This document shows positions 1-42,488 of a DNA stretch of 42,488 bases, in pieces. The position numbers and the translations under genes were made by a program. Below the pieces are notes generated by a model. It was not told the origin of the DNA. It saw only the letters and a program-made list of their open reading frames with translations, and made no database searches. How positions within the stretch are numbered: position 1 is the first letter of the stretch; each line of letters opens with the position of its first letter. Source of the stretch: Alphaproteobacteria bacterium (lineage in GTDB: Bacteria; Pseudomonadota; Alphaproteobacteria; UBA3830); assembly GCA_015062335.1 (NCBI GenBank), contig SUUU01000007.1, forward strand, positions 1 to 42,488, read 5' to 3'.

Positions 1-223
1 TACGCAGATCGTTATGAAAGTTACAAAGAATTTTTTCCATCAAAAAATCTAACACAATCAAAACGTTACGCTTCTTCAATAGAACGCAACAACGGTCGAC
101 AAAGACATTGGACGCGACATTTAAGCGAAAATCAATGTCGTTACTAAATTCATTGAAAATCTTGAAAAGTCAATGGCTCTGTTCGCGAAATTTCGCATCA
201 ACGAATTTATCAATAAAAATTAA
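1..223 (+). pseudogene. Degenerate 3' end of an IS1-family transposase
   Basis: The first frame reads YADRYESYKEFF and then SSIERNNGRQRHW, which resembles the C-terminal part of IS1-type DDE transposases (the IER-N-R segment). The protein is broken. Reading frame 1 hits a stop at 142-147. The family-like continuation FKRKS is in frame 3 around 120-134, and the tail KSMALFAKFRIN is in frame 2, ending at the TAA at 221-223. At least two frameshifts have therefore accumulated in the last 100 bases. The 5' part lies outside the window. I could not identify a terminal inverted repeat downstream. The stretch 224-423 is AT-rich and I see no gene in it. The remnant lies just beyond the end of the rimI-dapE operon, on the opposite strand. 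IS1-like membership comes from remembered family motifs, not a search. Confidence 0.65.
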
Positions 224-423
224 TTGTATTGCGAAAGTGAAAGTTTCAAAAAATTTTGTGTAAACTGTTTTTATCTTAGCCTCGAATCATTGAATCCCAC
301 GTTAAATAAAATCTGAAGAGGGAATTACGCCCTAATTAGAGATTTTTGAGATTCGTTTTTCCTCGAAACGTTGAGTATTCAAAAACAAATCTTTCCGTCA
401 AGTTTTTGTTGATCATCAAGTTA

Positions 424-846
424 TTAGTTAAAAGGGGGCTTATATTTCATTACAACAGCGTTTTGTGTTCCTTCGGAGAGCTGGTAGTAGTTTTTTCGAA
501 TAGCGATAGGGATAAATCCCAATTGTAAATACAGTGTTTTAGCGGCAATGTTGTTTTCAGCTACTTCAAGAAAAATTGTACAGCCTTTGCCGCATTGATT
601 AATAACGGATGTCAATAATTTTCTTCCTAATCCTTGTTTCCTGTGCTCAGCCAGAACAGCAAATGTGATGATTTCGACTTCATCTGATATTTTTCGGCAT
701 AATATAAAACCTTGATCAGTGCAAAATCCAAAATATAGGGGATTTGATAACATTTCGACGAAATCTCGTTTGGGCCAGAAATCGTCAAAACATTTTGATC
801 TGATTTCGAAAATTAACTTAGAATCATCGACTGTCAACTTTCTCAT
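424..846 (-). CDS. rimI: Ribosomal-protein-alanine N-acetyltransferase (RimI-like GNAT)
   Basis: A 140-residue single-domain GNAT protein. The acetyl-CoA pyrophosphate-binding motif is visible as AEHRKQGLGRKLL around residues 66-78, following the typical beta-strand IITFAVL. The C-terminal half has the RimI-like pattern LEVAENNIAAKTLYLQLGF, then a conserved basic/tyrosine stretch (RKNYY). RimI acetylates the N-terminal alanine of ribosomal protein S18 in E. coli; other GNATs of this size act on other targets, so substrate is inferred. The gene overlaps the 3' end of dapE by 4 bases, so it is probably translated from the same mRNA. In many bacteria rimI sits beside tsaB instead; that partner is not in this window. 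Confidence 0.82.
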   Translation of the reverse strand: MRKLTVDDSKLIFEIRSKCFDDFWPKRDFVEMLSNPLYFGFCTDQGFILCRKISDEVEIITFAVLAEHRKQGLGRKLLTSVINQCGKGCTIFLEVAENNIAAKTLYLQLGFIPIAIRKNYYQLSEGTQNAVVMKYKPPFN

Positions 847-1964
847 CGAAAATAATTTCGCAAAAATTCAAGATATATTTCCTCGAGAATATATAAATCT
901 TCGATTTTTACTTTTTCGTTTGCCTGATGAATTGTTTCATCGATAAGGCCGAATTCGATAACATTGCAGTACTTTATCATATGGCGTGCATCAGATATTC
1001 CACCGGCAGCTGAAAATTCAGGTGTTAATCCCGTGATATTCTTAATCGATTGAGCAAGCAAGTTGTGCAGATTTTGATCATCACAATAGTAAGCTTCTCC
1101 GCTTACTTTGAAATTTAAATCGATGTCATATATTCGGGCCTCGTTTTGCAAAATCATTTTTAATTGATTCGCAGAATAATCTCCACCAAAACGAATGTTA
1201 AGATTTGCAGAACTTTTTTCAGGAACTACATTCTCAGCATAGTTGTCAGAAAAGAGTAGGGTGGGTTCAAGATTGGTTTTCGGAAATCTTTTGTCATTAT
1301 GTTTCCACGGATACTGCTTTATTTTTGCAATATATTCGCAAAGCTGCATCAAAGAATTTTTGAAATTTTGCGGATATGCAACATGCCCTTGTTTTCCGTG
1401 AGATCGTACGTCTATATTGATACTTCCTCGATGTCCTGCATACACTCGATCTCCGAGTTTTTGATACGAGGATGGTTCTCCGAGGATGCAATCGTCAGGA
1501 ATTTCTGCATTCTGGTTCGCCCAATTTAATACGGATTGAATACCGTCATACGATCCAATTTCTTCATCTCCGGTAATGAAAAAAAGTAGTTCGCCATTAA
1601 AGTCGTTTTGAATAAATTTCTTCGCAGCACAACAAAATGCTGCGATTCCGCCTTTCATATCGGCTACACCTCGTCCTATTAAGTATCCATCATGAACTGA
1701 GGGATTAAACGGATCTGTTTTCCATTCGCCACCAGGTGGAACTACATCTGAATGTCCGAGAAACCCGAGTTTTTTTCCTTTTCCTCCGCGATATTTTGCA
1801 AACAGGTTAGGAATGCAACGTTTTTTTGAACCGAATGTTAAAATTTCCGTTGAAAATCCAAGTTTCTGCAGAAATTTTGAGATGCACTCAATCGCTCCAT
1901 CGTCATCAGGAGTAACACTTTTACAACGTATCAGATCGGAGCAAAATTCTATGACATCTGTCAT
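843..1964 (-). CDS. dapE: Succinyl-diaminopimelate desuccinylase
   Basis: Hydrolyses N-succinyl-LL-diaminopimelate to LL-DAP and succinate in the succinylase branch of lysine and peptidoglycan precursor synthesis. It is a 373-residue M20-family metallopeptidase of usual length. Visible zinc-site residues are H71 (GHSDVVPPGG), D102 (GRGVADMKGG), the E134/E135 pair (TGDEEIGS; E134 expected general base), E163 (LGEPS) and H346 (ETIHQANE). The dimerisation domain lies between about residues 180 and 290. The start ATG shares one base with the TAA stop of dapD, which argues for translational coupling. With dapD upstream and lysC about 4.5 kb away on the other strand, three DAP-pathway steps are in this window. 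Confidence 0.95.
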   Translation of the reverse strand: MTDVIEFCSDLIRCKSVTPDDDGAIECISKFLQKLGFSTEILTFGSKKRCIPNLFAKYRGGKGKKLGFLGHSDVVPPGGEWKTDPFNPSVHDGYLIGRGVADMKGGIAAFCCAAKKFIQNDFNGELLFFITGDEEIGSYDGIQSVLNWANQNAEIPDDCILGEPSSYQKLGDRVYAGHRGSINIDVRSHGKQGHVAYPQNFKNSLMQLCEYIAKIKQYPWKHNDKRFPKTNLEPTLLFSDNYAENVVPEKSSANLNIRFGGDYSANQLKMILQNEARIYDIDLNFKVSGEAYYCDDQNLHNLLAQSIKNITGLTPEFSAAGGISDARHMIKYCNVIEFGLIDETIHQANEKVKIEDLYILEEIYLEFLRNYFR

Positions 1965-2938
1965 TATTGTCTCAACAATTCATTTATTGCTGTTTTTTTT
2001 CTTGTTTCTGCCGTAACTTTTTTTACAACTACTGCACAACATAAACTTAGACCATTATCGGTTGAATAAGTTCCGGCAACAACGACAGAGTAGGGAGGAA
2101 TGTAGCCAAACGAAACAGCACCTGTTTCTCTATCAATAATTTTTGTTGATGCTGACAGAACAACACCCGCGCCAATCACAGAACCTTCTCCTACAATAAC
2201 TCCTTCTGTTATTACGCTTCGTGCACCGATGAAGCAATTGTCTTCGATAATTACAGGGTTTGCCTGTAACGGCTCAAGTACTCCACCAATAGTGACTCCA
2301 TCAGAAATATGACAATTTTTACCTATTTGAGCGCAACTACCTACTAAAGCATTGGAATCTATCATTGTTGATTCACCGATATATGCGCCAATATTAATAA
2401 AACATGGCATCAACACAACTGATTTTTCTATATGGGCTCCTTTCCGAATCAAACTGCCTGGAACTGATCTAAATCCGGCGCGTACAAAATCTTCCTCACG
2501 CCAATTCTCTGTTTTTAGAGGAACTTTATCAAAAAATGGACAAGATCCTCCTTCCATTATCTCTGATTTATTAAATCTAAAAAACAGCAAAATAGCTTTT
2601 TTCAAATAGTCATTAACAACCCATTTTCCATCGATTTTTTCAGCTATTCTTAATTTTCCTGAATCAAGTAATTCTATTGCCTCATTAATGCAATTAACAT
2701 TTTCTGATTCTTTGTTCCAAACTTTTTCTATTGAATTTTTTAACATTTCTTCTCCGTGATTAATTTTCTGCCCCAATTTAACATGCCCTTTGTGACTTAA
2801 CAAATTCGAAATTTTACTTACCAGCAAGGCTCCGCCACCTGTAACCATGAATGATGCAGGGAGGCCTATGCTGATGCCAACGGCTATGCACAAGGTCAAT
2901 TTTACTGCGCCGATTATCGATAGAATTTTCTTTATCAT
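1964..2938 (-). CDS. dapD: Tetrahydrodipicolinate N-succinyltransferase with hydrophobic N-terminal extension
   Basis: Catalyses succinyl-CoA-dependent succinylation of tetrahydrodipicolinate. The left-handed beta-helix part is clear: [28 protein letters not shown]-like text, [20 protein letters not shown], and a C-terminus resembling E. coli DapD (INELLR). E. coli DapD is about 274 residues; its start aligns with the internal Met at base 2746 (residue 65 here; 260 residues from there). The frame stays open upstream to an ATG at 2938 preceded by AGGAGG and a 6-base spacer, an excellent ribosome-binding site. This adds 64 residues with a long hydrophobic segment (residues 2-45). The internal Met also has GGAG five bases upstream. 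Both starts are credible, so full-length and short forms may exist. A further in-frame ATG at 3004 follows the tadE stop directly but lacks as good a site. Confidence 0.9.
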
Positions 2939-3004
2939 TAAAGCCTCCTGATAATTTTCTACTTTCAATGATAGAATAGCCGAATACTTATTACAAGCTA
3001 TCAT

Positions 3005-3766
3005 TTATTGAGGTGGTGTTTCGTTAAATAATCCAGGTCGCGGTGCAAAAATTATGTAAGTATGAAACCATCCGCCGGTATTACTACCAAATGATGTCGC
3101 TTTTGGATTATGTAGAAACAATCCCCAAGTGGATGGATGTTCTTTGTCTTTGTTTGTCGTTCCGTAACACCAGCTTGAATTCAAATATAAATCCAGCAGA
3201 ATTTTTACTTCATCCTTTTTGATATTTAATTGGGGGTGTAGATGTTGTACATCATATTCCTGTCCGATTTTCCATTGAGCTCCGTTTACCCATTGTTTGA
3301 TCGTTCCTGAAGTGACAATTTCTCCCCTTGATTGCGTAGGTACCGGAGCACCAAAGGGGATACATGCCCACATAATTTTTGCTGTATTGTTTTCGCAGCC
3401 TTTTAGGTAATAAATCGACATTTGTACAGCAGGAATTATTATATTTTCAGAAGAATAGCTTCCGAAATGATCAAGATTTCCTCCATCATAAGAGAGAAAT
3501 GCCGCCGCTGAGATATAGTCGTAATCTTTTCGCGTTATTTTTTTGTCAGATCTTAGCTGTGAAATATTTTGTAGCATATTGACAGCGCATTCTGCACTAA
3601 AGGATAAATTTTTTTTGATCTTTGCGATTTTTACCAAATCATGGATATAAAGTAATAGCATTATAAAGATAGGTACTGTGAAAGCAAATTCTATGAGGAT
3701 TGTTCCTTTTTGCCAAAGGGGGTTACCCCCTTCCGTCAATTTTTTTGTACATTTTTTCAAGCGCAT
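3005..3766 (-). CDS. TadE-like pseudopilin / pilus assembly protein
   Basis: A 253-residue protein with a basic leader followed by GTILIEFAFTVPIF and a hydrophobic helix (about residues 21-42). Glycine 21 and glutamate 26 match the prepilin-peptidase pattern of TadE-type pseudopilins, in which cleavage follows Gly and Glu is at +5. The rest (about 43-253) is soluble, presumably periplasmic, and has no domain I recognise; it contains several cysteines and tryptophans. TadE proteins are minor pilins of Flp/Tad type IVb pili. No other tad gene (cpaA, tadA, tadB, tadC) is nearby, so the rest of the machine would have to be elsewhere. It is the first gene of a minus-strand unit; its TAA is followed directly by an ATG in the dapD frame. 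Confidence 0.6.
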   Translation of the reverse strand: MRLKKCTKKLTEGGNPLWQKGTILIEFAFTVPIFIMLLLYIHDLVKIAKIKKNLSFSAECAVNMLQNISQLRSDKKITRKDYDYISAAAFLSYDGGNLDHFGSYSSENIIIPAVQMSIYYLKGCENNTAKIMWACIPFGAPVPTQSRGEIVTSGTIKQWVNGAQWKIGQEYDVQHLHPQLNIKKDEVKILLDLYLNSSWCYGTTNKDKEHPSTWGLFLHNPKATSFGSNTGGWFHTYIIFAPRPGLFNETPPQ

Positions 3767-3902
3767 GGGCGTTCCTTCATTTTTCGGAATGATAACGTTA
3801 TTGCATCAACATGTAAATAAAGTTGAAAGTATCTTGGTTGAAGAGCTCGAATGCGTATGATACACTTCGCACGGTTTTTGGGTGCGCTTTTTGGAACAGA
3901 GA

Positions 3903-4829
3903 ATGTATAGAATAGAAGAGATCGTTATCGCCTGGATACGTGATTTGATGAAAACTATCAAAGGAAGAGATTGGATCATTGTTATTCCATATATTTGGGT
4001 ATTTCTGTTCTTTATTTGTCCATGTTTCATTTTGATAAAGATAAGTTTTTCTGACAACGTTCTGGCATCTCCTCCTTATACTTCTGTTTTAGAGTGGTTG
4101 TCGGGAGAGGTTTTACAGCTTCGATTGAATTTGGGTAATTATTTGACATTATTTACAGATGAGATGTACGTAAAAGGATTTATGACCTCCATTTTAATAG
4201 CTGGAACTTCAACGATTTGTTGTCTATTGATTGGATTTCCGATGGCCTACGGAATAGCAAGGACTTCAGAGAAATTTCGCACGATTTTTTTGATGTTGGT
4301 TGTGCTTCCCTTTTGGACATCGTTTTTAATTCGTGTTTATGCCTGGATTGTTTTGTTAAGTCCTGCAGGTGTGATCAATAATGTATTGATAAAATGGCAT
4401 TTGATCAGTGCACCTTTGCCGTTATTAAATAATTCTTATGCTGCTTGCATAGGTATCATTTACGCCTATTTGCCGTTTATGATCATTCCAGTATATAGCG
4501 CCATCGAAAAGATTGATTACTCTTTCATGGAGGCTGCGTATGATTTAGGCTGTTCTCCATTGAAGGCGTTTTTTTCAATTATTGTTCCTCTTTCCAGGCC
4601 TGGTATTTATGCAGGATCTGCATTGGTTTTTGTGCCGGCGATTGGGGAATTTGTTATTCCGGAGTTGTTGGGCGGATCGCAAACTTTGACCATCGGAAGA
4701 TTAGTTTGGAATGAATTTTTCGGAAATATGTCATGGCCAACGGCTGCGGCCTTGTCGATGGTTTTACTGTTGTTTGTGGTGCTTCCGATTGTGTTGGCGC
4801 AGCGTCGTAAAGACTCTCGCATTTATTAG
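3903..4829 (+). CDS. potB: Spermidine/putrescine-type ABC transporter permease (PotB-like)
   Basis: An inner-membrane ABC permease with about six transmembrane segments. The EAA cytoplasmic loop, which contacts the ATPase, is visible as EAAYDLGCSPLKAFF near the last third. The PotB assignment rests on the overall pattern and on the tandem arrangement with a PotC-like gene. The start is uncertain. The ATG at 3903 has a GGAACAG stretch upstream and is used here; GTG at 3882 or ATG at 3948 are alternatives, and the last gives an N-terminus closest to usual PotB length. Neither an ATPase (potA) nor a binding protein (potD) is adjacent. The 5' neighbour, tadE, is divergent. Confidence 0.82.
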   Translation: MYRIEEIVIAWIRDLMKTIKGRDWIIVIPYIWVFLFFICPCFILIKISFSDNVLASPPYTSVLEWLSGEVLQLRLNLGNYLTLFTDEMYVKGFMTSILIAGTSTICCLLIGFPMAYGIARTSEKFRTIFLMLVVLPFWTSFLIRVYAWIVLLSPAGVINNVLIKWHLISAPLPLLNNSYAACIGIIYAYLPFMIIPVYSAIEKIDYSFMEAAYDLGCSPLKAFFSIIVPLSRPGIYAGSALVFVPAIGEFVIPELLGGSQTLTIGRLVWNEFFGNMSWPTAAALSMVLLLFVVLPIVLAQRRKDSRIY

Positions 4830-4844
4830 CAGTGGAGTAGTTCG

Positions 4845-5681
4845 ATGCGAATTCCTTGGACAAAAATATTTTTATTTTTAGGGTATATGTTCTTGTATAT
4901 CCCATTGTTGTGTATCGTCATATATTCATTTAATGAATCGAGATATTTAAATACTTGGTTGGGATTTTCTTTACGGTGGTATAAGGAGTTGATATCGAAT
5001 CAAATTATTTTGCAAGCAACTTGGACTAGTTTAAAAGTTGCGGCTGTATCGGCTACTGTATCTGTCGTTTTAGGAACAATGGCCGCTATTGTTTTTACAC
5101 GTTTTAGTCGTTTTCGAGGAAAAAGTTTATTTGTAGGCTCTGTGACTGCCCCATTGGTTATGCCTGAAGTCATTTTAGGTTTGGCATTATTAATGTTGTT
5201 TGTTGGTTTGGAAAAAATAATAGGATGGCCTAATGGTTGCGGAACCATGACCGTAATAATTGCTCATATCACTCTCACGCTATCATACGTCACAATGGTC
5301 GTGCAATCTCGGCTTCAAGATCTGGATAAATCTATTGAGGAAGCAGCGTTGGATTTGGGGGCATCACCTTTAAAAGTTTTTTTTGTAATTACATTGCCGA
5401 TGATTGCTCCATCAATCGTATTGGGATGGCTTTTAGCTTTTGCTTTATCTTTGGATGATGTTGTTATTGCAAGTTTTGTAGCTGGTCCGGGATCTACCAC
5501 ATTGCCAATGATTATTTTTTCCAGTTTGCGATTTGGTATTTCTCCGGAAGTAAACGCGTTGGCGACTATTTTAATGACAGCGTTATCTATTGGAGTAGTT
5601 GCGACTGCAATCGTTATTTATAAAAAGAAAATTCAGAAAGGAGCGAAGAATGAAGCCTTACGTTATAGTTCTCGGAAATGA
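4845..5681 (+). CDS. potC: Spermidine/putrescine-type ABC transporter permease (PotC-like)
   Basis: A 278-residue partner permease to the upstream PotB-like protein, of normal PotC length. The EAA loop reads EEAALDLGASPLKVFFVITLP around residues 165-185, followed by the conserved proline-rich turn and a membrane segment with SLDDVVIASF, a pattern common to PotC proteins. It begins 15 bases after the potB stop. Its 3' end overlaps the mipZ coding region by 32 bases in another frame, so transport and division genes are probably on one transcript. The substrate is inferred from the family, and related permeases carry other small cations or organic acids. Confidence 0.85.
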   Translation: MRIPWTKIFLFLGYMFLYIPLLCIVIYSFNESRYLNTWLGFSLRWYKELISNQIILQATWTSLKVAAVSATVSVVLGTMAAIVFTRFSRFRGKSLFVGSVTAPLVMPEVILGLALLMLFVGLEKIIGWPNGCGTMTVIIAHITLTLSYVTMVVQSRLQDLDKSIEEAALDLGASPLKVFFVITLPMIAPSIVLGWLLAFALSLDDVVIASFVAGPGSTTLPMIIFSSLRFGISPEVNALATILMTALSIGVVATAIVIYKKKIQKGAKNEALRYSSRK

Positions 5682-6438
5682 AAAAGGAGGTACCGGAAAA
5701 TCTACGATAGCGATGCACATTGCAGTGTATTTGCTGAATAGAGGATTTAAGGTCGGTACAATAGATATTGATGCTCGCCAGGGAACATTTACCCATTACT
5801 TTGAAAATCGATTAAAAAGTAATATTGATGGAAAAATAAAGTTGTCAGAGCATGTAACAATTCAAAAGGCTCAAGCAGACAGTGTAAAAGAATCACAGGC
5901 AATGGAGTCCGAAGCTTTACAGGCGGCTTTTTCAAAATTAGAAGGTTGTGATTTTTTGGTCATAGATACTCCAGGTAACGACACGTTTTTATCACAAGTA
6001 GCACATTCTTTTGCTGATACTTTAATTAGTCCGATGAACGATAGCTATATTGATTTAGATGTGTTAGTTCGTTTGGATAAAAATGATTCTAAAATTATGA
6101 GGCCTAGTGTATATGCAGAAATGGTTTGGAAACAACGACAGATGAGGGCGGTTCGGAAACAAAAGCCGATAGATTGGATAGTAATCAGAAATAGATTAAC
6201 GACTTTATATACAAAAAACAGAAAAGACATAAACGTTGTGCTGGAAGCTTTATCTAAAAGGATAGGTTTTCGTTTAGGAAACGGTTTTTGCGAGAGGGTC
6301 ATTTTTAGAGAGTTATTTTTATCCGGGTTAACTTTACTAGATCTTGAAGATAAAGGTATAGAGTTGAGTCTTTCTCATGTTTCTGCACGGCAGGAGTTGC
6401 GAGAATTGATTAGTTTTATGCGCTTGCCGGGTATCTGA
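5650..6438 (+). CDS. mipZ: Division-plane positioning ATPase MipZ
   Basis: A 262-residue ParA/MinD-superfamily ATPase. The deviant Walker A (GNEKGGTGKST, residues 9-19) contains the signature lysine K12 and P-loop K17. Walker B is FLVIDTPGND. The central and C-terminal parts follow Caulobacter MipZ closely as I remember it: SPMNDSYIDLD, then IDWIVIRNRLTT, KRIGFRLGNGF, RVIFRELFLSGLTLLDL and a terminal SARQELREL. MipZ forms a gradient from ParB-bound origins and blocks FtsZ assembly near the poles. I chose the ATG at 5650 because the protein begins at the usual place and it is preceded by AAAGGAGCGAAGA, a strong ribosome-binding site. It overlaps the end of potC. parA and parB, its functional partners, lie at 22971-24543. 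Confidence 0.93.
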   Translation: MKPYVIVLGNEKGGTGKSTIAMHIAVYLLNRGFKVGTIDIDARQGTFTHYFENRLKSNIDGKIKLSEHVTIQKAQADSVKESQAMESEALQAAFSKLEGCDFLVIDTPGNDTFLSQVAHSFADTLISPMNDSYIDLDVLVRLDKNDSKIMRPSVYAEMVWKQRQMRAVRKQKPIDWIVIRNRLTTLYTKNRKDINVVLEALSKRIGFRLGNGFCERVIFRELFLSGLTLLDLEDKGIELSLSHVSARQELRELISFMRLPGI

Positions 6439-6445
6439 CAGAGTT

Positions 6446-7618
6446 ATGGCAAGGATTGTTCAAAAATTTGGAGGCACTTCGGTTGCCACTTTAGAACGTA
6501 TAAAACATGTGGCTGAGATCATCGCAAAGACAAGAGAAATAGCGGATGTTGTTGCGGTGGTTTCCGCCATGGCAGGTGTTACGAACAAATTTGTCAATTA
6601 TGTTTATGATTTAGGTGGAAGGGAAGGGGATCCAGAGTATGATTTTGTTGTATCATCCGGAGAAATTGTTACAGCGGGGTTGTTAGCAACAGCATTGAAA
6701 AGTTTGGGAGTTGTTTCCAGATCATATGCTGGTTGGCAAGTTCCGATTATTACTTCTAATCGTTTTGGTTCAGCATTTATCCAATCGGTAGATCCGTCTG
6801 ATTTGGAGATGGATTTAAAGAAAGGCGTTGTTCCTGTAGTATGTGGTTTTCAGGGGATCGATGAAAACAATAGAATTACTACATTGGGTAGAGGGGGTTC
6901 GGATTTAACGGCTGTGGCTATATCAGACGCTGTTAAAGCCGAAAGGTGTGATATTTATTCTGATGTTGACGGTGTGTATACTGTCGATCCAAATCTATAT
7001 GCAAAAGCTCGTCGGTTAAGGAGTATCAGCTACAATGAAATGCTGGAAATGTCGGCATTCGGAGCAAAAGTTTTACAAGAGCAATCTGTTGCCTATGCTT
7101 TAGAAAAAAATGTCAAGGTTAGGGTAGCTTCCACTTTTGTTGAAAACGACGGGACTATAATATGTCATAATGTTACAGATAAAAAGTTTTGCGGACTTGC
7201 TGTGCAGCATAATGTTGTTCAAGTTAAGATTTTTCATAACAATGTTGAAAAAGTAATACAGAATGAATTATCGTCGCACTTTATCAGATATGATGTACTT
7301 CAGTCCGGAGATGGTAAATTTAGCATTATTATGGACAGAAAAAGGTTGGCGACTGCTCGGCAAATTTTAAGTAGTATCGAGGGGGTTATCAATATAAAGC
7401 AAGAAATGGTTAGGCGACATTGCTCGCGTATCAGTGTCATAGGCAGAGATTTGAATAATGATGACGTTAACGAAATTAGGTCGCTTGTCAATGCTAGTGG
7501 AATAGAAGTTTTTTGTTGCTCAAAAAGTCGATATGGAATAAATTTGGTCCTGTTAACTGAGCATTTATTGAAAGCTGTTGACATATTACATAGAAATTGT
7601 GGATTAGAAAATGAATGA
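6446..7618 (+). CDS. lysC: Aspartate kinase
   Basis: Phosphorylates aspartate, the first step toward lysine, DAP, threonine and methionine. It has 390 residues. The N-terminal amino-acid kinase domain shows VQKFGGTSVA at residues 5-14, the VSSGE segment, LGRGGSDLTAVA and the YSDVDGVYTVDP stretch. Two ACT-type regulatory regions follow (about residues 255-390), where lysine or threonine feedback would bind. The C-terminal ACT part has VIGRDLNNDDVNEI, comparable to typical VGAGM-type segments but diverged. It starts 7 bases after mipZ and its end overlaps the next gene by 8 bases. DAP synthesis for the wall is the likely main use, given dapD and dapE in the same window. Confidence 0.94.
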   Translation: MARIVQKFGGTSVATLERIKHVAEIIAKTREIADVVAVVSAMAGVTNKFVNYVYDLGGREGDPEYDFVVSSGEIVTAGLLATALKSLGVVSRSYAGWQVPIITSNRFGSAFIQSVDPSDLEMDLKKGVVPVVCGFQGIDENNRITTLGRGGSDLTAVAISDAVKAERCDIYSDVDGVYTVDPNLYAKARRLRSISYNEMLEMSAFGAKVLQEQSVAYALEKNVKVRVASTFVENDGTIICHNVTDKKFCGLAVQHNVVQVKIFHNNVEKVIQNELSSHFIRYDVLQSGDGKFSIIMDRKRLATARQILSSIEGVINIKQEMVRRHCSRISVIGRDLNNDDVNEIRSLVNASGIEVFCCSKSRYGINLVLLTEHLLKAVDILHRNCGLENE

Positions 7619-8615
7619 AAAAATTTTAAAGTTAATGGAGCGCGGTTCAAAGATTTTAGGTAGTAAATATGCGTTGTTGGGCGGTGCTATGACTTGGATT
7701 TCGGAGTCCAATCTTGTGTCTGCAATGTGCAATTCAGGCGTATTTGGTGTGCTTGCATCCGGGGCAATGGATGGTGATCAGCTAAAATATGAAATTATTG
7801 CAACACAGCAAAAAACAAGTCGTAATTTTGGTGTGAATGTTATAGTTATGAATCCGAAAATTCAGGATTTGATTGATGTTTGCGGTGAAAGAAAGGTTTC
7901 GCACGTATTTTTGGCTGGCGGATTACCGGATAAATCGACGATAGACAAAATTCATGGATACGGGATGCAAGCTATTGCTTTTGCTCCGGCTTTAGCTATT
8001 GCGAGGCGTCTATTTAAACAAGGTGTTGATGCTTTAGTAATAGAGGGACATGAAGCCGGTGGACATGTCGGCCCTCTAACAACGATGGTTTTGATTCAAG
8101 ATATTTTGCTAAATCTGAAAGAATATCCGATTTTTGTTGCAGGTGGAATTCTTCGAGGAGAAATTGTCGCCACTTTGTTGCAATTGGGTGCGGCAGGGTG
8201 CCAGCTAGGTACAGTTTTTGCGTGTTGCAAGGAATCCATTGCTCACGATGCTTTTAAAACAGCATTCCTGAAAGCAAGTGGCCGTAGCGCGGTGCTTCCT
8301 GTTCAGCTAGATAAAAAGTTTCATGTTTCACCTGTTCGAGCATTGGAAAATATAGGAACAGATGAATTTGTTGAAAAACAAAGAGAAATTTTGGAAAAAT
8401 TTGGGCGAGGTGAGGTTGGCACCGTTGATGGAAAGCTGTCATTGGAACGTTTTTGGGCCGGATCATTGCGTCGCGCAGTTAGAGAAGGTGATGTTGATCG
8501 TGGATCATTAATGGCCGGACAAATTGTAGAGCTAGTGAGATCTGAGAAATCCATTGATGAAATCATATCGACTTTGCTACAAGAGGCAGACAGTTATTTA
8601 GAATCACTGAATTAA
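7611..8615 (+). CDS. FMN-dependent FabK-type enoyl-ACP reductase or nitronate monooxygenase
   Basis: A 334-residue TIM-barrel flavoprotein of the 2-nitropropane dioxygenase superfamily. The N-terminus has the substrate/FMN-site pattern GGAMTWIS and SNSG-like text (MCNSGVFGVLASGAM). The phosphate-binding region reads EGHEAGGHVGPLTTM (about residues 145-159), then VAGGILRG and GAAGCQLGTVF. The EG-x-EAGGH-x-G form followed by LTTM recalls FabK as much as nitronate monooxygenases, and sequence alone does not settle it. If the genome lacks fabI, fatty-acid synthesis would be the natural role. The gene overlaps lysC by 8 bases and is the last of the potB-lysC cluster. Confidence 0.8.
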   Translation: MNEKILKLMERGSKILGSKYALLGGAMTWISESNLVSAMCNSGVFGVLASGAMDGDQLKYEIIATQQKTSRNFGVNVIVMNPKIQDLIDVCGERKVSHVFLAGGLPDKSTIDKIHGYGMQAIAFAPALAIARRLFKQGVDALVIEGHEAGGHVGPLTTMVLIQDILLNLKEYPIFVAGGILRGEIVATLLQLGAAGCQLGTVFACCKESIAHDAFKTAFLKASGRSAVLPVQLDKKFHVSPVRALENIGTDEFVEKQREILEKFGRGEVGTVDGKLSLERFWAGSLRRAVREGDVDRGSLMAGQIVELVRSEKSIDEIISTLLQEADSYLESLN

Positions 8616-8617
8616 TT

Positions 8618-8809
8618 GAATCTGGTTGCCAAGTGAGATTTTGAACGGTTGCTTTATGAATTTTTATCATTAAAATGTAAGGCGAGAAAGGCGTGATGAT
8701 GCGTTAGTAACAAATCTCAGTGGCCTAAATATAGAAAGGGGACTGTCACTGTACAGATCGTGGTCTGTATATATGGTGCCCACCTGTGGGATCGGCCACA
8801 TGCAGATTC
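8618..8809 (+). ncRNA. Candidate structured RNA upstream of tdk (strand inferred)
   Basis: The 247-base gap before tdk is richer in G and C than other gaps here and is full of complementary segments. GAATCTG (8618-8624) pairs exactly with CAGATTC (8803-8809) and could close the whole element. GCCA plus TGAGATTTTG (8628-8643) pairs with CAAATCTCA and TGGC (8711-8724), leaving a small internal loop and a one-base bulge. TACAGA (8752-8757) pairs with TCTGTA (8764-8769) around a 6-base loop. CCCA/TGGG (8779-8790) and TGTGG/CCACA (8785-8800) are alternative hairpins that exclude each other. The layout fits a free-standing small RNA or a leader controlling tdk. The first arm (97 bases, long hairpin with loops) recalls 6S RNA, but I cannot assign a family. 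Confidence 0.45.
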
Positions 8810-8862
8810 CAGGCGACGGTTTTCAGGCTTTTCTCATTGTCAGAAAAATTGGTGGAAGGGAC

Positions 8863-9465
8863 ATGGCGAGTTTATATTTTTATTATGCAGCAATGAACGC
8901 AGGAAAGACTACGTCTCTTCTTCAGACAGATCACAATTACCATGAAAGAGGTATGGATACAGTGCTTTTTGTCAACTCAATTGATACCAGGCATGGAAAA
9001 GGTATAATTCAATCAAGGATTGGAATAAGCAAATCAGCGATGACCTATGATAGGGATTTTGATTTTTTTCGTTATGTGAAAGGCGCTAAAAATTTATCAT
9101 GCGTCTTAGTGGATGAAGCTCAATTTCTTACCAGGAAGCAAGTTGACCAGCTGGGGGATATTACAGATTTTTTAAATATTCCAGTGTTGGCCTATGGACT
9201 TAGAACTGATTTTCAGGGAAATTGTTTCGAAGGAAGTGAACGTCTTTTGGCTATTGCTGATATTCTTGTTGAGCTTAAAACTGTTTGCTTTTGCGGAAAA
9301 AAGGCGGTGATGAATATGCGAGTTGATAGTAATGGAAATAAAATCACCGAAGGTGCCCAAATAGAAATTGGTGGAAATGAAAGGTACATTTCCGTTTGTA
9401 GAAAACATTTTAAGATTCCGCAAAAACCTAAAGAAAGAAAAAAAACATCCAATGCTAAGCGATAA
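8863..9465 (+). CDS. tdk: Thymidine kinase
   Basis: Salvages thymidine to dTMP. The 200-residue protein follows E. coli Tdk as I remember it almost end to end: LYFYYAAMNAGKTTSLLQ at the start (P-loop K15), VLVDEAQFLT with the Walker B/catalytic D84-E85, PVLAYGLRTDF, the zinc-type cysteines in CFCGKKA, and GGNERYISVCRKHF near the end. The ATG at 8863 was chosen because it gives the E. coli-like N-terminus and follows GGTGGAAGGG. An earlier ATG at 8773 would add 30 unrelated residues translated from the structured-RNA segment. The gene converges on yqgE with only 30 bases between them, and I see no terminator there. Confidence 0.94.
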   Translation: MASLYFYYAAMNAGKTTSLLQTDHNYHERGMDTVLFVNSIDTRHGKGIIQSRIGISKSAMTYDRDFDFFRYVKGAKNLSCVLVDEAQFLTRKQVDQLGDITDFLNIPVLAYGLRTDFQGNCFEGSERLLAIADILVELKTVCFCGKKAVMNMRVDSNGNKITEGAQIEIGGNERYISVCRKHFKIPQKPKERKKTSNAKR

Positions 9466-9495
9466 AATATCAATTGTGTCACTATGTTCTTCATA

Positions 9496-10071
9496 TCACG
9501 CATTACCTGCTTTATGGATAAATAATTTAGATTGTAGTCCTATTTTAAGAAAAGCCTTGCTCCATTTGTCTGTGCAAGGATCACCAAATATAAGAGCCTC
9601 ATCAGCAGGAATTGGAATCCAATAATTTGATGCAATTTCGTTTTCTAATTGTCCTGCTTCCCAAGTGCAGCATCCCATACAAATTATTTTTCTAGTGGGG
9701 CCTTCGGAGGTGATAACGGATTTTATTATATCGTCACTTATTGCGAGAGCGATATGATCTTTAATGATTTGATTATTTGATGACGTATAATCATCGGAGT
9801 ATAAAATGAAACATTTATCAATTTCTTCCATGCCTCCGAAATGAATATGCAGGTCGTCAGCATGATTTGAATTATTAATTTTCCATTTTTTAATGATGTT
9901 AAGGATATTTGCATCAGGAATCAATTTGTTTATAACTACTCCCATTGCTCCATCTTCAGAGTGTTCGCATATATAAACCATTGATTTGTTCAAATACTCA
10001 GTTGTAATGGAAGGAGTCGCAAGCAAAACGCATCCGGTTAATTGTTGTAAATCACTGTTTTTTTTATCCAT
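9496..10071 (-). CDS. yqgE: YqgE/AlgH family protein (UPF0301)
   Basis: A 191-residue protein of the YqgE/AlgH family. Recognisable parts are the N-terminal LTGCVLLATPSI (L-x-G-x-LL-A-P pattern), MVYICEHSEDGAMGVVINK at about residues 31-49, then HFGG, and a C-terminal CMGCCTWEAGQLENE (family G-x-x-x-W-x-x-GQLE) followed by NYWIPIPADEALIF. The biochemical role is unknown; AlgH was named for an effect on alginate gene expression in Pseudomonas. It is a monocistronic-looking minus-strand gene between tdk and dsbD. Confidence 0.9.
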   Translation of the reverse strand: MDKKNSDLQQLTGCVLLATPSITTEYLNKSMVYICEHSEDGAMGVVINKLIPDANILNIIKKWKINNSNHADDLHIHFGGMEEIDKCFILYSDDYTSSNNQIIKDHIALAISDDIIKSVITSEGPTRKIICMGCCTWEAGQLENEIASNYWIPIPADEALIFGDPCTDKWSKAFLKIGLQSKLFIHKAGNA

Positions 10072-10130
10072 AATTACTCATCTTTGTTGTTCATATCGCT
10101 CACTACGGTTATAATATTATCGATGCATGG

Positions 10131-10145
10131 TTAATTTTTTATTAA
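10131..10145. promoter_or_regulatory. TTAA-N7-TTAA, CtrA-like site before dsbD
   Basis: The sequence reads TTAA, seven bases (TTTTTTA), then TTAA, ending two bases before the dsbD ATG. This matches the Caulobacter CtrA consensus. In DNA this AT-rich such matches arise by chance, and a site so close to the start codon would more likely repress than activate. A 16-base string, ATGGTTAATTTTTTAT, recurs near 15363 upstream of another gene. Confidence 0.2.
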
Positions 10146-10146
10146 T

Positions 10147-11610
10147 ATGACAGTTTTTTTCCGATATTTTTTTACAAAAGTTGCAATTGTTTTGATGATA
10201 TGGCCGTGTTTTGGCCTAGATGAGAGCAGTATTCAGATTGAACAGTCAAAATTTCGATCACGGGATGAGGTTGCTTTTGTTGTCAAATTGATGCCGGAAT
10301 ATAAAATCATTAAGAAACCAAAGGTTTGGATTGATAATGAAGAAAAAGAAATATCGAGTAATTTGTCTTTTGACAATGTAAAGAATAGCTATTTATTGCG
10401 TTGCAAATTGAATCCTTGGGTTCAGCATAACCTGAAATTTCAATTTTTTGTATGTGGTAAGCTTTGTCATATTATAAATAAATCAAGTGTATATCATCCT
10501 CCGGAAGATCACACGACTTATTATTTTTGGTTAATGATTTTTTTTGGATTTGTCGGTGGAATGTTGTTGAACATTATGCCATGTGTTTTGCCTGTTATTA
10601 TGTTGAAAATAAGGCATATGACTTCATCAGTTGCTGTATGGAGTTCTATTTTCGGAAATTATATAAGTTTTATTGCTTTGGCTATTGTAACTTGTTTATT
10701 GAAGCAGTTAGGCAATAGTGTTGGCTGGGGGTTCCATTTTCAGAATATTTATTTTTTAAAAAGTGCTTTAGTATTTTTGTTCGTTTTTACATTAATGTCG
10801 TTCAATAAAATTAATTTTTTCTTCAATTTAGAAATGAAACAAATGACACGTGGTGAGATTATGAAAAATATCATTTCCAGTGTTATGATAACGTTACTAG
10901 CTATTCCATGCAGCGCTCCTTTTCTTGGTAGTGCGGTGACTTTTGCTATACAGGAGGCTTTTCCAAATTTACTGTTAATATTTATTGCTATCGCAACAGG
11001 TTTTAATATTCCGTATTTTTTGGCGATATTTATCGATGTTTCTTTTCTGAAAAAGTTACAAGGAACGATTTTTCAAAAAATTATCAATTTTGGAGTGGTA
11101 AGTGCGTTTTTATGGTTGACATGGCAGTTATCGGTAAGAATTAAATTGGTAGAATTTATAGCTATAACGTTACTTTTCACAATATCCTTTTTGTTATTCG
11201 ACAAAAACAGGAATAAGTTAGCATGGCTTTCTCTCTTTGGTGTTATGCTTATGAACATAAGTGGAGGGAAGGGGGCTCAACCGTTTAATCCGGAAGAGGT
11301 GGAAGCGCTGATCAACAAAAATCATGTGGTAGTAGTAAATGTTACGGCGGATTGGTGTGTTTCTTGTAAGTATAACAAGTTGAAGCTTATGAATTCTGCG
11401 ATTCGAAGCAAATTGAAAGAGTGTAATGCCAAGTTTATAGAAGTAGATATTACAGAACACAATGAGGATGTAATCAAATATATGAAAAAGTATGGTCGCT
11501 CCGGAATTCCGTTTACTTTAGTTTGTGGGCCTGGTAACAGGCAAGGTATTTTACTCAGTGAGATACCATCTGAAGATGAAATAATGCTATCTATAGATCA
11601 GGCAAAGTAA
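10147..11610 (+). CDS. dsbD: Thiol:disulfide interchange protein DsbD
   Basis: Carries electrons from cytoplasmic thioredoxin across the inner membrane to periplasmic reductases. The 487 residues show the three-part DsbD plan. An N-terminal signal sequence and a short periplasmic domain contain C103 and C107 (VCGKLC). A membrane domain of about eight helices holds the two core cysteines in IMPCVLP (C146) and IPCSAPFLG (C255). A C-terminal thioredoxin domain has the active site WCVSC (C404, C407). E. coli DsbD is longer (about 565 residues); the shortening is mostly in the N-terminal domain. It is read alone from a short intergenic region divergent to yqgE. Confidence 0.88.
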   Translation: MTVFFRYFFTKVAIVLMIWPCFGLDESSIQIEQSKFRSRDEVAFVVKLMPEYKIIKKPKVWIDNEEKEISSNLSFDNVKNSYLLRCKLNPWVQHNLKFQFFVCGKLCHIINKSSVYHPPEDHTTYYFWLMIFFGFVGGMLLNIMPCVLPVIMLKIRHMTSSVAVWSSIFGNYISFIALAIVTCLLKQLGNSVGWGFHFQNIYFLKSALVFLFVFTLMSFNKINFFFNLEMKQMTRGEIMKNIISSVMITLLAIPCSAPFLGSAVTFAIQEAFPNLLLIFIAIATGFNIPYFLAIFIDVSFLKKLQGTIFQKIINFGVVSAFLWLTWQLSVRIKLVEFIAITLLFTISFLLFDKNRNKLAWLSLFGVMLMNISGGKGAQPFNPEEVEALINKNHVVVVNVTADWCVSCKYNKLKLMNSAIRSKLKECNAKFIEVDITEHNEDVIKYMKKYGRSGIPFTLVCGPGNRQGILLSEIPSEDEIMLSIDQAK

Positions 11611-11802
11611 AGCTATACACATAAGTTTTATTTTTTGATTAAAACTGATTAGGTTGTTGTTTTTAGTTTAGGTCAGATAGGTGGAATTTTTATTTTTGTC
11701 GAAATGGTATATGTAATTAATGGTGTGATACTTGAATTTAAATTTAAATAAAATATGTGAAATGTTTGCATCAATATTGTAAAAAGATGATAGAAATTGT
11801 AC

Positions 11803-11820
11803 ACTACTATAGTTAGTAGT
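11803..11820. promoter_or_regulatory. Palindromic candidate operator upstream of the Xre regulator
   Basis: ACTACTA, four bases, then TAGTAGT: an exact 7-base inverted repeat ending 22 bases before the regulator's ATG. Size and position suit a dimeric Xre/Cro-type repressor controlling its own gene. The rest of the 232-base gap after dsbD is AT-rich, and I see no gene or terminator in it. Confidence 0.4.
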
Positions 11821-11842
11821 TTTTTAGATTAATGAGGATGTC

Positions 11843-12256
11843 ATGGAGTATGGAATGGACTATTTAAATGTTCAAGGGCTGGAAAAGCATGTTGGAGAGC
11901 GTATTAGGCTTCGGAGATCGGAACTGGGATTAACGCAGGATAAGTTAGCTGAAATGACAGGGGTATCTTTTCAGCAAATACAAAAATATGAAACAGGATT
12001 AAATGCAATGAGAATAACCTCATTATTTCGTTTATCTCGAGTGTTACTGGTTGATGTTACTTACTTTTTTGAGGGATTTAGAGAGCATGCATTGAATGAT
12101 GCGTCAAGAAATGGTACGTTTGTGTCCAGTAGTTCTAAAGAGGTTATGGGATTGATGAGAAATTATCAACGTATTGCCAGTCCAAAAATAAGAAAGAATG
12201 TATCAGCTTTGATTAGAGCTTTGTCGTCAGAAGAGGATGCTACTACGAAAGAGTAA
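11843..12256 (+). CDS. Xre/Cro-CI family helix-turn-helix regulator
   Basis: A 137-residue DNA-binding protein. The HTH_3 domain covers about residues 15-75: IRLRRSELGLTQDKLAEMTG (helix 1 and 2) and VSFQQIQKYETGLNAM (recognition helix with the typical Q-x-x-KYE). LFRLSRVLLV and TYFFEGF follow, as in many short alphaproteobacterial Xre proteins. The C-terminal half (about 85-137) is charged and probably alpha-helical, with no ligand domain that I recognise. The ATG at 11843 has GAGGATG upstream; the ATG at 11855 is also possible. nadK begins 4 bases after the stop, so the two are co-transcribed. Target genes cannot be told from sequence beyond likely autoregulation at the palindrome upstream. 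Confidence 0.88.
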   Translation: MEYGMDYLNVQGLEKHVGERIRLRRSELGLTQDKLAEMTGVSFQQIQKYETGLNAMRITSLFRLSRVLLVDVTYFFEGFREHALNDASRNGTFVSSSSKEVMGLMRNYQRIASPKIRKNVSALIRALSSEEDATTKE

Positions 12257-12260
12257 ATGA

Positions 12261-13019
12261 ATGAAAGTGCATTTTGTTTGTTCATCCAATGCCAAGTCTA
12301 AAAGCGCGTATAGATATATGGTAAAAACATATGGGCAGAACGATGTCGAACAATCCGATTGTATTGTGGTTTTGTCAGGTGACGGTATGGTTCTTCGCTC
12401 ATTTCATGAATATTATCAGTATGGGCTCCCTATATACGGAATGAACAGAGGGGAGCTGGGGTTCCTGACAAACAGATATGTAAAACATTCTCTTTTTGAA
12501 CGTATTCATAATGCAACTGCGCTGAATTTTCATCCGTTAAGGGCAGAGGTGCAGACGTCAGATTCAGAAATTTCAGAGACAATCGCGATCAATGAAGTGT
12601 ATTTGCTCAGAGAAACACATCAATCTTCAAAATTGAAGATCAAAATAAATGGAGAAGTTCGTTTAAAGGAATTAGTTTGCGACGGACTCATTACAGCTTC
12701 GCCATTAGGCAGTACAGCGTATAATTATTCAGCAGGGGGGCCTATAATTCCATTAGATTCTTCTTTGTTGGCGATGACTCCTATTAGCTCGTTTCGTCCA
12801 CGATGTTGGAGAGGGGCATTACTTTCGGGTGATACAGCGATAGAGGTAGAAGTTTTAGATAGTCATCGACGACCAGTCTGTGTAGTTGCGGATTACGTTG
12901 AATTTCGCAAGGCAGAAAAAGTCAAAATTTCTCGAGATATCAATAAGAATCTAACTCTGTTATTGGATTCGGATAATACTTTGCAAGATAAGGTGATTGA
13001 AGAGCAATTTGCAACTTGA
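12261..13019 (+). CDS. nadK: NAD kinase
   Basis: Phosphorylates NAD to NADP. The 252-residue protein has the family landmarks: VVLSGDGMVLRSFH with the catalytic GDG at residues 40-42, YGMNRGELGFLTNRY (the G-x-N-x-G-x-LGFL motif), CDGLITASPLGSTAYNYSAGGPI (D-G-x-x-x-x-T-PTGSTAY region, here with SPLGSTAY) and PISSFRPRCWRG. It is about 40 residues shorter than E. coli NadK at the N-terminus, which is normal for alphaproteobacterial forms. It is preceded by the Xre gene in the same transcript and followed by rpmG after 55 bases. Confidence 0.93.
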   Translation: MKVHFVCSSNAKSKSAYRYMVKTYGQNDVEQSDCIVVLSGDGMVLRSFHEYYQYGLPIYGMNRGELGFLTNRYVKHSLFERIHNATALNFHPLRAEVQTSDSEISETIAINEVYLLRETHQSSKLKIKINGEVRLKELVCDGLITASPLGSTAYNYSAGGPIIPLDSSLLAMTPISSFRPRCWRGALLSGDTAIEVEVLDSHRRPVCVVADYVEFRKAEKVKISRDINKNLTLLLDSDNTLQDKVIEEQFAT

Positions 13020-13074
13020 TTTCAGGCAAAAATAAGGATATAAAAGTGAAGGAATTAATTAGTTGGAGCTTGTT

Positions 13075-13242
13075 ATGGCTAAGTCGGCAACAATGACTGT
13101 AAAGATGTTAAGTACAGCTGATACTGGATTTTTTTATGTAAAAAAGAGAAATCCAAGAAAACAGCCGGAGAAAATGGAAATGAGAAAGTACGATCCGGTT
13201 GCTCGTAAGCATGTGATTTTTAAAGAGACGAAGATAAAGTAG
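13075..13242 (+). CDS. rpmG: Large-subunit ribosomal protein L33
   Basis: A 55-codon gene starting [20 protein letters not shown] and continuing with [30 protein letters not shown]. This is the usual bL33 pattern (T-GF-Y-x-KN-x-R-x-x-x-KL-x-KYDP-x-x-R-HV-x-x-KE-x-K). It lacks the zinc-ribbon cysteines, so it is the C-minus form. The upstream sequence GTTGGAGCTTGTT supplies GGAG eight bases before the ATG. A clear terminator follows. Confidence 0.95.
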
Positions 13243-13277
13243 ATTTTTCTCTCTGCTTAAGTTGTGAAAGAGATAAG

Positions 13278-13299
13278 GGGAGCTGTAAGGCTCCCTTTT
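13278..13299 (+). terminator. Rho-independent terminator after rpmG
   Basis: GGGAGC, a 6-base loop, GCTCCC and TTTT: a 6-bp GC-rich stem followed by a short T run, 35 bases past the rpmG stop. It ends the plus-strand Xre-nadK-rpmG unit before the convergent transketolase gene. Confidence 0.85.
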
Positions 13300-13365
13300 C
13301 GCATTTGAGCTTATCGCAAATTCCGCCCACAACCGCCGAATGATCCGTATTTAGAATAGCTATCC

Positions 13366-15306
13366 TCAATCTTCCTTTAAGGTACAGATTACTTTCTCAA
13401 AAATATCTTTCGCATTTAGGTGAAAATGATCAAATACGTCTTTAGCAGGAGCCGATTTTCCGAATTCCTGAACGCCAAAAAATAGGCTGTTGTCACCAAG
13501 ATATTTTTGTAACCCAAATCCGTTTGACGCTTCGATACCAATGCGGAAAGATTGCCCTAATACTTGATTTCGATATTCGTTGGATTGATCATCAAATAAT
13601 GCACAACAAGGCATGCTGACAACATTTCCCGAAATTCCTGCATCTGTTAACATTTTTTTCAACTCAAGGGCGATGCCAACTTCTGATCCGGACGCAATAA
13701 TTGTGTATTTCGCATTCTCTTCATTGTTTAAAAGATAAGCTCCGCTTGCGCAAAGATTACATCTGTCGCTGAATCTGGTACTGAGTACATCTTGTCTTGT
13801 CAAAACAATAATTGAAGGGCGAGTTTTGCTATTAAGTGCTAATTCCCAACATTCTACAGTTTCCATTGTATCGGCCGGGCGAAAGACATTCAAATTCGGA
13901 ATAGCACGCAACGATGCCAAATGTTCGATGGGTTGATGAGTTGGACCGTCTTCACCTACGCCTATAGAATCATGCGAAAATACAAAAATTGATGGGATAT
14001 TCATCAGTGCACTCATTCGAATGGCTGGTCTCATATAATCGCTGAAAGCCAAAAATGTGCCTCCACATGCTTTTAATTTTCCGTCTGCAACTAATCCATT
14101 GATGATGGCACCCATTGCGTGTTCTCTGATGCCATAGTGAATATAATTACCCGAAAAATCATCTTTAGTTAGTGGTCTCATGTTACTTGATTTACATCCG
14201 CAAGATCCGCCTAGGTCACAAGAACCGGAAATAAATAGAGGATCGTTACTTGAAATTTTATCCAAAATATTTTTTGTTGATGTTCTAGTGGCCTCAAACG
14301 GACGTGAAACAAAACAATCTTTTTTAACACGACGCAGTGCATGTTCCGTTTTTTCAGCAATATCAAAGTCGATCACTTCATATTTTTTTGATTGACTATC
14401 AATCCATTGTTTGCATGTTGTGTGATGGCGTGAACCAATGGCCGCCCATGATTTGGATATATATTCAGGGATTTTAAAAGGATCACAGTCCCATTCAAAA
14501 TATTGACATGCATAAGCTCTTTCTTCTGCGGTTAATGCTCCACTATGCGCTTTAGGCATGCCCTCACGAGGAGTTCCATAACCTATTTTAGTATTGCAAA
14601 TAACAAGAGAGGGACGACGATTTTGTTTGGCTACGCTTAAAGCTTCTGTAATTTCTTCTTCATTATGTCCGTTTGCCTCGACAACATGCCAGCCATAAGA
14701 TTTAAAACGAAGCATTACATCATCGCTATAACAAACATCAATATGTCCATCTATTGTTACGTCATTCTTATCAAACAAGACAATCAAATGCCCTAAAGAA
14801 AGATTACCCGCTAAGGAGCATGCTTCATGTGAAATTCCCTCCATTAAATCACCTTCTCCGACGGAAACATAAGTGTAATGATTGATACAATCGTCGCCAA
14901 GTCGAGCGTTTAAAATTCTTTCTTCCAATGCCATGCCAACTGCATTTGCTAGACCTTGGCCTAATGGTCCCGTGGAAATTTCAATTCCGAGAGCTGGATT
15001 ATATTCTGGATGCCCGGATGTAATAGAATTAATTTGTCTGAAGTTTTTTAACTCTTTTATAGAGTATTCATGATATCCGCATAGATGCAATAGAGCATAT
15101 AGTGCTGCTGATCCATGTCCTCCTGACATTATGAATCGATCTCGGTTAGGCCAACGTGGATTCGCTGGATCAAAAACCAATATATTTTTAAAGAGAGCAG
15201 TTAAACAATCCGACATTCCAAGTGCTGCGCCCAAATGTCCGCTACGAGCAGCACCCACTTGATCGATTGCCAAAAAACGTACTGCATTTGCTAAGCCTTT
15301 GAACAT
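13366..15306 (-). CDS. tkt: Transketolase
   Basis: Moves two-carbon units between sugar phosphates in the non-oxidative pentose phosphate pathway. The 646 residues include the substrate/ThDP N-terminal segment ARSGHLGAALGMSD (H25), GGHGSAALYALLHL and STGPLGQGLANAVGMA. The thiamine-binding motif is GEGDLMEGISHEA with the downstream FDKNDVTIDGH. In the pyrimidine-binding domain IHYGIREHAMGAI carries the catalytic glutamate, followed by FVFSHDSIGVGEDGPTHQP. Length is slightly below the usual 660. It is read alone on the minus strand, convergent to rpmG and divergent from the small gene at 15444. A TATAAT-like hexamer lies within the 60 bases upstream on its strand. Confidence 0.95.
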   Translation of the reverse strand: MFKGLANAVRFLAIDQVGAARSGHLGAALGMSDCLTALFKNILVFDPANPRWPNRDRFIMSGGHGSAALYALLHLCGYHEYSIKELKNFRQINSITSGHPEYNPALGIEISTGPLGQGLANAVGMALEERILNARLGDDCINHYTYVSVGEGDLMEGISHEACSLAGNLSLGHLIVLFDKNDVTIDGHIDVCYSDDVMLRFKSYGWHVVEANGHNEEEITEALSVAKQNRRPSLVICNTKIGYGTPREGMPKAHSGALTAEERAYACQYFEWDCDPFKIPEYISKSWAAIGSRHHTTCKQWIDSQSKKYEVIDFDIAEKTEHALRRVKKDCFVSRPFEATRTSTKNILDKISSNDPLFISGSCDLGGSCGCKSSNMRPLTKDDFSGNYIHYGIREHAMGAIINGLVADGKLKACGGTFLAFSDYMRPAIRMSALMNIPSIFVFSHDSIGVGEDGPTHQPIEHLASLRAIPNLNVFRPADTMETVECWELALNSKTRPSIIVLTRQDVLSTRFSDRCNLCASGAYLLNNEENAKYTIIASGSEVGIALELKKMLTDAGISGNVVSMPCCALFDDQSNEYRNQVLGQSFRIGIEASNGFGLQKYLGDNSLFFGVQEFGKSAPAKDVFDHFHLNAKDIFEKVICTLKED

Positions 15307-15407
15307 AATAACCCTCTCATCAAAACAATAAACTACTTTACATCGACAGATTATATATCAAATGGTTAATTTTTTATAAACAGTCTTATTGATTTTTATG
15401 AAATATA

Positions 15408-15422
15408 TTAACCATAAATTAA
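15408..15422. promoter_or_regulatory. TTAA-N7-TTAA, CtrA-like site
   Basis: TTAA, CCATAAA, TTAA lies in the divergent region between tkt and the small gene at 15444. It matches the CtrA consensus exactly, and TTTAA follows three bases later. Chance matches are common in AT-rich DNA, so this is weak on its own. Confidence 0.25.
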
Positions 15423-15443
15423 CGTTTAAACATTATCCTGTGA

Positions 15444-15638
15444 ATGTATCAAAGGGCAGAAGAGATGGCAGAGATTATATACTTAAAGGACATATTATTG
15501 GAAAAGGCTAATGAAACAGCCAAATCCGTAAAAAAGGCGATTTCGACGAGATCCGGCAGGCTTAGGCCTTTCAAAGCCGATCGACTATTAAAGTCATCGC
15601 TTATTGAAAAGAAAAAAGAAGATACAAAAAGGCATTAG
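15444..15638 (+). CDS. Small basic protein of unknown function
   Basis: A 64-codon reading frame, or 57 codons from the ATG at 15465, which has GGGCAGAAGAG upstream and may be the true start. The product is mostly charged: an N-terminal acidic/aliphatic helix (AEIIYLKDILLEKANETAKS) and a lysine/arginine-rich C-terminal half that ends EKKKEDTKRH. There is no signal peptide or membrane segment. I do not recognise a family. It lies between the transketolase promoter region and infC, and the TTAA-N7-TTAA site sits just upstream. Codon use looks like that of its neighbours, but the gene is short enough that it could be spurious. Confidence 0.45.
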   Translation: MYQRAEEMAEIIYLKDILLEKANETAKSVKKAISTRSGRLRPFKADRLLKSSLIEKKKEDTKRH

Positions 15639-15657
15639 TTGCAACAAGGAAGTAAAC

Positions 15658-15738
15658 GTGTTGCAAAAAAGAAACCGTTCAACAGATCAAAGCGGTAGAT
15701 TTGTTGATTTTTCCAAAAAAAAAGGTAGTCTATCTTGA
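15658..15738 (+). other. Possible 26-codon leader ORF before infC
   Basis: A GTG codon 7 bases after AAGGA opens a 26-codon frame that ends in TGA, 23 bases before the infC start. The product would be basic (QKRNRS, SKKKGS). The same segment begins with TTGCAAC (15639-15645) and GTTGCAA (15660-15666), an exact 7-base inverted repeat that would fold over the ribosome-binding site of this frame. It is either a regulatory leader or chance. Confidence 0.2.
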
Positions 15739-15761
15739 ATGGAGTATATTGGAGTTAAAGT

Positions 15762-16295
15762 TTGGAAGATAAAAAACATTCGGAAGAAAAATATAGAATC
15801 AATAGAGAGATTACTGCTCCTCAAGTTAGATTAATCGGTCAGGATGGTGAATCTTTTGGGGTGCTGAGCATTCGTGAAGCAGCTATTAAGGCTAGAGATG
15901 CTGGTTTAGATTTGGTCGAGATTGCTCCTCAAGCCAATCCGCCGGTGTGCAAGATCATAAATTACGGAAAGTTGAAATACGAGTTGCAAAAAAAGAAATC
16001 TGAGGCGAGAAAAAAACAAAAGGTCGTTGAGGTTAAGGAAGTAAAATTAACACCGGCGATAGGAGATCACGATTATAATGTTAAGTTAAATAATGTCAGA
16101 AGATTTATCGGAGATGGGAATAAGGTTAAAATTACTTTACGATTCAGAGGAAGAGAGTTGTCTCATAAAGAACTAGGGGAGAAGTTGTTACAACGGCTGT
16201 TGGATGATGTTAAAGAAACGGCAAAGTGTGACGGTACTCCTCAACTTGAAGGGCGTCAGATGATGATGATTTTATCGCCAGCTTCGACAAAATAA
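15762..16295 (+). CDS. infC: Translation initiation factor IF-3
   Basis: Binds the 30S subunit, prevents premature 50S joining and checks start-codon pairing. The 177-residue protein has normal length. The N-terminal domain shows REITAPQVRLIGQDGESFGVLS and LDLVEIAPQANPPVCKI. A lysine-rich linker (YELQKKKSEARKKQK) follows, then the C-terminal domain with LTPAIGDHDYN and KITLRFRGRE. The start is TTG. An in-frame stop lies two codons upstream, and no in-frame ATG occurs until the MMM near the C-terminus, so a non-AUG start is required. GGAG is seven bases upstream. Rare start codons on infC are the known basis of IF-3 autocontrol in E. coli (AUU). rpmI and rplT do not follow; prmA does. Confidence 0.95.
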   Translation: MEDKKHSEEKYRINREITAPQVRLIGQDGESFGVLSIREAAIKARDAGLDLVEIAPQANPPVCKIINYGKLKYELQKKKSEARKKQKVVEVKEVKLTPAIGDHDYNVKLNNVRRFIGDGNKVKITLRFRGRELSHKELGEKLLQRLLDDVKETAKCDGTPQLEGRQMMMILSPASTK

Positions 16296-16307
16296 AGATT
16301 AAAGATA

Positions 16308-17144
16308 ATGTATAAATGTTCCTTAGCAGATTTTAGCATCGATGAGGCTTTCGAAGTCAGTGAAGTGCTTTCTGCATTCGATTATGTTGCGGTCTCTTGC
16401 GCAGTGAAGCGGGATGATCGTTGGGTTGTCGAAATTTTAGATGAAAGCCCTATAGATGAACATGAAATCTATAACTTGCTGAAAAACAAAGAGTTTTATG
16501 TGGAAGAAAATGCCAAATTAGCTGATGTGAATTGGTTACAGAAGTGTTTTGAAAATTTTAAACCGCTGGTTGTTTCAAGCTTTTACATATACGGGCCGCA
16601 TTTAAAGTCAGAAAATCATCCTGAAAATAAAGTATCCATGGAAATTGCTGCGGCTACAGCATTTGGAACAGGAGAGCATGCGACCACTAGTCGGTGTTTG
16701 TCTGCATGTGAGGCTTACTTTGACAAAAAACTTCATAAGAATATTTTAGATATTGGTTGTGGTTCAGGAATTTTAAGTATCGCATTGGCAAAAATGGGTG
16801 GAGTTAATATTGTTGCATGCGATATTGATCCGGAGTCTGTTCGAGTGACAAAGGAAAACGCAACGATTAACAAAGTGGCGCATAGAATACATGTCTTTCA
16901 GAATCAAGGCTGTGAATTTAATAACAGATGTTATGATCTTATAGTTGCAAATATTTTAGCAGAACCTCTTATTTCAATGAGTGAGTCAATTGTTAAATGT
17001 TTAAATCGTCGAGGCGTTTTAATTTTATCTGGCTTTACAAGCAATGACTTAACTGTAGAGGCGAGATTTATATCTCTCGGATTAAAGTTAAAATACAAAT
17101 ACAATCATGATAATTGGACAACATTGGTACTGCAATCTGAATAA
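16308..17144 (+). CDS. prmA: Ribosomal protein L11 methyltransferase
   Basis: A SAM-dependent methyltransferase that trimethylates L11. The 278-residue protein has the PrmA linker-to-catalytic signature AATAFGTGEHATTSRCL (about residues 112-128). The SAM-binding motif I is ILDIGCGSGILSIALAK, followed by the acidic residue in VACDIDPE. Motif IV is DLIVANILAEPL, the N-I-L-A form typical of PrmA. The N-terminal third is the L11-recognition domain and is weakly conserved, as expected. The gene starts 12 bases after infC. Its 3' end overlaps the convergent glycosylase gene by 40 bases. Confidence 0.93.
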   Translation: MYKCSLADFSIDEAFEVSEVLSAFDYVAVSCAVKRDDRWVVEILDESPIDEHEIYNLLKNKEFYVEENAKLADVNWLQKCFENFKPLVVSSFYIYGPHLKSENHPENKVSMEIAAATAFGTGEHATTSRCLSACEAYFDKKLHKNILDIGCGSGILSIALAKMGGVNIVACDIDPESVRVTKENATINKVAHRIHVFQNQGCEFNNRCYDLIVANILAEPLISMSESIVKCLNRRGVLILSGFTSNDLTVEARFISLGLKLKYKYNHDNWTTLVLQSE

Positions 17145-17812
17145 ATTCCGTCCGATTCGATTTCATTCTGTATCGCTAAAAAGTCGTGCCAGAACTCTCT
17201 TTTTTGAGATGGTGACCTTAGTAAATATGCGGGATGAAATGTCGGTAGTATTTTAGCTGCAATTCCTTCCACGCTGGTGAATCGTCCTCTCAATCGCATA
17301 ATTCCATCAGATGATTGTAACAAAGCTTTTGCTGCGGTTCCTCCTAGGCAAACGACTATACGAGGATTAATAAATGATATGTGCTTCAAGACAAGAGGTC
17401 TGAATAAGGCGATTTCTTGAGTACTTGGGGTCCGATTCCCAGGAGGTCTCCATGGCAAGATATTCGTAATGTATACGGCTTCTCTATCTAACCCTATCGC
17501 AGCTAATGCTTTATCCAATAATTGACCGCTTTGTCCGACAAATGGAATGCCTTGTTTATCTTCTTCTGCTCCTGGAGCTTCTCCAAGAAACAAAATCTCT
17601 GCTTCGATATTTCCAACACCAAAAACCATGTTTTGAGCACAATATTTCAACGGTGTATCAACAGTCTCCATCACTCTTTTTAGATCCTCCAACGATCGAA
17701 CATCATTCTCTACTATTGAAGGCGATAACGCATCCTCAGATGAAACATCGGAAACTCCTGCGTCAGCAAACCATTTTAAAACTTTTATTGCGTTTTCAAA
17801 GTCCGTTCTCAT
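17105..17812 (-). CDS. Uracil-DNA glycosylase, family 4-like, without Fe-S cysteines
   Basis: Removes uracil from DNA to start base-excision repair. The 235 residues show [15 protein letters not shown] followed by [11 protein letters not shown] (motif 1 and substrate pocket), [16 protein letters not shown], and the C-terminal [11 protein letters not shown] (motif with catalytic-region His). Family 4 enzymes of thermophiles carry four Fe-S cluster cysteines. Here the positions I would expect (before the core, in the ITN-x-x-KC segment and after it) are not cysteine; for example PW replaces KC. Loss of the cluster is known in some relatives, so the enzyme may still be active. It overlaps lysS by 17 bases at its start and prmA at its end. 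Confidence 0.88.
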
Positions 17813-19382
17813 TTTTATTCAAAGTTTTTTCAATCAGCTCTCTCATATTTGAGATTCCATACAACGCAATAAATGTACCCATACGTGGACCTTGCTCTTG
17901 TCCTAATAAGATTTTATACAATGCATTAAACCATGAGCGAAGGTCTTGAAATTCGTAATGTTTCCCTACCTCAAAGACGAGAGATTGAATTTCTTCTGCT
18001 GAGCTACTTTCAGGTAGTGTTTTCAAGCCTTGCAGCAGTTCATTTATTGCATTTCTTTCCATTTCGGTTGGAACTGCATAGTGTTTATTAGGTTTTACGA
18101 AATCTATATAATAATTAATAGCATGCTCAACGAGTTTATCCAAGAACGGCATGGATTCCGGGGATGCCTTCGGCATATATTTTCTGATAAATCCCCATAA
18201 AACTTCCTTATCATCTGTGTTGCACGCGCTGACTAAGTTTAACAATAAGGAATAAGAGATATCTGCTTCAATTTTTGGTGGGTTCCCTTTATGTATATGC
18301 CACACCGGATTGTCAATTCTTTTTTCATTTTTTTGATCTTCGAAATTACGCACATGCGATACATAATCATCAACTTGTCTTGGAATAACGTCAAAATACA
18401 AACGTTTTGCACTCTTTGGGGAGGCAAACATAAAATTAGCCAGACTTTCTTGAGGGGCATATCTAAGCCATTCCTCTACGCCTAGACCATTTCCCTTGGA
18501 CTTCGAGATTTTTTTACCTTCTTCATCCAAAAACAGTTCGTAATTGAATCCTATAGGAGGAGTTCCTCCCAATATTCGACAAATTTTAGATGACAGCTTT
18601 ACTGAATCAATTAAATCTTTTCCAGACATTTCATAATCAACGCCTAGCGCCGTCCAACGAGCAGCCCAATCAACTTTCCACTGTAATTTACAATGTCCAT
18701 CAGTAACGGGAACTTCTATCAGTTTTCCATCATCATCTCTGAACACTATAGAACCATCATTCACTCGGTACTCTTCGATATTAATTTGCAACACCTTTCC
18801 GCTTTTCGGTGATATGGGTAAGAAAGGACTATAAGTCGCTGCCCTTTCCTCTCTTAGACTCGCAAGCATAACTTCCAAAATTTCCTGATGATGTTGCAGA
18901 ACCTTAAGTAAGACATCGTTAAATCTTCCGCTACTATACCAATCTGTCGAGCTTTGAAACTCATAGTTAAACCCAAAAGAGTCGAGAAACTCCATAAGCT
19001 TACAATTGTTATGTTCTCCGAAACTATCATGACATCCGAATGGATCCGGAACATTTGTTAGGGGGGCTTCAAGATATTTTGCAATCATATCTTTGTTTGG
19101 TATATTGTCTGGCACTTTTCGTAGGCCATCGCGATCATCTGAAAATGCAAATAATCTAGTAGGAATTCCGGTCAAACACTCAAATGCATAACGAACATAG
19201 GTAGTTCTAGCCACTTCCCCAAATGTTCCGATATGCGGTAATCCTGACGGACCATACCCTGTCTCGAATAGAGCATATCCCTTTTCTTGAATTGTTTTTC
19301 GATCGACTAACTTTCGAGCTTCTTCGAATGGCCACGCTCTTGCATTGGCATAAACACTATCATCGAAAGCTTTTTCCGTCAT
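17796..19382 (-). CDS. lysS: Lysyl-tRNA synthetase, class I
   Basis: Charges tRNA-Lys. This is the class I (LysK, archaeal-type) enzyme, unrelated to the class II LysRS of E. coli. The 528-residue protein has a Rossmann-fold catalytic core with the HIGH-type motif GLPHIGTFGEVAR (H50-I-G-T) and the KMSKS-type motif EGKKISKSKGNG at about residues 288-299. The C-terminal anticodon-binding helical region follows. Class I LysRS is usual in many alphaproteobacteria and in spirochaetes. The start ATG is preceded by a short AT-rich gap. The gene is upstream of, and overlaps, the glycosylase gene. Confidence 0.95.
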   Translation of the reverse strand: MTEKAFDDSVYANARAWPFEEARKLVDRKTIQEKGYALFETGYGPSGLPHIGTFGEVARTTYVRYAFECLTGIPTRLFAFSDDRDGLRKVPDNIPNKDMIAKYLEAPLTNVPDPFGCHDSFGEHNNCKLMEFLDSFGFNYEFQSSTDWYSSGRFNDVLLKVLQHHQEILEVMLASLREERAATYSPFLPISPKSGKVLQINIEEYRVNDGSIVFRDDDGKLIEVPVTDGHCKLQWKVDWAARWTALGVDYEMSGKDLIDSVKLSSKICRILGGTPPIGFNYELFLDEEGKKISKSKGNGLGVEEWLRYAPQESLANFMFASPKSAKRLYFDVIPRQVDDYVSHVRNFEDQKNEKRIDNPVWHIHKGNPPKIEADISYSLLLNLVSACNTDDKEVLWGFIRKYMPKASPESMPFLDKLVEHAINYYIDFVKPNKHYAVPTEMERNAINELLQGLKTLPESSSAEEIQSLVFEVGKHYEFQDLRSWFNALYKILLGQEQGPRMGTFIALYGISNMRELIEKTLNKNENGL

Positions 19383-19531
19383 TTTATCCCCTAAAGTTAA
19401 GAACAGAGTTCATTATAAACATATAAAGCACAAATTCAAAGCATGGATGTTAAATTTAGAAGCATACTCTTTCTAGTTTAACTATTCTTGCTCACAATGC
19501 CTTTTTCAATATTCGTGTGAACTCTTATTTT

Positions 19532-21409
19532 TTATTCCGCTACTAGCGCCTGTTGTCTATTTTTTATTTTTTTGGTATCGATTTTGGCTAATCTTACTAA
19601 GTTGTATTGATCCGAGTCTTCGATGGTAATCCAATTCGGAAGATAACCATGAAAAATCATTCCTTCTAGATTTCGCCTATGATTAACTTCCGCAAGGATG
19701 TAGGTTGAACGAGTTTTTATTAATGATTCGATGACCAAGCGTTCGTAAAAATCTCCCCATCTACAAAAAATTAACGAGGCAATCAATCCTTCATGTTGTC
19801 GATGAAATGGAATTGCAACTACCTTATGCTTTGTGTAATACAAAACATAAGGTCCTAAGTACGGAGAAGTCATAATGGTTTCAATATTTTCTAACTGATC
19901 CAGTTGTTTTAAAAAATTAACCTTGCTGTTTTTGGCCATCATTACGGATCGAACTTGAGATAAAGTAACTATTTTCCCTTCAGTATTTAATGCGCATTCC
20001 AATGCAGAAGGGGAAATAATAAGTATTATTGCAATCAATTTTCTGATTTTGTTTGTCTTTAACATTTCGACCACTACGGGAATCATTAAAACATACCACA
20101 TCATAACCATTCGACATGCCATAATGCTGAATATCATCCAGATAATTCCCAAAACAATAAATGCCAGCCAAAATAAATCATTATTTGACAAATTCTTGTA
20201 ATTTAATTGACGTAATTTGTCGTAACAAGCTATGCAAAACACGCAACTCTGAAACCAAAAGATAACATTGAATTCAACTCGATGCATGTTTAAAGCGGAC
20301 GTTAAATCTTCAATTGTAGGAAACCAGAAATTTCGCAAAAACTCAGATGCATTTCCCTCTATACCCAAAAAAAAGTTGCGGTAAATACTAACGAATAATA
20401 TTCCTAAAATGGTGCCGACAATTACATCAGAAACTCTGTTTTTTTTGTTATCTAACAACTGTAAAATTCGGAAATATAAACAAGCTAAAATATATAATCC
20501 GAAGTGTACCATCGATATTTCGTCGTATACTGCCTCCTTAGATAGAGATGTCACAAAGGATAAGGCAATTAATCCGATTATGACATATTTTGACGCATTT
20601 AGATGTTGCAGATAAACACTGCATCCTAACAACATGAGGGAAATAGTAGCAATTGGCGTTGAAAAAACAATAATAATTCCGACTCCAATAGCTGCGATTA
20701 AATTTATATTCCAAAAATCTTTTGCAGAAAATTGTCGAGATGCCAAAAATAAAACAACTTCACTTAGTAATAGCATGGGTAAAATTTCTGTTGAAGCCCA
20801 CGTGCATAACGAGATTAATAATCCGAAAATATATTGATTTTTTAATGTATTATTAAATATCAGTCTTTGCATCTGTCGGATAAACAATAATTCCAGCATG
20901 ATAAAAAAGGCATGATGATCTGGACGTCCTAAAGAAAAAATTTCCGTTAAATTCAAATGGGATAAAAACATAAATACGGATAATGTTGCACCACATAAAG
21001 AAACCTTGGAAAAAGTCTTGAAGAGAATCCAAGCGGAAATTGCTCTAAAAACGGGAGCTATACAAAATCCTGCAATCTCTACGGCTGTTTCAATTGGTTT
21101 GATAAATAAGGAAAAAATCCATGTGAATGATATTAAAATCGAGTCATATAATCTGGTCCAATATAAATCTACCCCATTAGGCCAGTTTACCCTATTTAAT
21201 AAGCTGTACGACGTAGATCCGTGAATAAAAAAATCTCTGACTCGTGTCATCATCATATGATCATCAGCATCCTGAAATAACAGTACGCTATCGTCATATC
21301 CTAATAAAACACCATGCAATCTGAAGTACCACAAATACGTGGAGATACACAAAATAATCAGCATTCCAAAGTATAGATATAACTGCGTTTTGTTGTACCA
21401 TTTGGTCAT
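19532..21409 (-). CDS. GT-C fold membrane glycosyltransferase, STT3/AglB-like
   Basis: A polytopic membrane protein of about 625 residues with 11-13 hydrophobic segments and a soluble C-terminal part. The first external loop carries FQDADDHMMMTRVRDFF, an acidic motif in the place of the DXD-type metal site of GT-C enzymes, followed by NWPNGVDLYWTRLYDS. A second conserved stretch is LGRPDHHAFFIML, matching the D-H-H signature of bacterial STT3-like proteins. The C-terminal domain has YLGPYVLYYTKHKV and PFHRQHEGL. I recall this set in an uncharacterised alphaproteobacterial family. Substrate is unknown: lipid-linked sugar transfer to LPS, protein or lipid are all possible. The start is taken at 21409, forming ATGA with the murJ stop; ATG at 21415 is an alternative. 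Confidence 0.65.
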   Translation of the reverse strand: MTKWYNKTQLYLYFGMLIILCISTYLWYFRLHGVLLGYDDSVLLFQDADDHMMMTRVRDFFIHGSTSYSLLNRVNWPNGVDLYWTRLYDSILISFTWIFSLFIKPIETAVEIAGFCIAPVFRAISAWILFKTFSKVSLCGATLSVFMFLSHLNLTEIFSLGRPDHHAFFIMLELLFIRQMQRLIFNNTLKNQYIFGLLISLCTWASTEILPMLLLSEVVLFLASRQFSAKDFWNINLIAAIGVGIIIVFSTPIATISLMLLGCSVYLQHLNASKYVIIGLIALSFVTSLSKEAVYDEISMVHFGLYILACLYFRILQLLDNKKNRVSDVIVGTILGILFVSIYRNFFLGIEGNASEFLRNFWFPTIEDLTSALNMHRVEFNVIFWFQSCVFCIACYDKLRQLNYKNLSNNDLFWLAFIVLGIIWMIFSIMACRMVMMWYVLMIPVVVEMLKTNKIRKLIAIILIISPSALECALNTEGKIVTLSQVRSVMMAKNSKVNFLKQLDQLENIETIMTSPYLGPYVLYYTKHKVVAIPFHRQHEGLIASLIFCRWGDFYERLVIESLIKTRSTYILAEVNHRRNLEGMIFHGYLPNWITIEDSDQYNLVRLAKIDTKKIKNRQQALVAE

Positions 21410-22968
21410 GACCATGCTTCCCGTTTCCATAATTTCCAGTTTTTCTGATGAGTTGCAACTAAGAATAGTGATGTAACAGATGAAAAGACAATAACCGCTA
21501 CTGCAAAGAACATTGCAAACAAAGGCCATTTTATTGGGGAGTTACCCAGTTCATAAGACCAATAATTATCTAATAAAAATTTTAAACAAATATATGTTAT
21601 AATTGATGCCATAACTTGAGAGCACAACTTGTACTTAAAAGTACTAGATAAGCAAATTTTCATTTGAGGGTGAACAAATTTTATCAACAAAATCGCATTT
21701 GACAGGCCAGAAAGCGAAGTACATAAGGCCAGCCCGAAATATTTCCAAAATGGAACCAATATAACTAAAAATAATACATTTAATATAACAGACATGATAG
21801 CGAATATGACAGGTGTTTTTGTATCTCCGGATGCAAAATACACTGATGAATACAATTTTGATAGAACATATGCCGGAAGTCCTACGGAAAATCCAAGCAG
21901 AGCACTAGACGTAATTTGTACATGTGTTATATCAAATTGACCTCTCTGAAAGGCTACGGCAACCAAAAAATCACTTAATGAAATGATGAATGTTGTTGCG
22001 AAAAACGTGAGAAAAAACGCAAATAACAGCCCTCTTTCCAACTCTCTTCTGGCTTTTGCGTAATTTCCTACTGAAATGCATTTCGATAATAGGGGCAGCA
22101 ATGCGGTACTGAGCGCTATACCTAGTGTTCCAAGTGGAAATTGGTTTAGTCTGTCCGCTAAATTCATGCAAGTGATCGTTCCCGTTGGCAGATATGATGA
22201 AATGGTTGTATCTACGAGCATGTTTAATTGCCACACACCTGCTCCGATGATTCCGGGAATCATATTTTTTACAATATCTTTTACCTTTGCAGTCCAACAT
22301 TTGAAGTTAAATCTAATATGGAAATTATGCGCCTTAATAGAACGCCATAGCCAAACAGATTGCCAAAGTCCCGAAAACAAAACGCAATATGACATAACGT
22401 GTACAGATGTTAGCTTTGATGCGTCCATATAATAACTGATTAACAAGCCTCCGCCTGTGCAGACGCTTAACAATGAGTATAGAGCCGCAGGCAATGCAAA
22501 ATTGTTAATAGTGTTCAAAACACCGCTCAAAAGTGAACTGACTGATATCAATATCAGGTATGGGAAGCAAATTCGACCTAGCTTAACCGTTAAACCAAAT
22601 TTTTCACTTAATACATCAAATCCTGATACCAAAATTTGCAATATAGATGGAAAAAACAACAAAATAACAATAGATAGTACGGATAATACAATCAACAAAA
22701 AACTGAAAATATCTGATAAAACTTGATTTGCTGTTTCCTGGCCATCATTATTTAAAACCTTGGAAAATCTAGGCAAAAAAGATGCGTTAAAAGCTCCTTC
22801 TGCAAATATTCTACGAAACGTGTTTGCAATACGTAAAGCGACGAGCAGTGCATCGGAATATACACAGGCTCCTAAACAAGCAGCAACAATACATTCTCTT
22901 AGATATCCGATTATTCTACTGAATAAAGTAAACGCACCGACTGTAACTGCGGCTTTTATGATACCCAT
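21406..22968 (-). CDS. murJ: Lipid II flippase MurJ
   Basis: Translocates lipid II across the inner membrane for peptidoglycan synthesis. The 520 residues form about 14 transmembrane helices of the MOP superfamily. The N-terminus AVTVGAFTLFSRIIGYLRE and RRIFAEGAFNASFLPRF are the characteristic MurJ segments, including the conserved R-A/G-E-GAF pattern. A central LNQFPLGTLGIALSTALLPLLS is likewise typical. It starts 2 bases after the parB stop and its stop overlaps the glycosyltransferase start (ATGA), so the minus-strand run parA-parB-murJ-GT-C is probably one transcript. Confidence 0.95.
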   Translation of the reverse strand: MGIIKAAVTVGAFTLFSRIIGYLRECIVAACLGACVYSDALLVALRIANTFRRIFAEGAFNASFLPRFSKVLNNDGQETANQVLSDIFSFLLIVLSVLSIVILLFFPSILQILVSGFDVLSEKFGLTVKLGRICFPYLILISVSSLLSGVLNTINNFALPAALYSLLSVCTGGGLLISYYMDASKLTSVHVMSYCVLFSGLWQSVWLWRSIKAHNFHIRFNFKCWTAKVKDIVKNMIPGIIGAGVWQLNMLVDTTISSYLPTGTITCMNLADRLNQFPLGTLGIALSTALLPLLSKCISVGNYAKARRELERGLLFAFFLTFFATTFIISLSDFLVAVAFQRGQFDITHVQITSSALLGFSVGLPAYVLSKLYSSVYFASGDTKTPVIFAIMSVILNVLFLVILVPFWKYFGLALCTSLSGLSNAILLIKFVHPQMKICLSSTFKYKLCSQVMASIITYICLKFLLDNYWSYELGNSPIKWPLFAMFFAVAVIVFSSVTSLFLVATHQKNWKLWKREAWS

Positions 22969-22970
22969 GC

Positions 22971-23789
22971 CTAACCATTTAATTTGCGAACAAATGAATC
23001 CAACTGTTCGAAATCACTAAAATTGATTTCGATAGTTCCTCCTTTTCCCTTGATTTTGATATTGACGTTTAACCCTATCAAGCTTGATATTTGATGAGCA
23101 AGGTTAACGATTTCAGGATCTGCGTAAGTTGTTATTCTGGATCTGGCGGATTGTATCAAATTTTCAGTATCTCTGACATTTAATTTTGATCGAATAACTT
23201 GCTGAGCTATTCTAGAGGCATCTTTTGATCCGATTAGTGCTCGCGCATGCCCGAAAGTTAGCTTGCCTTCTCGAACAAATGTCTGAACGTCTTCAGGAAG
23301 GTTCAGTAACCTTAATATATTGGCTATGTGACTTCGGCTTTTCCCGATGATGTTTGATAATTCATCTTGTGTGTGATGAAACTCATCAATCAACCTGCGG
23401 TAGCTTTCAGCTTCCTCGATCGGGTTTAAGTTCTCACGTTGAACATTTTCAAGAATGGCGACTTCCAGTTGCTCTTCTTTTTCAAGATTCGTAACAATTG
23501 CCGGAATTTCAGATAATCCAGCTAGTTTGGATGCTCTTAAACGTCTTTCGCCAGCAATTAATTGATAACTGTCATCCGGTAATTTTTGGACCAGTATAGG
23601 CTGTAAAACGCCTTTTCTTTTAATAGATGATGCTAAAGATTGTAGTTGTTCTTCATCAAAAAAATTTCGAGGTTGATAAGGGTTCGGTTTGATTAATTGA
23701 ACATCAATCTTAATAACTTGATCGTCAGATTCATTTTGAGGAGTTGATAAAAATGCAGACAACCCTCGTCCTAAAGTTTTATTTGTCAT
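22971..23789 (-). CDS. parB: Chromosome-partitioning protein ParB
   Basis: Binds parS sites, spreads as a CTP-dependent clamp, and directs origin segregation with ParA. The 272 residues show the N-terminal LGRGLSAFL. The CTPase/ParB domain follows with NPYQPR, then GVLQPILV and IAGERRLRASKLAGL (G-ERR-x-RA motif), and EVAILENVQRENLNPIEEA. The helix-turn-helix reads TQDELSNIIGKSRSHIANILRLLNLP, and a C-terminal dimerisation region ends the protein. I looked for a parS palindrome (TGTTTCACGTGAAACA-type) in the window and found none that is convincing. It overlaps parA by 11 bases. Confidence 0.95.
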   Translation of the reverse strand: MTNKTLGRGLSAFLSTPQNESDDQVIKIDVQLIKPNPYQPRNFFDEEQLQSLASSIKRKGVLQPILVQKLPDDSYQLIAGERRLRASKLAGLSEIPAIVTNLEKEEQLEVAILENVQRENLNPIEEAESYRRLIDEFHHTQDELSNIIGKSRSHIANILRLLNLPEDVQTFVREGKLTFGHARALIGSKDASRIAQQVIRSKLNVRDTENLIQSARSRITTYADPEIVNLAHQISSLIGLNVNIKIKGKGGTIEINFSDFEQLDSFVRKLNG

Positions 23790-24543
23790 TCGATTCTCTG
23801 CCTAAAAATTCTCGTGCTAATTCTATGTAAGCGAGAGATCCACTCGATTTTACGTCATATAAAATAACGGGTTTACCAAAAGAAGATGCCTCGCTGATTT
23901 TTACGTTTCGCGGGATTACCGTATCGAAAACCAAATTTCCGAAGTGCGAACGTACATCATTATCAATCATTCGACTTAGGCTGTTTCGGCGGTCGTACAT
24001 AGTCAAAACAATTCCTGAAACAATGAGTCCTTTATTTATTGAACTTCGAACACTTTGAATAGTACTGAACAACTGGGTCAGCCCTTCAAGAGCGTAGAAT
24101 TCGCATTGCAAAGGGATGATAATTTTGTTCGAAGCATTCAATGCGTTGATATTAATTAAGCCAAAACCCGGCGGACAATCAATGAAGATATAATCATAGT
24201 TCATATTTGATATAGCATTTTTCAGTCGACTTTCCCGATCTTTTTGTTGAAACAGCTCAACTTCTGCGGCAGATAAGTCTATCGTTGATGATATTACCGA
24301 TAAATTTTTAACATATGTCTCTTTTGCGATATCTTGCGGATTGACAAGCCCCAAAATTACGCCATAACTGCTTTTGATCCCTCTTTCTTTCGGAATACCT
24401 AGTCCTGTTGAGGAATTTCCCTGCGGATCGAGGTCCAAAACGAGAACCTTTTTCCCAATTGCGGCCAAGGCGGTTGCCAAATTTACCGCTGTAGTGGTCT
24501 TACCGACTCCCCCTTTTTGATTGATGACCGCAACGACATTCAT
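23779..24543 (-). CDS. parA: Chromosome-partitioning ATPase ParA
   Basis: A 254-residue ATPase that drives ParB-parS complexes across the nucleoid. The deviant Walker A is NQKGGVGKTTTAVNLATALA (residues 8-27). Walker A' is VLVLDLDPQGNSSTGLG, and Walker B is YIFIDCPPGFGLININALNA. It is chromosomal-type in length and lacks the N-terminal helix-turn-helix of plasmid Ia ParA proteins. The MipZ at 5650 is a separate paralogue acting on the same ParB platform. In many alphaproteobacteria parAB lies near gidAB and the replication origin; here gidA and gidB are not adjacent. Confidence 0.95.
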   Translation of the reverse strand: MNVVAVINQKGGVGKTTTAVNLATALAAIGKKVLVLDLDPQGNSSTGLGIPKERGIKSSYGVILGLVNPQDIAKETYVKNLSVISSTIDLSAAEVELFQQKDRESRLKNAISNMNYDYIFIDCPPGFGLININALNASNKIIIPLQCEFYALEGLTQLFSTIQSVRSSINKGLIVSGIVLTMYDRRNSLSRMIDNDVRSHFGNLVFDTVIPRNVKISEASSFGKPVILYDVKSSGSLAYIELAREFLGRESNDK

Positions 24544-24762
24544 ATTTTAAATTTCTTTCAAATCCGAAGGAATTATACGATCCATTGAAAAAGATGACAA
24601 CCTAATTTTGGCTGTAACTGTATAGAGAGCTTCTCGAGAGAAATACTGTTGAAGAATGATAGTGATATTTTTGCAACATTAAATATTCTTTTTGGAAATA
24701 TTAGTTGTTTATTAACGATTCAGGAGTAAATTTCATCCAGATTTATTTAAGGAGTTAATGAT

Positions 24763-25374
24763 ATGAAAAAGTTAGCATTACTTGCGACAATTGGATGCTT
24801 TGCTGTTTCTGGTGTTTCAGCTGAAGAAGTTGTTTTGGATGAAGCATCGACAGCCGGAGAAGATACAGGTTGTTTCGATTCTATTTACGGTGGTCTCGGT
24901 TTCGGCGGTAGCTTTCTTAAAGTAGGAAACGAGAAGTTCAATCGCTTTATGGGCAGCTTAGTTTTTGGTGGTGGAAAAGTTTTCAACGATCAATATTATT
25001 GCGGTTTAGACGCCATTATGGATTTTATGTCTAATAAAGATAAGGGCGTTAATGACGGTATTCTTAAGAATAAAGGATTCAATCCTCAAGTGGGGGTACG
25101 TTTTGGCTATCTCTTTGATAACGTAAGCATGGTTTATGGTCGATTGGGTCTGCAATACTCAAAGTGCGAGTTTTTTAACAGTAAGGAAAATACTACAAGT
25201 AGCGAGACTCAGTGGGCGCCTGTGGTGGCATTAGGTGGAGAAAGAGCCAGGGTGTGGAAGAGCGTATCAGCTAGAGTTGAAGCAGAGTATGCGTTCGGTA
25301 AAAAGCATGGTGGCACAAGAGCCAATAAGGGCTGGAACGTCAGATTGTTAGGCGCATATAACTTTAAATATTAA
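24763..25374 (+). CDS. Outer-membrane beta-barrel protein, opacity/porin-like
   Basis: A 203-residue protein with a classical signal peptide (MKKLALLATIGCFAVSGVSA, cleavage after residue 20). The mature part alternates aromatic and glycine-rich strands such as YGGLGFGGSF, NPQVGVRFGYLF, MVYGRLGLQYS, and ends in VRLLGAYNFKY with a terminal tyrosine, as in barrel proteins recognised by BamA. The size suits an eight-stranded barrel. AAGGAG lies eight bases before the start. It stands alone between divergent parA and a strong terminator, consistent with a highly expressed surface protein. No specific function can be given. Confidence 0.8.
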   Translation: MKKLALLATIGCFAVSGVSAEEVVLDEASTAGEDTGCFDSIYGGLGFGGSFLKVGNEKFNRFMGSLVFGGGKVFNDQYYCGLDAIMDFMSNKDKGVNDGILKNKGFNPQVGVRFGYLFDNVSMVYGRLGLQYSKCEFFNSKENTTSSETQWAPVVALGGERARVWKSVSARVEAEYAFGKKHGGTRANKGWNVRLLGAYNFKY

Positions 25375-25397
25375 ATTGCCGATGATTTTTTAGGATG

Positions 25398-25423
25398 AAA
25401 AGCCTCCTTTAGGAGGCTTTTTT
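25398..25423 (+). terminator. Rho-independent terminator after the outer-membrane protein
   Basis: AAAAGCCTCC, TTTA, GGAGGCTTTTTT: a perfect 10-bp stem with a 4-base loop and a T run, 23 bases past the stop. Near-symmetry in A and T flanks means it may also stop transcription of the convergent gene at 25441. Confidence 0.95.
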
Positions 25424-25440
25424 GTTGAGTAAGTCAAGTT

Positions 25441-26658
25441 TTAAATGTTAATTGATTGTGGAAATATATCAAATATGGCAGCCGGATAGAGTTGATAAGC
25501 GTTATTGCGTTCAAGCGCTTTTATCAAAAACCGTTCTTTAAGCTTGATGTTGAGTTGTAGGCGAGCAAGCTCTTCTTGGTTAAAGACAGAAGAGAAAAAA
25601 TTGGAGTTTTGCTCTGAGGATACCAATGAAAACAAATCTATAGGTGAAAATAAAAATGGCTTATCTGTCGTATCCATTAAAGGGTAGAAGGTTTCAGTTT
25701 GAGGATCGAAAAAGGAGACAATCGTGTCGCAATTTTTAATATTTGCCATTATTAGTTCAGGTTGATGAAATAATGCTCTAGAGTACCAATTCATCAGCAT
25801 TTGACTGGAAAAGATCCAAGTGCCATGATCTGTATTTTGAAGTTGCTTTAATATATCAAAAAGTGCTGTAGCGATTCGATCTTGACAATGTTGCCCGGAT
25901 TCTCCACCTTCGGCTTGGAATCGGTCATTTTTCAACCACTGACAAAATTCTTTACTCTTAAATATTTTCTCGCGTGACAATCCTAAAGTCCAATTTCCAG
26001 GGGCGCATTCATTAAAAAGAGGGGAGAAATAGATATTTTCCGAATTTAGCTCTTCATTATTAATATAGAGTTCAATCTTGGCGTTTTCCCGTATTGAATG
26101 CGCAGACATAATAGCTCTGCTTTGAGTTCCGGACATGATAACTAAGTTTAAAAAAGAGTCTATATTTTCAAATAATTTTATATTTGATGATGTCCCCGAG
26201 GTTATAGTTGATAGTTTTGTAAATCGTTCTGATATTCGACTGTTTGTGTCATTTTCGGTATGAAAATGACGAGTAAAAAAAATAAGTTGTAATTTTGCAA
26301 AATTGATGTCTGAACTGATACTATCAATAACAAGAGATTCATCAGTTCTTTTTTTCACAATTAACGGGATGGATTTAGAAAAATATTCACTTGCTTTGAC
26401 TTGTGTTTCTACATCTGGTGTATTTGGCAGATGAGTTCCAAAATCTTCAATATTAATCAATTGGCTAGATTGTCCGCGACGTGTCGGTAAATCATTTGCG
26501 GATAAACTTCGTGTAAGAGTCGGCGATGGCTTATTGTAGGAATTTAAATCTCCAAATGAAACTCTGGTTGATGGAATCGTTCCGAGTAATTCTGTACAAT
26601 TGCAACATCCAATAAAACCCATTGCAATAGCATAAAATTGAAATAATGATTTTCTCAT
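25441..26658 (-). CDS. Putative lipoprotein resembling a degenerate histidine phosphatase
   Basis: A 405-residue exported protein. The start at 26658 gives an N-terminus MRKSLFQFYAIAMGFIGC, a signal sequence ending in a plausible lipobox (FIGC); AAGGA lies seven bases upstream. Residues about 30-130 are low-complexity and polar. The rest follows the order of histidine-phosphatase motifs: LIFFTRHFHTENDTN (RH of the RHG box), MSGTQSRAIMSAHSI (second arginine region), and EGGESGQHCQDRI. Where an active enzyme has a His-Gly after the WIF strand, this protein has SSQ, so the second catalytic histidine seems lost. It could be an inactive or repurposed phosphatase-fold protein, perhaps surface or host-directed. 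The family assignment is tentative; only motif order supports it. Confidence 0.5.
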   Translation of the reverse strand: MRKSLFQFYAIAMGFIGCCNCTELLGTIPSTRVSFGDLNSYNKPSPTLTRSLSANDLPTRRGQSSQLINIEDFGTHLPNTPDVETQVKASEYFSKSIPLIVKKRTDESLVIDSISSDINFAKLQLIFFTRHFHTENDTNSRISERFTKLSTITSGTSSNIKLFENIDSFLNLVIMSGTQSRAIMSAHSIRENAKIELYINNEELNSENIYFSPLFNECAPGNWTLGLSREKIFKSKEFCQWLKNDRFQAEGGESGQHCQDRIATALFDILKQLQNTDHGTWIFSSQMLMNWYSRALFHQPELIMANIKNCDTIVSFFDPQTETFYPLMDTTDKPFLFSPIDLFSLVSSEQNSNFFSSVFNQEELARLQLNIKLKERFLIKALERNNAYQLYPAAIFDIFPQSINI

Positions 26659-27058
26659 AACATAATCCTTCTGTATAGCAAGCAATTTATAAGATAAAAA
26701 CCAAAACAAATCAACGCAAAAATTAAATAAAATTTTAATGAAATAGGTCTTTACAGGTGGAGACGAAACATTACCCTTCTTTTTTCTGAATTTTCTTCAA
26801 TTCATTTTCCCACGTATTTCATCAATATTGTCATATCTATTTTATCAGTTTTTGTCAGATCTCGATCGCTTTACGCAGAATTTCTCACGTAATACGAACT
26901 CACAACCGATATTTGTATGTCATTTCAAATAATTTGTTGATCATTTTTCGATGTCCTCCTGAAAACTTCAATACAACTCGATTATGCAGTGTTTTTTGAT
27001 CATATCTATTTCTTTCTTATGCGCGACTACCACTGGTCTAATAGCAGTTTTCTTACGA
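26659..27058. other. Gene-free AT-rich interval
   Basis: About 400 bases between the lipoprotein gene and the hpf terminator. No intact reading frame of convincing quality is present on either strand. On the minus strand 27045-26845 reads through with only three TGA stops (starting AIRPVVVAHKKEID), which may be a decayed gene or chance. I see no repeat, tRNA or obvious promoter beyond the general AT-rich background. Confidence 0.5.
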
Positions 27059-27096
27059 AAAAACAGTTTTCAGCAGTTGATCTGAAAACTGTTTTT
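27059..27096 (-). terminator. Strong terminator after hpf
   Basis: AAAAACAGTTTTCAG, eight bases, CTGAAAACTGTTTTT: a perfect 15-bp inverted repeat that starts 9 bases past the hpf stop. On the minus strand it ends in a T run, so it terminates the long glmU-to-hpf transcript. It is symmetrical enough to work in both directions. Confidence 0.9.
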
Positions 27097-27104
27097 CATT
27101 TCTG

Positions 27105-27641
27105 TTATTTAAAATTCTTATAGTCTATCCAACCGATATTGCCATCGCTGCGAGTATAAACCACATTAACAGAAGAATTTACAATATTTTCAAAAATAAA
27201 TACTTTTCTGGTTTCATTCAGTTGCTCTGCGGCTTCGCTGACACTCATCAATGGGAGATCATCCAGAACCTCAGCAATGATCAATCCTCCATCATCTTCT
27301 TTTTGATCAGATACAGGAGCCATCGGCTCAAATTCTTTTTTCTTGCTATAATCAGAATATCTGGTTTTCTTCTTTTTTTGCATTTGTTGCTCTAATTTTT
27401 GAAGAGTGATATCAAAGCTGATTTTCGGATCTTCAGCACTATCGCTGACCATATACGAATTTCCAGTATTTGTTTTCACTGAAATATCTGTAACAAATTG
27501 ATGCCCGTCTTTTTTCATAACAATATTGACGTCTAAAAACTCCAACCTGTACTTCGTTTCCAACGATTGCAATGATTCCTTTGCTTTGGTCGTTAAGCTT
27601 TCCCCAACTTCCATGTGTCTACCAGAAAAAGAAAAGTTCAT
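27105..27641 (-). CDS. hpf: Ribosome hibernation promoting factor, long form
   Basis: A 178-residue protein with two domains. Residues 1-100 are the S30AE/RaiA domain (MNFSFSGRHMEVGESL, then a basic helix EQQMQKKKKTRY). A charged linker of about 30 residues follows. The C-terminal domain (about 130-175) reads LPLMSVSEAAEQLNETRKVF and NVVYTRSDGNIGWIDY, the pattern of the dimerising tail of long HPF that joins two 70S ribosomes into a 100S particle. A strong site, TAGGAGGATGAA, precedes the ATG. It follows rpoN by 66 bases, the gene order common in alphaproteobacteria; the usual next gene ptsN is absent, replaced by a terminator. Confidence 0.92.
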   Translation of the reverse strand: MNFSFSGRHMEVGESLTTKAKESLQSLETKYRLEFLDVNIVMKKDGHQFVTDISVKTNTGNSYMVSDSAEDPKISFDITLQKLEQQMQKKKKTRYSDYSKKKEFEPMAPVSDQKEDDGGLIIAEVLDDLPLMSVSEAAEQLNETRKVFIFENIVNSSVNVVYTRSDGNIGWIDYKNFK

Positions 27642-27707
27642 TTCATCCTCCTAATTTTCTTACTATAACCAGTATAGATAATATTTTTTCAAAAAACACT
27701 TTATATT

Positions 27708-28967
27708 TTATTTATATTCGGTAATTTTGTAATTTTTCAGTCGATGTATCGAATTTGGAAAATTCATACTTTTTCTGTATTTCGCAACAGTTCTTCTGGA
27801 AATAACAATTCCGCGGGTACTTAAAAAATATACAATATTTTCATCAGAATACGGACTATGTGGTGGTTCTTGCTTAATCAACTGTTTAATGTATTGCTTA
27901 ACGGAAAAATCACTAACTTTTTCATTCCAATCGGAAATGTTGACTCTTTTGGCTAGCAACTTTTTCAGTTCAAATGTCCCGCAAGGTGTCGCAATAGTTT
28001 TGTTTGCGACCGCTCTATGTACCGTGCTTTCATGAATATCCAAATTACTCGCGATCGTTGAGGCGCTTAAAGGTACTAAATCAGAATTGGTATAAAAAAA
28101 ACCGGATTGATGATACAAAATTTCTTTTGCCACGCGTAATAATGTACTGTTTCGGTAGCAAACAGCCTTCAACAGCAATTTTACGGATTTATTTTTTTCT
28201 TCAATGTACTTTTTCTCAATATTTGTACGAATCTTTATTTTCATTTCGTTATATAGATCATTATCAATTTTTACTTCAGAAATATTATCTTCAACTTCAA
28301 CTTTCATTGAATCAGTATCATGTTGTGCTATCAAATCAACTGGAAGAATTAAATTTTCTGAAGTACTTTGTGGCGATATAAACCTCAATGCATTTTTTAT
28401 ATCATTTTTTACGCGTTGATAATTTTCATTTTTATAATTACAGATACGACCTTCTTTAAGAATACGCATCAACATTTGCTCATGCGCTCTCGTGTATTGA
28501 CCTAATTTCTGTAAAATATTTTTCATCTTATCCTGAAAATTAAATGAAAAATAATGGCCATACTCTGTTTGTTTCAATCGATTAATTACAGAAACACAAA
28601 AACTGTAAGAATAAGATTCTCTCAACTGATTAATAACATCGTGATCTAAATATCCTTCATTAGTAATGTTATATATTAAGATCGTTGCGACATTTTTTTC
28701 ATCTTCCGTCATAGAATAAAACGCCAACTGCCGAAAAATTTCTTGTCGAAAATCGAGTTTATCTACAATTTGATTGGTTCCGAAACTATTGTAATCTTTT
28801 TTCGAGGATTCGCAAATTAAGAAAGGATTTTCAACTGCCTCTTGCTCTATGAGTTCATTTAAATCTGTATTATTCATCTCCAAAACCCTCAGTGAAAAGC
28901 TCAATTCTGGCATAAGGGTTTGGTTTTGGTTTATGAATAAAATGACTTTACTGTTCTTCTCCATCAT
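27708..28967 (-). CDS. rpoN: RNA polymerase sigma-54 factor, reduced core-binding region
   Basis: Directs transcription from -24/-12 promoters when activated by AAA+ regulators. The C-terminal DNA-binding part is well kept: TLLRVAKEILYHQSGFF, then LDIHESTVHRAVANKTIATP with GTFELK, and the RpoN box SRRTVAKYR (normally ARRTVAKYR). Region I has LMPELSFSLRVLEMNN, with fewer glutamines than usual. The middle is short, and the core-binding segment lacks the usual P-G-x-x-ARDL-x-ECL pattern (here YGHYFSFNFQDKM). Total length is about 419 residues against 470-500. The start at 28967 gives a canonical N-terminus and overlaps lptB by 20 bases; ATG at 28964 is equally possible. Confidence 0.88.
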   Translation of the reverse strand: MMEKNSKVILFINQNQTLMPELSFSLRVLEMNNTDLNELIEQEAVENPFLICESSKKDYNSFGTNQIVDKLDFRQEIFRQLAFYSMTEDEKNVATILIYNITNEGYLDHDVINQLRESYSYSFCVSVINRLKQTEYGHYFSFNFQDKMKNILQKLGQYTRAHEQMLMRILKEGRICNYKNENYQRVKNDIKNALRFISPQSTSENLILPVDLIAQHDTDSMKVEVEDNISEVKIDNDLYNEMKIKIRTNIEKKYIEEKNKSVKLLLKAVCYRNSTLLRVAKEILYHQSGFFYTNSDLVPLSASTIASNLDIHESTVHRAVANKTIATPCGTFELKKLLAKRVNISDWNEKVSDFSVKQYIKQLIKQEPPHSPYSDENIVYFLSTRGIVISRRTVAKYRKSMNFPNSIHRLKNYKITEYK

Positions 28968-29703
28968 GGAGAGAGTTATACCCTGAAAAACTTTCTCCAA
29001 GGTAAATTTTTTGAGCATCTTTGCTATTTATTATTTCTTTGGCAGTTCCTTCCATCAAAACCTTTCCGTCGAATAACAAATAAGCATAATCAGCCAAAGG
29101 TAAAGTATCTCGCACATTGTGATCAGTTATAACTATGCCAATGTTTCTCTTTTTTAAATTGATAATCATATTTTGCATTTCAGCAATCGCTAAAGGATCT
29201 ATCCCGGCAAATGGTTCATCCAGCAAAATGAATTTCGGGTTAGTAGCCAAAGCTCTTGCGATTTCTAACTTTCGCCTTTCTCCTCCTGAAATACTGACTG
29301 ACGGAGATTTCCTGATGTGATCTAACTCCAAATCTTGAAGCAACTTTTCTAAAATAACGTTTTTCTCAGATTTCGAATAACCGTTCATATCAAGAACAGC
29401 ATATATATTCTCTTCAACGGACAATCCTCGAAACACTGACGACTCCTGAGGTAAATAACCTATTCCCATTCTTGCTCTTTTATACATTGGAACATCTGTA
29501 ATGTCTTTATCATTAAAAAAGACCCTGCCCGAACTTGGCCTTAACAAACCACATAAAATAGAAAAGGCCGTAGTTTTTCCAGCTCCGTTAGGTCCGAGCA
29601 ATGCAATAACCTGTCCTTGCGTGGCTTTCAGTGTAACACCTCGTAAAATGTCTTTACCCTTTATCGATTTTCGCAGACCATCGCATATGATTTCATTTTT
29701 CAT
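28948..29703 (-). CDS. lptB: LPS export ABC transporter ATP-binding protein LptB
   Basis: The ATPase that powers LPS extraction from the inner membrane with LptF and LptG. The 251 residues show Walker A GPNGAGKTT (about residues 35-43), the Q-loop segment YLPQESSVFRGLSVEENI characteristic of LptB, the signature SISGGERRKLEIARAL, Walker B FILLDEPFAGID and the switch histidine in ITDHNVRDTL. It overlaps the fused lptC-lptA gene by 11 bases at its 5' end and rpoN at its 3' end. lptF and lptG are not in this window. Confidence 0.96.
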   Translation of the reverse strand: MKNEIICDGLRKSIKGKDILRGVTLKATQGQVIALLGPNGAGKTTAFSILCGLLRPSSGRVFFNDKDITDVPMYKRARMGIGYLPQESSVFRGLSVEENIYAVLDMNGYSKSEKNVILEKLLQDLELDHIRKSPSVSISGGERRKLEIARALATNPKFILLDEPFAGIDPLAIAEMQNMIINLKKRNIGIVITDHNVRDTLPLADYAYLLFDGKVLMEGTAKEIINSKDAQKIYLGESFSGYNSLHDGEEQ

Positions 29704-30733
29704 CAGATATTCCCTTAGAGATCATCCCTTTAGAATTATATATTTTCATATCATTTGTAGTTGTATTAAGCTCGGCTTTATCGCAAATTATCTTACCTTT
29801 CGGGTTCAGTATAGAAACATTATCGACCACTGTCAAAATATTTCCTTGAAAGAATCCTTCATCACCGTAAATAACTGAATCTCTAAACTTTATTACTAAA
29901 TTACCCATCATTTTAGCGCGCTCAACCTTGTTCGCTTTTAACTTTCCGAAAATATGATTGGCCGAAATATCGTAGTTCGTACCGTTACGACTATATACTA
30001 AATTGGCATTTTGATAAGCATCAACATTGTCCGGAGTATAGTTAATGCATTTTGTTGCTCTTATCGAATAATACTCAGATTTGTATAAAGCATTTCCTAT
30101 AGCATTAACTTTTTTAACAGATTGATTTCCGATATCAGCCAATTCTATAATCAACTTGTCAGCATTGATCAAATCTTGTTTAATATGCCCTTCCGCATGA
30201 TCAATTAAAGTGAAAATTTGATGCATTAAATCAAAATCATATTGATTAGCTCTTAATTCCATATCATTCTGAATAACAGATACCGGACTATTTCCCCTGG
30301 CTGTCTGCTTATCAAAATCAACAAACGACAGATCTGTTCTTATGCTTAAACCATCATCTGTAGATAGCTTTACATTTCCTATAAATTTACACTGTTTAGC
30401 TGCTTCATCAAGCGCAAAAGTTCTATCTGCTGAAATCGTGCCTCTTTTGTTTTCAGAAATTCTAAAATTTGAAACTAATTTTTTGAAACTTAATGAACCA
30501 TTTTCAACTTTTTGGACTTCAGAAGATTTTAGTGACATTCCTTTGGCACCATTGTTGTACACTTTATATGTAATATCAGAAAACGTATGATTATCAGAAG
30601 AAAACACTTTTTCGTTTTTCGGTGTCACATCCTTCATCGTTAAAACAGACCGGACAACCAAATACCCAACAAAAACCGCAAATGCAGCAAATATAGAAGA
30701 TATAAATCTGATTTTTGAGCGTCTTCTATGCAA
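29693..30733 (-). CDS. Fused LptC-LptA LPS transport protein
   Basis: A 346-residue protein in the place where lptC and lptA normally sit as two genes before lptB. Residues 1-32 are a basic tail and one membrane helix (SSIFAAFAVFVGYLVV). Residues about 45-195 are LptC-like: SDITYKVYNNGAKGMSLKSS and repeated beta-strands FIGNVKLSTDDGLSIRTD. Residues about 196-346 are LptA/OstA-like: INADKLIIEL, VNAIGNALYKSEYYSIRA, MMGNLVIKFRDSVIYGDEG, GNILTVVDNVSILNP. LptC anchors at the inner membrane and hands LPS to the LptA bridge; here both roles seem joined in one chain without a second signal peptide. It overlaps kdsD by 8 bases and lptB by 11. Confidence 0.8.
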   Translation of the reverse strand: MHRRRSKIRFISSIFAAFAVFVGYLVVRSVLTMKDVTPKNEKVFSSDNHTFSDITYKVYNNGAKGMSLKSSEVQKVENGSLSFKKLVSNFRISENKRGTISADRTFALDEAAKQCKFIGNVKLSTDDGLSIRTDLSFVDFDKQTARGNSPVSVIQNDMELRANQYDFDLMHQIFTLIDHAEGHIKQDLINADKLIIELADIGNQSVKKVNAIGNALYKSEYYSIRATKCINYTPDNVDAYQNANLVYSRNGTNYDISANHIFGKLKANKVERAKMMGNLVIKFRDSVIYGDEGFFQGNILTVVDNVSILNPKGKIICDKAELNTTTNDMKIYNSKGMISKGISDEK

Positions 30734-31676
30734 GTCCGGCTCTCAAACAATCGTGTACATGTAAAATGCCACAAGGCTTTTCTTCTCTACAAATAAACAA
30801 ACTGGTAATCTGATTCTTGTTCATTATTTTCAACGCTTCCTGAGCAAAATCATCTTCTGAAATTACTTTAGGATTTCTCGTCATGATATCAGCGGCAGTT
30901 TTATTCAAAAAATCATCATCAATTTTGCGACGAAGATCCCCATCTGTAATAATTCCGATAATTTTCCCATTTTCGTCTACAACACAAGTGCATCCAAATG
31001 ATTTTTGAGTCATCTCGATTAAAACATCCTTTACAGTCGTTGCCATTTGAACTAATGGAATATCGCTATGCATTAAATCCGAAACTTTCAATAATCGCTT
31101 TCCCAATGTTCCTCCTGGATGAAAGCTCTTAAAATCATCTCGAGAAAATTGCTTCCTATTTAATAAGCATAGAGCCAAGGCGTCGCCTATAACTAACATC
31201 ATCGTCGAGGTAGTAGTCGGAGCCAAATTATAAGGGCACGCCTCTTTCACTTGCGGCATTAAAATTAGCACTCTTGAAGATTTCGCTAAAATACTATCTG
31301 CATTGGCTGTAACTCCGATAACATCAATACCAAAACGATTTGCATAGGACAGCATTGGTATCAATTCCGATGTATTTCCGGATAAAGATAGAACGAGAAG
31401 AACATCATTATTTGAAATTTCGCCTAAATCACCATGACTTGCCTCTGCAGGATGTAGAAAGAAAGACGGAGTTCCTACAGAAGACAACGTTGCTGAAATC
31501 TTCTTCCCTATATGCCCAGGTTTTCCCATTCCGGACACAATCACATGTCCCTTGCTCTTCTTACATATTAAATCAACCGCTGTTACAAAATTGTTATCCA
31601 GGGCACAATACATCCCTTCTAGGCCTTCTATTTCTTGCTTGAATACCGATCTTGCATATTCCAAATCTACATTCAT
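30726..31676 (-). CDS. kdsD: Arabinose-5-phosphate isomerase
   Basis: Converts ribulose-5-phosphate to arabinose-5-phosphate, the first step of Kdo synthesis for LPS. The 316 residues contain an N-terminal SIS domain with HVIVSGMGKPGHIGKKISAT, FFLHPAEASHGDLG and SLSGNTSEL, then SFHPGGTLGKRL, and two CBS motifs from about residue 205 on (VVDENGKIIGIITDGDLRR and SLFICREEKPCGILHVHD). This is the full two-domain KdsD/KpsF form. The context with lpt genes supports Kdo supply. It begins 3 bases after glmS ends. Confidence 0.95.
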   Translation of the reverse strand: MNVDLEYARSVFKQEIEGLEGMYCALDNNFVTAVDLICKKSKGHVIVSGMGKPGHIGKKISATLSSVGTPSFFLHPAEASHGDLGEISNNDVLLVLSLSGNTSELIPMLSYANRFGIDVIGVTANADSILAKSSRVLILMPQVKEACPYNLAPTTTSTMMLVIGDALALCLLNRKQFSRDDFKSFHPGGTLGKRLLKVSDLMHSDIPLVQMATTVKDVLIEMTQKSFGCTCVVDENGKIIGIITDGDLRRKIDDDFLNKTAADIMTRNPKVISEDDFAQEALKIMNKNQITSLFICREEKPCGILHVHDCLRAGLA

Positions 31677-31679
31677 TGA

Positions 31680-33443
31680 TCACTCCACTGTAACTGATTT
31701 TGCTAAATTTCGAGGCTTATCCACATCTTCACCTTTGAGAACCGTAACTTTATATGCCAACAATTGTAAAGGAATGGAATATAAAATCGGAGCAAGTTCT
31801 TCATGAATTTCCGGCAATACAATTGTACGACAATCAAATTGCACAGCCCCTGCTTCATCTGTAAAAACAACAATACTCTGTCCTCGAGCTTTCGCTATCT
31901 GAATATTAGAGAACATCTTATCAAAGATCTTACCTGATGGACATAAGCAAATTACTGGCATTTTATCATCTATTAACGCGATAGGTCCATGCTTCATTTC
32001 CCCTGAAGCTAACCCTTCTGCATGAATGTATGAAATCTCTTTTAATTTCAAAGCTCCCTCTAACGCAATTGGATATAAATTTCCTCGTCCAAGATAAATT
32101 GCACTTGATGCCTCTTGTAACTCTTCTGCCAAAGCATCAATCTCTGCAGACAACAACTCCAACGTTTCGTCACACACTGATGGTAGACTCATTATTTGAG
32201 CCATCAAATCAGGGCGATCACAAAACGCCAAAAGAGCCAGCACAGTAAGCTGAGCTGTAAAAGCCTTTGTGGATGCAACGCCTATCTCCACCCCGGCCTC
32301 TGTATAAAATACGAAATCTGCCAAACGAGATATCGCACTATTTTTTACGTTCGCTATAGCCGCAACTTTACAGGTTTTGTTACTTTTTTTTACATACTCC
32401 ATAGCTTCCAGTGTATCGATAGTCTCTCCTGACTGAGTAATCGCCAACACAAGAGTATTATCCTCAATCACTGGACATCTGTATCTATACTCCGACGCTA
32501 TTTCTACAATTGTAGGGATTTTCAGATATTTTTCATACCAATACCTTGCAACCAACCCTGCGTGATATGATGTTCCGCAAGCCAAAATGAGAATTCGAGA
32601 AACTCCACCCAAAAAATCTTTCGAAATTTTATTTGCTTGGATAGTTTTTCGAATCGCGCTTGGCTGTTCCATTATTTCTTTGAGCATATAGTGATCATAC
32701 GTGCCTTTTCCCGAATTTACCAAGTCTGATGTAACCTTAATTCTATCCTTTTGAATTTCGTTAAAAAATTTATCAAAGAAAACTGATCCATCTTTTGATA
32801 TTTCAGCATATTCTCCATCATTCAAATATGTAATCTCATCACAACAGCTGGAAATCGAACTTGCATCCGATCCAACACACATATTTTCTCCAAAACCGAC
32901 GGCTATTGGACTTTTATTTTTTGCGCAAAACAAAATTCCGGGTAAAGAACGAAACATTGCAACAAAAGCATATGTTCCTCTCATATCACATAACATCTTA
33001 CGAAAAGCTTCACGCGGATTAGCTCCTTTATCTAGCTCTGCTTGCAAATAAAACGCGGCAACTTCTGTATCGGTCTGGGATGTAAATTGATACCCTTGAC
33101 GGATTAATTCATTTTTAAAAACTTCGTAATTTTCGATAATTCCGTTGTGAACCAACGCAATGTCTTTAGTCATCATGGGATGTGCATTTTCTTCAGTAGG
33201 TTTACCATGTGTTGCCCAACGTGTATGACCTATCCCCATTTCTCCATTTATCGGTGTTTTTTTCAACTTATCCTGCAAATTACATAATTTACCAACAGCT
33301 CTTACTCGATGGATAGACTCGTTTTTCCAGACAGCAATACCAGCAGAATCATATCCTCTATATTCAAGCTTTTCTAAACCTTGCAGAATATTGGAAACAA
33401 TATCTTGTCCATCGCGACCGATTATCCCGATAATTCCGCACAT
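31680..33443 (-). CDS. glmS: Glutamine-fructose-6-phosphate aminotransferase
   Basis: Makes glucosamine-6-phosphate, the entry to UDP-GlcNAc for peptidoglycan and lipid A. I place the start at the ATG that gives MCGIIGIIG, because the amidotransferase needs Cys at position 2 as N-terminal nucleophile after Met removal; the upstream GTG would bury it. The domain order is a class II glutamine amidotransferase (about 1-220, with GHTRWATHGKP and HNGIIENYE), two SIS domains (LACGTSYHAGLVARYW, ITQSGETIDTLEAM, LGRGNLYPIALEGALKLKE), and the C-terminal PRNLAKSVTVE typical of GlmS. The length, 587 residues, is slightly under the usual 607. It starts 5 bases after glmU. Confidence 0.96.
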   Translation of the reverse strand: MCGIIGIIGRDGQDIVSNILQGLEKLEYRGYDSAGIAVWKNESIHRVRAVGKLCNLQDKLKKTPINGEMGIGHTRWATHGKPTEENAHPMMTKDIALVHNGIIENYEVFKNELIRQGYQFTSQTDTEVAAFYLQAELDKGANPREAFRKMLCDMRGTYAFVAMFRSLPGILFCAKNKSPIAVGFGENMCVGSDASSISSCCDEITYLNDGEYAEISKDGSVFFDKFFNEIQKDRIKVTSDLVNSGKGTYDHYMLKEIMEQPSAIRKTIQANKISKDFLGGVSRILILACGTSYHAGLVARYWYEKYLKIPTIVEIASEYRYRCPVIEDNTLVLAITQSGETIDTLEAMEYVKKSNKTCKVAAIANVKNSAISRLADFVFYTEAGVEIGVASTKAFTAQLTVLALLAFCDRPDLMAQIMSLPSVCDETLELLSAEIDALAEELQEASSAIYLGRGNLYPIALEGALKLKEISYIHAEGLASGEMKHGPIALIDDKMPVICLCPSGKIFDKMFSNIQIAKARGQSIVVFTDEAGAVQFDCRTIVLPEIHEELAPILYSIPLQLLAYKVTVLKGEDVDKPRNLAKSVTVE

Positions 33444-33448
33444 TTTCA

Positions 33449-34798
33449 CTATTTCCTTTTTTTATCTCTGAAAGCTATCGCTTTATCTTTCATATTAATT
33501 TGGCGACCACGAGCGACGGCCAAAGAATTTTCATCCACATCTTTTGTTATCACGCTTCCTGCTCCAATTATAGATCCATCTCGAATCGTTACAGGGGCAA
33601 CCAGAGCAGTGTTGGATCCAACAAAGACCTCTTCTCCTATTTCTGTGTGAGATTTTCTGAACCCATCATAATTACAAGTAATTGTACCTGCACCTATATT
33701 GGACTTACGTCCTACCGTACTATCTCCGATATAACTCAGATGATTTATTTTAGCCTGTTCATCAATGAAACTATTTTTAACTTCCACGAAATTACCAATC
33801 TTCGCACCTTTTCGGATTTCCGAGCCTGGACGCAACCTCGAGAAAGGGCCAATAGCAGATCTGTGAATGTCAGCTCCTTCCACTACACAAAACGGCCCTA
33901 TTTCTGCACCTGTTCGAATTCGAACATTTTCTCCAAAAACGACATACGGAAAAACTGTCACATCATTTTCGATTTCAGTATCATACGAAAAAAACACAGT
34001 TTCAGGAGCAACTAAAGTAACCCCCTTATCTAAAAACTTACGTCGCATTTTCTTCTGAAAATATTCTTCAAGATTTGCTAATTCAGCGCGTGTGTTTACT
34101 CCAGATAATTCCTCACGAGTGCCCTCGTAATATCGACAATCATATCCTGCTTCATAAGCTAATCGAACAATTTCGGTTATATAAACTTCTTTAGTGATTT
34201 GGCTTGGCTGAATGTTGCACAAAAGTGCATTTAGGACATCTCGCCTAATTAACAAACCTGCGTTACATAGGGAAAGAAATTCCTCTGAATCATTCGTATC
34301 TTTTGCCTCTACTATCCTTTTAATAGTACCTAACTTCTCCGCTCTTTCCAACTTTCCTAAATTCACTGCATCGGATGAATCGAACGCTAATACCACAACC
34401 GCGGTATTTCTATCTTGCTGAGCCAGGGAATACATTTGTTGTAAGCTGTCCTCGGATACTAAAGGAACATCTCCATACAAAACAAAAACCCATCCTAAAT
34501 CTGTTTTTGATAAGCGCTCTAATCCAAACTTAACAGTATTCCCAGTTCCTGTTGGGGTTTCCTGAAACGCTACCTTAATATCACTTCGTACTTTCGATCG
34601 AAAATCTGAATATTTGGGGTTCAACACAACTACGATATCGTCAATTCCAACTTTGCTTGCGGTATACACTACATGATCAACAAGGGGCAATCCACCTACT
34701 TTATGAAACACTTTTGGGGTAGATGATTTGAGTCTGGATCCATTTCCTGCTGCTAAAATCACCGCAGCCACAGATTGAATATCAGATTTACTCGACAT
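33449..34798 (-). CDS. glmU: Bifunctional UDP-GlcNAc pyrophosphorylase / glucosamine-1-phosphate acetyltransferase
   Basis: Acetylates glucosamine-1-phosphate and couples it to UTP. The N-terminal domain (about 1-230) shows VILAAGNGSRLKSSTPKVFH (nucleotide-binding loop), QETPTGTGNTVKFGL and VLYGDVPLV. The C-terminal left-handed beta-helix has hexad repeats and the acetyltransferase residues in VEVKNSFIDEQAKINHLSYIGD, GAGTITCNYDG and FVGSNTALVAPV. The 449 residues are normal. It is the first gene of the minus-strand run that ends at the terminator after hpf. glmM is not in the window. Confidence 0.96.
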   Translation of the reverse strand: MSSKSDIQSVAAVILAAGNGSRLKSSTPKVFHKVGGLPLVDHVVYTASKVGIDDIVVVLNPKYSDFRSKVRSDIKVAFQETPTGTGNTVKFGLERLSKTDLGWVFVLYGDVPLVSEDSLQQMYSLAQQDRNTAVVVLAFDSSDAVNLGKLERAEKLGTIKRIVEAKDTNDSEEFLSLCNAGLLIRRDVLNALLCNIQPSQITKEVYITEIVRLAYEAGYDCRYYEGTREELSGVNTRAELANLEEYFQKKMRRKFLDKGVTLVAPETVFFSYDTEIENDVTVFPYVVFGENVRIRTGAEIGPFCVVEGADIHRSAIGPFSRLRPGSEIRKGAKIGNFVEVKNSFIDEQAKINHLSYIGDSTVGRKSNIGAGTITCNYDGFRKSHTEIGEEVFVGSNTALVAPVTIRDGSIIGAGSVITKDVDENSLAVARGRQINMKDKAIAFRDKKRK

Positions 34799-34862
34799 CA
34801 GTTTTTAATCTCCGCAAAATTTACAAAACATAAACTTTTACATGCTAACATATCTTATAGCG

Positions 34863-34884
34863 GTGGTCATTATAACCACTTTTT
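34863..34884 (+). promoter_or_regulatory. Short hairpin with T run in the leader of the SPOR-like gene
   Basis: GTGGT, seven bases, ACCAC, then TTTTT, about 30 bases before the start of the downstream gene. It looks like a weak terminator or attenuator. No plus-strand gene lies upstream, so it could only act on the leader of the next gene. The 5-bp stem is short. Confidence 0.3.
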
Positions 34885-34915
34885 GCTCGAGGATATAGAT
34901 GCGGAATGAAAAATT

Positions 34916-35908
34916 ATGAATAAGATTGTCGCGATACTCGGAACTATAGTATTAATAACCTTAGGTGCGCTCTTTTTTTGTGCTGGATTTTTTACAGCAA
35001 GCACAGTTCCGTCTCAACAGCTAACTGAACAAGCAGCAACCAAAGATGAAGGACATAAACCCAAGGATGATATCATCTCCTCGGAAACCATAGAGGCTAA
35101 ACTGAAAGAAAAATCCGCATCAATTTCTCAAAAGGTTATGAAAATTTTATCTTCAAGCGTTGAAAGCTTCGATTCTAAAAAATCAACAGAAACAACAAAC
35201 GAAGTGAATCATCCGAAATTATCTACGGATGCCTTGCTAAAAGAAATTGCGTCATCACACTTTGAAAGTGACGATTGCTCCATCAGAAAAACCGAATTCA
35301 ACATCCAAAATCCACAAAGACCCCATCCTCTTAGTTTACAAGGAAAAACTATAGCCTTTATAGGTTATTTTAAAAACAATATAGCACTTCAAGTTCAAAG
35401 GACATTAATAGGCAAAGGATATAAGGTTCATGTGGAACAATCAAAAAACAGCCCCGATGAATCTTTCGTATTTTGCGGACCATTCAAAAAAGTTGCAAAC
35501 GCGACAAAATTAGTCAATTGGCTCAAACAGCACTCCTTCTCTGAGGCAAAAGTTATCAATGTGCCGGAAGAAAACTTAGATGCGTTAATGCCTCTAATTA
35601 CAGGAAGCGACGATGAACTACCTGACAATGAAGAAAAAGACATTCCCGAAGTTAGCAGAGAGCAAATGAATGCATTGCACTATCCTCAGACAGCTCCATA
35701 TCAACAAAGTATGCCAATGCCTCCTCAAAACATTGCATCACCAATGTCGCAATTATCTCCACAGCAACAACAAGCCCTATATCAACAAAGGTTAATGCAA
35801 CAGCAAATGGCACAAAGACAAATGCAGCAAATGCCTCCTCAGCAGCGAGCTATGTATCAGCAAAGATTGATGCAACAAAGTCAGGCTCAACAAGCAAATC
35901 ACAGATAG
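34916..35908 (+). CDS. Membrane-anchored SPOR-like protein with Gln/Met-rich tail
   Basis: A 330-residue protein. One N-terminal membrane helix (residues about 4-28, IVAILGTIVLITLGALFFC) is followed by a charged, serine-rich linker (30-135). Next comes a compact domain (about 142-222: KTIAFIGYFKNNIALQVQRTL, then GYKVHVEQSK, FVFCGPFKKVANATKLVNWL, EAKVINV) with the strand-helix-strand and G-PF pattern of SPOR domains, which bind denuded peptidoglycan at division septa. The last 80 residues are rich in Gln, Met and Pro with near-repeats of YQQRLMQQ. SPOR membership is inferred from the pattern. A role in division would suit MipZ, ParAB and MurJ nearby. It is monocistronic, divergent from glmU. 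Confidence 0.55.
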   Translation: MNKIVAILGTIVLITLGALFFCAGFFTASTVPSQQLTEQAATKDEGHKPKDDIISSETIEAKLKEKSASISQKVMKILSSSVESFDSKKSTETTNEVNHPKLSTDALLKEIASSHFESDDCSIRKTEFNIQNPQRPHPLSLQGKTIAFIGYFKNNIALQVQRTLIGKGYKVHVEQSKNSPDESFVFCGPFKKVANATKLVNWLKQHSFSEAKVINVPEENLDALMPLITGSDDELPDNEEKDIPEVSREQMNALHYPQTAPYQQSMPMPPQNIASPMSQLSPQQQQALYQQRLMQQQMAQRQMQQMPPQQRAMYQQRLMQQSQAQQANHR

Positions 35909-35916
35909 AGTATTTA

Positions 35917-35956
35917 TTAACGCATCATTAATTTTATCCACCAAATCTGTGGATAA
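35917..35956. other. CtrA-like site followed by two inverted DnaA boxes
   Basis: TTAA-CGCATCA-TTAA (35917-35931) is an exact TTAA-N7-TTAA. Three bases on is TTATCCACC (35934-35942, eight of nine matches to the DnaA box). TGTGGATAA (35948-35956) is a perfect TTATCCACA on the other strand. The rest of the gap to 36083 is AT-rich, with two runs of TTAAAAAA-type sequence near 36010-36030. In Caulobacter the origin combines CtrA sites with DnaA boxes. Two boxes are few for an origin, so DnaA-controlled transcription of a neighbour is the alternative. Confidence 0.4.
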
Positions 35957-36083
35957 GTCTGTGAATTAATCAGAGAAATATCTCCATCATCAGAATCCAA
36001 ATCAATTTGCTTAAAAAATAGGCATTAAAAAAATTGAGATACAAGCATGCACAAAAGATAAAAACGAAATCAATCCAAGTAAT

Positions 36084-37268
36084 TTAAATATTCAACGATG
36101 ATTTTCTGTATTCGGCTAACTTATATCTTAAAGTGCGAACTGAAATATCAAGCTCTTCCGATGTTTTGCTCTTATTTCCGTTGTTATTCCGTAATGATTT
36201 TAAAATACTCTCTTTTTCTATTTCTTTGAGGCTTTTAGCATTTGGCTGACAAGTAAAGCTTTCTGGTTCAATGATTCGAGAATCTGCCAAAACCACTGCC
36301 CTGTGTACAAAATTCTCCAACTCTCTAATATTTCCCTTCCAATAAATGTTCTCTAAATTTTGTAAGAATTTTTCAGATAAAACATTTTTTCCGCCAGAGT
36401 ATTTTTCACAAAAATATTGAGCTAACGGACGAATATCCTTCAGGCGATCATTTAATCGGGGAGAAACAATTGAAATCACATTCAACCGATAATATAAATC
36501 TTCTCTGAAGTGTCCAATTGAAACTTCATGGGCCAGATCTCTGTTTGTTGTCGCAATAATTCTAGTATCAATCTTTATACTTTCATTACTTCCTAACCTT
36601 GAAATTTCTTGTTCCTGAATTGCTCGCAACAATTTTGCCTGAATCGCCAATGGCATCTCGCCGATTTCATCTAGCAAGATAGTTCCACGATTGGCTTCTT
36701 GGAATTTGCCGATGCGTTGCTGAAAAGCACCAGAAAATGCTCCTCGTTCATAACCGAATAATTCTGACTCCAACAAAGTTTCGGGAATGGCTGCACAATT
36801 AATCGATACAAATTTTTTGTTTTTTCGACCACTATGATCATGAATAAACTTGGCTAAAATTTCTTTACCTGTTCCGGTTTCTCCGGAAATCAGTATAGTT
36901 GCATTACTTGTGGCGACCTTTAATGCTAAAGAAAAAACTTCTTCACTCTTTTCATCACAAATAATCGGCAATGATTTTTTTATTCCTAATAAATTCGGTA
37001 TAGATGAAATCTCCGAAACGCTAATAACAACTTCATTTTCGAAATTCTTTTGATATTTTGGCGCAAATGTAACCGTAACAATTGTGTTTTTAAGAGATTG
37101 CGGCAACCTTTTTACGGATGTATTTGTTACAATGATGATATCATCGTGCTCGATATTCGTTGATATCTGATTTTTAAAAAACAACATGCTGCCGTTCAAA
37201 ATGTTGGAGATTGCGACGATTTCGAACAAGTGATCCTCAAATTTTTCTCCAAATACTATAAGTCTCAT
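36084..37268 (-). CDS. flbD: FlbD-like sigma-54-dependent transcriptional activator
   Basis: A 394-residue AAA+ enhancer-binding protein. The N-terminal region (1-about 100), MRLIVFGEKFEDHLFE, starts like Caulobacter FlbD (MRLLVVGK) and is a degenerate receiver with no clear phospho-aspartate. The AAA+ domain (about 110-330) has Walker A GETGTGKE, the sigma-54 contact loop as GAFSGA (usual GAFTGA), Walker B GTILLDEIGEM, TRIIATTNRDLA and the arginine-finger region FREDLYYRLNV. The C-terminal Fis-type helix-turn-helix reads NKSKTSEELDISVRTLRYKL. It would act with the RpoN at 27708. FlbD controls flagellar genes in Caulobacter; no flagellar gene is here, so its targets may differ. I set the start at ATG 37268 by FlbD comparison. 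Confidence 0.82.
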   Translation of the reverse strand: MRLIVFGEKFEDHLFEIVAISNILNGSMLFFKNQISTNIEHDDIIIVTNTSVKRLPQSLKNTIVTVTFAPKYQKNFENEVVISVSEISSIPNLLGIKKSLPIICDEKSEEVFSLALKVATSNATILISGETGTGKEILAKFIHDHSGRKNKKFVSINCAAIPETLLESELFGYERGAFSGAFQQRIGKFQEANRGTILLDEIGEMPLAIQAKLLRAIQEQEISRLGSNESIKIDTRIIATTNRDLAHEVSIGHFREDLYYRLNVISIVSPRLNDRLKDIRPLAQYFCEKYSGGKNVLSEKFLQNLENIYWKGNIRELENFVHRAVVLADSRIIEPESFTCQPNAKSLKEIEKESILKSLRNNNGNKSKTSEELDISVRTLRYKLAEYRKSSLNI

Positions 37269-37375
37269 AACACAATCCAATAATACTAAAACGATTTTAT
37301 CGGATAAAATTTAAAGATTTGGTAAATAAGATAAAGATTGATATGATTCTAGCGTTGGTTTAGTAGGCGTTGTTT

Positions 37376-39250
37376 ATGATTAAAGTATTATCTCAGCATT
37401 TAGTTAATCAAATTGCGGCAGGAGAAGTTATAGATCGCCCTGCTTCTGTAATTAAAGAATTAGTGGAAAATGCGATAGATGCAGGAGCGACGAAAATCCA
37501 AGTCCAAATAGCAAATGCAGGAAAAAGTTTAATACAGGTCACTGATAATGGTTGCGGCATGGATAAAGATTCATTAGAATTGAGCATATTGAGCCACGCA
37601 ACGTCCAAACTCACAGATGATAATCTTTTCGAAATTCATACCTTTGGATTTCGAGGAGAAGCGTTACCTTCCATGACATCAATTGCGAGAGTATCAATAA
37701 CATCATCAACCGACAATTCCAACGAGGCTTGGAAAATCTCAATTCAGGAAAAAAATGTGGTGCAGACAACGCCTACTACCGGGAAAAAAGGAACAACAGT
37801 CGAAGTCAGAGATTTGTTTTTTGCAACACCGGCGCGACTGAAGTTTTTGAAATCCGATTCTTCAGAAAATGACGCATGCATTAAAACATTTAACAATATA
37901 GCTCTGGCTTTTCACAAAATTTCATTAAGTTTTAAAGACGGAAACAGAAAAGAAATCACTTATCAGGCAACAAACGACATAAGACAACGAATTATTGATG
38001 TGTTCGGGGAAATATTTATAGAAAATACGTTTTTCGTAGATGTATGTTATGAAAATTTGTCACTAAAAGGATTTCTCGGGGTTCCTACATTCAACAAATC
38101 TTCAAGCAATCGGCAATATTTTTTTGTTAATAATCGATTTGTTAAAGATAAAATTTTTTCGACTGCATTGAACGTTTCATATATGGGCTTAACTCCGCAC
38201 GGAAGATATCCGATAGCTGTATTATTCTTGTCTTTACCATATGAAGAGGTAGATGTGAATGCACATCCGGCCAAGACTGAAATTCGTTTCAAAGAGCCGG
38301 AAAAGATTCGTAGATTTTTAATTTCGGAGTTAAAAAAATCCCTACAGTCTTATGGATCAGCAATACCAACTAATACTATGGTTGACAAAGTTTTTGAAAA
38401 TAAATCGAATAGTGTCGAAAAAAATAATTCACCTAATTTCAACGAAAAAGTCCATAAAGCTCCGCAAGCCTTCAATGCGTTTGATTCTCATCGAGTGAAC
38501 AAAAACTTTGCTGCATCAATTTATCAACCTCACAAAGCAGGTAGTCATTTGAATGATAGTTCGCCGAGATTTACAAATTATTCAATTGAAAAGAGTAGTG
38601 ATTTAAAGTTGCCGTATAACACAAGACAACACTTGGGCCAAATTGATTTGCCAACGCATAAAGAAATAAATGAAAATCATATTTACTTGGGTAGAGCTTT
38701 GTGTCAAATAGCAAATACATACATCATTGCGTCAACCGATGACAGTTTAATTGTGGTGGATCAACACGCTGCAGCGGAAAGAATTACATTAGAAAAGCTG
38801 AAAAAGGATTCCAAGCTGGAACCACAAAGCTTATTATTGCCGGAGATGTGTCCATTTTCTCATGCCCAAATCGAGCTAATTGAAAATCATAAAGAATTGA
38901 TCAATAAATTCGGTATCATATATGAAAAATTAACTGACGACTTGATTATGGTACAGGCTTTGCCTGCGATATTGGGGGCGTGCGAAGCGAAACCGTTAAT
39001 GAATGACATAGCTGAAGAGTTGTCTTCTTTTGGAAATATTACTTCTTTGCAAGAAAAGATTAATCTTTTAATGTCAACAATATCGTGTCATGGCAGTTTG
39101 CGTGCAGGAAAAAAATTATCGATAGAAGAGATGAATGTTTTGCTACGAAGCATGGAGAGAACACCAAATATTGCGCAATGCTGCCACGGTCGGCCATCTT
39201 ATGTATTAATGAATGCTAAAATTTTAAATAAATTATTTGAAAGATCTTGA
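37376..39250 (+). CDS. mutL: DNA mismatch repair protein MutL (endonuclease type)
   Basis: The 624-residue protein has the GHKL ATPase N-terminal domain: IAAGEVIDRPASVIKELVEN (motif I), DNGCGMDK (motif II), FGFRGEALPSM (motif III), then GTTVEVRDLFFATPAR. A poor, variable linker (about 330-430) leads to the C-terminal dimerisation domain. That domain carries DQHAAAERITLE from D462, exactly DQHA-x2-E-x4-E, the metal-dependent nicking motif of MutL proteins in bacteria without MutH. CHGSLRAG and CCHGRPSY, further endonuclease-site segments, are also present. I chose ATG 37376; a TTG two codons earlier is in frame. It is divergent from flbD. Confidence 0.95.
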   Translation: MIKVLSQHLVNQIAAGEVIDRPASVIKELVENAIDAGATKIQVQIANAGKSLIQVTDNGCGMDKDSLELSILSHATSKLTDDNLFEIHTFGFRGEALPSMTSIARVSITSSTDNSNEAWKISIQEKNVVQTTPTTGKKGTTVEVRDLFFATPARLKFLKSDSSENDACIKTFNNIALAFHKISLSFKDGNRKEITYQATNDIRQRIIDVFGEIFIENTFFVDVCYENLSLKGFLGVPTFNKSSSNRQYFFVNNRFVKDKIFSTALNVSYMGLTPHGRYPIAVLFLSLPYEEVDVNAHPAKTEIRFKEPEKIRRFLISELKKSLQSYGSAIPTNTMVDKVFENKSNSVEKNNSPNFNEKVHKAPQAFNAFDSHRVNKNFAASIYQPHKAGSHLNDSSPRFTNYSIEKSSDLKLPYNTRQHLGQIDLPTHKEINENHIYLGRALCQIANTYIIASTDDSLIVVDQHAAAERITLEKLKKDSKLEPQSLLLPEMCPFSHAQIELIENHKELINKFGIIYEKLTDDLIMVQALPAILGACEAKPLMNDIAEELSSFGNITSLQEKINLLMSTISCHGSLRAGKKLSIEEMNVLLRSMERTPNIAQCCHGRPSYVLMNAKILNKLFERS

Positions 39251-39299
39251 TAAATCGTAAAAGCAACATTATATATAAAGTCCAATAGGATAACAGATA

Positions 39300-40004
39300 A
39301 TGATTAACAGAATTCGATTACAGCCGCTGGTGTCACTTTGTGATCAAATTGTTTTTGGATATGAAGCCTTGTACAACAAAGGACAGCAAAAATTTTTTCC
39401 AAGTGCTTTGGATGTCATTCAATGTGTTTTTAAGCACGGGAAAACGCGTAGTAATTTTCAACTCTATGCAAATTTAACATCTCAAGATGTTGTCAGTCAC
39501 GAATTTGCTCGTGCGTTAATAGATACCATACACGGATTAAATATTTCCCCTCACAATATTGTTCTGGAAATTAGCGAAGAAACTAATCCAGATGTAATGC
39601 AAAAATCAATTGATGTTTTACAATTTCTCCGAAAAGCAGGGGTCAAAATAGCTTTAGATGATTTTGGAGTGCAGTATTCTTCGTTGGCTTACTTTCATGA
39701 TTTACCGGTAGATATCGTAAAAATTGACCAGCGTTTTGTTCAATCGGCTCCTGTCAACAATAAAGCAAAATCAATATTAAAATTTGCTGCAAATTTATCT
39801 CATGAATTTGGATGCAAAGTTGTTGCAGAAGGAATTGAGACAGAAACTCAATTGCAGTGCGCGTTAGAAGCAAAAATCGACATAGGGCAAGGATTTCTTT
39901 TTTCTCCTGTACGTAAAACAAAAGTCACCTCTCCATTTGCCAATCTGTGTGAATTTATTGCAGGAGCAATCAGAACGCCCTCTGCAGTAAGTTATTGCAT
40001 ATAG
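39300..40004 (+). CDS. Stand-alone EAL-domain cyclic-di-GMP phosphodiesterase
   Basis: A 234-residue protein made only of an EAL domain. The conserved residues are intact: GYEALYN (the EAL motif, residues about 20-26), LYANLTS (metal-binding Asn), LEISEE, ALDDFGVQYSSLAYF (the DDFG-x-x-x-SSL loop), VDIVKIDQRFV (catalytic Lys region KID), VVAEGIETETQ and GQGFLFSPV. Active c-di-GMP hydrolysis is therefore expected. It has no GGDEF, sensor or membrane domain. It lies 49 bases after mutL, with 84 bases before infA. Where c-di-GMP is made cannot be seen here. Confidence 0.92.
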   Translation: MINRIRLQPLVSLCDQIVFGYEALYNKGQQKFFPSALDVIQCVFKHGKTRSNFQLYANLTSQDVVSHEFARALIDTIHGLNISPHNIVLEISEETNPDVMQKSIDVLQFLRKAGVKIALDDFGVQYSSLAYFHDLPVDIVKIDQRFVQSAPVNNKAKSILKFAANLSHEFGCKVVAEGIETETQLQCALEAKIDIGQGFLFSPVRKTKVTSPFANLCEFIAGAIRTPSAVSYCI

Positions 40005-40088
40005 GTTATAAGTTTATGTAACTTTTGTTACTCATCTTGTAAAAAAGCATTTATTGCTATAGCATATACCGTATTTTGAGGGGATTTT

Positions 40089-40307
40089 ATGGCAAAAGAG
40101 GATTTAATAGAGTTTTCCGGAGAAGTAATAGAAGTGTTGCCTAACGCAATGTTTCGAGTAAAACTGGAAAACGATCATGTGATTTTAGCACACACTTCAG
40201 GAAGGATGAAAAAAAACAGAATTCGTGTCCTTGCCGGAGATAAAGTCAATGTCGAAATGACTACATATGATTTTACCAAGGGTCGCATTACTTTCAGATC
40301 GAAGTAA
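40089..40307 (+). CDS. infA: Translation initiation factor IF-1
   Basis: A 72-residue single S1/OB-fold protein: [19 protein letters not shown], then [34 protein letters not shown] and a C-terminal [14 protein letters not shown]. This is a near-standard bacterial IF-1. It binds the A site of the 30S subunit during initiation. GAGGGGATTTT precedes the start. It is followed after 53 bases by the ferritin gene. Confidence 0.97.
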
Positions 40308-40360
40308 TATTCTTTTAACTTTTTGTTGAGATAATTGTATCAAAACAGAAGGAGAATCAG

Positions 40361-40870
40361 ATGGCTGTTGTCATTGGGAAAAGGGCTCATGAAGCTCTAA
40401 GCAAGTGTTTGACGGAGGAGTTTTGTGTGGCTTATGCTTATCTTTCGATGTCCTGTGTTTTTCGTGATATGGGATTACGAGGATGTGCGGATTGGTGTTT
40501 GAATCGTTATGAAGCTGTTCGTCAGGTTGGTTTGAAGATAATGCACCATTTGGAAGATAGGGGGGCAAAATTTAAATTAGCGGCGATTCCAGTTTTAAGA
40601 CAGGATTGGAGAGCGCCACTGCATATATTCGAAGAAGCTCAACGTCAAGAACAAAAATTATACGGATTAATTGCGACATCTTACGAATCTGCATTGGTAG
40701 ACAAGGATTATGTTTCTCAAGAATTTTTGTTATCTTTCATCAATAATCAAGGAAAAGTTGACTCTGAAATTTCGTTTTTGATTAATAGACTAAAAAGAAT
40801 GCAGTCTTCGGATTTAGGTATATTTAAATTCGATGATGAATTAGAGAGTTTGAAGCAAAGTAGTGTCTAA
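40361..40870 (+). CDS. Ferritin-like protein with degenerate ferroxidase centre
   Basis: A 169-residue four-helix-bundle protein that aligns without gaps to E. coli FtnA from its position 14 to 65. E17 (TEEFCV), Y24 and G38 equivalents are present, and so is E94 (QRQEQKLYG) and Q127 (FINNQG). But the iron ligands E50 and H53 both fall on valine (YEAVRQVGL), and E130 also falls on valine. Site A of the di-iron centre and part of site B should therefore not form. AGGAG precedes the start. The protein may bind iron poorly, store it via another route, or have another role. The C-terminal E helix is partly conserved (DDELESLK). Its stop overlaps the fni start by 8 bases. Alignment is from memory. 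Confidence 0.75.
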   Translation: MAVVIGKRAHEALSKCLTEEFCVAYAYLSMSCVFRDMGLRGCADWCLNRYEAVRQVGLKIMHHLEDRGAKFKLAAIPVLRQDWRAPLHIFEEAQRQEQKLYGLIATSYESALVDKDYVSQEFLLSFINNQGKVDSEISFLINRLKRMQSSDLGIFKFDDELESLKQSSV

Positions 40871-41879
40871 ATTGAAAGAGAGAAAAATTCAACATATTGC
40901 GTTATGTCCAGATCCGGCAAATCATTCGCTTAAAAGCAACGGATTTGAACAGTATAAATTTGAACATTGCGCATTGCCTGAATTAGATTTTGATTCAATA
41001 GATACGTCTGTAAGTTTTTTGGGAAAAACCCTGAGTCTACCTTTGATCATCTCTTCTCTAACTGGAGGATGTACAGAGGGGCAAGAAATTAACCGCAAGC
41101 TGGCTAAAGCTGCGCAGAGATACAAAATAGGATTTGCTGTAGGTAGTCAACGCGCTGCAATTGTCGATCGATCTTGCCAAAATACGTTTAATGTTCGAAA
41201 ATTTGCGCCAGATATTTTGCTTTTTGCAAACCTTGGAGCGATTCAGCTAAACTACGGATTCGCCATTGATGAATGTCAACGCGCTGTAGATATGATTGAA
41301 GCAGACGCTCTAATTCTGCATTTGAATCCATTACAAGAGATATTTCAACCAGAAGGAAATAAGAACTTTTCAGGACTGTTGAAAAAAATCGAAAAAATAT
41401 GCTCAAAACTATCATCACCTGTTGTTGTAAAAGAAGTTGGATATGGAATTAATTCATTAGTTGCTGAAAAACTGTTTCAAGCCGGGGTATCGGCTGTAGA
41501 TGTTAGTGGCAGCGGTTCAGTTTCATGGAGTAATGTAGAAACTGAGAGAAATCCAAACATACAAAAACGGTCTGCCGACATTTTTAAAGATTGGGGAATC
41601 ACTACCGCTCAAGCATTAAAAGATGTGACATTGCGTTGTCCAAATTCGGCGATCATTGCTGGAGGAGGAATTAAAACGGGGGTGGATGTCGCAAAAGCCA
41701 TAGCGATGGGAGCAACACTTTGTAGTAACGCCTCCGATTTTTTGAAAGCAGCGATGATGTCCGAACAAGAAGTTGACAAACTTAGCGAGTCAATTGAATT
41801 TGAACTTAAAGCAGCCATGTTCTGCATTAGCGCCAAGAACATCGCAGAATTGAGGAGAAAGTCACTATTTGTGGGGTAA
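40863..41879 (+). CDS. fni: Isopentenyl-diphosphate delta-isomerase, type 2
   Basis: Interconverts IPP and DMAPP for isoprenoids (undecaprenyl phosphate, quinones). The 338-residue FMN-dependent TIM-barrel enzyme shows RKIQHIALCP near the start, LPLIISSLTGGC (the S-x-MTGG segment, here SLTGG), FAVGSQRAAI, LHLNPLQEIFQPEGN (with the conserved Gln/Glu), VVVKEVGYGIN, VSGSGSVSWSNVE and GGGIKTGVDVAKAIAMGA. It starts with GTG at 40863, inside the last codons of the ferritin gene, so translation is probably coupled. Type 2 Idi needs reduced FMN and NADPH. Confidence 0.93.
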   Translation: MSKLKERKIQHIALCPDPANHSLKSNGFEQYKFEHCALPELDFDSIDTSVSFLGKTLSLPLIISSLTGGCTEGQEINRKLAKAAQRYKIGFAVGSQRAAIVDRSCQNTFNVRKFAPDILLFANLGAIQLNYGFAIDECQRAVDMIEADALILHLNPLQEIFQPEGNKNFSGLLKKIEKICSKLSSPVVVKEVGYGINSLVAEKLFQAGVSAVDVSGSGSVSWSNVETERNPNIQKRSADIFKDWGITTAQALKDVTLRCPNSAIIAGGGIKTGVDVAKAIAMGATLCSNASDFLKAAMMSEQEVDKLSESIEFELKAAMFCISAKNIAELRRKSLFVG

Positions 41880-41904
41880 AACTTGATTTTAGATTACATA
41901 TCTG

Positions 41905-41932
41905 TTGACAAATATAAAATCTAGTCTAAACT
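41905..41932 (+). promoter_or_regulatory. Sigma-70-type promoter for the second outer-membrane protein
   Basis: A perfect TTGACA -35 hexamer, 16 bases, then TAAACT (four of six -10 matches), ending 29 bases before the next start codon. Position and strand fit a housekeeping promoter for that gene. Confidence 0.55.
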
Positions 41933-41961
41933 GACATCAGTTGTTGCAGAAGGTGAATGAA

Positions 41962-42488
41962 ATGAAGAAGTTGTTGTCTTGTGTTTTAATGTTGGCTGCT
42001 GAGGCTGTTTTCTGTGATGAAGATGTTGGTACGACGCATAAGCGAGGGGCTTATGTTGGTATGGGATTAGTGTGCGCGAACGATAAATATGACCTTACTT
42101 TGAATCGTTTTCTTGATGTGGATGATGATTATAGCTTGATAAAGTATCAGAAAACCTCAAGAAATTATAGTGGGGAATTTTTTGTTGGATATCAGGTAGC
42201 TTCTCCTATTTTTGCCGCTGTTGAACTCGGTTGTACCTTAAATTCCAGGAGTGCTGAAAATTATTTTATCGATCCGGATGATTTGGGGCATGACGCTGTT
42301 TGTCGTATAAAATACGGGAATGATTTAAGCCTAAAGTTGAAAATTGGCAAAGTTTTTAAGTGGGATAGTCTTTGCCGTCAAATTACTCCGTACATTAAGC
42401 CTCTTGCGAAAGTCGAGAGGTTTGTGGTTTTTATGAAAGATAAAGTACTCAGATTTCATCAGAAGCAATTATCCAAATCTCAAATTAT
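41962..42488 (+). CDS. Outer-membrane beta-barrel-like protein, 3' truncated by window
   Basis: At least 175 residues, still open at the window end. The N-terminus MKKLLSCVLMLAAEAVFC is a signal sequence, with cleavage probably near residue 18. The mature part has GAYVGMGLVCANDKYDLTL, YSGEFFVGYQVASPIFAAVEL, LSLKLKIGKVFKWDS and ITPYIKPLAKVERF, alternating strands like small alphaproteobacterial surface barrels. AAGGTGA lies before the ATG. It differs in sequence from the barrel at 24763 but has a similar plan. The C-terminus, which would carry a terminal aromatic residue in a true barrel, is outside the window. Confidence 0.6.
   Translation, partial: MKKLLSCVLMLAAEAVFCDEDVGTTHKRGAYVGMGLVCANDKYDLTLNRFLDVDDDYSLIKYQKTSRNYSGEFFVGYQVASPIFAAVELGCTLNSRSAENYFIDPDDLGHDAVCRIKYGNDLSLKLKIGKVFKWDSLCRQITPYIKPLAKVERFVVFMKDKVLRFHQKQLSKSQI

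Follow-up and report, generated by a model that had tools for sequence, protein, structure and literature searches.

Ferritins are usually defined by their ferroxidase activity. In the window, meaning the whole stretch of 42,488 nucleotides analysed here, an open reading frame on the plus strand (40361-40870, ATG start, 169 aa) raises the question of what a ferritin does once ligands of its ferroxidase site are gone. A preliminary description of this locus, built on a hand alignment to E. coli FtnA, had proposed a ferritin that keeps its fold and lacks three of the residues that bind the two irons, so that its reaction should be crippled. The genome that carries it is small (0.86 Mb in 33 contigs, 96% complete).

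The encoded protein matches Pfam PF00210 over residues 11-147 (63.8 bits against a cut-off of 24.5; 2.1e-17), and a sequence search of the PDB returned Pyrococcus (archaeal) ferritin among the top matches (2.6e-19 to 4e-19). The rubrerythrin family PF02915 gives no match, either for this protein or anywhere in its genome. An AlphaFold2 model, computed as a monomer on 34 family sequences, reaches a mean pLDDT of 90.5 and contains the five ferritin helices (7-36, 40-66, 86-113, 117-147 and 151-167), that is, a four-helix bundle plus helix E. On superposition with E. coli FtnA (1EUM), residues 2-162 of FtnA pair with 5-165 of the model (161 residues, rmsd 1.3 A, Z 23.5), and the Z scores to TmFtn and EcFtnA are 23-24; together with the pLDDT, these scores show that the ferritin fold is kept, as proposed earlier. 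The structural register is gap-free with a constant offset of +3 and reproduces the hand alignment along with its anchors (Y27, G41 and D66-R67-G68 of the window protein at Y24, G38 and D63-T64-G65 of FtnA), which rules out misalignment as the cause of the missing ligands. The subunits probably still assemble into a homopolymeric 24-mer.

FtnA positions 17, 50, 53, 94, 127 and 130 are occupied in the window ferritin by E, V, V, E, Q and V. The three valines reported previously (V53, V56 and V133 at E50, H53 and E130 of FtnA) recur in both the sequence and the structural alignment, and the ligands said to be retained are indeed present (E20, E97 and Q130 at E17, E94 and Q127). The erosion goes further than was first described, as the C-site glutamates E49, E126 and E129 are replaced by Ala, Asn and Lys. 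A complete di-iron centre (E17, E50, H53, E94, Q127 and E130) is absent, and the protein is an Ftn homologue that is catalytically incomplete. Other carboxylates or histidines in the iron positions, which the preliminary description had named as evidence against its own reading, were looked for at 32 core-facing positions, picked from knowledge of the ferritin bundle and not from coordinates, and no new Asp, Glu or His relative to intact relatives was found at any of them; relocated ligands in the core are rejected on this basis. The coordinates of these and the other features of the locus are collected in Table 1.

Table 1. Features at the ferritin locus; positions are those of the window.
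Feature	Position	Strand	Basis or remark
infA (IF-1), precedes the ferritin gene in most family members	40089..40307	+	eIF-1a 1.5e-24
AAGGAG, Shine-Dalgarno-like sequence, 6 nt 5' of the ferritin ATG	40349..40354	+	read from sequence
Ferritin (Ftn-type) CDS, ferroxidase centre lost	40361..40870	+	ORF, PF00210, AlphaFold2 model, FtnA superposition
Codon of E20 (= FtnA E17), ligand kept	40418..40420	+	alignment
Codon of R49 (= FtnA H46), basic, a helical turn ahead of the dead site	40505..40507	+	alignment
Codon of A52 (= FtnA E49), C-site ligand lost	40514..40516	+	alignment
Codon of V53 (= FtnA E50), bridging ligand lost	40517..40519	+	alignment
Codon of V56 (= FtnA H53), A-site ligand lost	40526..40528	+	alignment
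WRAPLHIFEE, residues 83-92, start of helix C	40607..40636	+	near-invariant in family, site intact or not
Codon of E97 (= FtnA E94), ligand kept	40649..40651	+	alignment
Codon of Q130 (= FtnA Q127), kept	40748..40750	+	alignment
Codon of V133 (= FtnA E130), B-site ligand lost	40757..40759	+	alignment
KRMQSSD, residues 145-151, D-E turn	40793..40813	+	family consensus RKMQ[ST][ST]D
FDDE, residues 157-160, helix E	40829..40840	+	family consensus FDxE
fni, type 2 isopentenyl-diphosphate isomerase, follows the ferritin gene in most family members	40863..41879	+	TIGR02151 6.8e-118

Di-iron chemistry is well established and is the basis for expecting that catalysis is lost. Because of this and of the precedent of Bfr2 from Magnetospirillum gryphiswaldense, in which ferroxidase residues are mutated and the measured activity is low (PMC6529640), paired Fe(II) oxidation has in all likelihood been lost in the window ferritin, and the crippled reaction claimed at the outset is supported. 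Furthermore, FtnA positions 45, 48, 49 and 52, which correspond to the L-chain-like nucleation glutamates, carry N, E, A and Q in the window ferritin; the nucleation glutamates are not kept, and therefore even slow mineral storage is doubtful.

The window ferritin has orthologues in 37 further genomes of its family, a group of reduced Alphaproteobacteria from rumen and termite gut. Named relatives come from rumen, deer and termite guts and are metagenome-assembled 'Holosporaceae' or 'Alphaproteobacteria', with UBA3830 in the window's genus. All six ligands are kept in 4 of the 38 family copies (G013, G009, G014 and G024). These intact sisters are 48-50% identical to the window protein, carry the same invariant motifs and have infA and/or fni as neighbours where the contig allows, but they differ in retaining the six ligands plus the C-site acids and in having a pI of 5.4-5.9. 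Among the 33 full-length degenerate copies, E50, H53 and E130 are jointly absent from 29 (2 keep E50, 2 keep H53 and 1 keeps E130), whereas E17 is kept in 28, E94 in 28 and Q127 in 26. All eight class-level outgroups have an intact site. To obtain a base rate, 398 genomes from across the phylum were sampled: every FtnA-type ferritin examined keeps the six ligands, and only FtnB-type proteins are without them. Chance is excluded, since 33 full-length orthologues share the erosion and the site is intact in every outgroup, and the same orthologues, together with the purifying selection described below, rule out a sequencing error or a lone pseudogene. Judged from these sequences, degeneration is a trait of the whole family under purifying selection and not a peculiarity of the window gene. 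Reading frames are full-length in 37 of the 38 copies; the remaining one, a 34th degenerate copy (G033, L030), has an internal TAA stop. No ferritin was found in three family genomes (G018, G020 and G064), which, taken with this stop, suggests that some family members have lost the gene altogether.

A ferritin tree built without the ligand columns places the family ferritins in one clade (100/99), in which the earliest branches are the intact G013 and the g2 pair. FtnB pairs with FtnA (96/80) outside this clade, on a long branch, and branches leading to degenerate copies exceed intact ones in length. By parsimony, each ligand changed 3-4 times on this tree. Grouping all degenerate copies in a single clade is not rejected (p-AU 0.30), and several independent complete losses are thus not established. 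Partial states are found in G012, which is without E130 only, in G026 (without H53 and E130), in G032 (without E50 and E130) and in G063, where E50 and H53 are lost and E130 is kept. Because these states differ, as between G012 and G063, the sequences suggest that the dismantling of the site did not follow one order.

Pairwise dN/dS (Nei-Gojobori, pairs with unsaturated dS) ranges from 0.04 to 0.18 for pairs of degenerate copies; the two intact g2 copies, between which dS is high, give 0.024. Constraint on the degenerate genes is somewhat looser but clearly present, and the values therefore argue against gene decay. Column entropies in the degenerate copies place positions 50, 53 and 130 at the 77th-90th percentile of variability and positions 17, 94 and 127 at the 27th-33rd; therefore, the site as a whole is not drifting freely. 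Its charge has also changed, the net charge over nine metal-site positions going from -6/-7 in intact copies to between -3 and +2 in degenerate ones and the pI from 4.5-5.9 to 6.1-8.9, with E. coli FtnB as the exception, degenerate yet acidic. A Lys or Arg at FtnA position 46, 50, 53 or 130, all of which line the dead site, is present in 33 of 33 degenerate copies and in 0 of 14 others, a pattern partly shared by descent, as these copies are related and do not represent 33 independent events. In the window's genus the basic residue is at position 46 in 8 of 9 members, and outside it mostly at position 50 or 53; position 50 is Lys or Arg in 17 of the 33, in 16 of them together with E94. In the animal L-chain, the Lys at the E50-equivalent is salt-bridged to the E94-equivalent (K58-E103) (PMC2603009), and by analogy the same pairing, probably as a salt bridge, is possible in these 16 relatives.

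The shell of the protein has been conserved. The motifs WRAPLHIFEE, RKMQ-x-x-D and FDxEL are near-invariant across the family, and GKR (6-8), M37, L39, C42, K115-D116, M147-Q148, G153 and F157-D158 vary little or not at all, whether the copy is degenerate or intact; all these conserved residues mostly differ in the outgroups. Except for GKR and K115-D116, they lie at the beginning of helix C, in helix E and in the A-B and D-E turns, a region that in known ferritins is the four-fold end of the bundle. This patch could be a point of contact in the cage or a surface for binding. In the g5 copies G026 and G030 (L016 and L023), the D of RKMQ[ST][ST]D, invariant in the other copies, is replaced by Glu and WRAPLH by WRAPIH.

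The gene order infA-ftn-fni is conserved as well, and the window's ferritin gene is preceded by a good ribosome-binding site. An 8-base overlap between the ferritin gene and fni, previously regarded as unexpected, is present only if fni starts at GTG 40863, and a TTG start at 40872 would abolish it; such a junction is nevertheless ordinary, as relatives have GTGA-type overlaps or very short gaps. In rumen members of the window's genus (L104-L107, L109 and L110), infA is still located 5' of the ferritin gene and fni is no longer 3' of it. Elsewhere in the window, mutL is followed (39300-40004) by a stand-alone EAL-domain protein of the c-di-GMP phosphodiesterase family; one GGDEF protein accompanies it in this genome, so that c-di-GMP signalling seems to have persisted despite the very small genome size. 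The ORF at 41941-42486, which runs off the contig end, has no Pfam or NCBIfam match.

As for other iron genes, no second ferritin-superfamily gene was found in the window's genome, which at 96% completeness has a single PF00210 match and no rubrerythrin, and no FeoB was found there either. Rubrerythrin, Dps-like or Bfr-like genes are present in 27 of 34 genomes with a degenerate ferritin and in 0 of 4 with an intact one (Fisher p 0.004, a value that ignores relatedness, with two of the intact genomes only 59-75% complete); the other PF00210 genes of relatives are Dps-like or bacterioferritin-like and patchy in distribution. Compensation by other ferritin-superfamily genes is rejected as a general rule, as none was found in the window's genome. 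The superoxide dismutase of this genome is frameshifted in the assembly (G000 contig C26, L168, 573-1165, minus strand), with two overlapping frames, 869-1165 for the N-terminal and 573-917 for the C-terminal part, through either decay or assembly error. Neither cytochrome bd nor a haem-copper oxidase was found in 41 family genomes. This absence is in line with the state of Rs-D84, another reduced gut order of Alphaproteobacteria, for which a lack of respiration has been reported (PMC12306168). Loss of oxygen-driven iron oxidation is plausible in a family without terminal oxidases.

In the literature searched, FtnB and Bfr2 were the only ferroxidase-less prokaryotic ferritins that turned up. 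Enterobacterial FtnB (E. coli b1902, sequence taken from NC_000913) is, like the window protein, Ftn-type, with E49, E50 and H53 lost (S, N, Q) and E130 changed to D; the loss of E50 and H53 is common to the two (V, V in the window; N and Q or H in FtnB), but E94 is Y in FtnB and is kept in the window ferritin. FtnB is accompanied by working FtnA, Bfr and Dps and thus stands beside live ferritins, whereas the window ferritin is the only ferritin-superfamily gene found in its genome and groups with its intact sisters in a clade apart from FtnB. The animal L-chain is likewise a ferroxidase-dead subunit on a ferritin fold. However, it carries Lys at the E50-equivalent where the window protein has Val, with Arg four residues earlier, and the window protein has lost the nucleation glutamates, has no H-type partner that could be found and is not closely related. 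On the sequences, the resemblance of the window ferritin to FtnB and animal L-ferritin is best read as convergence. Bfr2 of M. gryphiswaldense is also an alphaproteobacterial ferritin-superfamily subunit with altered ferroxidase residues, but it binds haem and co-assembles with catalytic Bfr1, whereas the window protein is Ftn-type and alone. Sponge HdF2, an atypical invertebrate ferritin, has the ferritin fold and is predicted to have lost iron binding (PMC8395497), but it is eukaryotic and has conventional ferritins alongside. Ureaplasma ferritin was dropped as a parallel, as it is reported to be ferroxidase-active (PMC4515015).

We consider it rather probable that the gene encodes a non-haem ferritin cage subunit whose di-iron centre has been erased while its shell remains under selection, and which may hold iron loosely. 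In such a cage, Lys or Arg (R49 in the window protein) would neutralise the leftover E17 and E94, as the Lys-Glu pair does in animal L-chains, and oxygen-driven ferroxidation would be dispensable in cells without terminal oxidases. The cage would then act as an Fe(II) buffer in which iron is held loosely and its oxidation is uncatalysed; among roles this is the most likely one, hinted at by the Fe2+ reservoir proposed for Salmonella FtnB (PMC4450229). Against it, the part of the surface that is most conserved has no evident link to iron, and a non-iron role fits equally well. The main rival is a repurposed cage, in which iron handling is gone and one end of the bundle, with its family-specific surface, has a structural or binding role. 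Near-invariance of GKR, WRAPLHIFEE, RKMQxxD, FDxE and the like in degenerate and intact copies, and their difference in outgroups, would fit such a role, as would the loss of catalytic, C-site and nucleation residues alike in the window protein. Yet the patch predates the loss, being present in intact members, and may serve only cage packing; moreover, no partner is known and E17, E94 and Q127 are still mostly kept. We therefore regard repurposing as a serious but somewhat unlikely explanation.

Relaxed selection after a move to anaerobic, host-dependent life, with a gene of little function on its way out, would account for the ferritin-less genomes G018, G020 and G064, the internal stop in the G033 copy, the absence of terminal oxidases and the longer degenerate branches. 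It is nonetheless improbable given the dN/dS of 0.04-0.18, the 37 full-length frames, the conserved infA-ftn-fni order, the invariant motifs and the slow change at E17, E94 and Q127 beside the variable E50, H53 and E130. Still fainter is the prospect of an L-type subunit in a mixed cage, with the catalytic subunit encoded separately, as in animal H/L ferritins and in Bfr1/Bfr2 of M. gryphiswaldense (PMC6529640): the L-chain-like pairing of Lys or Arg at position 50 with E94 occurs in 16 of 33 copies, but co-assembly with a live subunit is rejected for the window's genome (96% complete), in which neither a PF00210 match beyond the single one nor a rubrerythrin was found, and the other PF00210 genes of relatives are of Dps-like or bacterioferritin-like type and patchy. 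Just as little weight is given to a relocated or mononuclear metal site that restores activity. It could draw on the persistence of E17, E94 and Q127 and on the new acidic or histidine residues H10, D44, H62, E65, E121, E136 and E162, but none of these is at a listed core-facing position and they are not common to the degenerate members.

To our knowledge, dead subunits such as FtnB and animal L-chains always stand beside live ones. The window's family has a dead ferritin that is apparently the sole ferritin of several species and is under purifying selection, with intact and half-lost sisters. Should the cage prove to be repurposed, a whole family's shell would have been freed from iron chemistry, with the sister genera holding the ancestral enzyme and the intermediates. 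The family thus offers a natural experiment on the role of a ferritin shell deprived of its enzyme, and it allows Fe(II)-only storage in anaerobes and the order in which a catalytic site is dismantled to be tested.
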